This document shows, in pieces, positions 1 through 64,000 of a stretch of DNA of 64,000 nucleotides. The notes under the pieces are model-generated. The model worked only from the letters and a program-made list of their open reading frames with translations, was not told where the DNA came from and made no database searches. A program made the position numbers and the translations under genes. Every line of letters begins with the position of its first letter. The stretch's first letter is position 1. The DNA comes from Azotosporobacter soli (GTDB lineage Bacteria; Bacillota; Negativicutes; SG130), in assembly GCF_030542965.1 (NCBI RefSeq), contig NZ_JAUAOA010000004.1, positions 62,001 to 126,000 on the forward strand, in the 5' to 3' direction.

Positions 1-65
1 ACTTACTTTCACAGGGGTATAAAACGTTCGATGAAGTCAATGCAGCAATTCGCAACTATCGCTAA
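1..65 (+). CDS. 3' end of an unidentified gene (partial)
   Basis: An open frame enters from the left edge and stops at TAA 63-65. The visible C-terminus reads LLSQGYKTFDEVNAAIRNYR. About 20 residues are too few to name a family. It is taken as real because a U-tailed hairpin follows about 50 nt later and no other frame explains the stretch. The product is unknown. Confidence 0.45.
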   Translation, partial: LLSQGYKTFDEVNAAIRNYR

Positions 66-114
66 GCGGTAGGTAAGAGCAGGGGAAAATAAGAAAAATA
101 GCCTTTTCAATGGC

Positions 115-152
115 AAAGACGCTCCTGCGCGAGATAAAGCAGGGGCGTTTTT
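115..152 (+). terminator. Rho-independent terminator
   Basis: Stem GACGCTCCTGC / GCAGGGGCGTT around the loop GCGAGATAAA, followed by a T run. It ends the clipped gene at the left edge. Confidence 0.75.
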
Positions 153-206
153 CGTATCTTGACGGCAGGTGATGTGGGCTTGCTTGGAGAATGAATCTCA
201 AAATAT

Positions 207-238
207 TTAATAAAAAGGACATATGACCTTTTTATTAA
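207..238. promoter_or_regulatory. 32-bp near-perfect palindrome upstream of the Crp/Fnr gene
   Basis: Arms TTAATAAAAAGG (207-218) and CCTTTTTATTAA (227-238) flank the centre ACATATGA. Counting the centre, 15 of 16 base pairs are complementary. It lies about 40 nt before the GTG of a Crp/Fnr-family gene, so an autoregulatory operator is likely. A weak hairpin terminator is the alternative. Confidence 0.5.
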
Positions 239-280
239 AGGGAGAAATAGATAGAATCAGATAAAAGAAGAGAGATTGAG

Positions 281-970
281 GTGTTGAGAAAATTGCTTGA
301 CCTCTTTAAACCGCAAGAGAAATTAGCTGAATTCTTGAGCCGGGTTCCTAAGGAAATAAAAGAACGGTGTCTGGTAAAAACGATCGCGGCCGGAGAAGCG
401 ATTACGCAAAAAGGCGAACCGGTAAATTGCGTTTATATCTTGATTCATGGCGATACACGGGTTATCAACGAATTTCCGAATGGGGAACGGTATAGTTTCG
501 CACATTTGACGCCGATTAGTTTTATCGGCGAATTAGAAGTTTTTGCGGAGGAAGAGGCGTATGCCTGCAATGTGGAAGCCGAGACGGACTGTGAAGTGAT
601 GATCGTAGTCCGGGAAGATTTTGAGAAATGGTTGAAGCTGGATGCGGAGTTTTTGCTTACGGTTGTTGGCGTTCTTGCGAAGAAGATGTATATTTCATCC
701 TTTGAAGCAGGAGAGATCAAGTTTTTTTCGGGTATTCGAAAATTGCAGGCATACATTGTGAAATACTGTAGGACGATCAAAGAGGATGAACAGTTTTTAA
801 TCAATAAGAAACGACAGCAAATTGCCGACGAAATCGGCACAAGCGTTAAAACGGTCAATCGGAATATCGAAGCGTTAAAAGAAAGCGAGATGCTGTCGGT
901 GAAAAAAGGAAAGATTTATATTACAAAGGAGCAGTATGCAAAGATGGTTGCCGTCCTGGAAAGGTGCTAA
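281..970 (+). CDS. Crp/Fnr family transcriptional regulator
   Basis: A cytoplasmic DNA-binding regulator of 229 residues, the usual family length. An N-terminal cyclic-nucleotide-binding-type beta-roll covers about residues 15-130 (GEPVNCVYILIHGD, then FIGELEVF). A winged helix covers about 165-225, with the recognition-helix signature QQIADEIGTSVKTVNRNIEAL. The Arg-Ser-Ala phosphate-binding motif of cAMP-binding members is absent (AYACNV stands there), so cAMP is probably not the ligand. No N-terminal Cys cluster is seen, so it is not an Fe-S Fnr sensor. The start is GTG, with a purine-rich AGAAGAGAG stretch upstream. It stands alone, with a long palindrome before it. The regulon is unknown; the SAM-hydrolase gene downstream is a possible target. 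Confidence 0.9.
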   Translation: MLRKLLDLFKPQEKLAEFLSRVPKEIKERCLVKTIAAGEAITQKGEPVNCVYILIHGDTRVINEFPNGERYSFAHLTPISFIGELEVFAEEEAYACNVEAETDCEVMIVVREDFEKWLKLDAEFLLTVVGVLAKKMYISSFEAGEIKFFSGIRKLQAYIVKYCRTIKEDEQFLINKKRQQIADEIGTSVKTVNRNIEALKESEMLSVKKGKIYITKEQYAKMVAVLERC

Positions 971-1131
971 AGCTTGCAGCTTTACCAGTTAGGTTTCTGA
1001 TTCGGAGCATGCCTTTTGATAGACGCCTGTAATAAAGCGCGGAAAAGGAGGGGGAGCGTAGGCGCTGGCGCAGACGTAAAATCCAGTTTTTTTCATAACG
1101 TAATAAAAAGAATAAATCGAGGAGGGCTTTT

Positions 1132-2055
1132 ATGATGAAGTTGAATCGGGTAGCTGCAATCGTTCTTATCCTATTGGCGGTATTTTCGACAGGTGTGTTG
1201 GCGCAGGAAGCGAAGGGTAACGCACTGGTGCTGCAAACGGACTTCGGCTTGAAAGACGGCGCGGTAAGCGCAATGAAGGGTGTGGCAATCGGCGTTGACG
1301 CGGATTTGAGGATCTTCGATCTGACGCATGAAATTCCGGCGTATAATATTTGGGAAGCGTCATATCGCCTGATGCAGACGGCATCGTACTGGCCTGCGGG
1401 TACGGTTTTTGTTTCGGTTGTCGATCCTGGCGTAGGAACGGATCGCAAGTCTGTTGTTGTAAAAACGAAGACAGGGCATTATTTCGTAACGCCGGACAAT
1501 GGAACGCTGACGTTGATCGAAGAGTCGATGGGCATCAGTGAAGTGCGGGAAATTGATGAAAACATCAATCGCCTGCCGGGTTCCAGCGATTCGTACACGT
1601 TTCATGGCCGCGATGTTTATGCCTATACCGGTGCGCGTTTAGCGGCAAAAGCGATCACGTTTGAGCAGATCGGACCTGTTGTGAACCGCGAGATTGTTAA
1701 GATTGGGTATCAAAAAGCTGTAATGCAAGGCGATGCCGTCTTGGGCAATATTCCGATCCTGGATATCCAGTACGGCAATGTCTGGACGAATATTGACAAG
1801 AAATTGATCGACGCACTGAACATTAAAAAGAATGATCTGCTGAAGGTGGAAATCTACAACAAAGGAAACCGGGTCTACCAGGGCACGATTCCTTACGTGA
1901 ACAGCTTCGGAGACGTACCGGACGGAAAGCCGCTGGCATATGCCAACAGTCTGATGCAGCTTTCCTTTGCGCTGAACATGGATAGCTTCTCTGCTGTTCA
2001 TAAAGTATATTCGGGTCCGGAATGGACAGTTAAGGTACAAAAAGTAAGTAAATAA
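1132..2055 (+). CDS. Exported SAM hydroxide adenosyltransferase family protein (DUF62)
   Basis: This belongs to the family that splits S-adenosylmethionine with water or halide (SAM hydroxide adenosyltransferase, chlorinase, fluorinase). Seen: LVLQTDFGLKDGAVSAMKG near residue 32, VDPGVGTDRK near 101, TPDNGTL near 122 and TFHGRDVY near 156, in the family order and at about the usual core length. The oddity is the N-terminus: MMKLNRVAAIVLILLAVF...VLAQE is a good Sec signal with an Ala-X-Ala-like end and no lipobox Cys, whereas characterised enzymes are cytoplasmic. SD GAGGAGGG lies just before ATG 1132. It is monocistronic, with a terminator directly after. The family call is firm; activity and a periplasmic substrate are inferred. 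Confidence 0.88.
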   Translation: MMKLNRVAAIVLILLAVFSTGVLAQEAKGNALVLQTDFGLKDGAVSAMKGVAIGVDADLRIFDLTHEIPAYNIWEASYRLMQTASYWPAGTVFVSVVDPGVGTDRKSVVVKTKTGHYFVTPDNGTLTLIEESMGISEVREIDENINRLPGSSDSYTFHGRDVYAYTGARLAAKAITFEQIGPVVNREIVKIGYQKAVMQGDAVLGNIPILDIQYGNVWTNIDKKLIDALNIKKNDLLKVEIYNKGNRVYQGTIPYVNSFGDVPDGKPLAYANSLMQLSFALNMDSFSAVHKVYSGPEWTVKVQKVSK

Positions 2056-2067
2056 AAGAGAAACGGT

Positions 2068-2109
2068 AAAAAGAGCGTGGCGCGTACTGAAGCGTGCCAT
2101 GCTCTTTTC
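2068..2109 (+). terminator. Rho-independent terminator
   Basis: Stem AAAAGAGC-G-TGGC-GCG pairs with CGT-GCCA-T-GCTCTTTT around a short loop. It ends the SAM-hydrolase-family gene. Confidence 0.85.
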
Positions 2110-2185
2110 CGTTGCGCTCAAATGTTTTCAGGGAAGGGTTTTTCGCACTTGTAGAAAATAGAATAAAAATAAGGAGGTGGATGCG

Positions 2186-3148
2186 TTGCTGAAAAAAGGC
2201 GCGATTTTATTTCTCTTCGTATGGGGACTGCTGGCGCTGGTTTCCTCGCCATGCGTGGCGGCGTTGCCAAGCGTGCAGGATTATCAGCGCATCGTCGTGC
2301 TGGGCGATCCGCATTATCCGACGCGGCCGCAAAATACGGACGCGGCGCTAAGCTTGGAACTTGTCGAAGCGAAGCAAAACGCAGTGGACGAGATCAATTC
2401 CTGGGACGATGTGGCGCTGGTGGTCGTGGTCGGCGATATCGTCGCGGCGCAGGGGACGGAAGAGGAATATGCCGAGGCCAGGGGATTTATTGAAAGAATC
2501 AAGAAACCGGTTGCCGTGATTCCGGGCAATCATGATCTCATTTATCGGGACGAGCCGAATGTGAAAGGAAAGCTGCAGCGTGCAGCGGCAAAAGAGCGGG
2601 AAATGAAAGTGGAACGCTTCAAAACCGCGTATGGCTTGGAAGAGGTATATTACAGCAAAAAAGTGGGCGATTACCTGCTTCTCTTTCTCGCGCCGGATAG
2701 GGCAGACAGCAAATATCTGTGCGAGATTTCGGAAGAGCAGTTGGCATGGCTGAAAAAAACGCTGGCGGAAAATGCTGCGCTGCCGACGCTGATTTTTTTC
2801 CATGCGCCCTTAGCCGGTACACTGGCGGACTATAACAAGGAAGTCAATACGGTCAATTTTATTGCGCAGCCCAAGGCAAAGCTCGATGCGATCATAGAAA
2901 GCAATCCGCAGATTGTGGCCTGGGTTTCCGGTCATACCCACACGCCAGCGAGCAATCCCAGTTTTGCTGCGCCGCTGAATCTCTATCAGAATAGGGTCTG
3001 GAACATACACAATGCCGATCTGGATCGAAAAACCATTTGGACGAATTCGCTATATCTTTATCCGGAGCAGGTGGTGGTAAAGACGTACAACCATAAGACG
3101 GGGCAGTTTATCGATGCGGATCAAAGAATAATAAAGGCGAAGCCATAA
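2186..3148 (+). CDS. Secreted metallophosphoesterase
   Basis: A calcineurin-like phosphoesterase of 320 residues carrying all the metal-site motifs in order: LGDPHYP (Asp-X-His), VVVGDIV (Gly-Asp), IPGNHD (Gly-Asn-His-Asp), FFHAPL (His) and SGHTHT (Gly-His-X-His). The N-terminus MLKKGAILFLFVWGLLALV...CVAAL is a Sec signal, so it should act outside the cytoplasmic membrane on a phosphoester or nucleotide. The longest frame begins with a GTG that overlaps the AAGGAGG box at 2171-2177. TTG 2186, eight bases after the box, is the better start. A terminator lies on each side, so it is its own unit. The substrate cannot be read from the sequence. Confidence 0.9.
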   Translation: MLKKGAILFLFVWGLLALVSSPCVAALPSVQDYQRIVVLGDPHYPTRPQNTDAALSLELVEAKQNAVDEINSWDDVALVVVVGDIVAAQGTEEEYAEARGFIERIKKPVAVIPGNHDLIYRDEPNVKGKLQRAAAKEREMKVERFKTAYGLEEVYYSKKVGDYLLLFLAPDRADSKYLCEISEEQLAWLKKTLAENAALPTLIFFHAPLAGTLADYNKEVNTVNFIAQPKAKLDAIIESNPQIVAWVSGHTHTPASNPSFAAPLNLYQNRVWNIHNADLDRKTIWTNSLYLYPEQVVVKTYNHKTGQFIDADQRIIKAKP

Positions 3149-3218
3149 AATGGCGGCGTTGTCGCCTGGATTGACAAGGTAAGACGGATAAACTATGATA
3201 TGGGATAAGCAGGCAACG

Positions 3219-3252
3219 GAGCCGATTCAAGGACACTTGGATCGGCTTTTTG
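3219..3252 (+). terminator. Rho-independent terminator
   Basis: Stem AGCCGATTCAA / TTGGATCGGCT around GGACAC, followed by TTTTT. It ends the metallophosphoesterase unit. Confidence 0.85.
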
Positions 3253-3319
3253 CGCCTTGAAAACGGAAAGCCGCCAGGGCAAGGCTTGGCTGGCTTCTAT
3301 GTAAGAAAGGATGATAAAG

Positions 3320-4120
3320 ATGAAAAAATGGATGGTATCGATGCTTTTTACGCTTTTGGCTGTTTTTTCGCTCGGGCAAACGACTTTTGCCGGCGAAACG
3401 CCTGCGGTTTCGCAGTCGCGTCTGGAATTGATTCAAAAACGGGGCTATATTTTGATCGGCACAACCGGAGACTACAAACCGTTTTCCTACTATGACGCTG
3501 AGGCGAACACGTATACAGGCTATGATATTGATGCCGCGTTGCTGTTGGCGCGCGATCTGGGCGTGGAAGCGAGATTTGTCAAAACGACTTGGCCGACCTT
3601 GCTGCGCGATCTGCTGGCGGATCAGTTCGATATTGCGATGGGCGGGATTACCCGGACGTTTGAACGGGAAAAGAAAGCGCACCTGTCGCATGGCTATATT
3701 CCTTTCGGCAAAGCGGCGTTGATTCGCGGCGTAGATCAGGAAAAGTACGTCAGCCTTGCCAGCATTGATCAGTCCGGCGTAAAGATCGGCGTCAATCCGG
3801 GCGGTACGAATGAGAAATTTGTCCGCGCCAACATCAAGAACGCGGAAATCATCGTTGTGACGAATAATCTGGCGATCCCGAAAATGGTAGCAAACGCGCA
3901 GGTGGACGTGATGATCACGGACAGCATCGAGGCGCTGCGTTATGCGAAAGAGGATGCGAGTTTGTTTGCCGCCTGCACGGAGCAGCCTTTTACTTCCAAC
4001 CAGTTCGGCTATCTGATGAAGCACGGCGAACAGGACTTCGCTAATTTCGTGGACATGTGGATGGAAGAAATGGTGTTAAAGAAAGAGTTCGACGGCTTGC
4101 GTAAAAAGTGGATTGATTAA
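3320..4120 (+). CDS. Periplasmic solute-binding-fold protein, cyclohexadienyl dehydratase (PheC)-like
   Basis: A family-3 solute-binding fold with a signal peptide (MKKWMVSMLFTLLAVFSLG...TFAGE). The body follows cyclohexadienyl/arogenate dehydratase PheC closely: GTTGDYKPFSYY, GYDIDAALLLARDLG, FVKTTWPTLLRDL, FDIAMGGITRT, VNPGGTNEKFVR and VDVMITDSIEA. PheC is a periplasmic enzyme that turns prephenate or arogenate into phenylpyruvate or phenylalanine, and it evolved from amino-acid-binding proteins. No permease or ATPase gene is next to it, which fits an enzyme better than a transporter subunit. ATG 3311 sits too close to the AGAAAGG box; ATG 3320 has a normal spacing. An amino-acid-binding protein remains the alternative. 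Confidence 0.75.
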   Translation: MKKWMVSMLFTLLAVFSLGQTTFAGETPAVSQSRLELIQKRGYILIGTTGDYKPFSYYDAEANTYTGYDIDAALLLARDLGVEARFVKTTWPTLLRDLLADQFDIAMGGITRTFEREKKAHLSHGYIPFGKAALIRGVDQEKYVSLASIDQSGVKIGVNPGGTNEKFVRANIKNAEIIVVTNNLAIPKMVANAQVDVMITDSIEALRYAKEDASLFAACTEQPFTSNQFGYLMKHGEQDFANFVDMWMEEMVLKKEFDGLRKKWID

Positions 4121-4136
4121 AGAACGAAATGAAATA

Positions 4137-4180
4137 GCGGTCATAATCCGTCAGGAATGGGGATTATGACCGCCTTTTTT
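4137..4180 (+). terminator. Rho-independent terminator
   Basis: A 13-bp perfect stem, GCGGTCATAATCC / GGATTATGACCGC, followed by TTTTTT. Two other terminators in the window share this stem core. Confidence 0.92.
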
Positions 4181-4313
4181 GTAGTAAAATGATTATTATA
4201 TGGAAGGAAATTACATTTGAAAAGAGAAAGTGTGTATAAGATATCTTGTTTTTAGGACGAAGAACAGACAGCCATCGCAATTTGCTAGGCAGAAAAGGAG
4301 GCGGGTCAGGAAT

Positions 4314-5723
4314 ATGTTTGATTACGTCAGAGGTGCAAAACAGCGAGGTCAGAGCGACAGTTTGCGTATGCTTAGCGAAGGCCTGGAAAAACTTTGCGCC
4401 GGAGAAAAAGGCGTGGAGTTTGGCCTGTCGGAAGCAGATCCGCTTTTTCCGATCGCCTGTTTGGTAAAGCAACTGTCGGCAAATGCAACGAAACAAGCCG
4501 AAGAACAAGAAAGCATGAACGCCAAACTGTCGATGGATCTCAACCAGAGTGTGTTTCTTGCTTTGGCAAGCGGCGATAAACTGAATGAGGTTGCGGAGCA
4601 GTTTGAACAGCAGGCGGAAAGCATTCAACAAATCGCCGGCGTCGTAACGCATCTTACGCAGTCGGTTTGTGATTTGGCCGATTCTGCCGCGCAAACTTCG
4701 GAACAAACAAAGACGGGCGAAGACTCGATGCAACAAGTAAGTTCGCGGGTGGAAACACTGTTTACGGAAACCGAGAAAGCGCAAGGGCAGCTGGGCGTGA
4801 TGACGCAACGCGTCAACGAATTGTTGGCGGCCACGGCGCATATCGATAATCTTGTCGCCGTCGTCAGCAACGTTTCGGGACAAACCAATTTATTGGCTCT
4901 TAATGCGGCGATTGAAGCGGCGCGAGCGGGTGAGCAGGGGCGCGGTTTTGCCGTGGTGGCCGATGAGGTGCGCAAGCTGGCGGAACAATCGAGCCAGTCC
5001 GTAGCGGAAATCACCCATCATCTTACTTCGATTCGTAAAGAAGTCGAAAACATCAACAATAATTTCCACGAAATGGACAGCTCGTTTGTCCAAAACTTTG
5101 CGGCGGTGAATACGGCCAACCAAAGTGTGAAAAACCTTCAACATGCTTTTTCGCAAATCGGAGTCGCAGTGCATAACCTGGCGCCGGTAATAGAAGAGCA
5201 GACGTCTACGTTTGAAGAAATAACGGCCACGGTGGAAGAAGCGTCGGCGCGATCCACGCAGATCAATGAGGCCACCCAAGTTTGCAACCAGGACTTGCGC
5301 GGCGTATTGAACAGCTTAAATAAATTGCGTAGCGACATAAGTGCGTCCGGCATCCGATTTACGTCGACGGAAATCATCGAGTTGGCCAAAACGGATCATA
5401 TGCTCTGGAAGGCCAATGTCAAATATATGTTGCGTGGCCTTGTGACGTTGGAAGAAGAAAAGGTAAAAGACCACCATATTTGCCGTCTGGGAAAATGGTA
5501 TTTCGGCAGCGGTCAGCAAAGCTGCGGTCATCTGGAGGCGTTCAAGGAATTAGACCGGGTTCACGCACAGTTTCATCAGAGTTGTGCGGCCGCGATTCGC
5601 CTCTATCAGCAACGCGATTTGAACGGAGCCAGACTGTCTGTGAGGGGAATTGAAGAACTGTCTGCAGAAGTACTGAATATGTTGGAGACGATAAAACGAA
5701 GCGTTGCTACCGAAAAAAGATAA
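4314..5723 (+). CDS. Soluble methyl-accepting chemotaxis protein with C-terminal CZB zinc domain
   Basis: A cytoplasmic chemoreceptor of 469 residues without membrane segments. The signalling hairpin tip ([20 protein letters not shown], then [17 protein letters not shown]) is intact and contacts CheA/CheW. The C-terminal ~120 residues form a CZB domain: [18 protein letters not shown] and HAQFHQS supply the His/Cys set that binds zinc in this family, which is linked to zinc or oxidant sensing. The N-terminal ~100 residues are unassigned. The start is ATG 4314 after the AAGGAGG box near 4295-4301; the longer frame has no ribosome site. It is monocistronic, with terminators on both sides. No che genes are in the window. 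Confidence 0.9.
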
Positions 5724-5786
5724 ACGCTAAGAAGAAGCTGATGAAAACAGGAAATGGCGGGGCGTAATAGCTTGACGTTAAGAGCG

Positions 5787-5828
5787 AAAAAAGGCAAGGC
5801 TTCCGAGTAGAGAAGCCTTGCCTTTCTT
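5787..5828. terminator. Bidirectional terminator between convergent genes
   Basis: Stem AAAGGCAAGGCTT / AAGCCTTGCCTTT, with a T run on one side and an A run on the other. It serves the chemoreceptor gene (+) and the DUF155 gene (-). Confidence 0.88.
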
Positions 5829-5833
5829 ATATT

Positions 5834-6667
5834 TTAGCGTTTTACAAACATTTCAATCAGCGCCAGAACGATTTCGATCGCGATCAGTACGATGATCGCC
5901 CATTCCAGCCGGTTGCCGCGTTTTGCGTGCGCCAAGTCGGCAAAGACCTGCGTGATGTCCATCAGCATTTCGGTCTTATGGCGCATGATTTCATAACGGC
6001 CGGTCAGTTCGAATAGCGTGCACAGCTCGTCAAACAGGGCGTTGGCTGCTTCATTGTTCCAGGTGATTTTCGGCTTGTCCAACAGCATGATATAGGATAC
6101 GGCGGCCAGTTTAAAGCCTAAGATGCGGGCCGATACTTTGGCCAACTGGTCATCGGACACGCTAAGCCGACCCTGGCGCAAGTTCGCGACGATTTCTTCG
6201 ATTTCATCGACCAGAATATCGACTTCCGCTTCGATTCGCTCCACCGCCACCGATTTTGCCAATACCGTGGCGACAATGTCGCGGTGATAGGGCTGTTCCG
6301 CCTCGGTAATCAGATAATCATTGCTGATGCCTGGCGGCTCTTGGTTACTGACCTGGATTTCATATTCGTCGCTGTGATCCAACTGCTGCACATGCGCCAG
6401 GGATTTTTCCACCTGAGAGAAATAGCGGATCAAATCCATGATCTCATGGTGCTGGCAATTTACGAAGACAATCGCGCCGAACGGATAAACATGAACGGAT
6501 TTATCCGCCGGTTCGCGCAGGATGCCGCGGAGTGAGCTCGCCGTCAGCAACAGCGAATCTTCCCAGGTGAAACGTCGGTCAATGCCGAAATGGGCTGCTA
6601 ATTTATTTAAGCCGATTTCATTGGTCAACGCGGCTGCCTTAAAGCTGGCTAAAGCCATCGCCATCAT
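5834..6667 (-). CDS. RMD1/YagE family protein (DUF155)
   Basis: A 277-residue DUF155 protein, the family of yeast Rmd1 and bacterial YagE. Typical features: an N-terminal domain with VHVYPFGAIVFVNCQ, the DYLITEAEQPYHRDIVATVLAKSVAVE region, a long alpha-helical middle, the MLLDKPKITWNN stretch, and a single C-terminal membrane helix (LEWAIIVLIAIEIVLALIEMF) followed by Lys-Arg. It is a tail-anchored protein facing the cytoplasm. The molecular function of bacterial members is not established. It lies 12 nt after the ggt stop on the same strand, so it is probably the second gene of that unit. Confidence 0.88.
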   Translation of the reverse strand: MMAMALASFKAAALTNEIGLNKLAAHFGIDRRFTWEDSLLLTASSLRGILREPADKSVHVYPFGAIVFVNCQHHEIMDLIRYFSQVEKSLAHVQQLDHSDEYEIQVSNQEPPGISNDYLITEAEQPYHRDIVATVLAKSVAVERIEAEVDILVDEIEEIVANLRQGRLSVSDDQLAKVSARILGFKLAAVSYIMLLDKPKITWNNEAANALFDELCTLFELTGRYEIMRHKTEMLMDITQVFADLAHAKRGNRLEWAIIVLIAIEIVLALIEMFVKR

Positions 6668-6679
6668 CCTTTTTCTTTA

Positions 6680-8383
6680 TTAAAATTCATTGCGCGGATC
6701 GCTGGCGCCGTACATAATATGTTTTTGCTGATCGATCATGATCGCATTGACGTCGCCCATCGGCGCTTTAGGAGCGATCTTGTAACCCATCTCAGTCAGT
6801 TTGTTGATGACGTCCTGGTTCAGACCGTTCTTTTCGATGCGGATTTCATCCGGCAGCCACTGCATGTGGATGCGCGGCGCATCGACCGCTTCGCGGATGT
6901 TCATGTCAAAATCGATCACATTGAGGATGACCTGCAGTACGGTGGTGATGATCCGGGAGCCGCCGGGGCTGCCGACGACCAAAACCAGCTGGCCGTCTTT
7001 GGTGACGATGGTCGGCGACATCGAACTGAGCGGACGTTTGTACGGCGCGATTGCGTTGGCATCGCCGCCGACCAGACCGTATAAGTTAGGGACGCCAGCC
7101 TTAATCGAGAAGTCATCCATCTCGTTGTTTAGCAAAAATCCCGCACCGGCGATCGCTGCGGCGCTGCCGTAATAGTCATTGATCGTATAGGTGACCGAAA
7201 CGGCGTTGCCCTGTTTGTCGACGACCGAATAGTGCGTGGTATTTGTGCCTTCATGAATCTGGGGATTGCCGGGGCGGACTTCGCTGGAAGGCGTTGCTTT
7301 GCCCTGTTCGATTTTAGCGCGGATTTCTGCCGCATAGCCTTTGGAGGTCAGTCCTTTGACGGGAACGTTGACGAAGTCCGGGTCGCCCATGAATTCGGAG
7401 CGGTCCGCATAGGCGCGGCGCATCGCTTCGGCGATGACGTTGACGGCGGCGGAGGAATTATGACCCATGGCTTTCAGGTCGTAACCCTCGAGGGTATTGA
7501 GCATTTGGATGATGTGCGTGCCGCCGGAGCTGGGCGGAGACATCGAGATGATCTGATAGCCGCGATAATCGCCTCGTACCGGTTCGCGCCAGATGGCCTT
7601 GTATTTGGCGAGGTCATCTTTGCTGATGATGCCGCCGTTGGCGGCCATGTCCGCGGCGATCCGGTCGGCGATTTCGCCTTTGTAAAAGGCGTCAGGACCG
7701 CCTGCGGCAATCGCGCGCAGCGTGCGGGCCAGGTCCTTTTGAATCAGGAGTTCGCCTTCTTTGTAGGTGGAACCGTCCGCTTTAAGGAAATAGCTGCGGC
7801 TGGAAGCGTACTGTTTCAGACGGGATGCATGCTCGACAAAGGTTTCCGCTTGCCGGGCACTGATTGCGAAGCCGTTTTCCGCGTAGGGGATTGACGGTTC
7901 GATCAGTTCTTTTAACGACTTGGTGCCGTAGCGCTGCAGGAGAGCGCTCATGCCGGCGACGGTGCCGGGAACGCCGGCGGCCAGGTATCCGTCGGTGCTG
8001 GCTTTCGGAACCGGGTTGCCGCTGGCATCGAGGTACATGTCGCGGCTTGCTTTGCCGGGAGCCATTTCACGAAAATCCAAAACGGCATCCTCACCGGATT
8101 TTAGATGAATCACGGCAAAGCCGCCGCCGCCGAGATTTCCGGCGACAGGGTGAACGACCGCCAACGCGTAGCCGACAGCCACCGCGGCATCAATCGCATT
8201 GCCGCCGTCTTGCAGGACCTTCATGCCGATTTCGTTGGCAATTTTTTGCGTGCTTAACACCATGCCATCCGTCCGTTTTTCCGGTCGGAATGATGCGGCC
8301 TCGACGATGCCGCCAAGCGGGCAGATCAGCGTCATGAGAATGGCAGCCAGACAGAGTAAGGAGACAATCTTGTTATGTTTCAA
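6680..8383 (-). CDS. ggt: Gamma-glutamyltransferase
   Basis: A periplasmic N-terminal nucleophile hydrolase that removes or transfers the gamma-glutamyl group of glutathione and related compounds. It is 567 residues from the TTG start, a normal length. It has a Sec signal. The autoprocessing site lies in GTNTTHYSVV, with the new N-terminal Thr at about residue 382. The small subunit carries the conserved GSPGGSRIITTV loop and RPLSSMSPT. The GTG at 8392 overlaps the GGGAGG box; TTG 8383 has correct spacing. A promoter (TTGGCA-16-TATACA) precedes it. The DUF155 gene follows closely. Confidence 0.95.
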   Translation of the reverse strand: MKHNKIVSLLCLAAILMTLICPLGGIVEAASFRPEKRTDGMVLSTQKIANEIGMKVLQDGGNAIDAAVAVGYALAVVHPVAGNLGGGGFAVIHLKSGEDAVLDFREMAPGKASRDMYLDASGNPVPKASTDGYLAAGVPGTVAGMSALLQRYGTKSLKELIEPSIPYAENGFAISARQAETFVEHASRLKQYASSRSYFLKADGSTYKEGELLIQKDLARTLRAIAAGGPDAFYKGEIADRIAADMAANGGIISKDDLAKYKAIWREPVRGDYRGYQIISMSPPSSGGTHIIQMLNTLEGYDLKAMGHNSSAAVNVIAEAMRRAYADRSEFMGDPDFVNVPVKGLTSKGYAAEIRAKIEQGKATPSSEVRPGNPQIHEGTNTTHYSVVDKQGNAVSVTYTINDYYGSAAAIAGAGFLLNNEMDDFSIKAGVPNLYGLVGGDANAIAPYKRPLSSMSPTIVTKDGQLVLVVGSPGGSRIITTVLQVILNVIDFDMNIREAVDAPRIHMQWLPDEIRIEKNGLNQDVINKLTEMGYKIAPKAPMGDVNAIMIDQQKHIMYGASDPRNEF

Positions 8384-8405
8384 TAAAAGCACCTCCCGTT
8401 ATTCT

Positions 8406-8433
8406 TGTATAAGAGCTTAGACTTTTTTGCCAA
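8406..8433 (-). promoter_or_regulatory. Promoter of ggt
   Basis: On the minus strand, -35 TTGGCA and -10 TATACA are separated by 16 nt and lie about 20-50 nt before the ggt start. Confidence 0.5.
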
Positions 8434-8509
8434 AATCCTCTAGCGGAAGCGACGTTGGCGTGATTATTTACGGCTGCGCCTGTCGGCGCTTGGAAAAGCG
8501 GTTTTAGCT

Positions 8510-9727
8510 TTATAATGCAGGAGGACTGTTTTTTCTTTGCAGACTTTCAATTTCGTTGGGGTGTGACGAAGGCAGGAACAGAATGGGGAGTGCGGCGCAG
8601 AAGGCGGCAAGGCCCATCAATGCGTAAATCCAGTTTATGCCGAAGCTTGCTGCGATGCAGCCGAAGAGTAACGGCGTAAGCATATTTGTGCTGCCACGGA
8701 AAAAAGTGTTGAGCGGAAAAATGTCATCATAAAGATGTTTTTCGCGAATGGACTCGCCTAGGATAGACTGGATTACAGGAACAGTTCCTTTGGTTACGAC
8801 CCCCAACAGCAGCGATGCGCCAATAATGATAAACAGTTGCGTGCTGACAAGCAGCAGCGTCAGCAAAAATAGCATCAACAATTCGGATAGGACAAATACT
8901 TTTCGCGTACCAAAGCGATCAACTAAACGTCCGCAAGCGATTTTGCCGAGTAAACAGCCGCAGGTGAAAGCCATGGCAAAGGTGCCGATGACTGTCGGGG
9001 CAATTCCCTTGGCGAAGAGAAGATAGGGCAGAAAGGTAAAGAGATGATCACTGGCAAATGCGTCGCAGATGCTGGCGCTTATGGGCAGTGCATGTTGACG
9101 GTTGCGTAAGAGCGAAAAAGCAGGGAGATGCTGATCTCTGTCCGTTGCTAAAAGGACGGGCGGTTTTTCCTGGTTTGCGCCGAGCAAGAAAAGAAAAACC
9201 GCGAACAGCAGCGCGACTATTCCATAGACCAGGCAAATGAAGCGCCAGCCAGCAAAGCCGAAGACCGGAATGGCGGCTATGAAGGCGGCTAATGAAGCAA
9301 GGGGGATGCGTCCAAGATCTCCGAGCGCGGTGAAATTTCCGATTGTTTGACCTAAAGTGCGGCGGGGCGTCGTTGCGCTAAGATGAGAAAAGGCAATGTT
9401 GTGAAAGGCGCAATAACCGGCAATTGCGATGATAAAACAAAAACCGGCGAGCTGAATTGATGCGGAAAAAGCGGCCAGAAAAAAACCGATGCCGTCGAGT
9501 AAAACGATGAGGCTTATCGCGCGGAACAAACTAAAATGACGCGAGAAAAACTTGCTGAACAGTCCGCAGAGTGTAGTGAATAAAATGGCAAGCGATACGG
9601 CAAAGCCCACTTCTTTTTCGCTGGCGGCGAAGGAGAGAGCGATGAAAGAAAGCAGCAAAGGAACGCTGTCGAACAGGCCGTCGATGAGGATGTGCGAGAC
9701 GTTGAGCAAAATGCGAGGGTATGACAT
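8510..9727 (-). CDS. MFS transporter (probable drug or metabolite exporter)
   Basis: A 12-helix major facilitator of 405 residues. It starts at ATG 9727 (MSYPRILLNVSHILIDGLF) behind the GGGAGGAA box; the longer frame runs through the promoter. The loop 8-9 signature GRLVDRFGTRKVF and the central break after about helix 6 (LLGANQEKPPVL...) are typical. It is divergent from a MocR-type regulator that shares its promoter region, so the transporter is the likely regulated target. The substrate is unknown; MocR partners often export or import amino acids or amines. Terminator evidence after it is weak (a GCGCC-GACA-GGCGC hairpin without a T run). Confidence 0.85.
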   Translation of the reverse strand: MSYPRILLNVSHILIDGLFDSVPLLLSFIALSFAASEKEVGFAVSLAILFTTLCGLFSKFFSRHFSLFRAISLIVLLDGIGFFLAAFSASIQLAGFCFIIAIAGYCAFHNIAFSHLSATTPRRTLGQTIGNFTALGDLGRIPLASLAAFIAAIPVFGFAGWRFICLVYGIVALLFAVFLFLLGANQEKPPVLLATDRDQHLPAFSLLRNRQHALPISASICDAFASDHLFTFLPYLLFAKGIAPTVIGTFAMAFTCGCLLGKIACGRLVDRFGTRKVFVLSELLMLFLLTLLLVSTQLFIIIGASLLLGVVTKGTVPVIQSILGESIREKHLYDDIFPLNTFFRGSTNMLTPLLFGCIAASFGINWIYALMGLAAFCAALPILFLPSSHPNEIESLQRKNSPPAL

Positions 9728-9764
9728 AGCGATTCCTCCCGGTGTATAAGTGTAAGCTGCATTC

Positions 9765-9793
9765 ATTATATCGTCGCAAGATGGCGGCAACAA
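9765..9793 (-). promoter_or_regulatory. Promoter of the MFS gene
   Basis: On the minus strand, TTGTTG and a perfect TATAAT box are separated by 17 nt, within the divergent region between the transporter and the MocR gene. Confidence 0.65.
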
Positions 9794-9799
9794 TTGTGG

Positions 9800-9825
9800 T
9801 ATACTCTAACTGTATCGATACAGTT
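9800..9825 (+). promoter_or_regulatory. Extended -10 box and 18-bp palindromic operator of the MocR gene
   Basis: TGG-TATACT (extended -10, hexamer 9800-9805) is followed directly by the perfect palindrome AACTGTATCGATACAGTT (9808-9825), which covers the probable transcription start. It lies 13 nt before the regulator ATG and about 15 nt from the -35 of the divergent MFS promoter. This placement fits autorepression and control of the transporter. Confidence 0.65.
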
Positions 9826-9838
9826 GGAGGGCGTAGGA

Positions 9839-11191
9839 ATGAAGCGAGCATATGAAGAAATCGCTGCGGATATCGAGAAAAGAATACAGGAGGGGCGATT
9901 TAAGCCGCGCGAACGACTACCTTCGGTACGTGAATTGTGCGCTTCCTACCGGGTGAGTCAAAATACCGCAGTAAAAGCGTATGAGGTTTTGAAAAGCAAG
10001 CACTTGGTCTATTCCGTTCCGCAAAGCGGTTGCTATGTTCTCGAAAATAGGCGCAAGCTGGAACAAACGGAGCGCAGTGTAATTGATTTTGCCAGAGGCA
10101 ATCCGATGCTGGGGAAAATACATACGCCCGACATAAAGCACTGTCTTGACCGGGCGATTGATATTTGCAATGAAAATAGTGCGGAGTGGCATGAAATGTA
10201 CGGCGCACCGTCGCTGCGCAAATTGCTGCCCAAATATCTTGCTGATTTTCAAGTCTTTGCGTCGCCGGAAAACATCTTTGTTAATCTTGGCGTGCAGCAA
10301 GCGCTGACTCTTTTAACGCATATGTCGTTTCCAAATCAAAAGGATACTATATTGATTGAGCAGCCTACTTTTCGTTATTACAACTGGTTTTTAAAAAGCA
10401 GCGGCGTCAAAGTAATCGGCATACAGCGTGACGCAAGCGGCATTGACATCGCTACGTTGGAGCGACTGTTCAAAAATGAAAAGATCAAGTTTTTTTATAC
10501 GGTTCCCAACAGTCATAATCCGCTGGGGACTTGCTACTCAAGGGAGCAGCGCAAGGCAATCGCACGTCTGGCGGAAAAATATGACGTATATATTGTAGAA
10601 GACGATTATTTTGGTGATATCCGCTTTGGCAATCACGGCGACGCCCTATATTCGTATGGCGACCAGCAGCACCATATTTATCTGAAGAGCTTTATTAAAA
10701 TAATACCCTGGTTGCGAATCGGGATTACGGTTATTCCGACGCAACTGCTGTCCATATTTTCGGAACAGGTGAAGCAGTCCTATTTTCACTCGTACTTTTC
10801 ACCGTCGTTGGTCTCACAAGCGACCTTGGAAATCTATATCCGCAGCAACGTGTTGAAAAAGCATATTGCCGCAATGAAAAAAGAACTGGCGCCCAGGTTA
10901 AACTGTCTTAGACTTCGTTTTGCGGAAGCTAAGCAATATGGCGCAGCGTGGATTGGCGGAGAAAGCGGCTTTTATTCGTATTTAGAACTGCCGGAGAACG
11001 TGAATGAAAAGCAGTTTGTCGAAATCTTGAAGAAGCGAGACGTCATAGTGACGCCTGGGAACGAATGCTTTATCGAAAATTGCCGACAGCAAAGCGGCAT
11101 TCGTCTCAGCGTGGCACGGACAACAGCGGAAGAAATTGACAGGGGCATTTCCATTTTGTATGAGGAGCTTCGTACTTGGAAAACGAAGTGA
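9839..11191 (+). CDS. MocR-type GntR regulator with aminotransferase domain
   Basis: A 450-residue fusion. An N-terminal GntR winged helix covers about residues 1-75 (MKRAYEEIAADIEKRIQEG, LPSVRELCASYRVSQNTAVKAYEVL). A class-I aminotransferase-fold effector domain follows, with the PLP-site features NSHNPLG, YIVEDDYFGDIRFG and the Schiff-base Lys in SFIK (usually SFSK). Such proteins sense an amine or amino acid through PLP and switch a divergent operon. The start is ATG 9839 behind GGAGGG; the longer frame overlaps the palindrome. It is divergent from the MFS gene and is a paralogue of the regulator at 29842. Confidence 0.93.
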   Translation: MKRAYEEIAADIEKRIQEGRFKPRERLPSVRELCASYRVSQNTAVKAYEVLKSKHLVYSVPQSGCYVLENRRKLEQTERSVIDFARGNPMLGKIHTPDIKHCLDRAIDICNENSAEWHEMYGAPSLRKLLPKYLADFQVFASPENIFVNLGVQQALTLLTHMSFPNQKDTILIEQPTFRYYNWFLKSSGVKVIGIQRDASGIDIATLERLFKNEKIKFFYTVPNSHNPLGTCYSREQRKAIARLAEKYDVYIVEDDYFGDIRFGNHGDALYSYGDQQHHIYLKSFIKIIPWLRIGITVIPTQLLSIFSEQVKQSYFHSYFSPSLVSQATLEIYIRSNVLKKHIAAMKKELAPRLNCLRLRFAEAKQYGAAWIGGESGFYSYLELPENVNEKQFVEILKKRDVIVTPGNECFIENCRQQSGIRLSVARTTAEEIDRGISILYEELRTWKTK

Positions 11192-11268
11192 TGTTTTTTG
11201 AACTGAAGTATTTGGATGAATCAAAACCGTCCTAATACGGAAAGAAATGTCACCCACGCGTGACGAGA

Positions 11269-11297
11269 TTATGAACACTTCTTGCTAGAAATATAAT
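11269..11297 (+). promoter_or_regulatory. Possible promoter of the amino-acid ABC operon
   Basis: TTATGA-17-TATAAT. The -10 is perfect and the -35 poor. It would give a leader of about 110 nt. Two small inverted repeats lie just upstream: CCGT-CCTAAT-ACGG (11227-11240) and GTCAC-CCACGC-GTGAC (11249-11264). Confidence 0.35.
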
Positions 11298-11411
11298 TGA
11301 CTTGATAAGAAGGAAGTCCTGGCTCAAAAAGAGAAAGTGTCGGTACGTGCATGACGCCGTGTTAGCATCCGGCTCATGGTTTCAAAAGTGACATAACCAA
11401 GGAGTAAAACG

Positions 11412-12959
11412 ATGAAGAAAAAGACAGGGTTGCTGTTGTTGCTGCTAATGTTTTTATTGACGCTAGTGGGCTGCGGCGCGCCAAAGGACGAGGCGACGCA
11501 GCGAAGCGGCGCGAAACTGGCGACGCTGGAAGACTTGAAGGACAAGCGCATCGGCATCTTGCTCGGTTCCGTTCATGATGCATACGTTGCCAAGACGTTT
11601 CCCGACGCGACGGTGCTTCAATATAAGAGTCCGTCCGATCTGGTGCTGGCGGTAAAGACCGGCAAGGTGGACGCCGCCTTTTATACGCATGAGACGCTGC
11701 TCGAAATATTGCGCGGCGATGACGAGATCGGCTTCCTGGCGGAACGGATCTTTTCGGTGCCGATCGGCATGGGCTTTAAGAAGGGCAATGACGAATTGCG
11801 CGGCCAGTTCGATCTCTTCTTGCGGCAACTGAAAGAAAGCGGCGTCTTTGACGATATGGTCAGGCGCTGGATACTGGATGGAACGACGCAGATGCCGGAC
11901 ATTGAGAATCCGAAGACGAACGGCGTCTTGACGGTCGGCATCGTAAGCGACAAGGGCATGCCTTTTACGATCGTCAAAGACAACCGGATGATCGGTTTTG
12001 ACGTGGAGATGGCGCAGCGTTTTGCCGCCTATCTCGGCAAAGAACTCAAACTTTCCGATATGGAGTTCGGCGCGCTGATTCCTGCGGTCTCCGGCAATAA
12101 GATCGACCAGATCACCAGCACGCTGATGATCACGCAAGAGCGCAAAAAGCAGATCGATTTTTCCGAACCGTACTACGAACTGGGCGCAAGCGCCTTTGCG
12201 TTGAAGAAAAATCTTGCGCAGGCGCAAGGCGAAACGAATGCGGCAGTCGCAGTAAGCGGCTGGCAGTCTCTTGCCGACAGTTTTCACAACAATATCATCC
12301 GTGAAAAACGATATCTGCTGCTGCTCGACGGCCTGCAGACGACGCTTGTGCTGTCGGTTAGCTCTTCTTTTTTCGGCACGGTGCTCGGTGCGCTGATCTG
12401 CTTTATGCGCATGCGGAAAAACAGACTTGTCTGCAGCAGTGCCAAAGTCTATATCGCGCTGATGCGCGGAACACCGGTGCTGGTGCTTCTGATGCTGATC
12501 TTTTACGTCGCGTTTGCAAGCGTTGATGTCAATCCGCTTATCGCGGCGGTGCTGGCGTTCGCGTTGAATTTCGCCGCCTATGTCTCGGAGATGTTCCGCA
12601 CGTCGATCGAAAGCGTGGACAAAGGCCAGACGGAAGCGGGGCTGGCGGGCGGCTTTTCAAGACTGCAGACGTTCGTCTACATCGTCATGCCGCAGGCGCT
12701 GCGCCAGGTGATGCCGGTCTATAAGGGCGAGTTCATCTCGCTTGTGAAGATGACTTCGGTCGTCGGTTATATCGCGCTGCAGGATCTGACGAAAGCGAGC
12801 GATATCATCCGCAGCCGCACGTTCGACGCATTCTTCCCGATCGTCATGGTGGCGGTGCTCTACTTTATCGTCTCCTGGTCGCTGGCGCTGGCGCTCGATT
12901 ATGCCGGAGCGAAGCTTGACCCGAAACAACAACGCAAGACAAGGCGGGACGCATTATGA
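11412..12959 (+). CDS. Amino-acid ABC transporter: lipoprotein substrate-binding/permease fusion
   Basis: A 515-residue fusion. Signal and lipobox LVGC give a lipid-anchored N-terminus. Residues ~35-155 ([42 protein letters not shown]) look like the second lobe and C-terminal part of a family-3 binding protein. Residues ~165-270 ([54 protein letters not shown]) look like its first lobe. The two halves are therefore in swapped order. Residues ~295-505 are a HisM/GlnP-type permease with five or so helices and the EAA-like loop [25 protein letters not shown] precedes ATG. The stop overlaps the ATG of the ATPase gene (ATGA), which gives coupled translation. The substrate is probably a polar amino acid. 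Confidence 0.9.
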
Positions 12960-14041
12960 TCAGAATCGAACATCTTTGCAAACGCTTCGATGGACAGACC
13001 GTGCTGAAAGACGTGAACGCAGTCATCGAGAAGGGGGAGATCATCTCCATCATCGGGCCGTCCGGCACTGGCAAGAGCACGCTGCTGCGCTGCCTGAATC
13101 TGCTGGAAGTCCCGGATGGCGGCGCGATCTTTATTGACGGGACGCCGCTGCTCGCCAAAACGACCGACGTCGCGCGCGTGCGGCAAAAAATGGGCATGGT
13201 GTTCCAGTCGTTCAACCTGTACGCGCATCTTTCGGTGCTGGATAACCTCACGCTCGGGCCGATCAAGCTGCTGAAAAAAAGCAAAGCTGCAGCGCAAGAA
13301 AGAGCGCTGCAGCTTTTAGAGCTGGTGGGACTTGGCGAAAAAGCGGACAGTTTTCCCGATGAGCTTTCCGGCGGACAGAAGCAGCGCGTGGCGATCGCAC
13401 GCTGTCTGGCGATGGAGCCGGAAGTGCTGCTCTTTGACGAGCCGACGTCCGCACTCGACCCGACGATGGTGAGCGAGGTTCTGGCGGTCATCCGGCGTCT
13501 GGCGAAAGAGGGCATGACGATGCTGATCGTCACGCACGAGATGGAATTTGCCCGCAATATTTCAAGCCGCGTTCTTTATATGGATGAAGGCGTCATTTAT
13601 GAGCAGGGAACGGCGCAGCAAATTTTTGACGCGCCGGAAAAGGAAAAAACAAAATCATTTATCAACCGGATACGCAGCTTTCAGTATTCTATCAGCAGCG
13701 CGCAGTACGATCTGTATGCGATGAATGCTGAGATCGAAAGCTTCTGCGAAAAACATCTGCTGGGCAAAGAGGTTTGCCGCAATGCGCTCTTGGTCGTTGA
13801 AGAAGCGTTAAGCCTGCAGCAGGATTTCGCGGACATCCTGCTCAGTCTTGCCTATTCGGAAAAAAGCGGCAGCCTGGAATGCCGAATCGAAAGCAAAGGC
13901 GCGCCGTTCGCGCTTTTGCAAAAAGGAATACGTTCGGATGACCTCGCGCTGACGCTGTTGGAAAAACTCTGCGAAACGCTGCAATATCAGTATGAAGACG
14001 GCAAGAATGTGCTGCGGGCGGTGCTGAAGGGGCGGCAGTGA
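12956..14041 (+). CDS. Amino-acid ABC transporter ATP-binding protein with C-terminal extension
   Basis: A GlnQ/HisP-type ATPase of 361 residues; ~240 is usual. Walker [10 protein letters not shown] (~residues 35-43), Q-loop FQSFN, signature LSGGQKQR, Walker [14 protein letters not shown] and the switch His in VTHE are all present. The remaining ~115 residues (from about 250) form an extra alpha/beta domain with [38 protein letters not shown] and NVLRAVLKG. Its layout resembles an RsbW-type GHKL ATPase fold, but the usual Asn and Asp-X-Gly are not where expected. This is inference. Its ATG overlaps the TGA of the permease gene, so the two are made together. Confidence 0.93.
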
Positions 14042-14086
14042 GAGTTTTCGAGTGCTTGCCTAATGAAAGTATGCGGAGGATTGAGA

Positions 14087-14785
14087 ATGAAAGAATTATC
14101 GCAGCGTACAGTTGCAATAACGGCAGGGATTGCATTTTTTCTGATGACGATAGCGGCCCTCTTTGCATACGGATTTGCGCTCGGCCATCTTATTGCGCCG
14201 GGCGATGCAACAGCGACAGTCAATCAAATCATGGCTTCGCCAATGCTCCTTCGTTTAACGGTTTGCAGTTTTCTGATCGTGCTTCTTTGTGATGTCGTAG
14301 TGGCGTGGGCGCTTTATCTTTTTCTCAGGCCGGTCAATGAGAATTTGGCGTTGCTGATGGCCTGGCTTCGATTGATGTATGCAGCGATGTTAGGAATTGC
14401 TATGTTCAATTTGCTTAAAGTGCTGCTGATTGTAAGCGATGCCGACTACTTGACGCTATTTACCAGCAAAGCGCTGCAGGCGCAGGTTTTTTTATTTCTT
14501 AAAGCGTTTATGATGGAATGGTCTGCCGGCTTACTTATTTTCGGCGTGCATCTTTTTTTACTCGGTTATTTAGTTCTTAAAGCGGGCTACATTCCTAAAA
14601 TTTTAGGCGGCTTATTGATAATAGGCGCTTTCTGTTATGTAACAACTAATTTTGCGAATCTACTTTGGTCTGACTATGAACATTACAAAGCAACGCTTGA
14701 ATTGCTGCTTAGCCTGCCGATGGCGCTCGGAGAATTGTCCTTTGCATTTTGGCTTTTGTTTAAAGGCGGTAAAGCGGTGGCTTGA
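14087..14785 (+). CDS. DUF4386 family membrane protein
   Basis: A 232-residue protein with about six hydrophobic helices and the DUF4386 pattern: SQRTVAITAGIAFFLMTI at the N-terminus, a central LLMAWLRLMYAAMLG segment, and LGYLVLKAGYIPKILGGLL near the last third. No catalytic residues are evident and the function of the family is unknown. The start is ATG 14087 behind GCGGAGGA. It follows the ABC ATPase by 45 nt on the same strand and could be read through from it; it ends at a strong terminator. Confidence 0.8.
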   Translation: MKELSQRTVAITAGIAFFLMTIAALFAYGFALGHLIAPGDATATVNQIMASPMLLRLTVCSFLIVLLCDVVVAWALYLFLRPVNENLALLMAWLRLMYAAMLGIAMFNLLKVLLIVSDADYLTLFTSKALQAQVFLFLKAFMMEWSAGLLIFGVHLFLLGYLVLKAGYIPKILGGLLIIGAFCYVTTNFANLLWSDYEHYKATLELLLSLPMALGELSFAFWLLFKGGKAVA

Positions 14786-14802
14786 TAAGATGCCTGTGAT
14801 GA

Positions 14803-14850
14803 AAAAGCGGTTATAGTCCCTGGAAAATCAGGACTATAACCGCTTTTTTT
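14803..14850. terminator. Terminator between convergent genes
   Basis: A 17-bp perfect stem, AAAAGCGGTTATAGTCC / GGACTATAACCGCTTTT, with T run. It serves the DUF4386 gene and possibly the opposing GNAT gene. The stem core resembles those at 4137 and 15964. Confidence 0.92.
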
Positions 14851-14863
14851 CGGAGATCATTAG

Positions 14864-15370
14864 TTACCTGACTCTACGCAATACTTTTTCATAGCAGTAG
14901 AAAGGCTTCTCTTTACTTGGGAATTTCATTTCGCCAATCCGTTGATAGCCGCATTTTACGAAGAGGGCATTCATCTTTATATTGATGGAATAGGTATCGG
15001 TTTTTAAATAGCGCATATTATTTTCAAGTGCACGTTCCTCGGCAAAGTTCATTAGCTCCAGACCCACTCCACTTCTACGGCGAGCCGGGGCCACCGCCAT
15101 ACGGTGGAGAATCATAGCCGTCTCCTGCAGCGACCAAGGTAAGCTGTTATATTCGGCTGACTCGATTGTATTAATGCAGGCAAAGCCGACTATCTTTTCT
15201 TCGCGTTCGCTTAGATAAAGATCACCGCGTTGCATATCATGCAAGAAGTCTTTCTCTTGGGGATAATGTTCATCCCACTGCGTGTTGCCGTACGAATGCA
15301 TTTCAACAATGGTCTCTTCGATGATTTTCATGACATTCATTATATCTGCAGAAACGGCTTTTCGGATCAT
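14864..15370 (-). CDS. GNAT family N-acetyltransferase
   Basis: A 168-residue acetyl-CoA-dependent acyltransferase fold. N-terminal MIRKAVSADIMNVMKIIEET is the alpha1 region. VGFACINTIES is beta4. The acetyl-CoA pyrophosphate loop is seen as LHRMAVAPARRRSGVGLELMNFAEE (Arg-X-X-Gly-X-Gly type). A C-terminal FVKCGYQRIGEMKF gives beta6-7. SD GAGG precedes the ATG. It is a single gene, convergent with DUF4386. The acceptor substrate is unknown; a free amine or amino acid is possible. Confidence 0.9.
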   Translation of the reverse strand: MIRKAVSADIMNVMKIIEETIVEMHSYGNTQWDEHYPQEKDFLHDMQRGDLYLSEREEKIVGFACINTIESAEYNSLPWSLQETAMILHRMAVAPARRRSGVGLELMNFAEERALENNMRYLKTDTYSINIKMNALFVKCGYQRIGEMKFPSKEKPFYCYEKVLRRVR

Positions 15371-15438
15371 AAGAACACCTCTATATATTTAGGATACCCT
15401 TGTCGTCAATGTGATAGGGGCGATTAAGATGCAACGGC

Positions 15439-15810
15439 TTAGTCAACTTGCGCCATACCGAACAAGAGGCCGGAAGCCATCGGAATCAGCCAGATGGCCC
15501 AGACGATGACGCTGAATTTGTGAAAGCTGAGTTGCAGCCTATGGTTCTTTGAGGTCAGCACCCAGGTGGCCCAGATCGTGTGAACGATCATCAAGAGCAG
15601 TGCGATTATACCGGTGATGCCGTGAAAGTTTGCCTGGATGCCGCCGGCGATCTTGCCCATCGTTGTCGTGCCGATTGTGTCACAGACAAAGCCGAGCCAA
15701 AACAACGCGACATGCCAGTGCCTTAATATTCGTTGCGCCTTTTCCGCCATTACGGCGATGGTATAAAACAGTCCGGCCAGACTGATAAAGATAATGGCCG
15801 TCATCAACAT
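15439..15810 (-). CDS. HsmA-type membrane protein (TIGR03987 family)
   Basis: A 123-residue protein with four hydrophobic helices (MLMTAIIFISLAGLFYTIAV, HWHVALFWLGFVCDTIGT, GITGIIALLLMIVHTIWATW, FSVIVWAIWLIPMASGLLFG). The Trp/His-rich cores HWHVALFWLGF and HKFSVIVWAIW are those of the TIGR03987 family. The function of the family is not known. ATG 15810 is preceded by AAAGGAG at a good distance; the upstream TTG at 15816 is too close. It is a single gene. Confidence 0.8.
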   Translation of the reverse strand: MLMTAIIFISLAGLFYTIAVMAEKAQRILRHWHVALFWLGFVCDTIGTTTMGKIAGGIQANFHGITGIIALLLMIVHTIWATWVLTSKNHRLQLSFHKFSVIVWAIWLIPMASGLLFGMAQVD

Positions 15811-15963
15811 AAGCAAATCTCCTTTACGCTATTCTCTGCTGTCAGTATAGCCGGAAAAAAGCGGGCTGTCCATTTGCATAAAAGAGAACGAACGTTGAAA
15901 CGAAAAGGAAGTCAGGAATGGAAATGTTGCAACGCAGAAAAGAAAGGCATAGCAATGAACGAC

Positions 15964-15998
15964 GAAAAGCGGTCATAATTCGGATATGACCGCTTTTC
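15964..15998. terminator. Terminator of the GlsB-type gene
   Basis: Perfect 13-bp stem AAAAGCGGTCATA / TATGACCGCTTTT. It lies 25 nt beyond the 3' end of the minus-strand GlsB-type gene. Confidence 0.8.
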
Positions 15999-16022
15999 AT
16001 AAGAAGGCAATATTGCCTGAAG

Positions 16023-16250
16023 TTAGAGAAAACGTATGACCGCCAACATTGCAATCGCGCCGAGGGTTGCCATGATTACTTCGCCAATGGCGCCATAAGC
16101 AGTTAAACCGAAAAAGGTAAAAAGGTAACTGCCGATGAAAGAGCCGGCTATGCCTACGAGCAAATCACCGATTAAGCCAAAACCGCTGCCGCGCATGATG
16201 TTGCCGGCTAACCAGCCGGAGAGAATGCCTATTAGTATGGGCCAAAGCAT
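16023..16250 (-). CDS. GlsB/YeaQ/YmgE family stress-response membrane protein
   Basis: A 75-residue transglycosylase-associated-type protein with three hydrophobic, Gly-rich helices. It shows the family motifs GWLAGNIMRGSGFGLIGDLLVGIAGSFIG (two segments) and a C-terminal ATLGAIAMLAVIRFL. It sits in the inner membrane. Members are often induced under stress but have no defined biochemical role. The start is ATG 16250 behind GAGGAGG; the GTG three codons earlier overlaps that box. Confidence 0.9.
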   Translation of the reverse strand: MLWPILIGILSGWLAGNIMRGSGFGLIGDLLVGIAGSFIGSYLFTFFGLTAYGAIGEVIMATLGAIAMLAVIRFL

Positions 16251-16271
16251 GATACACACCTCCTCTTTAAA

Positions 16272-16309
16272 AATGAACCCAAGAAAGTTTGCACCTTCTT
16301 GGGTTCATT
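16272..16309 (-). terminator. Terminator of the 307-residue secreted-protein gene
   Basis: Perfect 14-bp stem AATGAACCCAAGAA / TTCTTGGGTTCATT. Read on the minus strand it ends in TTTTT. It is about 120 nt after the stop of the gene at 16427. Confidence 0.8.
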
Positions 16310-16426
16310 ACTAAAATATACAGGCCAAATGGCTTTTCAATAAAATGCTCACCTTATGTCGTTCTGGTTTGGCGTTTAATTTGTCCCATCCATATTCATT
16401 AAGCCAGACTTGCGGTGATGGACGTT

Positions 16427-17347
16427 CTACTTGCTTGCGTCAATGATGGAAATAGAGCGCAAAACATCGCCGTCAAAACTGAGCTTCTTCGAACCGTAAA
16501 TCCAGACGGAATTATTTTCTTCCATGGAAACAGGCTTGCCCCAGCTGAGCATAATTTGTCCTTTGTTCATGCCTTCGACGACGCTCGCATTTTCGATTTT
16601 GGTCCATAATTCACGCGACCAACCGAGGCTGATGCGAGGATCTTCGGTAAATAGGTAACTTTTCCATGCCGGATTTTTGCTCCAAGAGGCAACCGGCGTA
16701 TTGGTCCAACTGTAGTTTATCGGTAAGATCGCTTTTTCATTATTTACGGAAACGATCAACCAAATCGGTTCTTGCGATTGGATGCCTGGATAGACATCAA
16801 TTACAGTGACTGGCGAACCGATTTTAATCGCTACCGGCGCTACTGGCGTTTCGCCGGTGCTGGACCAACCGGATAGCTCTCTAAATTTAGGATAGACGGT
16901 CTTGTTTAAAAACTGGTTACGGGCATCCGACAAGTCAGAGGTTAGCAGCAAAGAGTCTAATTGCTGACGCATGCTGCGGCCGACTAATTTTTCGCCGGTC
17001 TCATTTACCGTCATATATACCATCGCTTCATTCACGGTATTGCCCGCTGGAAAATTTGCGATTTCAGTAACGGTGACTTGTTTTTTTACGTAAGCGGAAT
17101 AGGGAAGGCGGACGGATTGATCGCCGTCAAAACCTTGTGTGGCTTGATCAATTTTAAAGATTCCATAACCGGCTGCTTGTTTATCTGCAGGCAGTTCACG
17201 AAATGTGAAAGTGTGCCCGACCCATTGTTCGATTGTAAGATTGACCGGAGCGGTTTTAGCGGTGTCTTCTGCCGAAACCGTAGCGCCGGTGCCTAATCCG
17301 ATGAGTAGACTTAAAACAAATAAAATGCGTATGCTGAATTGTTGCAT
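16427..17347 (-). CDS. Secreted protein of unknown function
   Basis: Not recognised. 306 residues from ATG 17347, which follows AGGAGGG at six bases; the longest frame adds 13 unlikely residues. An N-terminal signal peptide (MQQFSIRILFVLSLLIGLGTG...VSAED) sends it to the periplasm or outside. The mature part is soluble, beta-rich in appearance and Trp-rich (EQWVGHTFTFRELP, PIWLIVSVNNEKAILP, LSWGKPVSMEENNSVWIYG). The last stretch resembles the short SmpA/BamE-like theme in which a protein reports that a call returns GKP followed by a Trp-Tyr strand, but this is weak. It is single, with its own terminator. Confidence 0.75.
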   Translation of the reverse strand: MQQFSIRILFVLSLLIGLGTGATVSAEDTAKTAPVNLTIEQWVGHTFTFRELPADKQAAGYGIFKIDQATQGFDGDQSVRLPYSAYVKKQVTVTEIANFPAGNTVNEAMVYMTVNETGEKLVGRSMRQQLDSLLLTSDLSDARNQFLNKTVYPKFRELSGWSSTGETPVAPVAIKIGSPVTVIDVYPGIQSQEPIWLIVSVNNEKAILPINYSWTNTPVASWSKNPAWKSYLFTEDPRISLGWSRELWTKIENASVVEGMNKGQIMLSWGKPVSMEENNSVWIYGSKKLSFDGDVLRSISIIDASK

Positions 17348-17741
17348 CTGTAACCCTCCTGTATTTCGTTTTATTGTGATGATCATGTAGTGATGTTTGC
17401 TGCATTTATGGAAGGGAATGATTTGATTCCGGTGAGGGATTCAATCAAAAAGGCTTGTCTGTATCTGCCTGTCATCATAACACAGGGAAAAAATGGAAGC
17501 AAGGTAATTCTTTTCCTATTAAGAAGTAATGCTGCGATTTCCTCTGCTTTTTGCACTGGAGGCGGAGGAAACATGATAGTTGATCTAATGAAAAAATGGA
17601 ACGGACATTGGGACTATACTGCGGAATAGGGGGGGATGGTATACTTTATGGAAGGAAGATAGATTGTGGAAGGAGAAAGTGGTTACATTGTAAAATGCCT
17701 TTGCAGTTTAGAGTAAGAGAACCGGACTTAGGAGGAGCGAA
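17348..17741. other. 394-bp intergenic region between divergent genes
   Basis: Must contain the promoters of the secreted-protein gene (-) and the YkvA-family gene (+). A 79-codon open frame (17390-17629, +) has no ribosome site and no recognisable protein. Two TATACT hexamers occur at about 17607 and 17640, and a seven-G run lies near 17630. I could not fix a -35 for either. Confidence 0.4.
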
Positions 17742-18149
17742 ATGGAAAATTCGAACCACCACCAAACGCCTAATAGCGTCTGGAACTCTTTTAAACAACA
17801 GCTTAAAAATTTAAAGGGCGAAGTGTATATTCTATATTTGGCGCTGCGCGATCCACGGACGCCATTGTTGGCGAAGTTGGTTACTGCGGTGGTAGTGGGG
17901 TATGCTTTAAGCCCGATAGACTTAATACCGGATTTTATCCCGGTCATCGGCTATTTGGATGACTTCATCGTGATACCGCTTGGCGTTTGGTTAGCGTTAA
18001 AGTTGATACCGCAAGCGATTATCACAGACTGCAGAGAATACGCCCGGAATCATTCCCCGGGAAATAAACCGAAGAACTGGCTGGTCGGAGGAATTTTTAT
18101 TCTGATTTGGTTGGCTGCCATCCTTTATATTGTCCGGTTGTTTTATTAA
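17742..18149 (+). CDS. YkvA family protein (DUF1232)
   Basis: A 135-residue membrane protein. The DUF1232 core is intact: YLALRDPRTPLLAKLVTAVVVGYALSPIDLIPDFIPVIGYLDD in overlapping segments, including the signature SPIDLIPDFIP. A second hydrophobic stretch (WLVGGIFILIWLAAILYIV) closes the protein. YkvA proteins are widespread with unknown function. SD GGAGGAG lies upstream of ATG 17742. No operon partner. Confidence 0.92.
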   Translation: MENSNHHQTPNSVWNSFKQQLKNLKGEVYILYLALRDPRTPLLAKLVTAVVVGYALSPIDLIPDFIPVIGYLDDFIVIPLGVWLALKLIPQAIITDCREYARNHSPGNKPKNWLVGGIFILIWLAAILYIVRLFY

Positions 18150-18292
18150 GAAATTAGTTGCGAGCAAAAATTCATTGGCTTACTTATCCCAAGACAAAAA
18201 AGCTTCGCCAAGTTAAAAATCTTTTTTAATCGCACGCTGAGGCGATGAAATGGTATGATGAATGGCAAGAAAGAAATACGAGAGGTGTTAGC

Positions 18293-19162
18293 GTGAAAGA
18301 AAAAAGTTTTTGTTTCTCGAAGTGGCGCTTGGTGCTAAGCGCTGTCGTGGCGGCCTTTTACATTTGGACGGCGGTGCCGACCGCACAGGCGTTCAACCTT
18401 ACGGTGGTTAATAATTATGATGCGAAAAAATCGTTTGCGATCTTGTATCGCGACGATAATGTCGGCAAGTGGCTTTGCAAAGGCTGGTATAATGTTCCGG
18501 CGCATACGGAAAAGGAGTATGTGTTTCCGGACTCGACGAAGCTCAAATACGCCTATCTCTATAGCTCCGTTGACAACGGCGAGGGGCAAAGCGACGCGAT
18601 CAAACGTACGGTGATCAAAGAAGGTTTTTCTTATTATGACGGCGAAAAATGCCCGGCGGGAACGGATGCGCGGACGGTTCTGTTCGGTAAATTCAACATG
18701 TGCGTGAACGGCGCAAAGCTGATCTGGGGTGAGGAAGCGCAAGGCGGCGGTTCGGACGCTGCGGCGAGTGATGCATCTGTTGCGCAGCAGGAGTCGCAGG
18801 CGGTGGAGCTGTTGAATCAGGATCGGAAGAAGAAAGGCTTGGCCGCGCTGAAAGTGGATGCTAGGTTAAGTCAGGTTGCACGAGCGCATGCGGTCGATAT
18901 GGTGGAGAACGGATATTTTGACCATACGAATCTCAACGGTCAGTCGCCGTTTGATCGTCTCGATGCGAAGAAAATCCGTTACAGCTATGCGGGCGAGAAC
19001 ATTGCCAGCAATGCCAGCGTTCCCGCTTTGGAAAAGGCGTGGATGAACAGCCCGAAACATCGCGACAATATCCTGCATGCGAAGTATACGCATGTCGGCA
19101 TTGGCATATGCACTGCACCGGACGGCTCGCTTTACGGCGTGCAGGTGTTTGCAACTTTATAA
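18293..19162 (+). CDS. Secreted DUF1036-CAP domain protein
   Basis: A 289-residue exported protein with two modules. After the signal (LVLSAVVAAFYIWTAVPTAQA), residues ~35-150 look like DUF1036: LTVVNNYDAKKSFAILYRDD, then WLCKGWYNVPAHTEKEY. After a Gly/Ala/Ser linker, residues ~165-289 are a CAP/SCP domain: ELLNQDRKKKGLAALKVD, ARAHAVDMVENGYFDHTN, YAGENIA and SPKHRDNIL...HVGIGI. The His and Glu of the CAP cavity are present. Bacterial CAP proteins are extracellular, often envelope- or stress-linked. GTG 18293 has an AGAGG box seven bases upstream; the longer ATG frame lacks one. It is a single gene with a strong terminator. Confidence 0.85.
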   Translation: MKEKSFCFSKWRLVLSAVVAAFYIWTAVPTAQAFNLTVVNNYDAKKSFAILYRDDNVGKWLCKGWYNVPAHTEKEYVFPDSTKLKYAYLYSSVDNGEGQSDAIKRTVIKEGFSYYDGEKCPAGTDARTVLFGKFNMCVNGAKLIWGEEAQGGGSDAAASDASVAQQESQAVELLNQDRKKKGLAALKVDARLSQVARAHAVDMVENGYFDHTNLNGQSPFDRLDAKKIRYSYAGENIASNASVPALEKAWMNSPKHRDNILHAKYTHVGIGICTAPDGSLYGVQVFATL

Positions 19163-19175
19163 CGGGGCCGATAAG

Positions 19176-19222
19176 AAAAGACATCCGCTGCAAACGTCAA
19201 CTTGCGGCGGATGTCTTTTTTT
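19176..19222. terminator. Bidirectional terminator between convergent genes
   Basis: Stem AAAAGACATCCGC / GCGGATGTCTTTT with T run. It ends the CAP-protein gene (+) and reaches the stop of the lipoprotein gene (-). Confidence 0.88.
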
Positions 19223-19742
19223 ATTCGTTCAATTTGCCGTCGGCGCAATCCTGGTAAATGACAGTTGCTTTTTGCAGCGAGGAAGAGAAGACGAGTGCGT
19301 TGTCGGACATTTGTTTTACTTCCTGCGGCGTCATCTTGCGTTTGGCCAGAATGTCAGCCGAATTTTTGCTCGCATCGGCCATCAAGGTCGCGCTGTCGGC
19401 ATAGAGCTTTTTCATCAAATCGAATTTTTTCTTGTTGGCATCGCTGAGCCAGTCGGGCGTCGCCACTTTTTTGACGGCCTCGGCGCTTTCGGCATATTGC
19501 GTGCTTACTTTAAGAAAGGCCTGATTGGCGACGGCGTTGCTCATTTTGTTGTCCATCACGCCGTCCATCGCCTCGCCCCATTTGTCGGTCGTGTCGGACA
19601 TCTTTGTGATCGGCGCTTCGAGAGCGAGCAGGGCTTTGCCCATTTCCGCCTTTTTGTCCACTGAGCCGCAACCGGCGAGCAAGAAGCAGAATAAAAAAAA
19701 CGAGGCCATGAGGGTATAAGTCAGTTTTTTTGCTTGCAACAA
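19221..19742 (-). CDS. Putative lipoprotein of unknown function
   Basis: 173 residues with a type II signal: LMASFFLFCFLLAGCGS, so the mature protein starts at the Cys of LAGC and is lipid-anchored. The mature part is soluble, Ala/Lys/Asp-rich and predicted helical (KAEMGKALLALEAPITKM, AESAEAVKKVATPDWL, LMADASKNSADILAKRK). That suits a helical bundle, but I do not recognise a family. The start is TTG 19742 with AAAGGATG upstream at a slightly long distance. A 10-bp palindrome GACTATAGTC (19771-19780) lies in its promoter region. Confidence 0.78.
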   Translation of the reverse strand: MLQAKKLTYTLMASFFLFCFLLAGCGSVDKKAEMGKALLALEAPITKMSDTTDKWGEAMDGVMDNKMSNAVANQAFLKVSTQYAESAEAVKKVATPDWLSDANKKKFDLMKKLYADSATLMADASKNSADILAKRKMTPQEVKQMSDNALVFSSSLQKATVIYQDCADGKLNE

Positions 19743-20088
19743 GTCTATGCACCATCCTTTATCTTATTTGACTATAGTCTATCAAAAAAGGTGCGGCGAT
19801 ATTTTAAACAAAGTTTAAACTTTAGCGAGAAGAGCATGCTTTGAAATGAAAGGACAATGCGGAAAATTCGGCAGGGGAATCGATTTTAAAAAGAAAAGTC
19901 GGTTATAAGATATGGAAACAAGTGACTTCGCCTTTGTGCTGAGAGGAAAAAAGAAAGGCGTGGCGGTGAACTGGATCGAGTTCTCTTATTGTGTTTGCTG
20001 TGTTTGAAAAAACCGCAATAATTTGCAAGACGTTGCCCTATGGAAGGCGTATGCTAAATAGAAAAAGCAGCGAAGGGGCAATGACAAA
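19743..20088. other. 346-bp intergenic region between divergent genes
   Basis: Upstream of the lipoprotein gene (-) and the cupin gene (+). On the minus strand TTGATA lies near 19787 with an A/T-rich stretch below it and may form the lipoprotein promoter. Otherwise I see no gene, hairpin or known motif; a 31-codon frame from 19914 has no ribosome site. Confidence 0.4.
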
Positions 20089-20478
20089 ATGAATAAAGAC
20101 TTAGTAAAGGCAATAGAAACGGAAGCGGTGTTTGATCAGGTTGAAATGGAAAAGACAGCCGGTTTGAAGTGGCATGAACACCCAAGCTTTGTAGGCGTCG
20201 CACTGAAACATCTGGTTACCGGTAAAAAAACGGAAGGGAAATTCAGCAGTCACTTGGTTAGGGTGAAAAAAGGCTGTGAAATCGGCTGGCATAATCATGC
20301 GGCAGAATGGGAATTGCATGAAGTGATCAAAGGGGAAGGGCAGTGTCGGATGGAAAAACGCAATATCATTTACAAGCCGGGCGTAAGCGCGGTTATTCCG
20401 GCAAAGCTTGTGCATTGCGTACAGGCTGGGGAGGAAGATTTGTATCTGTTGGCGAAATTTGTTCCAGCGTTGTTATAA
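20089..20478 (+). CDS. Cupin domain protein
   Basis: A 129-residue single-domain cupin. Motif 1 appears as GWHNHAAEWELHEVIKGEG, with metal-ligand candidates His-X-His, Glu and Glu. Motif 2 appears as PGVSAVIPAKLVHCVQ, with the last His. A metal site is therefore plausible. The function is open: such proteins range from isomerases to small-molecule sensors. RBS AAGGGG is upstream. It lies 22 nt before an AraC-type regulator that carries its own cupin domain, so the two are probably cotranscribed. Confidence 0.85.
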   Translation: MNKDLVKAIETEAVFDQVEMEKTAGLKWHEHPSFVGVALKHLVTGKKTEGKFSSHLVRVKKGCEIGWHNHAAEWELHEVIKGEGQCRMEKRNIIYKPGVSAVIPAKLVHCVQAGEEDLYLLAKFVPALL

Positions 20479-20500
20479 AGACTAAAGGACGACGGAGATT

Positions 20501-21334
20501 GTGCGGGCGGTGATGGTAATGAAGCAAACGCCGGGAGAATTGCGCTTTTTTGACTTGAGGCAGTCCCTTGGAGTTGAACTGGTATGGGGCAAGCAAATGC
20601 AACATACTTTTTCGCGGCATACGCATAGCAGCTTTTGTATTGGGATTGTCGAACATGGGCGGCGCATCTTGCATTGCCGCGGTCAGTGCTATGAAATTTT
20701 GCCAGGACAGGTCTTTATCATACCGCCCGCCGAACCGCATGTTTGCGGAGAAAATAAAGAGGGACACAGTTATCGGTTGTTGCTGTTAGGTCCTGAAATG
20801 CTGCAGCAGATGGGGTTTGAAGAAAAATATGAATGCACTTCATTGTTGCTGGATGACCGGAAAATTTTTAGTGAGTTACGCAAACTGCATATATTACTAG
20901 CGACGGAAGGAGATGAATTTTCTAAACAAAGTGAACTTTTTTCTTTGAGCGGCGAGGTAATGGAGCGTCTTGGGATCTCCAGTTCTAAGTGCAGCGGCAT
21001 GAAAAATTACGGAGTCAGTCGGGTAAAAGTCTTTATTGAGACGCATTATGCAGAACCTTTGTTTTTGGAAGAGTTAGCAACACTTGCTTATACGAGTCCG
21101 TATCATTTGATACGGATTTTTAGCCAAGAGGTTGGCATACCGCCGCATCTCTACCAACAGCAGGTGCGCATGCGTCGTGCGAAGGAGATGCTGGCATCCG
21201 GAATGACAGGGAGCGAGGTTGCGTTGGCGACTGGTTTTTCCGATCAAAGTCACTTTGGAAATGTATTTAAAAAAATGGTTGGCATCACGCCAGGGAAATA
21301 TGGTAAAGCCCTGAGTAAGAAGCCAACAAAATGA
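20501..21334 (+). CDS. AraC family transcriptional regulator with N-terminal cupin
   Basis: 277 residues. The N-terminal AraC-type cupin covers about 25-100 (FSRHTHSSFCIGIVEHGRRI, LPGQVFIIPPAEPHVC). The C-terminal double helix-turn-helix covers about 175-270: LFLEELATLAYTSPYHLIRIFSQEVGIPPHLYQQQVRMRRA (two parts), then EVALATGFSDQSHFGNVFKKMVGITPGKY. This is a dimeric DNA-binding regulator with a small-molecule pocket. The exact start is uncertain: GTG 20501 is only three bases after GGAG, and ATG 20513 or 20519 are alternatives. It is in tandem with the cupin gene. Confidence 0.92.
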   Translation: MRAVMVMKQTPGELRFFDLRQSLGVELVWGKQMQHTFSRHTHSSFCIGIVEHGRRILHCRGQCYEILPGQVFIIPPAEPHVCGENKEGHSYRLLLLGPEMLQQMGFEEKYECTSLLLDDRKIFSELRKLHILLATEGDEFSKQSELFSLSGEVMERLGISSSKCSGMKNYGVSRVKVFIETHYAEPLFLEELATLAYTSPYHLIRIFSQEVGIPPHLYQQQVRMRRAKEMLASGMTGSEVALATGFSDQSHFGNVFKKMVGITPGKYGKALSKKPTK

Positions 21335-21376
21335 GTTTTAAAACATCTTTTAAATAGCAACGAGAGCTTGTTGCCT

Positions 21377-21416
21377 AAAAGCCCTATACAAGACAATGTT
21401 TTGTGCGGGCTTTTTT
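21377..21416 (+). terminator. Rho-independent terminator
   Basis: AAAAGCCC / GGGCTTTT with an inner ACAA/TTGT pairing, then TTTTTTC. It ends the cupin-AraC unit. Confidence 0.7.
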
Positions 21417-21494
21417 CTTTTTCCTTCTGCCAAAGCAGAGCCATTTCTGCTATGATGTAGTTTGTAGAATATAGGATAAGAATGAGGGAAGAGC

Positions 21495-22559
21495 ATGGAA
21501 AAAGAGCAGACATTGGACGGTAATGAGACGAAACATCAGAGGCGTCCTCGCTATAAAGGCACGCACCCGAAGAATTTCAAGGAAAAATACAAAGAACTGC
21601 AACCGGAACAATATGCGGATGATGTGGCAAAGATCATACAAAAGGGCAACACGCCCGCCGGGATGCATATTTCGATCTGCGTCAACGAGATCCTGGAAAT
21701 CCTGCAAATCAAGCCGGGTCAGACCGGACTCGATGCGACGCTCGGCTATGGCGGACATACGCTGGAAATGGCCAAACGACTGGCAGGGCAAGGTTGGCTT
21801 TATGCAACGGATGTCGATCCAATCGAATTGCCGCGCACCAAAGAACGTTTGGAACGTTTGGGCTATGGCGAGGAAAAGGTTGCGATCCGGCAAATGAATT
21901 TTTCGCAAATCGACCAAATCGTTCCCGAAGCGGGACTTTTTGATTTTGTCCTGGCCGATCTTGGCGTTTCCTCGATGCAGATCGACAATCCGGAGCGGGG
22001 CTTTTCTTTTAAGACGGAAGGCCCGCTCGATTTGAGACTGAATCCGGAGAGTGGTTTCTCAGCGGCCAACCGGTTACAAAAAATGACGGTGGCTGAATTG
22101 CAATACATGCTGATCGAAAATGCGGACGAACCGCATGCCGAGGCGATTGCCCGCGCGATCGTTTCCAATATAAAAAAAGGCATTAAGATCGCGACGACCG
22201 CGCAGCTGCGCGACATCATCAAAGAAGCGTTAAAGGTCGTGCCGAAGATCAGCGAGGATGAAATAAAAAAATCCTGTCAGCGTTCGTTTCAGGCGTTGCG
22301 TATCGATATCAACAATGAGTTCGAAGTGCTGGATGAATTCTTGGCGAAGCTGCCGGACGTTCTTGCCAAAGATGGACGCGTTGCGATTCTTACCTTTCAT
22401 TCGGGCGAAGACCGTCGCGTTAAAAAATCGTTCAAGCAATTCTTGCGCGAAGGCGTTTATAGCGAAATCGCACCCGATCCGATCCGTGCGTCGGCGCAAG
22501 AGTGCCACATCAACAGTCGCGCGCGTTCGGCAAAATTGCGCTGGGCCATTAAGGCGTAG
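21495..22559 (+). CDS. RsmH/MraW-family 16S rRNA (cytosine-N4) methyltransferase, probably a second copy
   Basis: A 354-residue SAM-dependent methyltransferase. Motif I LDATLGYGGHTLEMAKRL, then DVDPIELPRTKERL, the RsmH signature DLGVSSMQIDNPERGFSF with GPLDLRLNP, and the C-terminal FHSGEDRRVKKSF and RARSAKLRWA are all present. RsmH normally opens the dcw cell-division cluster and is ~310 residues. This one is alone and has ~50 extra N-terminal residues rich in Lys/Arg (RRPRYKGTHPKNFKEKYKEL). I take it as a paralogue, which may methylate C1402 or another base; this is inference. The ATG follows GGGAAGAGC. A bidirectional terminator follows. Confidence 0.87.
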   Translation: MEKEQTLDGNETKHQRRPRYKGTHPKNFKEKYKELQPEQYADDVAKIIQKGNTPAGMHISICVNEILEILQIKPGQTGLDATLGYGGHTLEMAKRLAGQGWLYATDVDPIELPRTKERLERLGYGEEKVAIRQMNFSQIDQIVPEAGLFDFVLADLGVSSMQIDNPERGFSFKTEGPLDLRLNPESGFSAANRLQKMTVAELQYMLIENADEPHAEAIARAIVSNIKKGIKIATTAQLRDIIKEALKVVPKISEDEIKKSCQRSFQALRIDINNEFEVLDEFLAKLPDVLAKDGRVAILTFHSGEDRRVKKSFKQFLREGVYSEIAPDPIRASAQECHINSRARSAKLRWAIKA

Positions 22560-22591
22560 TGCGTTAAGAAATAAAAGACAGCGAATACTTT

Positions 22592-22648
22592 AAAAGCACC
22601 CTGGAAGGTAGAGACGATTTTCGGTCACTACTTTCCAGGGTGCTTTTT
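22592..22648. terminator. Bidirectional terminator between convergent genes
   Basis: Stem AAAAGCACCCTGGAA... / ...TTCCAGGGTGCTTTT with a ~24-nt loop. It lies between the RsmH-like gene (+) and the LysR gene (-). Confidence 0.85.
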
Positions 22649-22654
22649 ATAATT

Positions 22655-23518
22655 TCATGGCGCGTAATAGTCCTGCAGATAACGGATGAAGGCGTTGACC
22701 GCCGGAAGTTCTGCAGACCAGTTGCGATAGAGCAGCCAGGTAGGGCGCAGTACCGGAGTCTGATCACGCCAATACAGGTTCTGCGTATGAAGATTGTGCG
22801 GCTCTTTTAGCCCTGCTTCCGGCAAGATGGCCCAACCGAGGTTGTGAAGGACCATCTGGCGGCAGGTGTCCATGCTGTCGACCTCCATGCTGATTCGCGG
22901 CGGGCAGGCAAAGGTCTCGTGCCACCAATCATGCAGCATATTGCGCAGTGAAGGGTCTGTGCCGTAGTGGATGCGGGGGCGCTGGGGCAGGTCGTCAAAT
23001 GCGATGGGCGAAAACGAAGCCAGGCAAAGATGCTCGCTCTTGAGCATATGTTTTTTCTCCGGCCAGAAGTGGTCGCCGCGGATCACTGCGACCGAGATTT
23101 CTTCTTTTTGCAGCATTTTGGTGACTTTGGAACTGAGCCCGGTCTTGACGGAGATCTCAACCGCCGGATAAAGCGCGGTGAATCCCTGCAGGATCGCAGG
23201 CAGTTCGCAATGCGCGAAGACCGCCGACGTGCCGAGCTGGAGCGTGCCGTATACTGCGCCGCCCATGTTTTGAATGCGCTCTTTCACGAAAGTCTGGCGG
23301 CGTAAAGAGTCCAACGCATAGGCCAGCAAGTGGTCGCCTTCCGGCGTGAAGACGACGCCGTTTGAAGTGCGCAGCACAATGCTGGCTCCGACTTCCCGTT
23401 CCATGTTCTTCAAACGGTTGCTCAGGGCCGGCTGCGAAAGGTACAAACGATCGGCCGCTTTCGAAATGGTTTTCTCTTCTGAAATGGTCTTTAAAATGAT
23501 CCAGTCTTTGTCGTCCAC
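22655..23518 (-). CDS. LysR family transcriptional regulator
   Basis: 287 residues from GTG 23518 (MDDKDWIILKTISEEKTISK), which follows AAGGATG at a normal distance and matches the usual LysR N-terminus. The N-terminal winged helix is clear (AADRLYLSQPALSNRLKNMEREVG, LLAYALDSL). The effector domain has two lobes (GTLQLGTSAVFAHCELPAIL...; SVAVIRGDHFWPEKKH; MVLHNLGWAILPEAGL). It is transcribed divergently from the hydratase-DcuC pair and is its probable activator, with a hydroxy- or unsaturated carboxylic acid as a likely co-inducer. Confidence 0.92.
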   Translation of the reverse strand: MDDKDWIILKTISEEKTISKAADRLYLSQPALSNRLKNMEREVGASIVLRTSNGVVFTPEGDHLLAYALDSLRRQTFVKERIQNMGGAVYGTLQLGTSAVFAHCELPAILQGFTALYPAVEISVKTGLSSKVTKMLQKEEISVAVIRGDHFWPEKKHMLKSEHLCLASFSPIAFDDLPQRPRIHYGTDPSLRNMLHDWWHETFACPPRISMEVDSMDTCRQMVLHNLGWAILPEAGLKEPHNLHTQNLYWRDQTPVLRPTWLLYRNWSAELPAVNAFIRYLQDYYAP

Positions 23519-23685
23519 GTGCAAACACATCCTTGTATAAGAAAAAGTTATAGGATGAGATAAGATACCGATATTATGTTTATGGCTAATAGTATAGTAC
23601 AATGTGAGCGGAAAGAAAAGTTCAGAATATTGTAAATGAAAATCGACGCACGAAAAGTGTGTTTATTTATTTTGAGGAAAAGAGC
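23519..23685. promoter_or_regulatory. Divergent promoter/operator region (LysR and hydratase)
   Basis: For the plus strand, TTATGT (23574-23579) and TACAAT (23598-23603) are 18 nt apart. The stretch around 23566-23578 (ATACCGATATTAT) has the interrupted T/A symmetry typical of LysR boxes and would touch the -35. Assignment is tentative. Confidence 0.4.
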
Positions 23686-26004
23686 GTGATAGGAATGGTT
23701 GAACTGCAAAAGCAGGGGATGTATCTCTTAAAAGGGCAGGTTTTGCTGGAAGATGCCGACCGACTCGGCGTGGAAGCCTGCAATCGAAAACTGGCGGAAG
23801 CAGGCCTGGAACCGCTGTGTGAAAGCACGATCGAGCGGGAGAAAGCACGGCGCAGCACGATGGCCTATCAGATTATGAGCAGCCATAATAGCGGCGACAA
23901 TGAAAACCTAAAACTGCGCTTCGACGCATTGGCCTCGCATGACATCACCTATGTGGGCATCATCCAGACCGCTGTTGCCAGCGGCTTGAAGGAGTTTCCC
24001 GTTCCCTACGTGCTGACGAACTGTCATAACAGTCTGTGCGCGGTGGGCGGCACCATTAATGAAGACGATCATGTCTTCGGCTTCGCAGCTGCGAAGAAGT
24101 TCGGCGGGATCTTCGTGCCGCCGCACCAGGCTGTCATCCATCAATATATGCGCGAAATGATGACCGGCTGCGGCAAGATGATTCTCGGTTCCGACAGTCA
24201 TACACGCTACGGCGCATTGGGCACGCTGGCGATCGGTGAAGGCGGCGGCGAGATCGCCAAGCAACTGCTGCAGCGCAGCTATGATATTTCCTATCCGGAT
24301 GTGGTTGGCGTGTATCTGAGCGGCAAGCCGAAAAACGGCGTAGGCCCGCAGGATGTGGCGCTGTCGATCATCAAGGCCGTGTTCAAGAACGGCTTTGTAA
24401 AAAATAAAGTGATGGAATTCGTCGGACCGGGCATCGACAATCTGACGGTCGATTTTCGCAACGGCATCGATGTGATGACGACGGAGACGACCTGTCTCAC
24501 GTCGATCTGGCGCACGGATGGGCAGGTAGCCGAACACTACCGCATTCATGGCCGGTCGGATGCTTATCAGGCGTTGAATTCGGGCGAAGTCAGTTATTAT
24601 GACGGAATCGTCAAGGTCGATCTGAGCCGCATTGAGCCGATGATCGCGCTGCCGTTCCATCCCAGCAACGTTTGGAGCATCGCGGAATTGAACGAAAACG
24701 CGGCGGACATTTTGCGCCAGGTGGAACTGGAAGGGAAAAAGCAGCTGGACAATCCAAAACTCGAATTTTCCCTGACCGATAAGATTGTAAATGGTCGCCT
24801 TCAGGTCGAACAGGCGGTGGTCGCCGGCTGTGCGGGCGGTACTTTTGAAAATGTGGCAGCCATGGCCGATATCCTCGGACAAAAGGCGCTGGGCGCTTTC
24901 TCGTTAAGCGTGTACCCTTCCAGCCAAGCGGTGTTCGTAGAACTGATGAAGAATCGTTCGATCGAAAAACTGACGCTTGCCGGCAGCAGCATCCGTTCGG
25001 CTTTCTGCGGTCCGTGCTTTGGCGCGGGTGACGTGCCTGCCAATGGCGTGCTCAGCATTCGGCACACGACGCGGAATTTTCCGAACCGTGAAGGCTCAAA
25101 ACCGGCGGAAGGTCAGATCGCATCGGTCGCATTGATGGATGCGCGGTCGATCGCCGCGACCTCGCTTAACGGCGGACGGCTGACGGCGGCTACGGAAGTG
25201 GAGTTCGTCGAATCGCCCCCTGTCTATCATTTTGCCAAAGAAGTGTATGAGAATCGTGTCTATCAGGGTTTCGGCAAAGCCGATGCGCAAGAAGAGTTGG
25301 TCTTCGGGCCCAATATCAAACCGTGGCCGACAATGCGGGCACTGCCGGAGAATCTGCTGCTGAAAGTGGCTGCGGTCATTCATGATGCGGTCACGACGAC
25401 CGACGAATTGATACCGTCCGGAGATACCTCCTCTTTCCGTTCGAACCCGATGCGCTTGGCCGAGTTCACGCTGTCGCGTAAAGATCCGGCTTACGTCGGC
25501 AGGGCAAAAGCGGTGCAGGCTTTGGAAATGAAACGCCAGCAGGGCGAAATATCTGCCGAAATAAAAGCGGTATTTGCGCCGCTGGCGCTAGCGGGAACAA
25601 AACTTGACGAGCGGATTGCGACAACTGGTCTGGGCAGCGTCATTTTCGCGCTTAAGCCGGGCGACGGCTCTGCGCGTGAGCAAGCGGCCTCCTGCCAGAA
25701 AGTGCTGGGCGGCGATGCCAATGTCGCCGTTGAATATGCCACCAAGCGCTATCGCAGCAACCTGATCAATTGGGGGCTGGTGCCGTTCACGATCGCCGCC
25801 GCCGACAGCGACAAATTCACGTCCGCCGACTTCCTCTACATCCCGGGCGTCCGTGCGGCGGTAGAAAACGGCGCGCAAACGGTGCAGGCTTATATATGGA
25901 AAGAAAACGTCCAAGAACCGCTCACGTTGAAACTGGAAAACCTGTCGGAGGCGGAACGGAAGATCCTTTTAAGCGGTTGCCTGATCAACTATTATGCAAA
26001 ATAG
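23686..26004 (+). CDS. Aconitase-family hydratase (YbhJ-like)
   Basis: A 772-residue relative of aconitase, closest in style to E. coli YbhJ, annotated as a hydratase of unknown substrate. Three Cys ligands for a 4Fe-4S cluster are present: VAGCAGG (~residue 382) and FCGPCFG (~441 and 444). [22 protein letters not shown] is the catalytic DSHT region. The C-terminal swivel domain carries the [14 protein letters not shown] and [15 protein letters not shown] regions. It should hydrate/dehydrate a tricarboxylic or related acid in the cytoplasm. GTG 23686 lies eight bases after TTGAGG; ATG 23695 is an alternative. A dcuC-type gene follows at 72 nt, likely as one operon under the divergent LysR. 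Confidence 0.88.
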
Positions 26005-26076
26005 CAGGTTCTTGCGTAGGCTGTGTTTCGCCTGTCCCAAGCGGCAGGGAAGCGGAAAATCGAGGAGGTTGTCTGT

Positions 26077-27342
26077 ATGATGATTGTACTGGGAAGTCTC
26101 GTGGTCTTAGTAACGATTTACCTGTTGGCCAAGCGGTATGAAACCAGGCTGGTCTTATTCTGTTCCGGTCTTGTCATGTCGCTGCTGGCAGGGGACTTGT
26201 TGGCGCCGTTCAAAGCTTTTTCGCATGCGATGCTGGAGAGCAAATTATTCGAAGCCATCATCGCCGTGATGGGGTTTGCGATGGTCATGAAGATAACGCA
26301 GTGCGATAAGCATTTGATCAGTCTTTTGATCAAACCGCTACGCAAGGCAGGTCCGCTGTTGATACCGGCGGCAACGCTGGTGACGCTGTTCATCAATACC
26401 TCGGTCACCAGTTCGGCGGGCTGTTCGGCGGCCGTCGGACCGATCCTGATCCCGCTGATGATGGCGGCCGGTATCCACCCGGCGATTGCGGCTGCCTGCA
26501 TCTATGCGGGAACCTATGGCGCGATGTTCAATCCCGGTTATCCGCAGGTCGCTTTGATCGTCAACGTATCGAACTCGACTCCGGTCGAGGTCGTCGCGAA
26601 CCACTTCTGGCCGCTCCTTGCATCGGGGGTGATCGGAGCCGTGAGTCTCTGGGCGATCGCCCGATTGCGCAACGAGCATAAGGACTATGTATTGCCTGCG
26701 GATATGGAGATTCCGGCGGAAGACTTCAAAGTCAGCCTGCCAAAAGCGATGGTACCGCTCATACCGATAGCGATCCTCGTCTTAGGCAGCATGAAGATCG
26801 TGCCGGCCTTTGCTCCGCTTGCGATCTCGCATGCGATGATCATCGGCGTGTTCTGTGCCTTTGCCGTCACGCGGATGAATCCGGCCACCATCTCGAAAGA
26901 ATTCTGGCATGGCGCGGGCGATTCGTTCGGACATGTCTTTGGTATCATCATTTGTGCGCTGGTATTTGTCGGCGGCATGAATGCAATCGGCCTGATCAAG
27001 GCGCTGATGGACGCGATGACCAGCAATCCTTCCATTGCCAAGATCAGCGCGACGGTCGGCCCGTTCATACTCGGCGTGGTCAGCGGTTCCGGCGATGCGG
27101 CGGCGGTCGCCTTCAACAAAGCGGTCACGGTCCATGCGGCGCAGTTCGGCATGTCGCCGGTGGACATGGGAAGCATGGCGGCCATTGCCGGCGCATTGGG
27201 ACGCACGATGTCGCCGGTGGCGGGCGGACTGATCGTCTGCTCTACGATTGCCGGCGTCTCGCCGATGGAAACCGCGAAGCGCAATGCACCGGGAATGATC
27301 TTGGCCTGTGCAGTCACGATGGTCTTGCTGCTTTATAAATAA
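26077..27342 (+). CDS. DcuC-type anaerobic C4-dicarboxylate transporter
   Basis: A 421-residue membrane protein with about 11-12 helices. Family landmarks: an N-terminal MIVLGSLVVLVTIYLLAKRYETR, NTSVTSSAGCSAAVGPILIP, YAGTYGAMFNPGYPQ, VVSGSGDAAAVAFNKAV and GRTMSPVAGGLIVCSTIAG. DcuC proteins exchange or export succinate, fumarate or related dicarboxylates during anaerobic growth. Here it follows the hydratase gene, so it more likely imports that enzyme's substrate. ATG 26077 follows GAGGAGG; the longest frame begins inside the preceding spacer. A terminator ends the operon. Confidence 0.88.
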   Translation: MMIVLGSLVVLVTIYLLAKRYETRLVLFCSGLVMSLLAGDLLAPFKAFSHAMLESKLFEAIIAVMGFAMVMKITQCDKHLISLLIKPLRKAGPLLIPAATLVTLFINTSVTSSAGCSAAVGPILIPLMMAAGIHPAIAAACIYAGTYGAMFNPGYPQVALIVNVSNSTPVEVVANHFWPLLASGVIGAVSLWAIARLRNEHKDYVLPADMEIPAEDFKVSLPKAMVPLIPIAILVLGSMKIVPAFAPLAISHAMIIGVFCAFAVTRMNPATISKEFWHGAGDSFGHVFGIIICALVFVGGMNAIGLIKALMDAMTSNPSIAKISATVGPFILGVVSGSGDAAAVAFNKAVTVHAAQFGMSPVDMGSMAAIAGALGRTMSPVAGGLIVCSTIAGVSPMETAKRNAPGMILACAVTMVLLLYK

Positions 27343-27351
27343 AAGAGCCTG

Positions 27352-27384
27352 AAAAACTTCGGTCAAAAAAGGCCGGAGTTTTTT
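27352..27384 (+). terminator. Rho-independent terminator
   Basis: AAAAACTTCGGTC / GGCCGGAGTTTTT (two G-U pairs) around AAAAAA. It ends the hydratase-dcuC operon. Confidence 0.85.
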
Positions 27385-27488
27385 GTTGCGCAAAAGCAGC
27401 GGTTGGAAGAAGCGCTGAAGTCGTTAAAGGGATTGGCAGGGTGTGAATAGAATGAAGAAAAAAAGAAGCGAAAAAGGGAGGCCATGCA

Positions 27489-28355
27489 ATGAAGAAAAAG
27501 GCGGTTTCGGCAATGCTTGCTGCGGTTTTGTTTGCGGGCGTTGCAACACCGACGGCTTTTGCCTGCTATGGAGTAAGAGCGATGGGGATGGGCGGGGCTT
27601 TTATCGCGGTTGCCGATGATGTGCAGGCGGTCTACTGGAATCCGGCGGGAATGGCCAATATCAAAGAGAAACAGTTCGGTTGGCAGCGCGCGACGAATAA
27701 TCGGGAGTCGATGAATTATATTGATGTCTTTGAGTTTGCGATGCCGCTTGCACAAGATAAATCGGGCATTGGCCTTCATTATACGAATAACCGGGAAACG
27801 CCCGTCTTTGGCGCGAGCAGTACGGATTACGCGGTTAATTACAAATCGTCGTGGTGGACGCTTTCTTACGGACAGAAAATCAGTGAAAAGTTGGCGGTCG
27901 GCATCAATGTACGCCAGGAAAAGCAAAGCGCGGATGGACGCGTTGAAGGCGGTGTGATGCAGGCGGGCGCAAGCAGCGACACGGCATACTCGACTGATTT
28001 GGGTTTTTTGTATAAAGAAAGCGAGAAGCTGTCCTTTGGCTTGTTGATACAAGATTCCTCCGGCAAAGATAAAAGTGCGAATTGGCGTCCTGCGGTCGCT
28101 TATCGGCCGGATAAGAAAACGATTCTGGCTTTCGATGTCTATAATGCAACCGAAGAGTTTAGTTCGAAACGGGAATATTCCATTGGCGTCGAGCATAAAC
28201 TCAACGACAACCTAGCGCTGCGCGTCGGCAATTATCACGGCTCGATGACGTATGGCGCAGGCGTCAATGTCGATAAGAACGTCCAACTTAACGTAGCGTA
28301 TCTTGCCGGGGATTTGGGCGGCACGACAATGCTTGGCATGCAGACGAAGTTTTAA
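27489..28355 (+). CDS. Outer-membrane beta-barrel protein (FadL/PorV-like)
   Basis: 288 residues with a Sec signal (MKKKAVSAMLAAVLFAGVATPTAFA). The mature start CYGVRAMGMGGAFIAVADDV, then AVYWNPAG, is the PorV/FadL-like N-terminal motif. The rest is a run of alternating amphipathic strands (FEFAMPLAQDKSGIGLHYT, WWTLSYGQKISEKLAVGINV, EYSIGVEHKLNDNLALRVG), and the last residue is Phe, as required for Bam-dependent insertion. It is evidence for an outer membrane. It may be a channel for hydrophobic compounds, but that is inference. RBS GGGAGG. A single gene. Confidence 0.85.
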   Translation: MKKKAVSAMLAAVLFAGVATPTAFACYGVRAMGMGGAFIAVADDVQAVYWNPAGMANIKEKQFGWQRATNNRESMNYIDVFEFAMPLAQDKSGIGLHYTNNRETPVFGASSTDYAVNYKSSWWTLSYGQKISEKLAVGINVRQEKQSADGRVEGGVMQAGASSDTAYSTDLGFLYKESEKLSFGLLIQDSSGKDKSANWRPAVAYRPDKKTILAFDVYNATEEFSSKREYSIGVEHKLNDNLALRVGNYHGSMTYGAGVNVDKNVQLNVAYLAGDLGGTTMLGMQTKF

Positions 28356-28488
28356 TTGTAAAGCAATAAGGGGCAGGCGACGTGTTTTGCGAACATGTTG
28401 CCTGTCCCTTCATTTTAGACTTGTTTTACCAAGCCGTTTCTTGTATGGTACGAACACGGAGCTGACAACAATACGGCGTGAAGAAGCA

Positions 28489-29736
28489 TCATCTGCCGTC
28501 AAAAGAAAGCGTGGCAAAATAGTCTTGCGGCGTTTCCGCCCGGCGTATCGTTTTGACGCTTCCTTCTGCCGTCAGCAACAATTCCGCCGGACGAAGCTTT
28601 CCGTTGAAGGTGGTGCTGTGACTGTAACCGTAAGCGCCGGCGTCGTGAAAGACGAGGATGTCGCCGGTGACAAGCGTGGGAAGTTCCCGGTCAACGGCAA
28701 AACGATCCCGGTTTTCGCATAATGCGCCGGTGATGTCGTAACGCTGATTAAAAGGCTGCGCTTCTTTGCCGGGAACAGAAATATGATGATAGTCATTGTA
28801 GCGCAGCGGGCTCAGGAAGGCATTGGTGGAAGCATCGAGGCCGGCAAATTGCTTATCGGTTTCTTTTATATGAAGAACGGAAGAGACGAAATAACCGTAG
28901 GGGCCGGTCATGTAAAGACCGAGTTCGCTAAAGAGCGCTAACGGATGCAAAGCGGAAGGGACGATGATTTCGTCATAGGCGGCTTGGATGGCCGCACTGA
29001 CGGCGGCAATATCAGCGGCGTCTTCGCCGGGGCGATAGGGAATTCCCAAGCCGCCTGCGAAATTGATGAAAGAAACCTTGATCCCACTTGACTGAAAAAG
29101 TTCTATTGCGAAGGAGAACAGGCAGCGGATCGCGGAGCCGAAATAGTCGGCTTCTCTTCGGTGGCAGCCAAATTGAGCATGAATGCCGAAAGTTTTTATG
29201 CCTTGTGAGGGCAAGCTGCGAAAAGCGGCGCTGATCTGTTCTTTTGTTGCGCCAAATTTGCTGCCGGCAAAGTCAATGATGCACTGATTTTGGTAGCGGA
29301 TTTCAATGCCTGGGTTGTAGCGGCAGGAAATGCGCTCCGGCAGACTTGCGACGCGCTGCAAGAAATCAAGATGGCCGGTGTCGTCAAGATTGATGATGGC
29401 GTCAAGTTCGCGCGCCAGTCTGAATTCGGCCGCCGTGGTATTGTTTGAGGTGAACATGATATCGTCGCCGGAAAAACCGCAAGCGCGAGCGAGCAGCAAT
29501 TCCGTTTCGGAGGCGCAATCCACGCCGCAGCCTTCTTCTTTAAAAATGGAAAGCAAAGCGGGGTTCGGATTGCATTTTACCGAAAAAAATTCACGGTAGC
29601 CGCGATTCCAGGCAAAGGCGGCTTGTAAGCGACGCGCATTTTGCCGGATGGCGTTTTCGTCATAAAGATAAAAGGGCGTCGGATATTTTTTGGCAATGCG
29701 CAGCAGCGTCTCGGATGCGAGAGGCAAGGTTTTCAT
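28489..29736 (-). CDS. PLP-dependent group IV decarboxylase (diaminopimelate/ornithine decarboxylase-like)
   Basis: 415 residues in the alanine-racemase-fold decarboxylase family. The PLP Lys lies in FFSVKCNPNP (~residue 54; usually YAxKAN). HAQFGCH gives the His that stacks on PLP, INFAGGLGIPY is the phosphate-binding Gly loop, and ALCENRDRF and HDAGAYGYS give the cross-subunit Cys-X-X-X-Asp and Tyr. It removes CO2 from a diamino acid. It is divergent from a MocR regulator rather than in a lysine operon, which suggests a catabolic or special role instead of housekeeping LysA. The exact substrate is open. Confidence 0.85.
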   Translation of the reverse strand: MKTLPLASETLLRIAKKYPTPFYLYDENAIRQNARRLQAAFAWNRGYREFFSVKCNPNPALLSIFKEEGCGVDCASETELLLARACGFSGDDIMFTSNNTTAAEFRLARELDAIINLDDTGHLDFLQRVASLPERISCRYNPGIEIRYQNQCIIDFAGSKFGATKEQISAAFRSLPSQGIKTFGIHAQFGCHRREADYFGSAIRCLFSFAIELFQSSGIKVSFINFAGGLGIPYRPGEDAADIAAVSAAIQAAYDEIIVPSALHPLALFSELGLYMTGPYGYFVSSVLHIKETDKQFAGLDASTNAFLSPLRYNDYHHISVPGKEAQPFNQRYDITGALCENRDRFAVDRELPTLVTGDILVFHDAGAYGYSHSTTFNGKLRPAELLLTAEGSVKTIRRAETPQDYFATLSFDGR

Positions 29737-29841
29737 ACGAATCAGCTCCTGTTTGTTTTCTTATCTTTATTTTAATCAGGAGGAAGAGAAAGAAACAGTA
29801 GAGAAAAGAGAAGGTATACCGGTACAAAAAGGAAGATGTAT

Positions 29842-31173
29842 ATGGATTATAAGTATGAGGTTGTTGCCGATTCAATCCGAAGGGAAATCGCCTCCGGCGC
29901 ATATAAGGCGGGCGCAAAGCTGCCTTCGATCAAAGCGATGTCGAGGCAACTTCGTTACAATGCCGATACCATCATCGCGGCGTATAAGCAGCTTGAAGCG
30001 CAGCATCTGATTTACGCGGTGCCCAAAAGCGGCTACTACGTCATGAAACAGGGAGCGGCTGACGAGACGGAGAAAAGCGTTCTCAATCTGGCTTCGCTGC
30101 GCCTGCCTGATGATATCAATCCCTATAAGGATTATTATCATTGCATGGAGAAAGCGATCGGCTTGTATGAAAAAAAGCTGTTTGACTATGCGCAGCCGAA
30201 AGGGCTTGCGGAATTGACGCGCTGTCTGGTCAAGCATTTGACGCACTTTCAGATTTTCACCAGACAGGAGAATATTTTCATTACGAGCGGCGCGCAACAG
30301 GCGTTATACATCCTGGCGGGTATGCCGTTCGGAAAGGGAAAAACGAAGGTGCTGACGGAGCAGCCGACCTATGCCATGATGTTGCAGATTCTGCAGTGTA
30401 CCAAGACGCCGATCGCAGGGGTGCGGCGTTCGGCTGCCGGGCTGGACTTGAGAGAGTTGGAGGCACACTTCAAAGAGGGAGACGTCAAGTTTTTTTATAC
30501 GATGCCCCGCTATCAGAATCCGACCGGTTTTTCCTATGCTAAGGAGCAAAAACAAGAAATCCTCCGTTTGGCGAAAAAATATGATGTCTATATCGTCGAA
30601 GACGATTACCTAGCAGATCTGGAACTGGACGCAAAGGCGAGCTCGCTTTACGCGATGGATGCGCAGGCGCCGGTCATTTATATCAAGAGTTTTTCCAAGA
30701 CGTTGTTGCCGGGGCTTCGACTCGGAATGTGCATCGTGCCGCCTGCATTACACGCCGCTTTTTTGACGCAGAAGAATGCGATCGATCTCGGCACGTCGAT
30801 TCTCACGCAAGGAGCGTTGGAAATTTATCTGAAGAGCAGCATGTATAAATTTCATGTGCAAAAAACCAAAAAATATTATAAAACGAAAATGGATGAAATG
30901 CGAAGCGCGTGTGCGGCGCTGTCCAGTGAGCGGATGCACTGGCATGTGCCTGAAAGCGGAATTTTTTTATATGCCGAACTAAACGGAATTTCTGCGGCGA
31001 TGCTGGAAAAGAAACTTGCGCTGCAGGGGATACTTGTCAGCACGTTAGCGTCTTCCTATATGAACGGAGCGAGACAGACGGAAGGACTGCGGCTTTGTGT
31101 CGGCAATATGAAAGATATTTCTGTTTTAGAGTGCATTACGCGCGAGGCCGGGTTCCTCTGGGAGAAAAAATAA
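29842..31173 (+). CDS. MocR-type GntR regulator with aminotransferase domain
   Basis: 443 residues: GntR winged helix (MDYKYEVVADSIRREIASG, LPSIKAMSRQLRYNADTIIAAYKQLEAQ), then a class-I aminotransferase fold with the PLP Lys in YIKSFSKTLLPGLRLG, YDVYIVEDDYLAD and PRYQNPTGFSYA. Close in length and motifs to the regulator at 9839, so the two are paralogues. It is divergent from the decarboxylase gene and is the obvious candidate to control it; substrates or products of that enzyme (diamino acids, diamines) are natural effectors. ATG 29842 has better spacing from AAGGAAG than ATG 29836. A short palindrome TACCGGTA (29817-29824) lies just upstream. Confidence 0.92.
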   Translation: MDYKYEVVADSIRREIASGAYKAGAKLPSIKAMSRQLRYNADTIIAAYKQLEAQHLIYAVPKSGYYVMKQGAADETEKSVLNLASLRLPDDINPYKDYYHCMEKAIGLYEKKLFDYAQPKGLAELTRCLVKHLTHFQIFTRQENIFITSGAQQALYILAGMPFGKGKTKVLTEQPTYAMMLQILQCTKTPIAGVRRSAAGLDLRELEAHFKEGDVKFFYTMPRYQNPTGFSYAKEQKQEILRLAKKYDVYIVEDDYLADLELDAKASSLYAMDAQAPVIYIKSFSKTLLPGLRLGMCIVPPALHAAFLTQKNAIDLGTSILTQGALEIYLKSSMYKFHVQKTKKYYKTKMDEMRSACAALSSERMHWHVPESGIFLYAELNGISAAMLEKKLALQGILVSTLASSYMNGARQTEGLRLCVGNMKDISVLECITREAGFLWEKK

Positions 31174-31266
31174 AAAATGCAAGTGCGAAAAAAAGTCGGC
31201 AAAAGCAGCGAAAGTGGCAGGCGATTTTTTATTTTTGTAAAGAAAGCATCAATTTGTCTATAAAAT

Positions 31267-31295
31267 TTGTATTGTTTGTTTTTTTCTGATATTAT
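31267..31295 (+). promoter_or_regulatory. Promoter of gdhA
   Basis: TTGTAT-17-TATTAT, preceded by an A/T-rich stretch. It gives a leader of about 110 nt. An unused strong Shine-Dalgarno-like AAAGGAGGT lies in the leader at 31332-31340. Confidence 0.5.
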
Positions 31296-31412
31296 GGTGA
31301 TATATACAATTTAAGCTTCTTTTTTCTTTACAAAGGAGGTCTTGCTGCAAAAAAGTGTAATGTTTACAGTCGAATTATGATTCTTGGACGAAAAAACATT
31401 GAGGGGGAGTAA

Positions 31413-32771
<1,359 letters not shown>

Positions 32772-32809
32772 GCGCTACGCGACCGGTTGAAACGTAAGGC
32801 AAGAATTGG

Positions 32810-32903
32810 AACCACAGGCGACTTTGTCGCCACGGAAATAACGGTTTTCAAGAACTGTTAAGCCGCAGCGCGGCTTCTGTGGCGGCGCTAGTTGCCTGTG
32901 GTT
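32810..32903 (+). ncRNA. Candidate branched RNA structure after gdhA
   Basis: Nested and branched pairing by eye. P1 is AACCACAGGC (32810-32819) with GCCTGTGGTT (32894-32903). P2 is GTCGCCAC (32826-32833) with GTGGCGGC (32879-32886). Inside P2 lie two hairpins, AACGGTT/AACTGTT (32840-32859) and AGCCGC/GCGGCT (32861-32875). A rival hairpin, GCGAC-TTT-GTCGC (32818-32830), excludes P2. A short T run follows at 32907. It may be a branched terminator, a 3'-UTR-derived RNA or a switch. No known class was recognised. Confidence 0.4.
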
Positions 32904-32997
32904 TAATGTTTTTATAATGGATTTTGATTATCATCGTTTCTGAAAACAATTTAGGATATACTGATATTGAGATAATTTCAGGCAAGAGGAGACGGTT

Positions 32998-35943
32998 ATG
33001 AAAAATCTAGGGAATATGAAAGCGCGTTTCTCAGGCATTCATGATCTGATGAAATTCAGAGTCACAGAAATACTTCTGATCTCCACGGCCTACGACGCCT
33101 ATGTGCTCGAAGAAGACGGCCGATTGGAAGAGCAGATCTACCATCATTTCAACGACTTGAATATTCCGTTCATACCAAGAATCCATTGGGTCGCCGATGA
33201 AGAAGAAGCCTGCGAGATCTTGCAAATGCGCAACATCCATTTGATTATCACCATGTCGCGTGCCAGCGACATGAGTTCGTTCGATTTTGAAACGAAAATA
33301 CATGAAGAGTATCCGGAGATTCCAATCGTGATGCTCTCCTATGAACGGATGACGCCGGACATGATCGCCAGGGTTCGAAGCGTTTCCTGCATCGATCGCG
33401 TCTTTCAGTGGTCGGGCGACAACAAGGTCTTGGTCGCGATTATCAAATATGTGGAAGACAAGAAGAACGTCGAAGCGGACAGCAAGCTCGGCGTGCAGGC
33501 GATCTTGCTGGTGGAAGATTCTCCGGCGTATTATTCGCAGATTCTGCCTGCCATCTATACGGAAATCCTGACGCAGACGCGCTGCCTGGTGCTGCACGCG
33601 ATGAACATCAAGCATGGCCTGCTGCGCGTCCGTCTTCGCCCGAAGATCCTGATCGCCGAGACGTATGAGGAAGCAATGGCGATCATCGTCAAATACCGCT
33701 ACAATCTGCTGGGCGTGATTTCCGACGTCCGTTTCCCGAAGAACGGCACATTAGACCCCCAGGCTGGTTTTGAGCTGAGCAAGATCGCCAAGGAAATGAT
33801 TCCCGACCTGCTCTTTTTATTGCAGTCCGAAGAAAGGGAGAATGGCGAAAAGGCCAAGGCGCTCGATCTGGCGTTCCTCAATAAGAACTCGTCCAATCTG
33901 CTGCATCATTTACGCGCGTATATCTTTCAAAACTACGGTTTCGGCTCGTTCATCTTTAAGTATCCGGACGGTCGCGTCATTGACGAGGCGAGCGATATCA
34001 CCAATCTGGAGCGGATCATCCGCGATTTGCCGGAAGAGAGTCTTTATTACCATGCGACGCGCAATGATTTTTCCCGTTGGCTGCGCGCACGGGCGGAAAT
34101 CGAGGTGGCCGACCGGCTGCGTTTTGTCGACACGGAACAGATTCGCGCGGCCTCCGATATTCGCGCCTATATCCTGAAAGTGTTGAACGATTATTTTCAA
34201 AAGTACCAGTTCGGCCTGGTACTCGACTTTGAGGGCTTTTCAAAAAAAGACCGGGAGAATGCCTTCATCAAGTTGGGAACCGGTTCTTTGGGCGGTAAGG
34301 GACGGGGCGTCGCATTTATGAACGTGATGATCAGCAAGGCGCAGCTGGCCGATAAGTATGAGGATATGAAGGTTAAGGTGCCGCGTTCGTTCGTTGTCGG
34401 CAGCGATGTCTTTGAAAAATTCATCGAAGAAAACAAACTCTATGCCTTTCTTGCCGAAAATCCAAGCGAAGCGGCGATTGCGCAAAAATTCACCGAAACG
34501 CCGCTGCCGACTGAAATTACCGAAAATCTGCGCGTCCTGACGCAATATATAAAATGTCCGATTGCGGTGCGTTCGTCCAGCATTCTGGAAGACTCGCGCA
34601 TTTTGCCGTTCGCCGGCATCTACCACACCTATGTCGCACCGAACTGCCACGCGGATCTTGAAATCCGGCTGAAACAATTGGAAGACGCCGTGAAGCTGGT
34701 CTATGCGTCGGTATTTTATGCCGCACCGGTGCAATATGCGCGGAACGCGGACATCCGCATTGAAGAAGAAAAAATGGCGGTGCTGATTCAGGAACTGGTC
34801 GGCGAATGCTACGGCGAGCATTATTACCCGGCGATTTCCGGCGTGGCGCAGTCGTATAACTTCTATCCGTACGATCCGCTCAAACCGGAAGACGGAACGG
34901 TAAGCCTGGCGCTGGGGCTGGGCAAAGCGATCGCCGAAGGGGAACAGGTACACCGCTTTTCTCCGACGCATCCTAAGTTGAATCCACTCGTTTCGAGTCC
35001 GGAGGAATACCTGAAAAAGTCGCAGCATGCGTTTTATGCAATCGATGTTCAATCCTGCGCCGATGTCACGATGCGCGCCGACGAAGATCATATCTACAAA
35101 AAACTGCCGATTGCGCAGGCGCATAAAGAAGACGCGCTCGAGTATATCGGCAGCACCTATTCGGCGGAGAACGACTGCATCTACGACAACGTGCACCAAG
35201 CGGGGCCGAAGCTGGTGACGTTTGCGCCGATCCTCAAATACAACCGTCTGCCGCTTGGCCCAATCGTTAAGGATTTGCTGCGGCTCGGCAAAGAATCGTT
35301 CGGCACCGATGTGGAAATCGAATTCGCGGTCAATATCCCGAAGGATAAAAGCAAGCCGAAAGAATTCAATTTCCTGCAAATTAGGCCGATGGTGGTAGGC
35401 AGAGAAGCGTTCGAAATCAAGATGGATGAACCGGAAACGTCCTGGTGCTTCAGCGAACGCACGATCGGCAACGGCGTCTATCGCGACATGCAGGACATCA
35501 TCGTCGTCGATCCCGACACGTTCAACCTGCAGGAGAGCGTTCAGATTGCCAGTGAGATCGCCGAGTTAAATCAGCGCCTCTACCAGGAAGGACGTCGCTG
35601 CATTCTGATTGGTTTCGGGCGCATGGGAACATCCGACCGCTGGCTTGGCATCCCGCTCGCGTGGGAACAAATGTCGCAGGCGCGAATCATCGTGGAAGTC
35701 GACCGCAAGAACCTCCGTCCCGAACCGTCGCTTGGCAGTCACTTCTTTCATAATCTGACCGCCACGCATATGGGCTATTTCCATATCCAATATGAAAATC
35801 CGTCGGCTGGAATGCTCGATTGGGATTGGCTGCTAAGTCAGCCTGTCCTGCAGCAAACGAAATATGTCAGACTGATACGGCGCGAAGAACCCTTCAAAGC
35901 GAAAATTGACGGGCGGAGCTTTAGGGGAATTATCGGCAAGTGA
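32998..35943 (+). CDS. PEP-synthase-like ATP-grasp protein with N-terminal response-regulator-like modules
   Basis: 981 residues, cytoplasmic. Residues ~20-155 (VTEILLISTAYDAYVLEE, YPEIPIVMLSYE) and ~165-310 (AILLVEDSPAYYSQIL, LGVISDVRFPKNG) look like two receiver-type domains. From ~410 the protein matches the PEP synthase/pyruvate phosphate dikinase ATP-binding domain: LGTGSLGGKGRGVAFMN, VPRSFVVG, CPIAVRSSSILEDS, AVLIQELVG and FLQIRPM. The phosphohistidine swivel and the PEP-binding barrel of those enzymes are not seen, so it cannot run their full reaction alone. The last ~150 residues are unassigned. SD GAGGAGA before the ATG. Monocistronic. It may be a signal-controlled phosphotransferase (inference). 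Confidence 0.8.
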   Translation: MKNLGNMKARFSGIHDLMKFRVTEILLISTAYDAYVLEEDGRLEEQIYHHFNDLNIPFIPRIHWVADEEEACEILQMRNIHLIITMSRASDMSSFDFETKIHEEYPEIPIVMLSYERMTPDMIARVRSVSCIDRVFQWSGDNKVLVAIIKYVEDKKNVEADSKLGVQAILLVEDSPAYYSQILPAIYTEILTQTRCLVLHAMNIKHGLLRVRLRPKILIAETYEEAMAIIVKYRYNLLGVISDVRFPKNGTLDPQAGFELSKIAKEMIPDLLFLLQSEERENGEKAKALDLAFLNKNSSNLLHHLRAYIFQNYGFGSFIFKYPDGRVIDEASDITNLERIIRDLPEESLYYHATRNDFSRWLRARAEIEVADRLRFVDTEQIRAASDIRAYILKVLNDYFQKYQFGLVLDFEGFSKKDRENAFIKLGTGSLGGKGRGVAFMNVMISKAQLADKYEDMKVKVPRSFVVGSDVFEKFIEENKLYAFLAENPSEAAIAQKFTETPLPTEITENLRVLTQYIKCPIAVRSSSILEDSRILPFAGIYHTYVAPNCHADLEIRLKQLEDAVKLVYASVFYAAPVQYARNADIRIEEEKMAVLIQELVGECYGEHYYPAISGVAQSYNFYPYDPLKPEDGTVSLALGLGKAIAEGEQVHRFSPTHPKLNPLVSSPEEYLKKSQHAFYAIDVQSCADVTMRADEDHIYKKLPIAQAHKEDALEYIGSTYSAENDCIYDNVHQAGPKLVTFAPILKYNRLPLGPIVKDLLRLGKESFGTDVEIEFAVNIPKDKSKPKEFNFLQIRPMVVGREAFEIKMDEPETSWCFSERTIGNGVYRDMQDIIVVDPDTFNLQESVQIASEIAELNQRLYQEGRRCILIGFGRMGTSDRWLGIPLAWEQMSQARIIVEVDRKNLRPEPSLGSHFFHNLTATHMGYFHIQYENPSAGMLDWDWLLSQPVLQQTKYVRLIRREEPFKAKIDGRSFRGIIGK

Positions 35944-35980
35944 AAATTATCTGGATAGGGTACGAAAAAGAAATGAAGGA

Positions 35981-36032
35981 AAAAGAAGCAGGATGTTCTA
36001 CCCGAGCGGTAGAACATCCTGCTTCTTTTTCT
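35981..36032. terminator. Very strong bidirectional terminator
   Basis: A perfect 21-bp stem, 35981-36001 with 36009-36029, beginning AAAAGAAGCAGGATG, and a T run. It lies between the ATP-grasp gene (+) and arsC (-). Confidence 0.93.
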
Positions 36033-36042
36033 TTGTGTTGAA

Positions 36043-36441
36043 TTAAAGCGCGCCGGATTTAATCCGCTCTGCAAGCTCCTCAATCTTGGCTTTGATCGTG
36101 TTGCGTACCAGGCGAAATTCGGCATCGTCTTTTCCGCTGGGATCGTCGAGGCCCCAATCTTCACGATGCGTGCAAGGCAGAAAAGGACAGCTGACATTGC
36201 AACCCATTGTAATGACTATATCTACCGTAGGTATAGTACCTAACAATTTTGGTTTCTGTAGCAGTTCCATGTCGATGCCGACTTCTTTCATGATTCGCAC
36301 GGCATCCTGGTTGATCTGGTCTTTGGTTTCCGTGCCGGCAGAGAAACTTTCGAATACGTTGAGGCCAATGATTTTTCCAAAAGCTTCAGCCATTTGGGAG
36401 CGGCAGGAATTGTGGACGCAAATAAAAGCGACTCGTTTCAT
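36043..36441 (-). CDS. arsC: Thioredoxin-type arsenate reductase
   Basis: 132 residues of the low-molecular-weight phosphatase fold. The P-loop ICVHNSCRSQMAEA holds the nucleophile Cys8 and Arg14. Cys81, Cys85 and Cys90 in MGCNVSCPFLPC supply the resolving pair, and WGLDDPSG carries the catalytic Asp. Such enzymes reduce arsenate to arsenite using thioredoxin. No arsR or arsB/acr3 lies nearby, so export must be encoded elsewhere, or the protein may have another phosphatase-like role. RBS GGAGATACGAA precedes ATG 36441. Confidence 0.92.
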   Translation of the reverse strand: MKRVAFICVHNSCRSQMAEAFGKIIGLNVFESFSAGTETKDQINQDAVRIMKEVGIDMELLQKPKLLGTIPTVDIVITMGCNVSCPFLPCTHREDWGLDDPSGKDDAEFRLVRNTIKAKIEELAERIKSGAL

Positions 36442-36756
36442 TTCGTATCTCCTTCGTCATTCTTTAATATTTTTGTCAGTTGGGACGCATGAACTATTGA
36501 GAAAGATCATAATAGTAATCGTATTGTAGAGGGAGAAGAAGAAAAATGCAAGGCTCAATTTTGCAAAGAAGAAAGGGTAAGCGAGAGCAGCTGCAAAAGT
36601 GAGAAAATCCGCAGCATTATAAAAAGGAAATAACTTGAATAATATGGGAGGAAGTGGCAATGCGGTAACGAAAGTAATGAGGAAGGGGAAAGCGATTGAC
36701 TTTATTTTACTTATAAGAAAATTTGTCGTTGAATGGGGTGGGGGGAGAAGATGAGC
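36442..36756. other. 315-bp intergenic region between divergent genes
   Basis: Must hold the promoters of arsC (-) and the RND operon (+). A TTGACT hexamer at about 36697 has only A/T-rich sequence downstream and no clear -10. No hairpin, repeat or gene is evident. Confidence 0.4.
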
Positions 36757-37908
36757 ATGAAAGTTTCGCCAAAAGTGATGCTTGGTCTTATTGTCTTGTT
36801 TTTACTGGGCGCGTGGGCATTTATGCGCTTTGGCGTTGGGAAAACGCCGGTTGGCCCCGGATCGGGCATGGGGGTCGAAGTAAAGGTGATGCAGGTGGTG
36901 CAGCGCGATACGCCGTTGCTTTATGAATTTACCGGCAAGGTGACGTCGAAGAATGAAGTGAAGATCATGTCGAAGGTCGCTGGTAATATCGTGGCTAAGA
37001 TGGTTAACGGCGGCGATGCGGTAAGCAAGGGACAGCCGCTCTTTAGGATTGACAACAAGCAATACCTGTCTTCCATCAATGCGGCTCGTTCCACACTCGT
37101 TAAATCGCAGGCTACGCTGCGCAACACAGAGCGCGATGTGGAGCGCTATCGGGCTTTGGCCGCTGTGGATGGCGTAGCGCGGCAAACATTGGATTCGTAT
37201 GTGGCGCAGGCCGAAGAGCAGGCGGCAACGGTGGAAGAAAATCGGGCTAGTCTGCAGCGGGCAATCGAAGATGAGCAGGACACGCTGATTGTTTCGCCGG
37301 TTGACGGACGCATCGATATCAAAGACTTGGGCGTCGGGCAGTTTGTGACGGCCGGTTCAACGACATTGGCAACGGTGTCGGCGCTCGATCCGATCTGGGT
37401 GCAGTTCAGCATCAGTGAAAACGAATATATTAAGCTGGCTCGTTTGGGACAGGGCACGTTGTCCGGCTATTTTAGCGACGGAGTGAAATTGATGCTCAGC
37501 GATGGTTCGCAATATCCGGTGCCGGGAAAAATCGAACAGATTGACAACGGAATCGGCGACGCCACCGGGACGATGACGGTCAAGGCATCTTTTGACAATC
37601 CGCAGCGTTTCCTGGTGCCCGGTATGTTCGCGAAGATCACAGCGCAGGGCGGCATACGAAGCGGCGCGATTTTGATTCCGCAGCGGGCGGTCAAGGAATT
37701 GCTTGATGAAACGTTTGTCATGGTTGTTACGTCGGAAGGCAAAGCTGAGAGCAGAAAAGTGAAGATGGGCGACCGGGTCGGCAATCTCTGGATCGTCGAA
37801 AGCGGTCTGACGCCGAATGAAAGCGTGGTCGTCGAAGGCATCGACAAAGTGAAGCAGGGGACGCCGCTGAAAATTACGTTGATGGCGCTGGAAGACTTAA
37901 TGAAATAA
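36757..37908 (+). CDS. RND efflux periplasmic adaptor (membrane fusion protein)
   Basis: 383 residues of the AcrA/MexA family. An N-terminal membrane segment (VMLGLIVLFLLGAWAFM) anchors it without a lipobox. It is followed by TGKVTSKNEVKIMSKVAGNI (lipoyl half), a coiled-coil hairpin around residues 95-175 (RSTLVKSQATLRNTERDVERY; VAQAEEQAATVEENRASLQ), the second lipoyl half SPVDGRIDIKDLGVGQFVTAG, the beta-barrel PIWVQFSISENEY, and a C-terminal region (LLDETFVMVV...VESGLTPNESVVVEG). It links the pump to an outer-membrane channel. ATG 36757 is nine bases after GGAG; ATG 36751 is an alternative. It is followed by the pump gene at 12 nt. Confidence 0.93.
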   Translation: MKVSPKVMLGLIVLFLLGAWAFMRFGVGKTPVGPGSGMGVEVKVMQVVQRDTPLLYEFTGKVTSKNEVKIMSKVAGNIVAKMVNGGDAVSKGQPLFRIDNKQYLSSINAARSTLVKSQATLRNTERDVERYRALAAVDGVARQTLDSYVAQAEEQAATVEENRASLQRAIEDEQDTLIVSPVDGRIDIKDLGVGQFVTAGSTTLATVSALDPIWVQFSISENEYIKLARLGQGTLSGYFSDGVKLMLSDGSQYPVPGKIEQIDNGIGDATGTMTVKASFDNPQRFLVPGMFAKITAQGGIRSGAILIPQRAVKELLDETFVMVVTSEGKAESRKVKMGDRVGNLWIVESGLTPNESVVVEGIDKVKQGTPLKITLMALEDLMK

Positions 37909-37920
37909 GGGGATTGAGCT

Positions 37921-40900
37921 ATGGCTAATTTTTTCATTAACCGGCCGATATTTGCGATTGTACTGTCGATTATTATCACGCTGCTTGGCGCGATTGCGGC
38001 ATTTCAGCTGCCGATTGCGCAATATCCGCAGATTTCTCCGCCGACGGTCTCGATCAGTACAAATTATCAAGGCGCTAATGCCGAAGTCGTGGAGCAGTCG
38101 GTCGCGCAACAGATCGAGCAGCAGGTCAACGGCGTGGACGGGATGGTTTCGATGTCCTCCACCAGTACAGACTCGGGTTCCTATTCGCTGACGGTGCAGT
38201 TTGAAGCCGGACGCGATGCGGATATTGCCGCGGTGCAGACGCAAAACCGCGCAGCGGAGGCGACTTCATCCCTGCCGACCTCGGTTCAGACGTCCGGCGT
38301 GTCGACGCGCAAGTCGTCGCAGGATATGTCGCTGATCCTTTGTCTTTGGTCGGATCAGGACACTTACAGCCGGAACTTTTTGAAAAACTATGGTACGATT
38401 TATCTGGTTGACGATATCAAACGAGTGAAAGGCGTCGGCGAGGTCATGGAATTTGGTTCAGACTACAGCATGCGGATTTGGCTGCAGCCGGAAAAAATGG
38501 CGCAGCTCGGCGTTGCGGTTACGGATGTGACCGCGGCAATCGAAAAGCAGAATCTGCAGGCTCCGGCCGGCGGAATCGGTAAGATGCCTGCGGTCGCGGA
38601 ACAGGAGTTTCAATATACGGCGCGCGTCAAGGGGCGTTTAAGCGATGCGAAAGAGTTTGAACAGGTTATTGTCGCGGCTAAGACCGACGGTTCGTTTATC
38701 CGCCTAAAAGATCTGGCTCGCGTAGAATTCGGCAGCAAGGACTACACCTATGAGAGTTTTGCCAATGGACGGCAAGCGACGATGATGGCGGTGAAACTGA
38801 CCAGCGATGCGAATGCGCTGGAGACGATCGGCAATGTGAAGAAGGTTATCGAAGAAGACGGCAAGGATTTTCCGGAAGGGATGCATTATCAATTTGTCGT
38901 CGATACGACGAAGTTTATTCAGGAATCGATTCTGGAAGTGGTTAAGACGTTTGCCGAAGCGTTACTACTGGTGGTGCTGGTCGTGTTCATCTTTTTGCAA
39001 AGTTGGCGCGCGACGCTGATTCCGCTTTTGGCGGTGCCGGTATCGCTGATCGGGACGTTCGCGGCGTTCAGCCTGATGGGCTTTTCGATCAATACGCTGA
39101 CGTTGTTTGCGATGGTGCTGTCGATCGGGCTGGTCGTCGATGACGCCATCGTCGTAATCGAAGCGGTTGAGCATCATATGCGCTATGCGGCAATGAGTCC
39201 GCTCGACGCGACACGGCGGGCGATGAGCGAAGTGTCCGGACCGGTCGTTGCGATTGCATTTGTGCTGGCTTCCGTATTTATTCCGGTCGCATTTTCCGGC
39301 GGGATGGTCGGAATTTTATACCGGCAGTTTGCACTGACGATTGCCGTGTCGATGGCGCTCTCGGCAGTGGTCGCGCTGTCGCTTACTCCAGCGCTTTGCA
39401 CGCTGCTTTTGAAGCCGCACGATCCAGACGCGCACAGCGGCAGAATCGGTCGTTTCTTTGAATGGTTCAATCAGTGGTTTGAGCGAAAGACGGAAAGCTA
39501 CGGCGGCACATTGGGCAGCCTGATCGGCAAATCGCGTCGCTGCCTGCTCTTTCTCGCCGTTGTGATGATTATGATCGGCGGCTTATATCGCCTCGTTCCG
39601 GCGACCTTCGTACCGAATGAAGATGAAGGTTTTTACATCGCATCCCTTTCGCTGCCGGAGGCGTCGAGTCTTAACCGGACAAGTCTGACGCTGCATAAGT
39701 TTTCCGATGTGGTGCGGCAGCAGCCTGGCGTCACCGATGTCTTGGCGCTGGCGGGCCTCGACATCATGGGCGGCGGTGCGAAACCGAACGCGGGGACGAT
39801 GTTCATCGGACTGGATTCCTGGTCGGCGCGCAAAGCGCCAAACGTACAACTTGATGCGATCATCGGGCAGACGTTTATGCGCGGCGCGCAATTGCAGGAA
39901 GGCACGGTAGTTGCGTTTGCGATGCCTTCATTGCCTGGACTCGGTATGGTTGGCGGCTTTTCGCTGATGCTGGAAGACCGCGGAGGCGGATCGCTCGATT
40001 TGCTTGATAAAACGGGACAAGCATTCGTTGACGCCGCGCGGCAACGGCCGGAAATCGGTTCGATCTCGGCTAATTTCAGGTCGGGTACGCCGGGCTATGA
40101 GTTTGAAGTTGACCGCGAAAAGGCGGAAAAGATGGGCGTATCGGTCAACGAAGTATTTTCTGCGCTGCAGGTGTTCCTCGGCGGGAACCAGGTCAATGAC
40201 ATCAATAAATTCGGTCGCACTTACAAAGTCGTCCTTCAGGCCGAAGCGCAGTATCGCGGCGATGCGGAAGCGCTGCGTTATCTCTACGTGAAAAGCGCAA
40301 GCGATACGATGGTGCCGCTCAATACGCTGGTGAAGGCAAAGAAGGTGAAAGCGCCGACGATTATCAGCCGTTTCAACGGTGTTAAAGCGGTTCAGATTAA
40401 CGGCAATCCGGCGAGCGGCTACAGTTCGGGTCAGGCGCTCGACACGCTGGCGGAGGTTGCGAAACAAACGCTGCCTGCCGGTTATGCCTACGAGTGGTCG
40501 GGGCAGAGCCGCGAAGAAAAGGAAGCCGGCGGGCGCGTAGCGTTGCTGTTCGGCCTGGCGATCGTCTTCGTCTTCCTCTGTCTGGCAGCGCTCTATGAAA
40601 GCTGGAGCGTGCCGTTTGCGGTACTTCTCGGCGTACCGCTCGGGATTTTCGGTGCTTTCCTCTTGCAATACATGCGCAATCTGGAAAACAGCGTCTACAT
40701 GCAGATTGGTTTGATCATGCTGATCGGCTTGGCGGCGAAAAATGCCATCCTGATCGTCGAATTTGCCAAAGTCAGAGTCGACAACGGCATGGAGCCGGTT
40801 CAGGCGGCGATTGAAGCGGCGAAAATTCGCCTGCGCCCGATCCTGATGACTTCGTTCGCGTTCATCATCGGATGTATTCCATTGGCGATCGCGAGCGGCG

Positions 40901-41055
40901 CGGGAGCTGGCGCGCGAACCTCGATGGGGACCGCGGTTGTCGGCGGCATGCTGGCGGCTACCGCGCTCGGTATTTTTCTGATACCGGTACTCTTCGTAGT
41001 CGTGGAAAAAGCGACGCAGAAAATTGAACAGTGGCGAAAGAAAAAAGTAGTGTAG
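37921..41055 (+). CDS. RND multidrug efflux pump (AcrB/MexB type, HAE1)
   Basis: 1044 residues, the usual length. Twelve membrane helices and two large periplasmic loops. The N-terminus MANFFINRPIFAIVLSIIITL is classical. LSIGLVVDDAIVVIEAVEHHM holds the Asp-Asp proton relay in helix 4. GLAAKNAILIVEFAK with the helix-10 Lys and AGARTSMGTAVVGGM are also present. It is a proton-driven trimer exporting hydrophobic or amphiphilic compounds across both membranes. It is cotranscribed with the adaptor gene. No outer-membrane factor follows, so a TolC/OprM-like protein must come from elsewhere. No local regulator is seen. Confidence 0.97.
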   Translation: MANFFINRPIFAIVLSIIITLLGAIAAFQLPIAQYPQISPPTVSISTNYQGANAEVVEQSVAQQIEQQVNGVDGMVSMSSTSTDSGSYSLTVQFEAGRDADIAAVQTQNRAAEATSSLPTSVQTSGVSTRKSSQDMSLILCLWSDQDTYSRNFLKNYGTIYLVDDIKRVKGVGEVMEFGSDYSMRIWLQPEKMAQLGVAVTDVTAAIEKQNLQAPAGGIGKMPAVAEQEFQYTARVKGRLSDAKEFEQVIVAAKTDGSFIRLKDLARVEFGSKDYTYESFANGRQATMMAVKLTSDANALETIGNVKKVIEEDGKDFPEGMHYQFVVDTTKFIQESILEVVKTFAEALLLVVLVVFIFLQSWRATLIPLLAVPVSLIGTFAAFSLMGFSINTLTLFAMVLSIGLVVDDAIVVIEAVEHHMRYAAMSPLDATRRAMSEVSGPVVAIAFVLASVFIPVAFSGGMVGILYRQFALTIAVSMALSAVVALSLTPALCTLLLKPHDPDAHSGRIGRFFEWFNQWFERKTESYGGTLGSLIGKSRRCLLFLAVVMIMIGGLYRLVPATFVPNEDEGFYIASLSLPEASSLNRTSLTLHKFSDVVRQQPGVTDVLALAGLDIMGGGAKPNAGTMFIGLDSWSARKAPNVQLDAIIGQTFMRGAQLQEGTVVAFAMPSLPGLGMVGGFSLMLEDRGGGSLDLLDKTGQAFVDAARQRPEIGSISANFRSGTPGYEFEVDREKAEKMGVSVNEVFSALQVFLGGNQVNDINKFGRTYKVVLQAEAQYRGDAEALRYLYVKSASDTMVPLNTLVKAKKVKAPTIISRFNGVKAVQINGNPASGYSSGQALDTLAEVAKQTLPAGYAYEWSGQSREEKEAGGRVALLFGLAIVFVFLCLAALYESWSVPFAVLLGVPLGIFGAFLLQYMRNLENSVYMQIGLIMLIGLAAKNAILIVEFAKVRVDNGMEPVQAAIEAAKIRLRPILMTSFAFIIGCIPLAIASGAGAGARTSMGTAVVGGMLAATALGIFLIPVLFVVVEKATQKIEQWRKKKVV

Positions 41056-41587
41056 TTAGCATAGTATAGAATAGTTTTGCAGGCGCATCCTGTAAAAGTA
41101 GCATGCGCCTGTGAGACTATCGATAAAACGAAAGCAAGTGGGACGGTTTTTACACGAAGAGTTGAAGAAGGGAAGAGCGGAAGGAATTTTAAATTTTTCT
41201 TTCTTTCTTCCCAACGGGCCGATACGATCGGCCCGCTTCGCTTCTTCGTGTTAGCGTTTTCTTTAAGCCTTCTATTTGTTCTTGTTATCGCATTCTGTTT
41301 TTTCAATTGTCTACACTCTGGCAGACGCATGCTCTAAACAGCATGCGTCTATTTTTTTATAGCGGTGTGAAAATGTAAGAAATAAAAAATATCTGCGGGA
41401 AAGAGGACGTGATAGAATAAAGAACGATGCGCTCAGTATAATGAAGTTACAAAAAAGAGTGATTAAAGTAAACATAGTATATACAGTGATTATAATATAC
41501 GAAAAAATAGCGATGAAAACTGCGGAAGTCGCTGAAGAAGATGAGTTTTCCAATGAAATGTTCGAATTGGCGCAAGGAGGTTTGCTG
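41056..41587. other. 532-bp intergenic region with three hairpins
   Basis: Holds a hairpin CAGGCGCAT / ATGCGCCTG (41080-41111) without a T tail, a hairpin CGGGCCGAT-ACG-ATCGGCCCG (41215-41235), and a proper terminator (41323-41358). The first and third hairpins share the GCGCAT/GACGCATG theme. A TATAAT box at 41491-41496, without a clear -35, may start the HD-hydrolase mRNA. An 86-codon frame (41077-41337) has a hydrophobic C-terminus but no convincing ribosome site and crosses the hairpins; it is not called. Confidence 0.45.
41323..41358 (+). terminator. Rho-independent terminator
   Basis: Stem AGACGCATGCT / AGCATGCGTCT, then ATTTTTTT. It is the first strong U-tailed stop after the RND operon, about 270 nt downstream. 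Confidence 0.82.
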
Positions 41588-42214
41588 ATGAATAAGGAAG
41601 CGATTGTTGAAGAAACGAAGAAATTTGTTAAGGCCAAAATGGACGGGGAAGGTTCGGGACATGATTGGTGGCATATTGTGCGCGTCTATAACAATGCGCT
41701 GGAGATTGCCCGGCATGAAAAAGACGCGGATCGGTTTATTGTTGAATTAGGCGCATTGCTGCATGATATCGCGGATCATAAATTCGGCTATACGGATGCG
41801 GACAGAGAAAGGATCATCGGCGAATTTCTTGCGCCGCTGGCGGTTGAGCAAACGGTTATTGATCAGGTGACGTATATCGCGAACTTCATTTCGTTTAAAG
41901 GCGGCAAAAATACGCATGTCATGCAGACTCCGGAAGGTAAAATCGTGCAGGATGCAGATCGTTTGGATGCGATGGGCGCGATCGGAATCGGCAGGGCGTT
42001 TACTTATGGCGGGCATGTGCAGCGGCTGATGTATAATCCCAAAGAGGCGGCCGAGCAAACTGAGGGCGAGGATACGATCGCGCATTTTTATGAAAAACTT
42101 CTGCTCTTAAAGGACAGGATGAATACGGAAACCGGAAAGAGAAAAGCGCAGGCGCGTCATGAGACGATGAAATATTTTCTGGCATGTTTCTTTAGAGAAT
42201 GGCAGGGCGAATAA
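41588..42214 (+). CDS. HD-domain phosphohydrolase (YedJ-like)
   Basis: 208 residues. The HD metal site is complete: HDWWHIVRVYNNAL (first His), LGALLHDIADHKF (His-Asp) and VQDADRLDAMGAIGIGRAFTYGG (last Asp and the family tail). The closest style is E. coli YedJ and relatives. It should be a cytoplasmic metal-dependent phosphohydrolase; the natural substrate is unknown. The longest frame starts 49 codons earlier, but AAGGAGG at 41574-41580 points to ATG 41588. It lies 50 nt before the MscS gene on the same strand, so the two are probably one unit. Confidence 0.9.
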   Translation: MNKEAIVEETKKFVKAKMDGEGSGHDWWHIVRVYNNALEIARHEKDADRFIVELGALLHDIADHKFGYTDADRERIIGEFLAPLAVEQTVIDQVTYIANFISFKGGKNTHVMQTPEGKIVQDADRLDAMGAIGIGRAFTYGGHVQRLMYNPKEAAEQTEGEDTIAHFYEKLLLLKDRMNTETGKRKAQARHETMKYFLACFFREWQGE

Positions 42215-42264
42215 AATAGAACGTGTCAGTGATGGAGATTCATTTTGTTTGCGGAGGAAAAAAC

Positions 42265-43296
42265 ATGTTGGACTTTTTTATGGAGCTTGGAAGCCGAATC
42301 GTAAACGGCGGCTTCAAAATACATTTGGCGGCGTACATTGCCAGTTTGGCGCTTGGCATCGTATTGCTGCGCTGGACATTTGACAAGCTCTTCAAAATCA
42401 TTGCGGAAAAAACAAAAATTCCCTATACGCTGCTGCAACAAACGTTTCGCGGCATCCCGACGCTGCTCGGCATTTTGATCGGCCTTTATGCGGTAACGGA
42501 GCTATTAGTCATTCCGCCGCGTCCGTTGCTTTTTTTGAAAAACCTGTTTCATGCGGTTCTGATCTTATCGGTCACGCTGCTGGTCGCGCATCTGGGTTCC
42601 GGCTATCTTAAGCATCGGCTCGGAAAGCGCTCGGAAAACCTAGCATCCACCTCGATTTTGGTTACCGCCATCGACCTGATCGTCTACGCGATTGGCGCTT
42701 TGATCCTGCTGGAATCTTTCGGCGTATCGATCTCGCCGCTGATTACGGCGCTAGGCGTGGGCGGCTTGGCTACCGCACTGGCGCTGCAGGATACGTTGGC
42801 CAATTTGTTCTCCGGCATCAATATCCTGCTCTCCAAACAGGTCAAGATGGGGGACTTTGTCAAGTTATCGAGCGGCGAAGAAGGACATATTGTCGATATG
42901 AACTGGCGCAATACGACGATAAAGACGCCGACCGAAAATATGGCGGTCGTACCGAATCAGAAGATTGCCTCGTCGATCGTTACCAACTATGCGCAGCCGT
43001 TTGCCGAATGCTCGATCGCGATCCCGCTTGGCGTCGCTTACGGCAGCGATCTGGCTCAGGTGGAAGAAATCACCAGCGCCATTGCCAAAGAGGTTTTGCA
43101 GGAAATAGAAGGCGGCGTTAAAAGTTTTGCGCCATTTGTACGCTACAGTAGTTTTGGAGAAGCGGGCATCCAGTTCCAGGTGATCTTGCGGGTCAATAAC
43201 GTGACGGATCAGCAGCTGATTCGCCACGAATTCATCAAGCGGATTTATGCGCGCTATCAACAGGATGGCATCAGCATTTCAGTGCAGAAAGGCTGA
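42265..43296 (+). CDS. MscS-family mechanosensitive channel
   Basis: 343 residues. Several N-terminal helices (AAYIASLALGIVLLRW; LFHAVLILSVTLLVAHLG; VTAIDLIVYAIGALILLES) precede the pore helix ITALGVGGLATALALQDTLANLFSGI, with the Gly/Ala packing of MscS TM3. The beta domain (QVKMGDFVKLSSGEEGHIVDMNWRNTTIKT) and the C-terminal alpha/beta domain follow. It releases solutes on osmotic downshock from the inner membrane. ATG 42265 follows GCGGAGGAA. It ends at a bidirectional terminator. Confidence 0.95.
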   Translation: MLDFFMELGSRIVNGGFKIHLAAYIASLALGIVLLRWTFDKLFKIIAEKTKIPYTLLQQTFRGIPTLLGILIGLYAVTELLVIPPRPLLFLKNLFHAVLILSVTLLVAHLGSGYLKHRLGKRSENLASTSILVTAIDLIVYAIGALILLESFGVSISPLITALGVGGLATALALQDTLANLFSGINILLSKQVKMGDFVKLSSGEEGHIVDMNWRNTTIKTPTENMAVVPNQKIASSIVTNYAQPFAECSIAIPLGVAYGSDLAQVEEITSAIAKEVLQEIEGGVKSFAPFVRYSSFGEAGIQFQVILRVNNVTDQQLIRHEFIKRIYARYQQDGISISVQKG

Positions 43297-43327
43297 TGCG
43301 ATAAAAATACTGTAGTCAGGGTGAAAT

Positions 43328-43373
43328 GAAAAACAGGCATTGCTCCTTTGTTAAGGTGCAATGCCTGTTTTTC
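43328..43373. terminator. Bidirectional terminator between convergent genes
   Basis: A 16-bp stem, GAAAAACAGGCATTGC / GCAATGCCTGTTTTTC. It serves the MscS gene (+) and the GyrI-like gene (-). Confidence 0.92.
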
Positions 43374-43395
43374 ATATTGGATCATTTGGAGAATT

Positions 43396-43917
43396 TTAAG
43401 CTAGCGGAATAAAGAGCTGCGTTTCGAGGCTTTCCTTCGCCGTTATGCGCGGATCGCTGGTGTAGACTTCGATCGATTCGGGCGCCAGTGCAATGTTTTG
43501 CGCGTTGGCCCATAAGACCATTTTCTTATAAGTGTCGCCGACTTTCATATAGGAACCTTTGTGCAGCGCGGTAACGTATTTTCCGGCCGGCAATGTTATC
43601 ATTTCCATATTGGCGTTTGTCGGAGACAAAGCGGATTGTACCGGAAAGCCGGTTTGAAAGAGCCATTTTTTAGTGAAGGATTTGAAAAACATGACCAGTT
43701 TGGATTCGCTTAGCAATGATTGCCATTCGATGGCCGAATAGCGTGCGAACGGCGGCTCGCAAATGTCTGCGTTATTTGCTTTCAGGCAGGCGGCAAGGTT
43801 TAAAAAATTGTTTTTCATCGTCGTAGGCATCTTCCACATAGAGACGTTGCTGCTGATTGCCAACGCTTTTACTTCCGGGCGGCTTACGATTTTTATCTCG
43901 GACAAAATGATCAACAC
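43396..43917 (-). CDS. GyrI-like small-molecule-binding domain protein
   Basis: Up to 173 residues. The pattern is that of the GyrI/AraC-effector (SHS2-like) fold: EIKIVSRPEVKALAIS at the start, MEMITLPAGKYVTALHKGSYMKVGDTYKKMVLWA in the second half (overlapping parts), and ESIEVYTSDPRITAKESLETQLFIPLA at the end. Such proteins bind small hydrophobic or amphipathic molecules; some are regulators' effector domains and some hydrolyse or sequester toxins. No DNA-binding domain is attached. The start is uncertain: GTG 43917 or TTG 43905, which gives a typical MSEIKIV start. Confidence 0.82.
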   Translation of the reverse strand: MLIILSEIKIVSRPEVKALAISSNVSMWKMPTTMKNNFLNLAACLKANNADICEPPFARYSAIEWQSLLSESKLVMFFKSFTKKWLFQTGFPVQSALSPTNANMEMITLPAGKYVTALHKGSYMKVGDTYKKMVLWANAQNIALAPESIEVYTSDPRITAKESLETQLFIPLA

Positions 43918-44009
43918 CTATTCCTTAAAATTTTATAATGGCGATGCGCTAAAGAAGATCATACTACTATACAGTATAAAATAAACTGGCAGTATTTTCA
44001 ATAAAAATA

Positions 44010-44023
44010 CGAACAAATGTTCG
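44010..44023. promoter_or_regulatory. LexA-box-like palindrome
   Basis: CGAACAAATGTTCG, a perfect CGAAC-N4-GTTCG palindrome like the LexA/DinR boxes of Firmicutes. It is about 107 nt before the histidine-kinase ATG and about 93 nt from the start of the divergent GyrI-like gene. Confidence 0.45.
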
Positions 44024-44130
44024 CTGCTGTTTTAAGCAAAAAACTTGCAGGAGTTCTTTGCTTACTAGGCTAATAAATAAACAGGAAAGGTATTTGCGTT
44101 AGGGGATGCAGTGCAGAGGGAGGATTTACG

Positions 44131-46251
44131 ATGACTATCCTTCATAATCAAAAAGTAGCGGTCAAGATTACCGTGATCTTAAGCGTTATGCTTGTGTTTA
44201 CGCTGACGGTCGGCATTGTCGGTTTTTTTGCCGCCACCAATATTGCGCAAATGGCGGAAAAAATGTACGGCGAGCGCTTGCAGCCGATACAAATACTGGA
44301 TGAAGTTCGTCTGCTCAGCAAAGATACGCAAACAGCCTTGCTGGAATTGATCGAAACGCCGGAGCCCGAGAACCGCCAGACGCTGATTAACGCCATCGAG
44401 AAAAACACGAAAGAGATTGACCGTCTGCAGGACAAATACGAAGCGACCGAACTCGATGATGTGGAACGGCAAAACTGGAGTGAACTACAAAAGAAACTCG
44501 GTGAATATCGTCAGGTTCGCACAGAGATCATTGCACTGGTACAGGAAAATAAGACGGCGGAAGCCTTCGCGCTGTATCGAAGCAGTAAAGCTATCGTTGC
44601 CGATGTCTTGACGCCGCGCAACGTTATTGCAGAATACAATGTCAGACAAGCGCATAATTTATATATTGAAAGCAGCGCAGTCGCCGCCAATACCCGCGTC
44701 ATTATCGTTGTGGTTACGCTGTTGGCGCTCTTGCTCTCCGCAGGGCTTGGCGTCGTGCTGGCAAGGTCGATTTGCCTGCCGCTCTCGCAGATGCTGGCGA
44801 GCGTCAAAAAAATCGCCGCCGGAAAGTTGGAAGAAACGCCGCGTAGTTTTCAATCGCGCGATGAGTTGGGACAATTAGCGGATGCGCTCGTGAACATGCG
44901 GCGTGACTTACGCGGACTGATCGAAGAGTCGGCGGAGAAAAACCGGATTTTGACGCAGGAAATCGCAGAGCGAAGGCAAATTCAGGCCGCACTTATTTTC
45001 TCCAAAGAAAAGTTTACCAAAGCCTTCCGCCATGCCGGAGATGCCGTCGGCCTGGTTTCGCTGGAGGATAAGCGTTTTGTTGAGGTCAGCGAAGCCTTTT
45101 TTCACAATTTGGGCTATGAACGTGCGCAGGTCATCGGCCATGTCTCCAGCGAATTTGACTTATGGAATACGCCGGAGCAGCGAAGCCGCGTTTATGAAAT
45201 GATGCGGGCCGGGCAGACATGCCAGAATGAGGAAGTGGTTTGGAAGACAGCCGACGGCGCTAGGCGTAGCGGTCTTTTTTCGGCGGAAGTAATTGAGATT
45301 GAAGGCAAGAAATATAGTGTGTTCGTCTGGCACGACATTACCGAGCAAAAGCAGGCGGAAGAGGTTCTGCGCAAAGCGAATGAACGATTGGAGGCAGAGG
45401 TCAAGCGCAGGACACAGGAACTGACCACGGCCAATTTGGAACTGCAACAGGCGAATGAAGAATTGGTAGATTCTTTGAACTTAGTAAAGGAAATGCAGCA
45501 GCAGTTGATCGAGGCCGAGAAAATGTCCGCCTTGAGCAGTCTGGTGACAGGCATCGCGCATGAAGTCAATACGCCGGTCGGCGTCGGCGTGACCGCCGCA
45601 TCGCATTTACTGAAGACGATTCAGGATTACCGCGCATACAGCGTCACAAACAAACCGACGCGTACAAGCTTCAGCGAATTCATGGATAGTGCCGAAGAAT
45701 TGGGACAGATGATCCTGCAAAACGCAAGGCGGACTGCGGATCTGATCCGCAGCTTTAAACTGGTCTCGGTCGATCAGGCGCAGGAAGAAAAGCAATGCTT
45801 CCAGTTGAAAGAGTATCTCGAAGGCGTGGTGCAGAGTTTGCAGTCCGTCTTGAAAAAAAGCGGACATACGGTGATGATCGAGTGTCCGGACGATTTGACG
45901 CTCGACAGCTATCCCGGCGCTTTCGTGCAGATTGCAAGCAATCTGCTAATGAATTCGCTTATTCATGCCTATGAGCCGCAGACGCGCGGTCAAATGCGCT
46001 TCACGGCGGAACGCCGTGAAGACCGTCTTCTGCTTTGCTATGCCGATGACGGAAAAGGCATCCCAGCCGATGTACTGTCGAGAATATTCGATCCCTTCTT
46101 TACCACGGGGCGCGGTAAAGGCTGCAGCGGCCTTGGGATGCATATCCTCTACAATATCGTGACGCAGCAATTGCAGGGCAGCGTGACGTGCGAGAGTCAG
46201 CTCGGACAGGGCGTTCGCTTTTTAATTGAACTGCCGTTGGAAACGGTGTAG
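44131..46251 (+). CDS. Membrane sensor histidine kinase (4HB-like sensor, HAMP, PAS)
   Basis: 706 residues. Helix 1 (KITVILSVMLVFTLTVGIVGFF), a ~150-residue extracytoplasmic helical sensor, and helix 2 (VIIVVVTLLALLLSAGLGVVL) lead to HAMP (~205-260). PAS (~285-410; RFVEVSEAFFHNLGYERAQVIG, VWHDITEQKQAEE) and a coiled coil (~410-465) come next. The catalytic part has H-box IAHEVNTPVGV with His477, N-box IASNLLMNSLIHAYE, G1 DDGKGIPA, F-box FDPFFTT and G2 CSGLGMHI. It is in the inner membrane and autophosphorylates. No response regulator is adjacent, so it is an orphan. A LexA-like box lies upstream. SD GGAGG precedes the ATG. Confidence 0.95.
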   Translation: MTILHNQKVAVKITVILSVMLVFTLTVGIVGFFAATNIAQMAEKMYGERLQPIQILDEVRLLSKDTQTALLELIETPEPENRQTLINAIEKNTKEIDRLQDKYEATELDDVERQNWSELQKKLGEYRQVRTEIIALVQENKTAEAFALYRSSKAIVADVLTPRNVIAEYNVRQAHNLYIESSAVAANTRVIIVVVTLLALLLSAGLGVVLARSICLPLSQMLASVKKIAAGKLEETPRSFQSRDELGQLADALVNMRRDLRGLIEESAEKNRILTQEIAERRQIQAALIFSKEKFTKAFRHAGDAVGLVSLEDKRFVEVSEAFFHNLGYERAQVIGHVSSEFDLWNTPEQRSRVYEMMRAGQTCQNEEVVWKTADGARRSGLFSAEVIEIEGKKYSVFVWHDITEQKQAEEVLRKANERLEAEVKRRTQELTTANLELQQANEELVDSLNLVKEMQQQLIEAEKMSALSSLVTGIAHEVNTPVGVGVTAASHLLKTIQDYRAYSVTNKPTRTSFSEFMDSAEELGQMILQNARRTADLIRSFKLVSVDQAQEEKQCFQLKEYLEGVVQSLQSVLKKSGHTVMIECPDDLTLDSYPGAFVQIASNLLMNSLIHAYEPQTRGQMRFTAERREDRLLLCYADDGKGIPADVLSRIFDPFFTTGRGKGCSGLGMHILYNIVTQQLQGSVTCESQLGQGVRFLIELPLETV

Positions 46252-46320
46252 AGTCTAGTTGCAGGCACGCTCGTCAGTTTAGTATAATCCGTTCCTTTTT
46301 ATCCGGTTTGGCCTTTTTTT

Positions 46321-46362
46321 CGCCGCTATTCTCATGGAGAGAAGGCGGCGGAATTTTTTTTC
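46321..46362 (+). terminator. Rho-independent terminator
   Basis: CGCCGC...TTCTC-ATG-GAGAGAA...GGCGGCG stem, then ATTTTTTTT. It ends the histidine-kinase gene. Confidence 0.85.
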
Positions 46363-46406
46363 AAGGAAGCTTTGCTTATGAATGAAGAAAGAAACCGATT
46401 CTCCGC

Positions 46407-46435
46407 TTCTCGAAATAGGGAAAGTGCACTATAAT
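46407..46435 (+). promoter_or_regulatory. Possible promoter of the amidohydrolase operon
   Basis: A perfect TATAAT (46430-46435) with a weak TTCTCG 17 nt upstream. It overlaps the first ATG of the long frame, which argues for the internal start. Confidence 0.45.
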
Positions 46436-46487
46436 GAAGGCTATGCGAAATCGTTGCCTGACTAAGGATCGGTTTGAAGGGGAAATG

Positions 46488-48287
46488 ATGCAAGACGGAG
46501 CGTTTATAGTGATGACGGCGAAACGGTTATTCAAGAACGGCTATATATATACGGTTGATTCCAAGCAGACGGTGGCCGAAGCGATTGCTGTCGGCCAGGA
46601 TGGAAATATCCTCTTTGTCGGCGACAATGCGGCGGCTGAAGCGTTTTGCACAGCCGATACCCGTGTGACAGATTTAGAAGGAAAATTTGTCTTGCCGGGT
46701 TTTTCCGATAATCATACCCACGCAGGCCTATTTGCGGAAAAATTTACTGGGATCTACCTGGGAGCGGCGAAAACGGTGCCGGAATATCTGAAAATCATTC
46801 GGGCTTTTGCTGCGGATAGCGCGCAGCGTGAAGCGGAATTCGTGAGCGGGAGCAATTGGGAACAGGCGGTCTTCCAGGCGTACAACCTTAATATGTATGG
46901 TCTTTCACCGGAGAGTAATCTTGGCCCGAGCCGATTCTTGTTGGATGAAGCCTTGCGCGGCACCTTTCTGGAAAATGTGCCGGTCAAGCTGTATTCGAGC
47001 GATCTTCATTGCGCCTGGTATAACAGTGTGGCTATTGAAGTTGCCAAAGCGAACGGTTTTGAGGCGAAGGCGGAAGAGCATGAAAGCAAAGTGCCGCAGG
47101 ACTTTAGCGGAACGTATCATGGTACGGATTTTTCCGCATACCGGGGGCAAGCCTGGGGCGTCTATAAAGAAGCCGCCATTCAACGTCTGGATGCGCATCT
47201 GCCGCAACAGCCCATATGGAGGAAGAAAGAACTGGCCGGAGCCGGGATGCAGGGCTTCCTGCGGGAGATGCACTCCTACGGAGTGACGCTGCTGCAGGAT
47301 GTATTGCTTGCGCCGTTGCAGGATAATACCCATCTGGACGCTGTGTACGAATCGATCAAGAGCGGACAAGAAAAAATGCTGTGGCGTGTCTCCTTGCTGG
47401 GCGATGTGAATGATCCGGAACGGACGGTGCGTGAATTTCGTACAACGCAGCGCCGTTATTCCGGCACGGAGGATTTCAAATTCTTTTCCGTTAAATTATT
47501 TGCCGACGGCATTCAAAAAAATATGTATGTGATGCAGCCTTACGCGGATGAAGTGGAGAATCCGGCGAATATAGGCGGTTTCTATAACAATATTTCCCGG
47601 GAAAAAATCAGAATGTTCATCCAAACCCTACACCGCGAAAACATACCGCTGCATATCCATGCCATGGGAGACAGGGCGGTCAAAGAGTGTCTCGACGCAA
47701 TCGAAGAAGCTCAGGAAAAATACGGCAGGAAAGAACTCGGCCATACGATCACGCACTTGCTTTTGATCCGGCCCGAAGATGTCCGGCGAATGGCAATCTT
47801 GAAAGTGACGGCGTCGCTCAACTCGTTTTGGCATTATAAAGAACCTCTCTATTATGAAGAGATCTTTGCGCCCATTTTGGGGCCTGAGCGAGCCGCAACT
47901 GCTTTTCCTGCAAAACGTTTCTTCGCTGCAGGCGTCTTGACTTGTCTGGCCAGCGATGGTACCGTCAGCGAAAAGCCGACGCCGCTCTGGGGAATTGAGA
48001 TCGCCGTTACCCGGAATAAGCCTGGGGCAAAAGATCGCAAGCGGCAGCACAATCCGGCAGAGCGGATCTCACGTCAGCAGGCCATTGCAATGTGTACACT
48101 CAATGGAGCGCGGGCACTTGGTCTTGAAGGCGTCACCGGCTCTTTGGAAGCAGGCAAGCGGGCCGACATGGTGGTCTTGGCTGAAAATATCCTAACGATT
48201 GCGGCAAACGAGATTCACGCAGCCGCTGTCTTGGAAACCATCTGCCGGGGGAAAACGGTCTACCGCTCACCCGAATGGCGACGCTGA
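46488..48287 (+). CDS. YtcJ-type amidohydrolase
   Basis: 599 residues of the amidohydrolase superfamily (YtcJ/Amidohydro_3). The metal site reads SDNHTHAGLF (His-X-His), VKLFADGIQKN, LHIHAMGDRAV, GHTITHLLL and LASDGTVSEKP. A composite beta-sandwich is formed by both ends (RLFKNGYIYTVDS; GSLEAGKRADMVVLAEN). It hydrolyses an amide, cyclic amide or similar bond in the cytoplasm; the substrate is unknown. ATG 46488 (or 46485) follows GAAGGGG. It is followed at 48 nt by an APC permease, which probably imports its substrate. Confidence 0.88.
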   Translation: MQDGAFIVMTAKRLFKNGYIYTVDSKQTVAEAIAVGQDGNILFVGDNAAAEAFCTADTRVTDLEGKFVLPGFSDNHTHAGLFAEKFTGIYLGAAKTVPEYLKIIRAFAADSAQREAEFVSGSNWEQAVFQAYNLNMYGLSPESNLGPSRFLLDEALRGTFLENVPVKLYSSDLHCAWYNSVAIEVAKANGFEAKAEEHESKVPQDFSGTYHGTDFSAYRGQAWGVYKEAAIQRLDAHLPQQPIWRKKELAGAGMQGFLREMHSYGVTLLQDVLLAPLQDNTHLDAVYESIKSGQEKMLWRVSLLGDVNDPERTVREFRTTQRRYSGTEDFKFFSVKLFADGIQKNMYVMQPYADEVENPANIGGFYNNISREKIRMFIQTLHRENIPLHIHAMGDRAVKECLDAIEEAQEKYGRKELGHTITHLLLIRPEDVRRMAILKVTASLNSFWHYKEPLYYEEIFAPILGPERAATAFPAKRFFAAGVLTCLASDGTVSEKPTPLWGIEIAVTRNKPGAKDRKRQHNPAERISRQQAIAMCTLNGARALGLEGVTGSLEAGKRADMVVLAENILTIAANEIHAAAVLETICRGKTVYRSPEWRR

Positions 48288-48335
48288 CGCGCAGCAGGCA
48301 ATGTCCTTTTATAAAGAAAGACGGAGGTTTCTAAC

Positions 48336-49721
48336 ATGGAATCGAACGACAATGTCGCGGAAAGCAAACTGCGCAGTCTGGGCTATGAACCGGCGTTCAA
48401 ACGGGTTCTCGGCGTAAGCAGCCTTGTTTGGTTTGGCCTTTCGTATTTAAGCCCCATTGAGGTGTTTACGCAATTCGGTCTTATGTCCGGCATGACGCAT
48501 GGCATGATGACGCTGGCATATTTGGTGGCCACGCTGGCGATTTTGTTCACTGTCGCCAGTTATTCGAAAATGGTATCCGTTTATCCGGTCGCCGGTTCGG
48601 CCTACACCTACGTGCAACGTTCCGTCAACCCGCACCTGGGCTTTATTACCGGCTGGGTGATGTTGCTCGACTACATCCTGCTGCCTATGGTCTGCATCCT
48701 GTTTTTAGGTTTGTTCATGAATAATTACTGTCCGCTTGTGCCGATATGGGCGTGGATTATTCTCAGCGTTCTTATCGTTGGCGTGATCAATGTTTTGGGC
48801 ATAGAGCCGACGGTAAGAGTCAATACGGGGACGGTAATCGCCCAGGCGGCTTTCTCGCTGCTTTTTCTCTTCGTAGTTGCCAAGCTCGTCATGGAGGGGG
48901 GCGGAGCGGGAACGTTCTACTCCTGGCCGGCTATCTATAACGCGCCGGAATTCAACACGGATGATTTTTTAATGTCAGTGGGCGTTTTGACCATTGCTTT
49001 TCTCGGCTTTGATGCGGTGACCACGCTGGCGGAAGAGACGCATCAGCCCGAAAAAACAGTCGGAAGAGCGTTGCTGTTTGTTTGCCTGATTGCCGGAAGC
49101 TTCTTTCTCCTGATCTCTTATTTTTGCCAAATCGCCTGGCCGTCAGCCTGGAAAGAGATTGTCGATCCCAACACGGGATTCCTGGAAGTGTCGCTGCACC
49201 TGCAGGCGGATTACATGCAGTCCTTGTATTTCTGGATCGGCAACCTGGCCAGCCTGACCTGCGTCGTCTCAGCGCAGGCTACGATAGCGCGCATTCTTTT
49301 CGGCATGGGGCGGGACGGCGCCTTGCCGAAACGGTTCTTTGCCTACGTCAGTCCCCGTTATAAGACGCCGGTTTATAATATCGCGCTCGTATCGACCATA
49401 TCACTGAGTGCGGTCTTTTTTTCCGACAGCGTCATGAACGCGGTGTCGCTCATCAGTTTTGGCGCTTTACTAGGCTTCATAATGGTCAATATCGCCGTGA
49501 TTTCTCATTTTTATCTGCGCGGGAAACGGCGATCGCCGGTCGACACCATCCAATACCTGCTTTTTCCGCTGACTGGCGCGGGACTTTGTTTGTATTTTCT
49601 TTTAAGCCTTGCCTATCAGGCAAAAGTGCTGGGCTTTGCGTGGCTCGGATTGGGCATTCTCTACACGGCGCTCAGCACCGATTTCTTTAGAAAATTGCCG
49701 CCGGATCTTACGTTGGAATAG
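48336..49721 (+). CDS. APC-superfamily amino-acid/amine permease
   Basis: 461 residues with about 12 helices. The first helix (FKRVLGVSSLVWFGLSYLSPI) has the broken-helix style of APC carriers. VYPVAGSAYTYVQRSVNPHLGFITGWVMLLDYI holds the conserved Gly-Ser-Ala-Tyr and Gly-Trp motifs in adjacent pieces. AFLGFDAVTTLAEETHQPEKTVGRALL is the classic TM6-7 signature. SD AAGACGGAGG precedes ATG. It is cotranscribed with the amidohydrolase gene. The likely substrate is an amino acid, amine or amide for that enzyme (inference). Confidence 0.92.
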   Translation: MESNDNVAESKLRSLGYEPAFKRVLGVSSLVWFGLSYLSPIEVFTQFGLMSGMTHGMMTLAYLVATLAILFTVASYSKMVSVYPVAGSAYTYVQRSVNPHLGFITGWVMLLDYILLPMVCILFLGLFMNNYCPLVPIWAWIILSVLIVGVINVLGIEPTVRVNTGTVIAQAAFSLLFLFVVAKLVMEGGGAGTFYSWPAIYNAPEFNTDDFLMSVGVLTIAFLGFDAVTTLAEETHQPEKTVGRALLFVCLIAGSFFLLISYFCQIAWPSAWKEIVDPNTGFLEVSLHLQADYMQSLYFWIGNLASLTCVVSAQATIARILFGMGRDGALPKRFFAYVSPRYKTPVYNIALVSTISLSAVFFSDSVMNAVSLISFGALLGFIMVNIAVISHFYLRGKRRSPVDTIQYLLFPLTGAGLCLYFLLSLAYQAKVLGFAWLGLGILYTALSTDFFRKLPPDLTLE

Positions 49722-49805
49722 TGCGCTAGCGGAAGCGCAAGAAATGATTCCGGCAGCGCGCTAGGAAGTGCTTACGGCTTAGAAAAGGATTGCGAGGTTA
49801 TAAAA

Positions 49806-50984
49806 ATGTATACAGAGAAAATTCCTTTTGAGGATAACGATCCGCTGCGCATCCAACTTTATAAGATCGACGAATATCCGTTGCATTGCCATGAAGACGC
49901 GATCGAAATCATCTTCGTGCTTAAAGGCACGGTGAAAGTGAAGGTGAGTTTTGAATACTTCACGTTGAGCGAAGGCGATTATGTGGTCGTGAACAAAGAA
50001 GACTCGCATAAGATATGGCGGCACGACAAGCGGGACAATATGGTCGCCGTTTTCCAGATCAGCCTGCTACAATACCGCAGCGCTTTTCCGCACATTGATT
50101 ACGTTCTCTTTGCCTGTGAATCCTTTGATCTTGCAAAATACAAAGGGCATACGACAAAACTGCGCCAATGTTTGCTCAGCCTGATCGATAATACGATCAA
50201 AGGCGGTGAAGAAGAGGCGACAAAGGAGATCACAGACGGAATCATGGATACGCTGGTCAGAGAATATTCCCTGGAGCGCTATTACAACCGGCAGAGCGAC
50301 ATCAGTGACGAGAAACTGGCGATCTATTACAAGATCGTTCAATATATCTATGAGAACTATACAGCCAAAACGATCCTCGAAGACATCGCGCGCGAATCGT
50401 TTTATTCAAAGTCGTATATCTCGCACCTGTTCAAAGAGGTTGGCGCCGCCAGTTTTCAGGAGATTCTGGGTTATATCCGCGTCTATAAAGCGGAGCGACT
50501 GCTGCTGGAAAGCGATTACCCGCTTGCTGCAATATCCGAACGCTGCGGTTTTTCCGATATAAAATACTTAAATCAGACCTTTAAAAAATGGTTCCAGATC
50601 AAGCCCTCCGCGTATCGCCGGAACTATCAAAACCAAATCGGAAAAGAAGTGAAAGTAAAGCCCGTGTCTCACGATAAGGCCAAGCAGAAGCTCGAAGCGT
50701 TAGTCAACCTGGCTGATGACGATGACGAATATAAAGTGTGCATGACGCCGATCACGCTGAAAAACATCGGCTCCAAAACCGATCTGCTGCACTGCCTGAA
50801 CCAGAATAAAAGTTTGAACGAAAGCGAAGCGGCGGCAACCGGAAAACAAGCGGGGACGAGCTATGCCGTCATCCGAATCGGCGCAGACGAGCATGCGGAA
50901 GATACAAAAGAACAATTGAAAAATTTCTTAGAGGACTTTTGCAACAAGGCAAGCGGTGAAATCGAATATTGGTTTATCAAATGA
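49806..50984 (+). CDS. AraC family regulator with a C-terminal extension
   Basis: 392 residues. The cupin sensor covers ~10-80 (YPLHCHEDAIEIIFVLKGTV, LSEGDYVVVNKEDSHKI). The AraC double helix-turn-helix covers ~180-280 (TILEDIARESFYSKSYISHLFKEV; YPLAAISERCGFSDIKYLNQTFKKWFQIKPSAY in parts). About 110 more residues follow, which is unusual since the HTH normally ends the protein. This tail (VCMTPITLKNIGSKTDLLHC; SYAVIRIGADEHAEDTKEQL) has a small alpha/beta look. I do not recognise it. It follows the amidohydrolase-permease pair and may control it. Confidence 0.9.
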   Translation: MYTEKIPFEDNDPLRIQLYKIDEYPLHCHEDAIEIIFVLKGTVKVKVSFEYFTLSEGDYVVVNKEDSHKIWRHDKRDNMVAVFQISLLQYRSAFPHIDYVLFACESFDLAKYKGHTTKLRQCLLSLIDNTIKGGEEEATKEITDGIMDTLVREYSLERYYNRQSDISDEKLAIYYKIVQYIYENYTAKTILEDIARESFYSKSYISHLFKEVGAASFQEILGYIRVYKAERLLLESDYPLAAISERCGFSDIKYLNQTFKKWFQIKPSAYRRNYQNQIGKEVKVKPVSHDKAKQKLEALVNLADDDDEYKVCMTPITLKNIGSKTDLLHCLNQNKSLNESEAAATGKQAGTSYAVIRIGADEHAEDTKEQLKNFLEDFCNKASGEIEYWFIK

Positions 50985-51026
50985 ACGGCAAAGCGTTTTT
51001 ACAATGATAAAGAGAGAAGGCTTTTA

Positions 51027-51063
51027 AGAGACCGGAAACTATACGGATAGTTTCCGGTCTTTA
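51027..51063 (+). terminator. Rho-independent terminator
   Basis: Perfect stem AGACCGGAAACTAT-ACGG-ATAGTTTCCGGTCT, then TT. It ends the AraC gene. Confidence 0.85.
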
Positions 51064-51152
51064 ATTTGCAAAGAAGCGCTCTTGAAAAATCCGCGTCGTC
51101 AAGTGTTAGAGAATATTATAAGAGCAAGGCGGTAAAAATAACGAATACAGCA

Positions 51153-51183
51153 GAATTGTCATAGTACCATAGCGCGATTGGCC
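51153..51183. repeat. Copy A of a 31-nt element shared by two upstream regions
   Basis: Matches 51942-51972 at 26 of 31 positions; the first 14 (GAATTGTCATAGTA) are identical. It lies 70 nt before the orphan gene at 51254. Confidence 0.7.
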
Positions 51184-51253
51184 CATGAGAAAAAAACATA
51201 CAACATTTATAATTGATAACAGGTAATTAAAAAAACAGAAAAGAGGGATGATA

Positions 51254-51814
51254 ATGTCTAATGTAAATTCTTTTTTCAACCAATACCAAGATCTCCTTAC
51301 CGCACAAGCCAAAGCCTTCAAAACTGCGATTGATGAACACGGCATTGAAAGTTTGAGTAATCCCGATAGTTTTTTCAAGATTTCCGCTACAAACCCTGGC
51401 ATGGTAAAGGTCAATCAGGAGGCTGCATCGCAAGGATTTAGCACGAATGCATTTGGCTGGATGACCTCAGCCTCTTTTATAGTGGGAGCCCAAACGCTTA
51501 CACCTCTGATTCTGGAAAAAGAGGGCAAGGAAACGAGAGGCTCCTGGACATCAACTACGCTAGGATTAAGTGCAGGCGCTGCCACAGGCCCTATGTGGGG
51601 ATTTTTCAACCATGATCCGAAGTGGCTGATTATTGATGACGGAGGAACACACGTCAATACATATGGAGATGGATTTGCACTTGTCGCGGGGATTGAACAA
51701 CTGTTTTTCACGCGCTCGGCGGATGACTCCTTTTTGGGCTGGATGATCGGGCCGGTTGCAGGTCTTAATTCCAATATATTCAAAGCCGGCATTTCCGGTA
51801 AGATTAGCTCCTGA
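51254..51814 (+). CDS. Orphan protein of unknown function
   Basis: 186-187 residues, not recognised. ATG 51254 follows AGAGGG; the upstream ATG 51248 overlaps the spacer. No signal peptide is evident. The N-terminal ~45 residues are helical (FFNQYQDLLTAQAKAFKTAIDEHG). The rest is Gly/Ser/Thr-rich with repeated amphipathic strands (FGWMTSASFIVGAQTLTPL, TTLGLSAGAATGPMWGFFNHDP, WLIIDDGGTHVNTYGDGFALVAG), like a small beta-barrel. The codon choice is more A/T-rich than in neighbours, hinting at transfer. It shares an upstream element with the autotransporter gene that follows, so the two may be co-regulated. A VapA-like or lipid-binding barrel is a guess only. Confidence 0.7.
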   Translation: MSNVNSFFNQYQDLLTAQAKAFKTAIDEHGIESLSNPDSFFKISATNPGMVKVNQEAASQGFSTNAFGWMTSASFIVGAQTLTPLILEKEGKETRGSWTSTTLGLSAGAATGPMWGFFNHDPKWLIIDDGGTHVNTYGDGFALVAGIEQLFFTRSADDSFLGWMIGPVAGLNSNIFKAGISGKISS

Positions 51815-51857
51815 TTTTTATGCTAAGCGATGAACGCTGACGTATAAGTGAATAGCG

Positions 51858-51908
51858 AAAAACGAAGCGATAGGAACGAAGCTGTGAAGTTCCTATCGCT
51901 TCGTTTTT
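51858..51908 (+). terminator. Rho-independent terminator
   Basis: A perfect 20-bp stem, 51858-51877 with 51889-51908, ending in TTTTT. It ends the orphan gene. Confidence 0.92.
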
Positions 51909-51941
51909 GAATTTTTGTTACTAAGGCCGAAGAAGAGAGCT

Positions 51942-51972
51942 GAATTGTCATAGTATCACAGCAGGATTGTCC
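51942..51972. repeat. Copy B of the shared 31-nt element
   Basis: Same orientation as 51153-51183, 26 of 31 identical. It lies about 150 nt before the autotransporter start. Confidence 0.7.
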
Positions 51973-52121
51973 TGCAATAATGAGCGGAAATCGGTTATAG
52001 TTATGAAAACGTGAGAGCGTCCGTCAAGAAAAAATAGGAGACGGATGGATTTCGAGCTGCGCTGGACAGGAGTGCGGAAGATAAATAAGTATGATTTTTG
52101 AACCAAGGAAGGTACGCTGCA

Positions 52122-54119
52122 ATGAGGAAGAAAGCAAGGCTTAACCGAAAAAAAGTGCTGTTGATCCGTATGATCGGCTGTCTGGCCGGACTGGGACTGA
52201 CCCCGGCGGCGCCAAGCGATCTGCTGCCCGTCGCGCACGCGGCGGTGATCGAGATCGACAACAGTACGATGGATGTTTACTGGAACTATATAGATGGTGC
52301 AAATGTTAACAGCGGCGGCACTCTGAATCTCCTTGGCAGAGCTAGCCTGGGTGGGATTACGAATGTAAACAGCGGCGGCACGCTGAACAGCACGCATAGT
52401 GATATAATGGGCACTACGAACGTCAACAGCGGTGGCGTGCTGAATGTCAACGACAGTGGCTATATAACGGGGATTACGAACGTCAACGGCGGCACGTTAA
52501 ACGTCAACGCACTCGCTGGTGTGAATGGGATTACGAATGTCAACAGCGGCACAGTAAACGTCAACGCCTACGGTTATTTGTATGGTACTACGAACGTCAA
52601 CAGCGGCGGCAAACTGAACATCAACGCCGGCGGCTATCTGAACAATTTGCATTGGATTACGAACGTCAACAACGGCGGTGTGCTGACCGTCAACGCCAGC
52701 GCTTGCGTGGATGGAACTACGAACGTCAACAGCGGCGGTGCGATACAATTGAAGGCCGGAGCGGCTTTGTCAGGAAATACGCAACTGGAGCAGGGCTTGA
52801 TCCAGCTAAGCGATGCCTCGGCTGCCTATAGCATCACGAACCTGGCGGCCAACAACGGCGCAGTCAGTCTCTTTAACAACCGGAATGTCGGCAATAACCT
52901 TAGCATCGGGACGCTGCAAGGCACGACGACGTTTATCATCAATACCGACCTGGCGCACGGCCGATCCGACCGGATCGCGATCACGAACGCGGTGAATGCG
53001 CAAAATAAACTGAAGGTCAACTATGATCCGTCTTTTCTGACGGGCAGGAGCATAACCGGTTCGGCCGTATTTGCAACCGTAGCCTCCGGCAGCGCGACAT
53101 TTCAGGCGTTGCCAACCGATTACGGCGCCTACCGTTATACGCCGACGCTCAGTCAAAGCGGGACGACCTGGAGCATAACCGGTTTTACGCTGCCAAGCGC
53201 AGGCAGCGAAGGCGCGAGCCAGACCGTATACAGCGGGTTGCATACCGCGACCAGCAATCTGATGCTCTGGCGGGCCGTAAACAACAACCTGACGCGGCGG
53301 ATGGGCGAACTGCGCACATCGCCGGGCAATGCCGGCGAGTGGCTTCGGATCTATCGCGGCGCGCAGGAAACGCCAGGCAGTCAGCTGAAACAAACCTACA
53401 CCGCGATGCAGGGCGGCTATGACACGCGGCACGAAGGGAAGAACGGCGTCTGGTTTACCGGCTATGCGCTCGGCTATCTGCAAGGCAGCAACACGCTGGA
53501 ACGCGGCAGCGGCAGCAGCAGCAGCCTGACGCTTGGCGCATACGCGAGCTGGCTGGGCAACAACGGGCAGTACCTCGATCTGATCGCCAAACAAGGCCGC
53601 CTGCGCAACAATTTTGACTCCTATCTGAACAATGCGTCGGCGACGCAAGTCAATGGCAACTACAGCAATTGGGGCAGCAGTCTCTCGGCGGAATACGGTT
53701 TGCGCAAAAAATTGGCCAGCGGCTGGTATCTCGAACCGCAGGCGGAAATCAATCTGGGCCGGACAAGTTCGGCCAGCTATACGACCAGCGACGGAACGAG
53801 CGCTTATAATCGGGCGGCCAACTCGGTCGTCGGTCGTTTGGGCTTGGCGATCGGCCGGATGGTGGAGAAAAGCAGCTTTTACGTCAAAGCGTCGTTGGCC
53901 AGAGAATTCAGCGCCTCCTCTTCCGTTTCCATGACAAGCGGCGGTCTGCCCGGCGTTACGCTGGGACAAAATCTGAAAGACACCTGGCTGGAAATGGATC
54001 TCGGCTGGACGATTTCGCACGGCAACGGCTTGAATAGTTATCTCGAACTCAGCCGAACCAGCGGCGGCATCACCAATATGCCTTGGCAGGTGAACGCCGG
54101 GATCCGTAAAAGTTTTTAA
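52122..54119 (+). CDS. Type V autotransporter with Asn-rich repeat passenger
   Basis: 665 residues. The signal region is long (KKVLLIRMIGCLAGLGLTP...VAHAAV). Residues ~60-215 are repeats of 21-28 residues built on TNVNSGGxLNVN, an AidA-like beta-helix passenger. A linker/pertactin-like stem follows (~215-390). The last ~270 residues are an autotransporter barrel (EWLRIYRGAQET, VWFTGYALGYL, SLTLGAYASWLGNNGQYLDL) ending in the Phe needed for outer-membrane insertion. It displays or secretes an adhesin-like surface protein. ATG 52122 follows AAGGAAGG. It shares an upstream element with the orphan gene. Strong evidence for an outer membrane in this host. Confidence 0.93.
   Translation: MRKKARLNRKKVLLIRMIGCLAGLGLTPAAPSDLLPVAHAAVIEIDNSTMDVYWNYIDGANVNSGGTLNLLGRASLGGITNVNSGGTLNSTHSDIMGTTNVNSGGVLNVNDSGYITGITNVNGGTLNVNALAGVNGITNVNSGTVNVNAYGYLYGTTNVNSGGKLNINAGGYLNNLHWITNVNNGGVLTVNASACVDGTTNVNSGGAIQLKAGAALSGNTQLEQGLIQLSDASAAYSITNLAANNGAVSLFNNRNVGNNLSIGTLQGTTTFIINTDLAHGRSDRIAITNAVNAQNKLKVNYDPSFLTGRSITGSAVFATVASGSATFQALPTDYGAYRYTPTLSQSGTTWSITGFTLPSAGSEGASQTVYSGLHTATSNLMLWRAVNNNLTRRMGELRTSPGNAGEWLRIYRGAQETPGSQLKQTYTAMQGGYDTRHEGKNGVWFTGYALGYLQGSNTLERGSGSSSSLTLGAYASWLGNNGQYLDLIAKQGRLRNNFDSYLNNASATQVNGNYSNWGSSLSAEYGLRKKLASGWYLEPQAEINLGRTSSASYTTSDGTSAYNRAANSVVGRLGLAIGRMVEKSSFYVKASLAREFSASSSVSMTSGGLPGVTLGQNLKDTWLEMDLGWTISHGNGLNSYLELSRTSGGITNMPWQVNAGIRKSF
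52300..52770 (+). repeat. Coding repeats of the autotransporter passenger
   Basis: About eight imperfect DNA repeats of 63-84 nt, each with a core near ACGAACGTCAACAGCGGCGG that encodes TNVNSGG. Unit length varies by insertion of small loops. The high identity suggests recent expansion or gene-conversion activity. Confidence 0.85.
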
Positions 54120-54150
54120 AGGAAAATTGGATTAGAAAGTAAGTCATGCA

Positions 54151-54202
54151 CGGCAACCTTTCCGCTTCTGACCGGAGCAGGGAAGGTTGCCGTTTTTCTT
54201 TT
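54151..54202 (+). terminator. Rho-independent terminator
   Basis: CGGCAACCTTTCC / GGAAGGTTGCCG with an inner GCTTC/GGAGC stem, then TTTTTCTTTTTT. It ends the autotransporter gene. Confidence 0.9.
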
Positions 54203-54312
54203 TTGCATGAGTATACTAAAATGGGAATGGCATTGTGGCAATGTTTTGTCATTTTTGAATTGATTCAATAATGCTACAATTCGAATGTAAGCAAAGGCAG
54301 GAGGAAATCCAA

Positions 54313-56100
54313 ATGAAGGAGCTACAGCAGCGGCAGAAACAAATTTTGAAATATTTGTTGCAGACGGAGGATTTTGCACCTGTTAAAAAAGTTGCGGCGG
54401 TGCTGCAATGTTCGGTCAAAACGATACGCAATGATTTGGCGGGCATGGAAAAAAGCGGCGTGCTGCTGGAAAAAACGGCAGGGCGGGGGATTCGGATTCT
54501 TCCGGCGGGGCGCGATCATATCGGCGATATCGTCGCCGAGAGCAACTCGCTGCCGGATTTATCGGTGGAAAACAGGCGGCTGAAAATACTGTTTGAACTG
54601 TTTGAAGGCACGAAAGAAAAATTGTCGATCCAGTATCTGGCGGACAAGTATTTCGTCAGCAAGACTTCGATCGTAAATGATTTCAAGGTGATCGAAGAAA
54701 AACTGGCAAAGTACAATTTGCAATTGAAAAAAAGCATGCAGGGTACTTATTTGGTCGGTGCGGAAAGCGACATCCGCAAAGCGATGGTCGAGCGGCTGAA
54801 CGAGCTGATCTGTGCGAAGCAAGTGGAAACCTCACGCATCGATAAGGAAACGATTTTGGAATTGGAAGAACACTTCGGCGAATTCAACGTCAATCAGGTG
54901 AAGGAAATCGTCGAAAAAGCGGAAGCGCTGTTGCAGTATCAAATAACGGAACCCTACTATATTAATCTGATCACGCACTTGTTGATTTTAATCCGGCGCA
55001 CCAAACAGGGAAAAACCATTTATGCGCAAAGCAAAGCGGAAAAAATGCTGGACACGTCGTTTTATCGCGTTTCACAAGAAGTGGCCAAATGCCTAAGCGA
55101 TACGTTTGCGATTCCGATCAACGAAGAGGAAGTGTTTTATATTTACCGCTATCTGATGTCGTCAGGCGGCGTAATTGCGCAAGAGACGTACGGCGGAAAA
55201 AACAATGCGGTCGATGACCTGCTGCAGCAAATGGCAACGGAAATGATTGCACTGGCGGAACAAATTTCGCAGCTTCAATTTCTCTTTACGCCGCTCTTGT
55301 TCAACAACTTAATCCTGCATCTGAAACCGATGCTGAACCGGATCGAGTACAATATCGAAATTAAAAATCCGTTGCTGGCGGAAATAAAAGAAGAGTTTCC
55401 CGCGATCGTGCTGCTGCTGAAGCTGGTGATCCTTAAAATCAGAATGCGCTACCAACTGCCGCGCATCAGTGAAGACGAGATCAGTTATATCGCGGTCTAT
55501 TTTCAATCGGCGATCGAAGAGGCGATTCAGCGGAAAAATGTGATGATCATTTGCTCGACCGGCGTCGGCACTTCGCATCTGTTGGCGAAGCGGGTAACCA
55601 ATCAGTTTCCCGAGTGGAACATTGTCGACATCATTTCAGCGAAAGAATTGGAACGAAAAAAGGATCTGACGCAGATTGATCTGGTGCTGTCCACGGTAAA
55701 ACTGGCCAAGCCGATCAATAAACCGGTGGCTTATGTCAGCGCACTCTTCAATAAGACGGATGTAGGCCGGATTAAAGAATTGCTGGTCAACGGCCATCAA
55801 GCGGTGACGGAAGAGGGAAAGTTGGAACGGGAAATGCCGGAGGAAAAAGAACTCCAATGGACAAAAGAGCAGCACGCAGAGCCTGCGCAGGCGGGGCTTG
55901 TCGAACGCATTGCGTGGAACAAGCTGGAGGTTTGCGTATACCGGAAACAAAGCGGGAAAAAAGAAGAGAGCGTGACCGTCTTGCAAGAGATGGCCGCCGG
56001 GAAAAAGAAAATGGTTCTTATGCTCGCTGACGAGCAGGAATTGTCCGCAGCGCTGCTGCGAAAATGCTATTCTTTTTTGCTGAAGACAAAACAGGGATAA
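54313..56100 (+). CDS. PRD-containing BglG/MtlR-type PTS transcriptional activator
   Basis: 595 residues: an N-terminal HTH (KQILKYLLQTEDFAPVKKVAAVLQCSVKTIRNDL), a second HTH region (LSIQYLADKYFVSKTSIVNDF), two PTS regulation domains (~190-290 and ~305-410), an EIIB-like domain (IICSTGVGTSHLLAKRV, with the phosphorylatable Cys), and a short tail that could be an EIIA remnant. Each PRD keeps its first His (LITHLLIL; LILHLKPM). The usual second His is replaced by Arg/Tyr (YIYRYLM; YIAVYFQ), so phosphorylation control may be simplified. ATG 54313 follows AGGAGG. It is the first gene of the PTS operon and its likely activator. Confidence 0.9.
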   Translation: MKELQQRQKQILKYLLQTEDFAPVKKVAAVLQCSVKTIRNDLAGMEKSGVLLEKTAGRGIRILPAGRDHIGDIVAESNSLPDLSVENRRLKILFELFEGTKEKLSIQYLADKYFVSKTSIVNDFKVIEEKLAKYNLQLKKSMQGTYLVGAESDIRKAMVERLNELICAKQVETSRIDKETILELEEHFGEFNVNQVKEIVEKAEALLQYQITEPYYINLITHLLILIRRTKQGKTIYAQSKAEKMLDTSFYRVSQEVAKCLSDTFAIPINEEEVFYIYRYLMSSGGVIAQETYGGKNNAVDDLLQQMATEMIALAEQISQLQFLFTPLLFNNLILHLKPMLNRIEYNIEIKNPLLAEIKEEFPAIVLLLKLVILKIRMRYQLPRISEDEISYIAVYFQSAIEEAIQRKNVMIICSTGVGTSHLLAKRVTNQFPEWNIVDIISAKELERKKDLTQIDLVLSTVKLAKPINKPVAYVSALFNKTDVGRIKELLVNGHQAVTEEGKLEREMPEEKELQWTKEQHAEPAQAGLVERIAWNKLEVCVYRKQSGKKEESVTVLQEMAAGKKKMVLMLADEQELSAALLRKCYSFLLKTKQG

Positions 56101-56125
56101 ACTACAACAAGCGGAGGGCTCAGAT

Positions 56126-56581
56126 ATGGATTTGTCGATGGTGATTGATGAAAGTCGCATTAACCTGGAACTGGATGTGGCGGATAAAGCGGAAGCGATA
56201 GACGCGTTGGCGGATATGCTGATGGCATCGGGCGCATTATCTTCAAAGGAAGGTTTCGTGCAAGACGTCTATTTAAGAGAAGCGGAAGGGATGACCGGAA
56301 TCGGCGGCGGCATTGCCATTCCGCACGGTAAATCGAACAGCGTCATAAAAACGTCGCTGGCGATCGGACGGACAAAAGCGCCGATACTATGGGAGTCTTT
56401 GGATGACGAACCGATTCAATGCATCATCTTGTTTGCGGTGCGCGATGTGGACAGCACCACGGTGCATGTGAAGCTGCTCGGCGAATTCGCCGGAAAACTG
56501 GCCGACGAACAGGTGGTGGAACGGTTGTTCAGCAGTACGCAAACCAGTGAAATCATCGCTATCTTCAGCGGAAATAAATAA
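56126..56581 (+). CDS. PTS fructose-family EIIA component
   Basis: 151 residues of the mannitol/fructose EIIA fold. The active His67 lies in GGIAIPHGKS. VKTSLAIGRTK-like and ILFAVRDVDSTTVHVKLLGEFA segments match the family. It accepts phosphate from HPr in the cytoplasm and passes it to the EIIB next door. SD GCGGAGGG precedes ATG 56126. It sits between the activator and the EIIB gene in a tightly packed operon. Confidence 0.95.
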   Translation: MDLSMVIDESRINLELDVADKAEAIDALADMLMASGALSSKEGFVQDVYLREAEGMTGIGGGIAIPHGKSNSVIKTSLAIGRTKAPILWESLDDEPIQCIILFAVRDVDSTTVHVKLLGEFAGKLADEQVVERLFSSTQTSEIIAIFSGNK

Positions 56582-56596
56582 GAAGGAGTGAGCAAT

Positions 56597-56908
56597 ATGA
56601 ACATTGTCGGAATCGCAGCCTGCACGTCCGGGATCGCCCACACCTACATCGCCAAAGAAAAGCTGCTCAAAGCGGGAAAGGAGTTAAACCATACCATCCA
56701 TATTGAAACACAGGGCACGATCGGCACCGAAGACGAGCTGCCCGCCGCTGCGATTGCCGCAGCCGACGTCGTGATCATCGCCGCGGACATCAAAGTGGGC
56801 GGCAGGGAACGGTTTCAAGGAAAACGGATCGTAGAAGTGCCTACGCACATCGCGATCAAATCGCCGAAAGCCTTACTGAACAAAATCCAAGCCGATCTGA
56901 ACGGGTAA
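56597..56908 (+). CDS. PTS fructose-family EIIB component
   Basis: 103 residues. The phosphocysteine is Cys9 in IAACTSGIAHTYIAKEKL. The mid part IHIETQGTIGTEDELP and the end VVIIAADIKVGGRERFQGKRI are standard for fructose EIIB. It passes phosphate to the sugar during uptake. AAGGAG is eight bases before ATG 56597; the GTG at 56588 is too close. It is a separate polypeptide here rather than part of a FruA fusion. Confidence 0.95.
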   Translation: MNIVGIAACTSGIAHTYIAKEKLLKAGKELNHTIHIETQGTIGTEDELPAAAIAAADVVIIAADIKVGGRERFQGKRIVEVPTHIAIKSPKALLNKIQADLNG

Positions 56909-56935
56909 AAATGAGGAAAGTGGAGGTTGTTTTTT

Positions 56936-58015
56936 ATGTTGAAAGAGTTGGAATTAAAACGGCATGCGTTGACCGGCATCTCCTATATGATCCCGCTCGT
57001 GGTTGCATCCGGCTTACTGATTGCGATCGGCAATATAGCCGGCGGCAATCCGGCCTTGATTTCGGATTATAAAAGCCAGTACAACATCTGGGAAGCGGCC
57101 GTAACGCTCGGCGTGTATGGCATGGGGCTGATTCCGGCGATCATGTCGGCCGCGATCGCCTATTCGATTGCCGACCGGCCGGGGATTGCGCCGGGCTTGT
57201 TAATGGGCATGATCGCCAATGCGATGGGCGCCGGGTTCCTCGGCGGCATGCTGGGCGGTTATATGTCCGGCTGGTGCGTTAACTTTCTCAAGAAAAACAT
57301 AAAAGTACCGCTTTGGGCGCAGGGCCTGATGCCGATGATGATCATCCCGCTGCTGGCCTCGCTGATTGTCGGCTTTATCATGTTCTTTGTGATCGGACGG
57401 CCGATTGCAGCCGCATCGTTTGAACTGCGCGACATGCTGGTCAATATGCAGGGCGGTTCAAAAGCGGTATTCGGTTTGATCATGGGCGCAATGGCGGCGT
57501 TCGATTTCGGCGGGCCCGTCAACAAAGTGGCCTCGCTGTTTGCCGACGGCTTGTTAGTCGAGAAAATATACGGGCCGGAAGCGATCAAGATTTGCGCATC
57601 GATGATCCCGCCGTTTGGCGTAGCGCTCTCCTGGCTGATCAGAAAGGCGCGTTACAGCAAGAGCGAAGCGGACAATATAAAGATTGCCTTTCCGATGGGG
57701 ATTTGCATGATTACCGAAGGCGTCATCCCGATTGCCGCGGTGGATCCGTTTCGCGTGATCTTTTCCTGCTCGTTCGGCGCGGCGATCGGCGGCATGCTGA
57801 TCATGCTGCTCGACGTCGGATCGCCGGTACCGTCCGGCGGCATGTTCATCGTTCCGGCGATGCAAAATCCGCTCGGCTTTTTGATCTCGCTCGGCGCGGG
57901 CAGTCTGATCACCGCATTGCTGCTCGTCGCGCTGAAGAAAGACGTTGACGAAAATGCCGAAGCGGTCGAGGCAGAGGAGGACGAGCTGGATCTGTCGAGC
58001 ATCAGCATAAAATAG
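56936..58015 (+). CDS. PTS fructose-family EIIC permease
   Basis: 359 residues with about nine helices. Motifs: LTGISYMIPLVVASGLLIAIGN at the start, PGIAPGLLMGMIANAMGAGFLGGMLGGYMSGW (parts), LMPMMIIPLLASLIVGFIMFF, GAMAAFDFGGPVNKVA, and ITEGVIPIAAVDPFRVI near the C-terminus. It is the membrane channel of the system, phosphorylating the incoming hexose with EIIB. ATG 56936 follows GGAGG. Whether the sugar is fructose, a fructose analogue or another ketose cannot be told. Confidence 0.94.
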   Translation: MLKELELKRHALTGISYMIPLVVASGLLIAIGNIAGGNPALISDYKSQYNIWEAAVTLGVYGMGLIPAIMSAAIAYSIADRPGIAPGLLMGMIANAMGAGFLGGMLGGYMSGWCVNFLKKNIKVPLWAQGLMPMMIIPLLASLIVGFIMFFVIGRPIAAASFELRDMLVNMQGGSKAVFGLIMGAMAAFDFGGPVNKVASLFADGLLVEKIYGPEAIKICASMIPPFGVALSWLIRKARYSKSEADNIKIAFPMGICMITEGVIPIAAVDPFRVIFSCSFGAAIGGMLIMLLDVGSPVPSGGMFIVPAMQNPLGFLISLGAGSLITALLLVALKKDVDENAEAVEAEEDELDLSSISIK

Positions 58016-58032
58016 GTAGGAGAGTAGACGCT

Positions 58033-58884
58033 ATGTATGTTTCGATGAAGGATATGTTGGACAAAGCGAACGACGGATTTTATGCGGTCATGGCGATCAA
58101 CTGCTTTAATCTGGAGACGGCGCGCAGCGTGATTCGCGCCGCCGAAGAGGAAAACGCGCCGATTATCATCAATCTCTACCAGGATCATTTGGTCGAGCAT
58201 TGCGACAGCCGTTTGATTGCTCCGCTCGTCAAGACGCTGGCCGAGCGTACGGCGGTAAAGGTCGCGCTCAACTTTGATCACGGACAGGACGTATTGCTGC
58301 TGAAAAAAGCGATCGATGACGGATTTTCTTCGGTCATGGTCGATGCTTCGCGCTTCGGCCTGGCCGGCAACATTGCAATGACGAAAGAAATCGTCGACTA
58401 CGCGTTTCCCAAAGGCGTCAGCGTAGAAGGAGAAATCGGCTGCATCGGCAGCACCGAGCAGGCGGAGTTTACTGACGGTTCCATGTACAGCGATCCCGAG
58501 GAAGCGGTTGCGTTCGCCAGGCAAACCGGCGTTGACGCTTTGGCGATTTCAATCGGCTCGTCGCACGGCAACTATCCGCCCGGCATGATCCCCGCTTTTG
58601 ACTTTGAACGGCTGCAATACATAAAAAAGCAAACCAAGATGCCGCTCGTTCTGCACGGCGGCTCGGGTTCGGGCGAAGCCAACATTGTAAAGGCGGTCAA
58701 GCACGGGATCAATAAGATCAACGTCGGCTGCGATTTCATGAATGCCAATCTGAGCGCGGCGAAACAATATCTGCAACAAGAGGGCGAGCTAAACTATTAC
58801 GAGCTGGTCAGTCGCGTGGAAAAAGAGAGCCGTGAAGTTGTGCGGCATTACATTCGCTTAGCGGGTTCCAATAATAAAAATTGA
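58033..58884 (+). CDS. Class II ketose-bisphosphate aldolase
   Basis: 283 residues, a zinc-dependent aldolase of the fructose/tagatose-bisphosphate family. Zinc ligands: His in LNFDHGQD, His in IGSSHGNYPP and His in VLHGGSGSG. EGEIGCIGSTEQ carries the loop Glu, and HGINKINVGCDFMNA is the phosphate-binding part. It would cleave the phosphorylated ketose to dihydroxyacetone phosphate and an aldehyde. SD AGGAGAG precedes ATG 58033. It is 17 nt after EIIC and overlaps the spacer of the second aldolase gene, so they are one operon. No 1-phosphofructokinase is present between them. Confidence 0.92.
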   Translation: MYVSMKDMLDKANDGFYAVMAINCFNLETARSVIRAAEEENAPIIINLYQDHLVEHCDSRLIAPLVKTLAERTAVKVALNFDHGQDVLLLKKAIDDGFSSVMVDASRFGLAGNIAMTKEIVDYAFPKGVSVEGEIGCIGSTEQAEFTDGSMYSDPEEAVAFARQTGVDALAISIGSSHGNYPPGMIPAFDFERLQYIKKQTKMPLVLHGGSGSGEANIVKAVKHGINKINVGCDFMNANLSAAKQYLQQEGELNYYELVSRVEKESREVVRHYIRLAGSNNKN

Positions 58885-58892
58885 GGAGATCG

Positions 58893-59762
58893 ATGAATAT
58901 GTTAGTAAACATGAAAGAATTATTGTCAGTGGCGCAGAAAAATCAATTCGCGGTGCCTGCGTTCAATGTGAGCAGCAGCATGATTTTCAAAGGGGTGATG
59001 GAAGCGTGCAACGAAAAAAAAGCGCCGGTTATTATCGCGATTCACCCGGATGAATTATCGTTTCTCGAAGACAGCTTCATTGCCGGTGTACGGGAAGAAG
59101 CAAGCAAGAGCAATGTTCCAGTTGCGATTCATCTCGATCATGGCGGCGACTTTGCGCAAGTCGTGAGAGCGATTAAATGCGGCTTCACGTCGGTTATGAT
59201 CGACGCGTCGCTGCTGCCGTTTGAGGAAAATGTCGCGATCACGCAAAAGGTCATCGAAATGGCGCATGCGGTAAACGTCTCGGTCGAAGCCGAACTCGGC
59301 ACGATCGGCAGCACCGGAAACGGTGGCGAAAGCGGCAGCGAGCAAATCATTTATACCGATCCGGCGACCGTCAAAGAATTTGTTTCACGAACCGGCGTCG
59401 ATACCCTGGCGATTGCAATCGGCACTTCGCACGGCATTTACCCAAAAAACATGAAGCCAAAGCTGCGCCTTGATTTATTGAAGGAAATCAGAAGCTGCGT
59501 CGACATTCCGCTCGTCCTGCACGGCGGCTCGGCGAACACCGACAGCGAAATTGCCGAATCGGTCAAGCTCGGCATCTCCAAGATCAATATCTCAAGCGAC
59601 ATCAAAGAAGCGTTTTACCAAAAATGCCGTGAAGTATTGCAAGATACGTCGCTGCGCGAACCGAACGCGATCTATCCGCCCTGCATCGAAGCGATGAAAG
59701 AAGTCATCGAGCAAAAACTGGAACTGTTCAACGACGTCGGCCAAGCCAGACATTACCTGTAA
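58893..59762 (+). CDS. Class II ketose-bisphosphate aldolase (second copy)
   Basis: 289 residues, a paralogue of the preceding gene. Zinc ligands: IHLDHGGD, GTSHGIYPK and VLHGGSANT. AELGTIGSTGNGGESGSE is the longer active-site loop, and LGISKINISSDI is the phosphate site. The longer loop and the different substrate-end residues suggest a different sugar phosphate. ATG 58893 or 58899 follows GAGGAG, which starts right at the previous stop. Last gene of the PTS operon. Both copies may form one mixed enzyme or act on two intermediates; this is inference. Confidence 0.92.
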   Translation: MNMLVNMKELLSVAQKNQFAVPAFNVSSSMIFKGVMEACNEKKAPVIIAIHPDELSFLEDSFIAGVREEASKSNVPVAIHLDHGGDFAQVVRAIKCGFTSVMIDASLLPFEENVAITQKVIEMAHAVNVSVEAELGTIGSTGNGGESGSEQIIYTDPATVKEFVSRTGVDTLAIAIGTSHGIYPKNMKPKLRLDLLKEIRSCVDIPLVLHGGSANTDSEIAESVKLGISKINISSDIKEAFYQKCREVLQDTSLREPNAIYPPCIEAMKEVIEQKLELFNDVGQARHYL

Positions 59763-59798
59763 GAAAACCGCGCGGCACTAAAAAAGCCCTCTCTCATT

Positions 59799-59862
59799 AC
59801 CCGGGCCAGCGCTTGGCGGAGGCAACTCTCCTTCAAGTGCTGTGCCGGGTCTTTTGTTTTTT
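59799..59862 (+). terminator. Long GNRA-capped terminator hairpin of the PTS operon
   Basis: Outer stem ACCCGG / CCGGGT, then CAGCGCTT / AAGTGCTG, then GGAG-GCAA-CTCC closed by a GCAA tetraloop, over 59799-59850. It is followed by CTTTTGTTTTTT. It is longer and more structured than the other terminators in the window. Confidence 0.8.
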
Positions 59863-59914
59863 CGCATGTGATTTGAAGAAATCTCTGGACAGTATTGCGT
59901 ACGAAAGTGCGTCA

Positions 59915-59958
59915 TTGCGTATAAAAATATTATATGTTATATTTTAGCTGAATATAAC
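59915..59958 (+). promoter_or_regulatory. Promoter and inverted repeat before the small chemoreceptor
   Basis: TTGCGT-17-TATATT (59915-59943). The -10 is inside an 8-bp inverted repeat GTTATATT / AATATAAC (59936-59943 with 59951-59958), a likely repressor site or start-site hairpin. Confidence 0.5.
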
Positions 59959-60013
59959 GAAGCTGCTAAGCGTAGTGACGGTAGTGCGAAAAATGGGAAA
60001 GAGGTGTTGAGTA

Positions 60014-60850
60014 GTGGAAACTGGCGACGAAAAAAGCCCTTTACTGGAGGCTCTAAAAACTGCATTGCCCTATTTTAACAAGATTGTGCGCGATGATATG
60101 GCGGTAGGCTTAACGGATTTAAACGAATATCTTGGTTCGCAGTCGGCGCAGGGCTTTGGCGTCGAATTGCCGCCCGGCAAGCCGATTAAAGGAATTGCGC
60201 GAATCGAAGAATGCATCCGAACCGGCAAGACGGTCTATGCCGATGTACCGAAAGAAGTATACGGCCGCGTGATAAAAACCATGTTCGTGCCGGTGATCGA
60301 AAACGGCAAGGTGGTCGGTACGATCAGCTCGGGGATCGATGCGCAGAACACGATGGATATGATTGAAATCGTGGAAAATTTGGCCTCGAACACCGGACGC
60401 GTTACCGAAAGCGTGGAGCAAATGGCGAAAAGTGCGGCGGAACTGGCCGACTCAGGCCAGAGCAGCATCCGTCTGGCGCAGGAGATGAGTGACCGGACAA
60501 AAAGAACGACGGATTTGATGGAGTTCATCCGAACCATTGCGGCGCAGACTAATCTTTTGGGGCTAAACGCCGCGATCGAAGCGGCCCGCGCAGGCGAACA
60601 CGGACGCGGTTTCGCAGTCGTCGCGGAAGAAGTGCGCAAACTGGCGGAACAGTCGCAGGAAGCGGCGAAAAACATTCAAAAGACTTTGAACGAAATGAAT
60701 ACGGTGGTCGCGGAAATGGGCAAGGCGATTGAAACGACCGGAGCGGTCAGTCAGGAACAGGCGGCGGCCACGCAGGAAATGATGTTTACGCTGGAAAGCA
60801 TTAACGGCATCGCGCATCGACTGGAAACCGTCGTCAATCGCGTCCGTTAA
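60014..60850 (+). CDS. Small soluble methyl-accepting chemotaxis protein
   Basis: 278 residues without membrane helices. The N-terminal ~115 residues form a single sensor-like domain ([58 protein letters not shown]) resembling short PAS/Cache-type modules. The rest is a shortened signalling hairpin with the conserved tip [21 protein letters not shown] and [17 protein letters not shown]. It would feed CheA from the cytoplasm. GTG 60014 follows AAAGAGG. Single gene with its own promoter and terminator. The ligand is unknown. Confidence 0.9.
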
Positions 60851-60866
60851 AAATATAAAAGAGAAA

Positions 60867-60917
60867 TGAAAAGCAGCTGCAACAAAACAGGATTTCTGTT
60901 TTATTGCAGCTGCTTTT
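60867..60917 (+). terminator. Rho-independent terminator
   Basis: Stem AAAAGCAGCTGCAA-CAAAACAG / CTGTTTTA-TTGCAGCTGCTTTT with loop GATTT. Confidence 0.9.
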
Positions 60918-61007
60918 GCTTTAAAAGTTTATAGATTGTTTAAAATTAGCCGCGCCAATTTCTTATATAATGAAAGGGAAGCAATCGAAAGAAGGAGGCG
61001 AGTCCCT

Positions 61008-61367
61008 GTGCGTTGGTATATAGAAGTTTTGAAAAAGTATGCCGTATTTAATGGTCGTGCCGGACGGGAAGAGTTTTGGTATTTTACCTTAGTCAGTTTT
61101 ATCATTAATATCTGCTTGTCGCTGTTGGATCGTCTTTTAGGCATGGGCGGCGAAGGCTTGTTAGGCCTGATTTACATGGTTGCGACGCTTTTGCCGAGTC
61201 TTGGAGTTTCTTTCCGTCGCCTGCATGACACCGGACGCAGCGCCTGGTGGATGCTGACGTTGTTCATTCCGATTCTGGGCGTGTTTGTCTATTTAGGATT
61301 GATGACGTTTAAAAGTCAGGAAGGCGATAATCAATACGGGCAAAATCCGCAGAATCAGACAGCGTAA
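61008..61367 (+). CDS. DUF805 family membrane protein
   Basis: 119 residues. DUF805 hallmarks: an N-terminal WYIEVLKKYAVFNGRAGREEFWYF, helices around FTLVSFIINICLSLLDRLLG and LIYMVATLLPSLGVSFRRLHDTGRSAWW, and a C-terminal helix (LTLFIPILGVFVYLGLM) followed by a polar tail (KSQEGDNQYGQNPQ). It is an inner-membrane protein of unknown function. GTG 61008 follows AAGGAGG; a TATAAT at 60966-60971 may be its -10. The 72-nt upstream extension of the frame is not used. Confidence 0.9.
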   Translation: MRWYIEVLKKYAVFNGRAGREEFWYFTLVSFIINICLSLLDRLLGMGGEGLLGLIYMVATLLPSLGVSFRRLHDTGRSAWWMLTLFIPILGVFVYLGLMTFKSQEGDNQYGQNPQNQTA

Positions 61368-61370
61368 AGA

Positions 61371-61426
61371 AAACGGCAACAAAAAAACTTGCAGCATCAA
61401 TCTGCAAGTTTTTTTTGTTGCCGTTT
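61371..61426. terminator. Bidirectional terminator overlapping the end of the small minus-strand gene
   Basis: Stem of ~23 bp, starting AAACGGCAACAAAAAAACTT, around GCATCAATC. It ends DUF805 (+). Its right arm and loop also encode the last ~10 residues and the stop of the 56-residue protein (-). Confidence 0.9.
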
Positions 61427-61567
61427 CGTTTGCACGAAGCGGTAAATGCCGTAGCCGACCAACGCGATTACGATCGGTACGAACAACAGGTTCGTCAGTT
61501 TCGCTCCCGTATGCCAAGCCATGCTATGCATGACCTTTTGGACAAATCCATCCATCATATGTTGCAA
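61397..61567 (-). CDS. Small single-span membrane protein (56 residues)
   Basis: A short frame, TTG 61567 to TGA 61397: MQHMMDGFVQKVMHSMAWHT, then GAKLTNLLFVPIVIALVGYG, then a basic tail IYRFVQTKRQQKKLAD. AAGGGATG lies seven bases before the TTG; ATG 61558 is an alternative start. One clear membrane helix (LLFVPIVIALVGYGIYRFV) with positive residues after it (C-terminus inside). It is judged real from the ribosome site, the helix plus positive tail, and the end inside a terminator. The function is unknown and I know no close family. Confidence 0.7.
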   Translation of the reverse strand: MQHMMDGFVQKVMHSMAWHTGAKLTNLLFVPIVIALVGYGIYRFVQTKRQQKKLAD

Positions 61568-61686
61568 GCGTTATCATCCCTTCATTCTGGCACGAATTAT
61601 AGTGCTGTTTTATGTATATAAGAATTCGCGCTGCAAGCGGATGTTCCTGCTTGCCGTTACTGCTGCTTTTAGCAAATTCAAGACTT

Positions 61687-62451
61687 TTAAAGCGACCAAG
61701 TCACATTAGAAAGAAGGCGACAAGAGTTGCATTGGAAATCAAACAGGCCGTGAAGAGGTTCTTTAAGCAACCAATTTTCATTACAGCAGGGGCATTTGCG
61801 CTGTAGTTCGGCTTTTTTACTTCGGCCAGAAGATCGTAGGAGATAGTAATAGGTTGGTACAGTGGTCAGAGTTGTAATACGTCGGCAAATATCGATGCCG
61901 CGTTTGCTTAAGCTGCTGTTGGCTTGAGACAGTTCTTTTAGAGCAAAGCGTTCACCAGTCGAACAATTCATTTGCAAGGTATCACATGCTCGATAATCGC
62001 TTTCCCAGGTCATGACGTCAACATATTCGTCATCTTTTGTTGTCGGTATCTTATATAAGGGGATTGAACCGAAGCAATCGCCACAACGAAGCGGTGATTC
62101 CAGTGAAAGATAGTTGGTATAAAGAAAATAAGCATGCACTTTTTGGCAATTGCAAAGCGGTGCGCTTGAAGAATCATGTCCGATTATTTTCCATGACCAC
62201 TCAATGCCCAAATTCTTTAGTGCGGCAGAGAAATTTTTTTCGTAAATAGTGGGAGCTTGCGCCAATGCAGTTTCCTCCGGCGCACATAAATAAGTACGAT
62301 AGCCAGTAGGAACGCTTGCAAGCGGATACTCCTGACCGATAATTTTCCCTCCCATGCGCAATGCATGAAGTAGGCACTCGATGGCTTCCACTAAATGTTC
62401 TTTCTTTGTATGTGGTTGAGCGGCATGAAAATCAATTTCGACTACAACCAT
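61687..62451 (-). CDS. Zn-ribbon-containing protein (DUF2310)
   Basis: 254 residues. The start MVVVEIDFHAAQPHTKKEHL, a middle with SPLRCGDCFGSIPLYKIP, and a C-terminal Cys4 ribbon CPCCNEN...FQCNSCRLL match DUF2310, described as Zn-ribbon proteins that may bind nucleic acid. The function is not known. ATG 62451 follows AAAAGG at eight bases; the longer frame starts in the spacer. Codon use is more A/T-rich than in the neighbours. Single gene; the DHA2 exporter lies 130 nt upstream on the same strand. Confidence 0.82.
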   Translation of the reverse strand: MVVVEIDFHAAQPHTKKEHLVEAIECLLHALRMGGKIIGQEYPLASVPTGYRTYLCAPEETALAQAPTIYEKNFSAALKNLGIEWSWKIIGHDSSSAPLCNCQKVHAYFLYTNYLSLESPLRCGDCFGSIPLYKIPTTKDDEYVDVMTWESDYRACDTLQMNCSTGERFALKELSQANSSLSKRGIDICRRITTLTTVPTYYYLLRSSGRSKKAELQRKCPCCNENWLLKEPLHGLFDFQCNSCRLLSNVTWSL

Positions 62452-62580
62452 ATGCGATACCTTTTCCTTTTTATTTCTCTGCGTATATGCAGATTGCGCT
62501 AAATCGCTTCGAAAGTGCTGCAATCTACACAATCTTTTATTGCTAAAAAGTAAAAAATACTTTAGGGAAAATAAATCGAA

Positions 62581-64000
62581 TCAAACCGTCCGTTTTTTGC
62601 GCGTCCACAACGAGAGCGCGAAGCCGACGATGCCCAGAAGGAGAAAGAAGCGGAAATTCTGCTGCGTGCCGAAGGCGATTGCTTGCGCTTGCAGCGCAGG
62701 CGTAACGTCGCGATAGAGCGTAAGAAAATTGGCGCTGTTCATGGTCAGGAGACTTGAGGCCAGCGCCGTACCGAGCGCCCCGGCGACCTGCTGCAAAGTG
62801 GCCATGATTGCGACGCCGTCGGCGTTGTACTTCGGCGGCAGCTGGTTGAGACCGTTCGTCTGCGCAGGCATTAAGAGCATCGAAGCGCCGAACATGAAGA
62901 GCGCGTAAACGACGGTTGTCTCGTTCAGATTGGCTTGCGTGAAGGAAAAAACGGCCAGCGTCAGACTGAGCAGAAAAAAACCGGTCAGCAGCAAGAGTCT
63001 TGCGCCGTGTTTGTCGTAAAAACGGCCGGTAAACGGCGACATGATGCCGTTGATCATAGCGCCGGGCAACATGACCAAGGCCGCTGCAATGCTCGAAAAG
63101 CCCAGGGCTTTTTGCACGTAAAGCGGCAGGACGAAACCGGCAGCCAATACCGTCATCATGCTGATCATCACGATGGCCGCGCCGATGCTGAACATGGCAT
63201 GCGAAAATACGCGAACATGAATCAGTGGTTTATCGAGACGCAACTGGCGGACGACAAATGCGGCCAGACTTAAAGCGCCGCTAACGAGACAGCTGAGTAC
63301 GGCAGCGTCCTTCCAGCCAAGCTCGGCGGAAATGCTCACGCCGTAAACGAGTCCGACAAAGGCGAGCGTGGAAAGGAAAATGGAAAGCGCATCGATCGAA
63401 ATGCTTTCTTCAGAGCGGATGTCCTTGATATAGCGGCTGCCGCAAAGAAAAGAAAGCGCAAGCAGCGGCAGCACACTGAAGAAAATCCAGTGCCAGTTCA
63501 GCCACTCGATCATCACGCCGCCGAATGTGGGGCCGAGCGCCGGGGCGAAACTGGCGACAAGTCCGGCGAGTCCCATGACGCGTCCGCGATGGCTGAGCGG
63601 AATCTGCGCTAAGATAATGTTCATCAAAAGCGGCAGCGAGATGCTCGTGCCGACCGCCTGGATGATCCGCCCTGCGAGCAGCAGCCAGAACGTCGTCGCG
63701 AAGCCGCAGAGCATTGTGCCGAAGGCAAAGAGAAAGATCGCCGCTTGGAATAAGCGTTTCGTGCGAACCTTTTTTACCAAGAGCGGCGAAAGCGGGATCA
63801 GCGTCGAAAGCGTCAGCAGATAGCCGGTAGTCAGCCATTGAATGACGGCGGCCGAAACGCCAAGCTCATCGATCAGCAGCGCATACGCGATGTTCAATGC
63901 GGTTTCGGAAAGGATGCCGATAAACGTGACCAGAGCAAGCGAGACGATAACGATAAGCGTGGTTTTATGCACGGCGGCTTCTTCGCCGACCGCAAGTGCA
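62581..64000 (-). CDS. DHA2-family MFS drug exporter (5' end probably outside the window)
   Basis: At least 463 residues, 14-helix type (DHA2). Motifs: ILSETALNIAYALLIDELG (the conserved Asp/Glu-Thr-X-X-Asn), LLAGRIIQAVGTSISLPLLMNII (parts), HRGRVMGLAGLVASFAPALGPTFGGVMIEWLNWHWIFF (parts, motif C), and FYDKHGARLLLLTG. It is a proton-driven exporter of drugs or metabolites in the inner membrane. A GTG at 63972 could start it but has no ribosome site. The frame stays open to position 64000 with a hydrophilic head (GEEAAVHKTTL), so the true start likely lies beyond the edge. Confidence 0.88.
   Translation of the reverse strand, partial: ALAVGEEAAVHKTTLIVIVSLALVTFIGILSETALNIAYALLIDELGVSAAVIQWLTTGYLLTLSTLIPLSPLLVKKVRTKRLFQAAIFLFAFGTMLCGFATTFWLLLAGRIIQAVGTSISLPLLMNIILAQIPLSHRGRVMGLAGLVASFAPALGPTFGGVMIEWLNWHWIFFSVLPLLALSFLCGSRYIKDIRSEESISIDALSIFLSTLAFVGLVYGVSISAELGWKDAAVLSCLVSGALSLAAFVVRQLRLDKPLIHVRVFSHAMFSIGAAIVMISMMTVLAAGFVLPLYVQKALGFSSIAAALVMLPGAMINGIMSPFTGRFYDKHGARLLLLTGFFLLSLTLAVFSFTQANLNETTVVYALFMFGASMLLMPAQTNGLNQLPPKYNADGVAIMATLQQVAGALGTALASSLLTMNSANFLTLYRDVTPALQAQAIAFGTQQNFRFFLLLGIVGFALSLWTRKKRTV

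Follow-up and report, generated by a model that had tools for sequence, protein, structure and literature searches.

The receptor–permease open reading frame at positions 11412–12959 (+) of the window, that is, of the whole 64,000-nucleotide stretch of Azotosporobacter soli DNA that was analyzed, encodes a protein of 515 amino acids (P0001). Taking the evidence as a whole, we consider it likely that P0001 is a lipid-anchored receptor–permease fusion carrying a single, circularly permuted family-3 receptor that folds within its own chain. The family-3 receptor fold is used throughout the bacteria and as a scaffold for sensors, and the domains with which glutamate receptors bind their ligands are related to it; the order of the chain in these receptors appears to have been rewired repeatedly in nature with the fold kept.

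Domain organization and lobe order of P0001

P0001 began with a lipoprotein signal peptide with the lipobox LVGC (Cys21; 11412–11474, on the + strand like all parts given below), which was read from the translation and modeled by AlphaFold2 (AF2) as a helix at residues 4–19, followed by a low-confidence linker at residues 18–29. Residues 34–155 (11511–11876) corresponded to lobe 2 and the C-terminal helices of a family-3 receptor, ordinarily its second half, as indicated by phmmer, SBP_bac_3, and the lobe 2 HMM in relatives. The gap between the two phmmer matches, residues 156–170 (11877–11921), represented a linker from the old C-terminus to the old N-terminus; it had no regular secondary structure in the AF2 model, yet its pLDDT was approximately 95. 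Lobe 1, ordinarily the first half, came next at residues 171–267 (11922–12212; phmmer, and SBP_bac_3 at 179–268) and finished in a hinge strand at residues 255–264 of the model. A predicted membrane tether (12213–12311), consisting of a flexible linker (pLDDT 59 at residues 271–280) and a helix at residues 283–297, led to a polar amino acid-type ABC permease domain at residues 301–509 (12312–12938). The permease domain matched Pfam BPD_transp_1 at residues 323–492 and scored 78.5 bits against HEQRo_perm_3TM (TIGR01726; curated cut-off, 42.2), and its model aligned with chain D of 4yms, a permease without a fused receptor, with a TM-score of 0.80 on the solved chain (Foldseek) and 32% identity. 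The lipobox and the BPD_transp_1 match bore out the description of P0001 as a lipid-anchored receptor–permease fusion in an initial annotation of this DNA. As in GlnPQ-type fusions, the receptor was N-terminal to the permease in one chain and the ATPase was separate.

In a single phmmer match between P0001 and the solved AncQR (4zv1; E-value 5.3e-31), residues 33–154 aligned with AncQR 106–231 and residues 171–266 with AncQR 10–104, and Pfam SBP_bac_3 (PF00497) matched P0001 in two stretches with 95.4 bits (gathering cut-off, 26.4). Both searches agreed with the initial annotation, in which lobe 2 and the C-terminal tail preceded lobe 1 and the permease came last. Its statement that ordinary receptors have the reverse order also held: in the genome that encodes P0001, the genes of ordinary receptors had the matches to its two lobes in the reverse order, and every ordinary receptor tested in relatives with the lobe HMMs had lobe 1 followed by lobe 2, mostly at a spacing of <10 residues and at about 40 residues in L050 and L052. 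The contiguous order of lobe 1, lobe 2, and C-terminal helices was thus reversed in P0001 and was recovered only after rotation at the hinge. When P0001 was cut between residues 162 and 163 and residue 270 was joined to residue 34, the rotated receptor gave one contiguous match to AncQR (9–229 to 10–231, E-value 1e-35), compared with two pieces (2.5e-32) in the native order. Coverage of the SBP_bac_3 profile was a single stretch of 6–130 of 132 positions for the rotated sequence and 6–93 for the native one, and the best local score against one of the genome's ordinary receptors rose from 154 to 248. P0001 was broken where the chain first crosses the hinge, with FALKK on one side and ATLEDL on the other, a position that leaves the fold complete. 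Since rotation at the hinge restored one contiguous full-length match, the receptor of P0001, as judged from its alignments, is a clean circular permutation of a family-3 receptor. Neither two complete receptors nor a segment 27–155 unrelated to family 3, the outcomes that the initial annotation had named as refuting, appeared.

GlnPQ of Lactococcus lactis is an SBD1-SBD2-TMD fusion with four receptor sites per transporter (PMC8025302; PDB 6h30). Like P0001, it has family-3 receptors fused N-terminally to a homologous permease, a separate ATPase, and short linkers, those of GlnPQ being 19 and 14 residues long. However, the receptor domains of GlnPQ are whole and have the normal lobe order, whereas that of P0001 is permuted, and the four sites of GlnPQ differ from the one to four units per chain of the permuted class, in which the lipid and permease tethers start from the hinge. 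The lobes, hinge strands, C-terminal helices, and carboxylate-binding arginine of GlnBP and AncQR (SBP_bac_3, cluster F) aligned end to end with P0001 once it was rotated; these receptors differed from P0001 in the order of the halves and in having the amino-group aspartate in place of Thr92. TpMglB-2 (Tp0684) of Treponema pallidum is a naturally permuted, lipid-anchored ABC receptor of two lobes with measured glucose binding, for which its authors proposed the class "Type Ic"/Cluster Bc and a possible link between permutation and anchoring (PMC4990184). It resembles P0001 in being circularly permuted when compared with the ordinary members of its family and in its lipid anchor, but it belongs to the type I (cluster B) sugar receptors and has another fold topology and breakpoint, P0001 matching family 3 only, and unlike the permuted family-3 class it has neither a permease fusion nor arrays. 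Searches of the open-access literature on ABC/SpoIIE/HATPase fusions and on permuted family-3 receptors yielded TpMglB-2 as the only precedent, and no description of a permuted family-3 receptor or of such an importer class was found there. Permuted family-3 proteins surely already sit unremarked in sequence databases. Engineered permutations in iGluSnFR were considered as a precedent and dropped; the passages considered describe no permuted receptor half.

Distribution, forms, and origin of the permuted unit

The initial annotation had supposed that the architecture might not be unique to this strain, and the homologue search confirmed this, identifying the permuted unit by sequence in at least six phyla. 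The reversed order was found in many independent genomes at 33–75% identity. That it might be an assembly or frameshift artefact is extremely improbable, because independent genomes share the order, which is thus neither chance nor assembly error. The unit was about 238 amino acids long (about 236–244 in most units). A contig search gave 34 loci, and the full-length ones had the form (lobe 2-lobe 1)n-permease (n = 1–4), including loci of Methylobacter (L039 and L041), Chromatiaceae (L047, L050, L053, and L055), Geobacteraceae (L038), Bacteroidales (L042 and L049), Armatimonadota (L046 and L060), and Planctomycetota (L057–L059 and L061). P0001 carries one permuted unit only, and four tandem units preceded one permease in L039, L050, and L052. 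In the window's own phylum, a match at 1e-50 was found in 9 of 249 genomes, five of which (G000, G101, G191, G261, and G299) had a fused permuted protein. Of 199 genomes, 9 had matches to a profile of permuted units that extended over both lobes; some of these matches were stand-alone permuted lipoproteins of 272–318 amino acids (L126 and L128–L131), with the permease gene separate and the ATPase gene usually separate. Another stand-alone permuted receptor was L093 of genome G299, and in the planctomycete loci L062 and L063 such receptors adjoined permeases without a receptor. The forms thus go beyond those in the initial annotation, with as many as four units in arrays, receptors that stand alone, and a second breakpoint, described below. 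A tblastn search of plasmids at 1e-30 gave no match.

Some loci departed from these forms. L088 (3112–5874, −) encoded a permuted receptor, permease, ATPase, and HATPase-like tail in one polypeptide of 921 amino acids. L095 (5694–8222, −) had a permuted receptor, a permease, and a second permuted receptor in one frame of 843 amino acids, with an apparent additional membrane helix ahead of the second receptor. In L090 (4043–5768), the permease was without a receptor and N-terminally short, and the ATPase and tail were in separate frames; this is possibly a decayed operon. The C-terminus of the permease of L041 (7060–7261; Methylobacter marinus A45) continued in another frame, which is either a sequencing error or a real frameshift.

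In a permease tree of 83 rows, all 32 fused proteins fell in one clade of 37 rows (100/95), which also contained the planctomycete stand-alone set, L132, and L090. L093 was placed outside this clade with L091, L092, and L094, loci that have ordinary-order receptors, and L128–L131 and L126/L127 occupied two further well-supported places. Besides the hinge breakpoint, a second one inside lobe 2 was found in the stand-alone receptor L127 (2796–3617, −). The N-terminus of L127 lacked the first strand-helix of lobe 2, and its C-terminal tail had that element; the tail scored 77 against lobe 2 of L126 (shuffled maximum, 49). L126, the sister of L127, had the first strand-helix of lobe 2 at its N-terminus. 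The permease tree and the two different breakpoints suggest approximately three independent permutations, a count that is inexact: the starred branches require two or more changes in the stand-alone label, and the tree has long branches. Probably, on each of these roughly three occasions in the family, a receptor was duplicated in tandem and the duplicated pair then lost its outer lobes, and differing trimming of the duplicated receptor would explain both L126 and L127. L051 retained a mere remnant of a second lobe 2, about 30 residues in length, ahead of its permease, as if a unit had been lost there. Since related stand-alone, fused, and arrayed forms coexist, and two of the relatives differ in their breakpoints, permutation by duplication is directly testable.

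Pairing of the lobes and proposed importer

The initial annotation had offered two readings of the reversed order, permutation of one domain or exchange of lobes between chains. The evidence favours an intramolecular permuted receptor, because the receptor was confidently predicted by itself, the lobes co-varied within their own unit, and stand-alone forms exist. If lobes were exchanged, neighbouring chains of the permease dimer would pair lobe 2 of one with lobe 1 of the other, and an array would consist of whole normal-order receptors between an unpaired lobe 2 at its start and an unpaired lobe 1 at its end. Array sequences can be read in this way, and TmArgBP, a family-3 receptor, is reported to be a domain-swapped dimer (PMC4022495). 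Stand-alone permuted receptors, however, need no permease dimer, and AlphaFold2, run with 43 units, predicted one of them, L093, as one confident domain with lobe 2 first (pLDDT 90.6, pTM 0.82). The inter-lobe linker, at about 15 residues, is also short for such an exchange. In the AF2 model of P0001, residues 31–270 averaged >84 per ten-residue block, mostly >92; the pTM of the full model was only 0.67. Foldseek aligns in chain order only, so that just halves of a permuted model can be aligned; its best SBD match was the tandem GlnPQ receptor 6h30 with an rmsd of 19, lobe 2 of SBD1 being joined with lobe 1 of SBD2 as lobe exchange would have it, and TM-scores to single receptors were 0.3–0.5, values that are expected for a permutation. 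The closed permuted fold is therefore a prediction that rests on confidence scores. Lobe distances were also correlated across the 24 array units that have a preceding unit. The correlation of lobe 2 with its own following lobe 1 was 0.92 and that with the preceding lobe 1 was 0.58, with a bootstrap difference between the two pairings of 0.13–0.62; successive lobe 1s likewise correlated at 0.58, so the normal-order pairing was no better than that of one lobe 1 with the one before it. This test shows the unit of evolution, not the contact itself. Together, these results make lobe exchange quite improbable.

With an intramolecular permuted receptor, each chain would fold one two-lobed domain, with the short linker bridging the old C- and N-termini and the new termini at the first inter-lobe hinge crossing; this follows from the prediction and the comparative evidence. 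Two P0001 chains would then assemble with two copies of the ATPase into a type I importer that has two receptor domains. Both tethers would start from the hinge, the lipid anchor being reached over about 13 residues and the permease over about 30, among them helix 283–297, and a receptor held in this way could open and close its lobes while staying over the permease. The fused form thus raises the question of how an importer works with its receptor held at the hinge. Relatives with four units would have eight receptor domains if the permease is homodimeric as in GlnPQ, and the arrays raise the question of the purpose of more than four receptor domains per transporter.

Ligand site, partner ATPase, and neighbouring phosphatase genes

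The carboxylate-binding arginine was conserved in P0001: Arg244 aligned with the TEER sequence of AncQR (T-x-E-R motif), and this position was kept in all tabulated units but one. In the alignment with AncQR, the lobe 2 aspartate that binds the alpha-amino group was replaced by Thr92, and the AncQR threonine position was Met239. The ligand is probably, as a guess from these residues, a carboxylate-bearing solute and not necessarily a standard alpha-amino acid; with the contacts changed at Thr92 and Met239, the receptor domain of P0001 might even bind no solute. An Rfam scan of window positions 8000–16500 found no riboswitch, and neither a riboswitch nor a neighbouring pathway gene indicated a ligand.

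The partner ATPase (P0002; 12956–14041, +; ABC_tran E-value 1.1e-35), whose start overlaps the end of the receptor–permease gene by 4 bases, was closest to cystine/ectoine/glutamine-type ATPases. Its last 121 amino acids (13676–14038) resembled HATPase_c_2 with an E-value of 0.0037, below the gathering score, and a tail of this kind was conserved in most fused relatives across phyla. The tail has no N-box asparagine, which active kinases of the HATPase family require, and therefore probably represents a pseudo-kinase or a regulatory domain. Pfam identified PDC-HAMP-SpoIIE membrane phosphatases adjoining the permuted importer in L039 (974–2974), L047 (1998–4007), and L049 (10324–12207). The upstream ORFs of L041 (3002–5005) and L051 (2993–4966), whose first residues were very similar to those of the L039 phosphatase, probably also encode such phosphatases.

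The conserved tail and the phosphatase genes of L039, L047, and L049 would also suit a fused receptor that is mainly a sensor or regulator and does not deliver solute. In arrays, the outer units would capture solute and the permease-proximal unit would only dock or report, the signal perhaps passing through the ATPase tail and the neighbouring SpoIIE phosphatases. Consistent with this, the amino-group aspartate was kept in 14 of 29 permease-proximal units and in 24 of 32 other units (Fisher p = 0.04, uncorrected for relatedness). However, this p value is weak, the missing N-box asparagine speaks against this reading, and no SpoIIE gene was recognized among the listed nearby ORFs of the window, which were scanned in part. 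P0001, moreover, has a single unit, so that either this unit delivers solute or nothing does. A mainly sensory role is thus unlikely, and a permuted importer receptor remains our preferred reading. A broader proposal, which we put forward tentatively as possible rather than probable, is that permutation is a recurrent route in family 3, with about three origins and two breakpoints, and that one clade forms an importer class in which hinge-tethered arrays give a transporter as many as eight receptor domains and the pseudo-HATPase tail links the ATPase to SpoIIE-type phosphatase signalling. Among the neighbouring genes, an NMT1-type binding protein was present in L049, ORFs of L039 and L051 began similarly, and L039 also had a separate HATPase_c_2 protein.

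Follow-up and report, generated by a model that had tools for sequence, protein, structure and literature searches.

A conserved tandem element upstream of an orphan gene and an autotransporter gene in Azotosporobacter soli is a probable operator for an AraC-family activator

The window analysed here is a stretch of 64,000 nucleotides from Azotosporobacter soli, a member of the Negativicutes. In it two successive genes, one coding for an orphan protein and the other for an autotransporter, are each preceded by a copy of the same short element, which raises the question of what the element does and what might read it. The original prediction was that the genes are separated by a strong terminator, that the element must serve each of them separately, and that one unknown regulator controls surface display and the orphan protein together. 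The relevant features are listed below, with positions in the window.

46434..48287, + strand: amidohydrolase gene, conserved with the regulator (PF07969, E 3e-60; synteny)
48336..49721, + strand: amino-acid permease gene, conserved with the regulator (PF00324, E 2.7e-32; synteny)
49806..50984, + strand: gene for a cupin/AraC-type regulator of 392 aa (P0003), directly upstream of copy 1 (Pfam; orthologs in element-holding genomes)
51027..51062, + strand: terminator-like hairpin after the regulator gene and before copy 1 (fold z -6.62)
51149..51182, + strand: tandem element copy 1, before the orphan gene, half-sites 51149-51160 and 51171-51182 (exact match to the window-derived repeat; model 60.6 bits)
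51185-51190, + strand: -35-like ATGAGA (4/6), 17 nt before the TATAAT of copy 1 (promoter scan)
51208..51213, + strand: -10-like TATAAT, 25 nt past copy 1
51254..51814, + strand: orphan gene, 186 aa (P0001; no relatives found; atypical codon use)
51858..51908, + strand: terminator-like hairpin after the orphan gene and before copy 2 (fold z -6.57)
51938..51971, + strand: tandem element copy 2, before the autotransporter gene, half-sites 51938-51949 and 51960-51971 (exact match to the window-derived repeat; model 59.8 bits)
51996..52001, + strand: -10-like TATAGT, 24 nt past copy 2
52122..54119, + strand: autotransporter gene, 665 aa (P0002; PF03797, E 1.3e-33; TIGR01414, E 5.9e-52)

The match between the two copies is as originally described. 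Positions 51153-51183 and 51942-51972 are identical at 26 of 31 positions and lie on the same strand, with the first 14 nt identical, and the start codons at 51254 and 52122 are 70 nt past copy 1 and 149 nt past copy 2, in agreement with the 70 and about 150 nt given before. The likeness reaches 10 nt farther upstream (33/41 positions). A search of the window with the 31-nt consensus, allowing up to 3 mismatches, gave 2 matches, compared to 0 in 100 shuffles. The strong terminator placed between the two genes corresponds to the hairpin at 51858-51908, which scores well on folding; a simple terminator scan of the window listed neither this hairpin nor the one at 51027-51062.

Each copy proves to be a tandem direct repeat, AGCnnnATTGkC-N10-AGCnnnATTGkC, with a period of 22 bp. 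At a lag of 22, 18 of 24 positions match over both copies (p 0.0036 against shuffled pairs with matched divergence), and the two-part pattern, searched with up to 3 mismatches, occurs twice in the window, each time without a mismatch, against an expectation of 0.19 matches. A TATAnT hexamer is found 24-25 nt past the repeat in all nine of the elements identified in eight genomes, which comprise five distinct 34-mers. At the frequency of the window, the chance of TATAnT at two given positions is about 0.002, and it is present within 40 nt of none of 17 weaker repeat matches (plus-strand matches). If the hexamer is taken as -12 to -7, the two half-sites occupy approximately -71 to -60 and -49 to -38, so that the element would lie beside or across the -35 of the promoter that it serves. 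The promoter scan listed no promoter with a -35 at copy 2. A reading of copy 2 as an inverted repeat (CRP-like) and a sporulation-sigma reading were judged by eye and dropped. Between copy 2 and the autotransporter start there is a possible leader frame of 18 codons, MDFELRWTGVRKINKYDF (52045-52101), with a Shine-Dalgarno-like AGGAG.

No third copy came to light in searches of the whole 3.78-Mb A. soli genome. With one mismatch allowed, the 14-mer gave the two copies and one further match (C37), which lies inside a 549-aa reading frame and was rejected. When 3 mismatches are allowed, the window-derived repeat occurs at 15 places, compared to 10 for a reversed control; the two exact matches are the window copies, and the next best (2 mismatches), inside a frame that resembles fliP by eye, was also rejected. 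A 21-mer was searched with 3 mismatches in 59 relatives, and one of its nine matches was inspected; it is the 3' end of a LysR-like gene (L005) and was not retained. The original prediction had hoped for further copies upstream of envelope genes, and this was not borne out in the A. soli genome, in which only two sites stand out.

Orthologs of P0003 were found (E<=1e-40) in 7 of 299 other genomes of the same class, or 8/300 with A. soli, at 52-64% identity. Up to six candidates per genome were scored, and one family (f23) was scored in full with the same result. The seven genomes are Sporomusa silvacetica, Sporomusa sp. KB1, Sporomusa ovata, two soil MAGs and two of family f11. The order amidohydrolase-permease-araC is kept at six of the seven loci, the exception (L043, in a 58%-complete assembly) showing no amidohydrolase, and of the permease just a fragment, within the 9 kb inspected, and a related autotransporter lies downstream of the regulator at five of the seven. 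The window-derived repeat is found between araC and the next gene at six of them (0 mismatches in L044, L045 and L046, 1 in L043, and 2 in L047 and L048); in KB1 (L042) this interval has no match under 5 mismatches. A widened form of the repeat (second half ATTRYC) was drawn up after some loci had been seen, to admit them, and with 0 mismatches it occurs in 8 of 300 genomes of the class, the same eight in which the regulator was found, where the two sets of 300 genomes are inferred to be the same. Under the widened form copy 2 in A. soli is exact and copy 1 has one mismatch. In family f23, regulator and element are present together in 5 of 12 genomes, and neither is present in the other seven. 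The joint occurrence could be plain linkage, since the two are adjacent in six of the seven other genomes.

A sequence-only model built from the nine elements and searched in the eight genomes returns nine sites at 59.8-75.2 bits, with the next best at 14 bits. These nine match by construction, and the informative result is the gap in score below them. Up to 150 of 188-519 candidates per genome were scored, and among these there is one strong site in each genome, with two only in A. soli. With up to 2 mismatches, the window-derived repeat is found at 26 places in the eight genomes, namely the nine elements and 17 weaker matches; the latter include one-mismatch matches in three Sporomusa genomes, apparently all at the same gene, and an additional one in S. 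ovata. Of the weaker matches as a whole (17 + 13), 28/30 lie inside open frames of at least 199 aa, compared to frames of 66-102 aa for the four true elements tested. The element could have been a plain dispersed repeat, with many copies regardless of promoters. This is not what is seen, given that A. soli has two copies only and that nearly all of the weaker matches lie inside long frames.

The targets of the element in the related genomes are type V surface-display genes. The element stands before autotransporter genes in A. soli, L044, L045, L046 and KB1 (L060/L080), and in L047 and L048 it stands before an autotransporter heptosyltransferase gene, which is followed by an autotransporter. 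In L043/L081 it precedes a broken TpsB-like gene; one of the frames of this gene matches ShlB (35.6 bits), and its 95-residue start has no Pfam match. The heptosyltransferase genes (L047 8933-10174 and L048 4900-6225; TIGR04414, 551.7 bits for L047) lie just before an AIDA-type autotransporter. TIGR04414 is above cut-off in three of the eight genomes, A. soli not being among them.

Sporomusa sp. KB1 (G530, L042, L050) is the only genome in which regulator and element are not linked. No element accompanies its regulator gene, at 5.13 Mb; the only strong element of the genome is 3 Mb away, at 2.06 Mb, and stands before an autotransporter gene whose product shares 90% identity with the S. silvacetica protein. 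Upstream of this element is a remnant of 135 nt that shares 86% identity with the flank in S. silvacetica and holds a decayed araC end; it follows that a regulator gene once stood there and has since been lost. The regulator ortholog that KB1 now has belongs to a different subtype, with 68% identity to the S. silvacetica ortholog and 88% to that of the soil MAG CTSoil_078. The element has stayed with its target, and any reading of it must now take place in trans. The decayed araC end suggests that this loss of linkage may be recent. Next to the KB1 regulator is a convergent pair of genes that by eye resemble two-partner secretion genes (1526 and 594 aa; L050 10698-17075), without a strong element. 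In CTSoil_078 part of a regulator is also found on another contig (L054 960-1193; 78% identity, residues 1-78), possibly a second copy.

P0003 is an AraC-type protein in its domain content. The C-terminal domain with two helix-turn-helix motifs (PF12833, E 1.8e-18) and the N-terminal sensor domain (Cupin_2, E 1.5e-8; AraC_binding, E 1.7e-6) are all above cut-off, and a structure model made from eight orthologs shows strands and helices as expected, with a modest mean pLDDT of 56.4. The NCBIfam families AryK and Rsp match the cupin and HTH to about residue 320, far below their cut-offs. A further feature is a conserved C-terminal extension of about 110 residues past the HTH (about 280-392; window 50700-50984). 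The gene is the last of the series amidohydrolase, permease, P0003, and a weight-matrix scan of the loci found no second sites before amidohydrolase, permease or araC. The regulator's own putative operon is thus without the element, and a second function of the regulator is left unexplained.

The co-occurrence of the element with the regulator gene suggests that it may be bound by an AraC-family protein. It is also conceivable that the operator is read by a different protein, either a response regulator of the OmpR/PhoB kind or another member of the AraC family. Response regulators of the OmpR/PhoB kind bind direct repeats in 11-bp steps, and a 22-bp period is also two such steps; AraC-like candidates are moreover numerous in each genome (3 to 29 in first-look counts). 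However, the element is found in the eight genomes that have the regulator and in none of the others, it adjoins the regulator gene in six of the seven other genomes, and for a general response regulator one would look for more than a single strong site in each genome. Another reader is therefore regarded as unlikely. An action in RNA, as a leader or riboswitch, is extremely improbable. The element does sit in 5' regions, and the folding of the 194-nt stretch that runs from copy 2 up to the start codon is somewhat stronger than that of shuffles (z -1.99, 6/200), but copy 1 with its leader folds no better than shuffles (z +0.71), no Rfam family reaches its gathering score anywhere in the window, and in nine of nine cases the element is upstream of the inferred -10.

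There is also the suggestion that the two copies are a functionless remnant of a local duplication, for which it can be said that they are adjacent, on the same strand, and the only two in the genome. Both have AGCnGA, compared to AGCAGG in other genera, and this common feature weakly favours a duplication in the A. soli lineage. A duplication origin is, however, compatible with function. Copy 1 and copy 2 agree at 28/34 positions, and each agrees with the Sporomusa element also at 28/34, so that they are as unlike each other as each is to an element from another genus. Their flanks outside the 31 nt are not clearly alike: 14 of 16 tests give p>0.05, and the other two (p=0.037 and 0.0195, uncorrected; global alignments) both use the 37 nt just upstream of copy 2, which include the 10 like nt. 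Such a duplication is either not recent or has been followed by selection that preserved the sites alone. Of the 23 positions that are invariant in other lineages, each copy retains 21, and the element is conserved across genera at a fixed distance from the -10. It is correct that A. soli has only these two copies, an outcome that the original prediction had named as counting against itself, but very improbable that they are a meaningless leftover.

The preferred reading, an operator for an AraC-family activator, with P0003 as its likeliest reader and with type V display and the orphan gene as its targets, is given a probability of about 0.75. The sequences provide a bipartite repeat, conserved across genera, at a fixed distance from a -10 hexamer, co-occurring with a regulator and rare in each genome; from these features we infer binding, activation, the identity of the reader and the existence of a signal. 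P0003, on its signal, would bind both half-sites, which at a period of 22 bp (approximately two helical turns) share one face of the helix. Of the two, the downstream one ends 24-25 nt before TATAnT, immediately ahead of the -35 position, and P0003 could then recruit RNA polymerase to a promoter with a weak or missing -35, as in class II-type activation. Against the weak-promoter view, copy 1 has a fair -35-like hexamer. In the related genomes the operator would control one type V surface-display unit, and in A. soli two operators would allow the orphan gene and the autotransporter to respond together despite the hairpin between them. The suggestion that the element serves each gene separately fits well with the occurrence of the same bipartite element, at the same distance from the -10, before display genes elsewhere. 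One common regulator is likewise supported; it need no longer be called unknown, the adjoining AraC-family gene being the best candidate.

For the orphan protein P0001, no relatives were found in Pfam, NCBIfam or PHROGs, none in 59 other genomes of the class and 397 others of the phylum (overlapping sets), and none in phages, plasmids or a pattern-based scan of genome contigs; in five genomes (G494, G510, G522, G526 and G530) it was sought by the pattern-based contig scan and by tblastn on fetched loci only. Two viral-contig matches (L016 and L017; 41% over 40 residues) were rejected, because the L016 match is antisense to a gene that by eye is capsid-like. Four weak matches in the PDB have E 0.06-2.4, and an AlphaFold2 model of P0001 alone has a mean pLDDT of 32.7, too low to be of use. 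The gene has a GC3 of 0.46 and a codon adaptation of 0.56, compared to 0.57-0.71 and 0.66-0.74 for seven neighbours, six of which form the codon reference; the seventh, the autotransporter (0.71, 0.70), is outside it. Among the eight genomes a second strong element is found only in A. soli, before this gene. A foreign gene inserted behind araC and ahead of the autotransporter, and flanked by operators, would fit. The common operator is the only lead to the role of the orphan protein, which gains its first context from the proposed expression together with surface display. A more speculative and rather doubtful extension is that a foreign orphan joined a conserved one-target display circuit via the second operator, that its product works with the autotransporter, and that the regulator reads a compound handled by the amidohydrolase and permease. 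If true, such a circuit would tie surface display in diderm Firmicutes to the sensing of nutrients.

An AraC-type operator is known in kind, and it is as a regulon that the present system is apparently new. Full-text literature on autotransporter regulation in Negativicutes and Sporomusa, including AraC, yielded nothing on it. What began as a 31-base match becomes a testable circuit, for which there are now a candidate for the regulator, half-sites defined to the base, promoter predictions and a small, defined set of targets in Sporomusa and relatives. Rns, VirF and RegA are proteobacterial AraC-family activators of surface or virulence genes. Like them, P0003 is an AraC-type candidate switch for surface proteins, and Rns is found as a PDB relative of its HTH (E 3.9e-4, the match being confined to the HTH). 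The family TIGR04094 (YSIRK-targeted surface antigen transcriptional regulator) is also AraC-type, with a name tied to surface antigen. Its HTH matches P0003 (E 1.4e-10), which at 40.7 bits against a cut-off of 200 is not a member.

Two half-sites beside the -35 region are the architecture of AraC/XylS activators, and direct half-sites about two helical turns apart are found in the window copies, at six of the seven ortholog loci and at the KB1 site. In the account given of the mtlE promoter of Pseudomonas fluorescens, the operator of MtlR (AraC/XylS) consists of direct blocks at -72 to -58 and -50 to -36, 22 bp apart and directly upstream of the -35 (PMC4514859). The window half-sites, at about -71 to -60 and -49 to -38, have the same direct orientation and spacing. 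MtlR serves mannitol use and has been tested by mutation and footprinting, whereas the window element differs in sequence, regulator and target and is known from sequence only. CphR of Rhodococcus (AraC/XylS) is described with two repeats at -69 to -35 (PMC6205950), a geometry that the window element resembles, although the motif described there is TGCA-N6-GGNTA and the targets are phenol degradation genes. Because the geometry in the window equals that of MtlR and resembles that of CphR, P0003 is proposed as the activator of both promoters.
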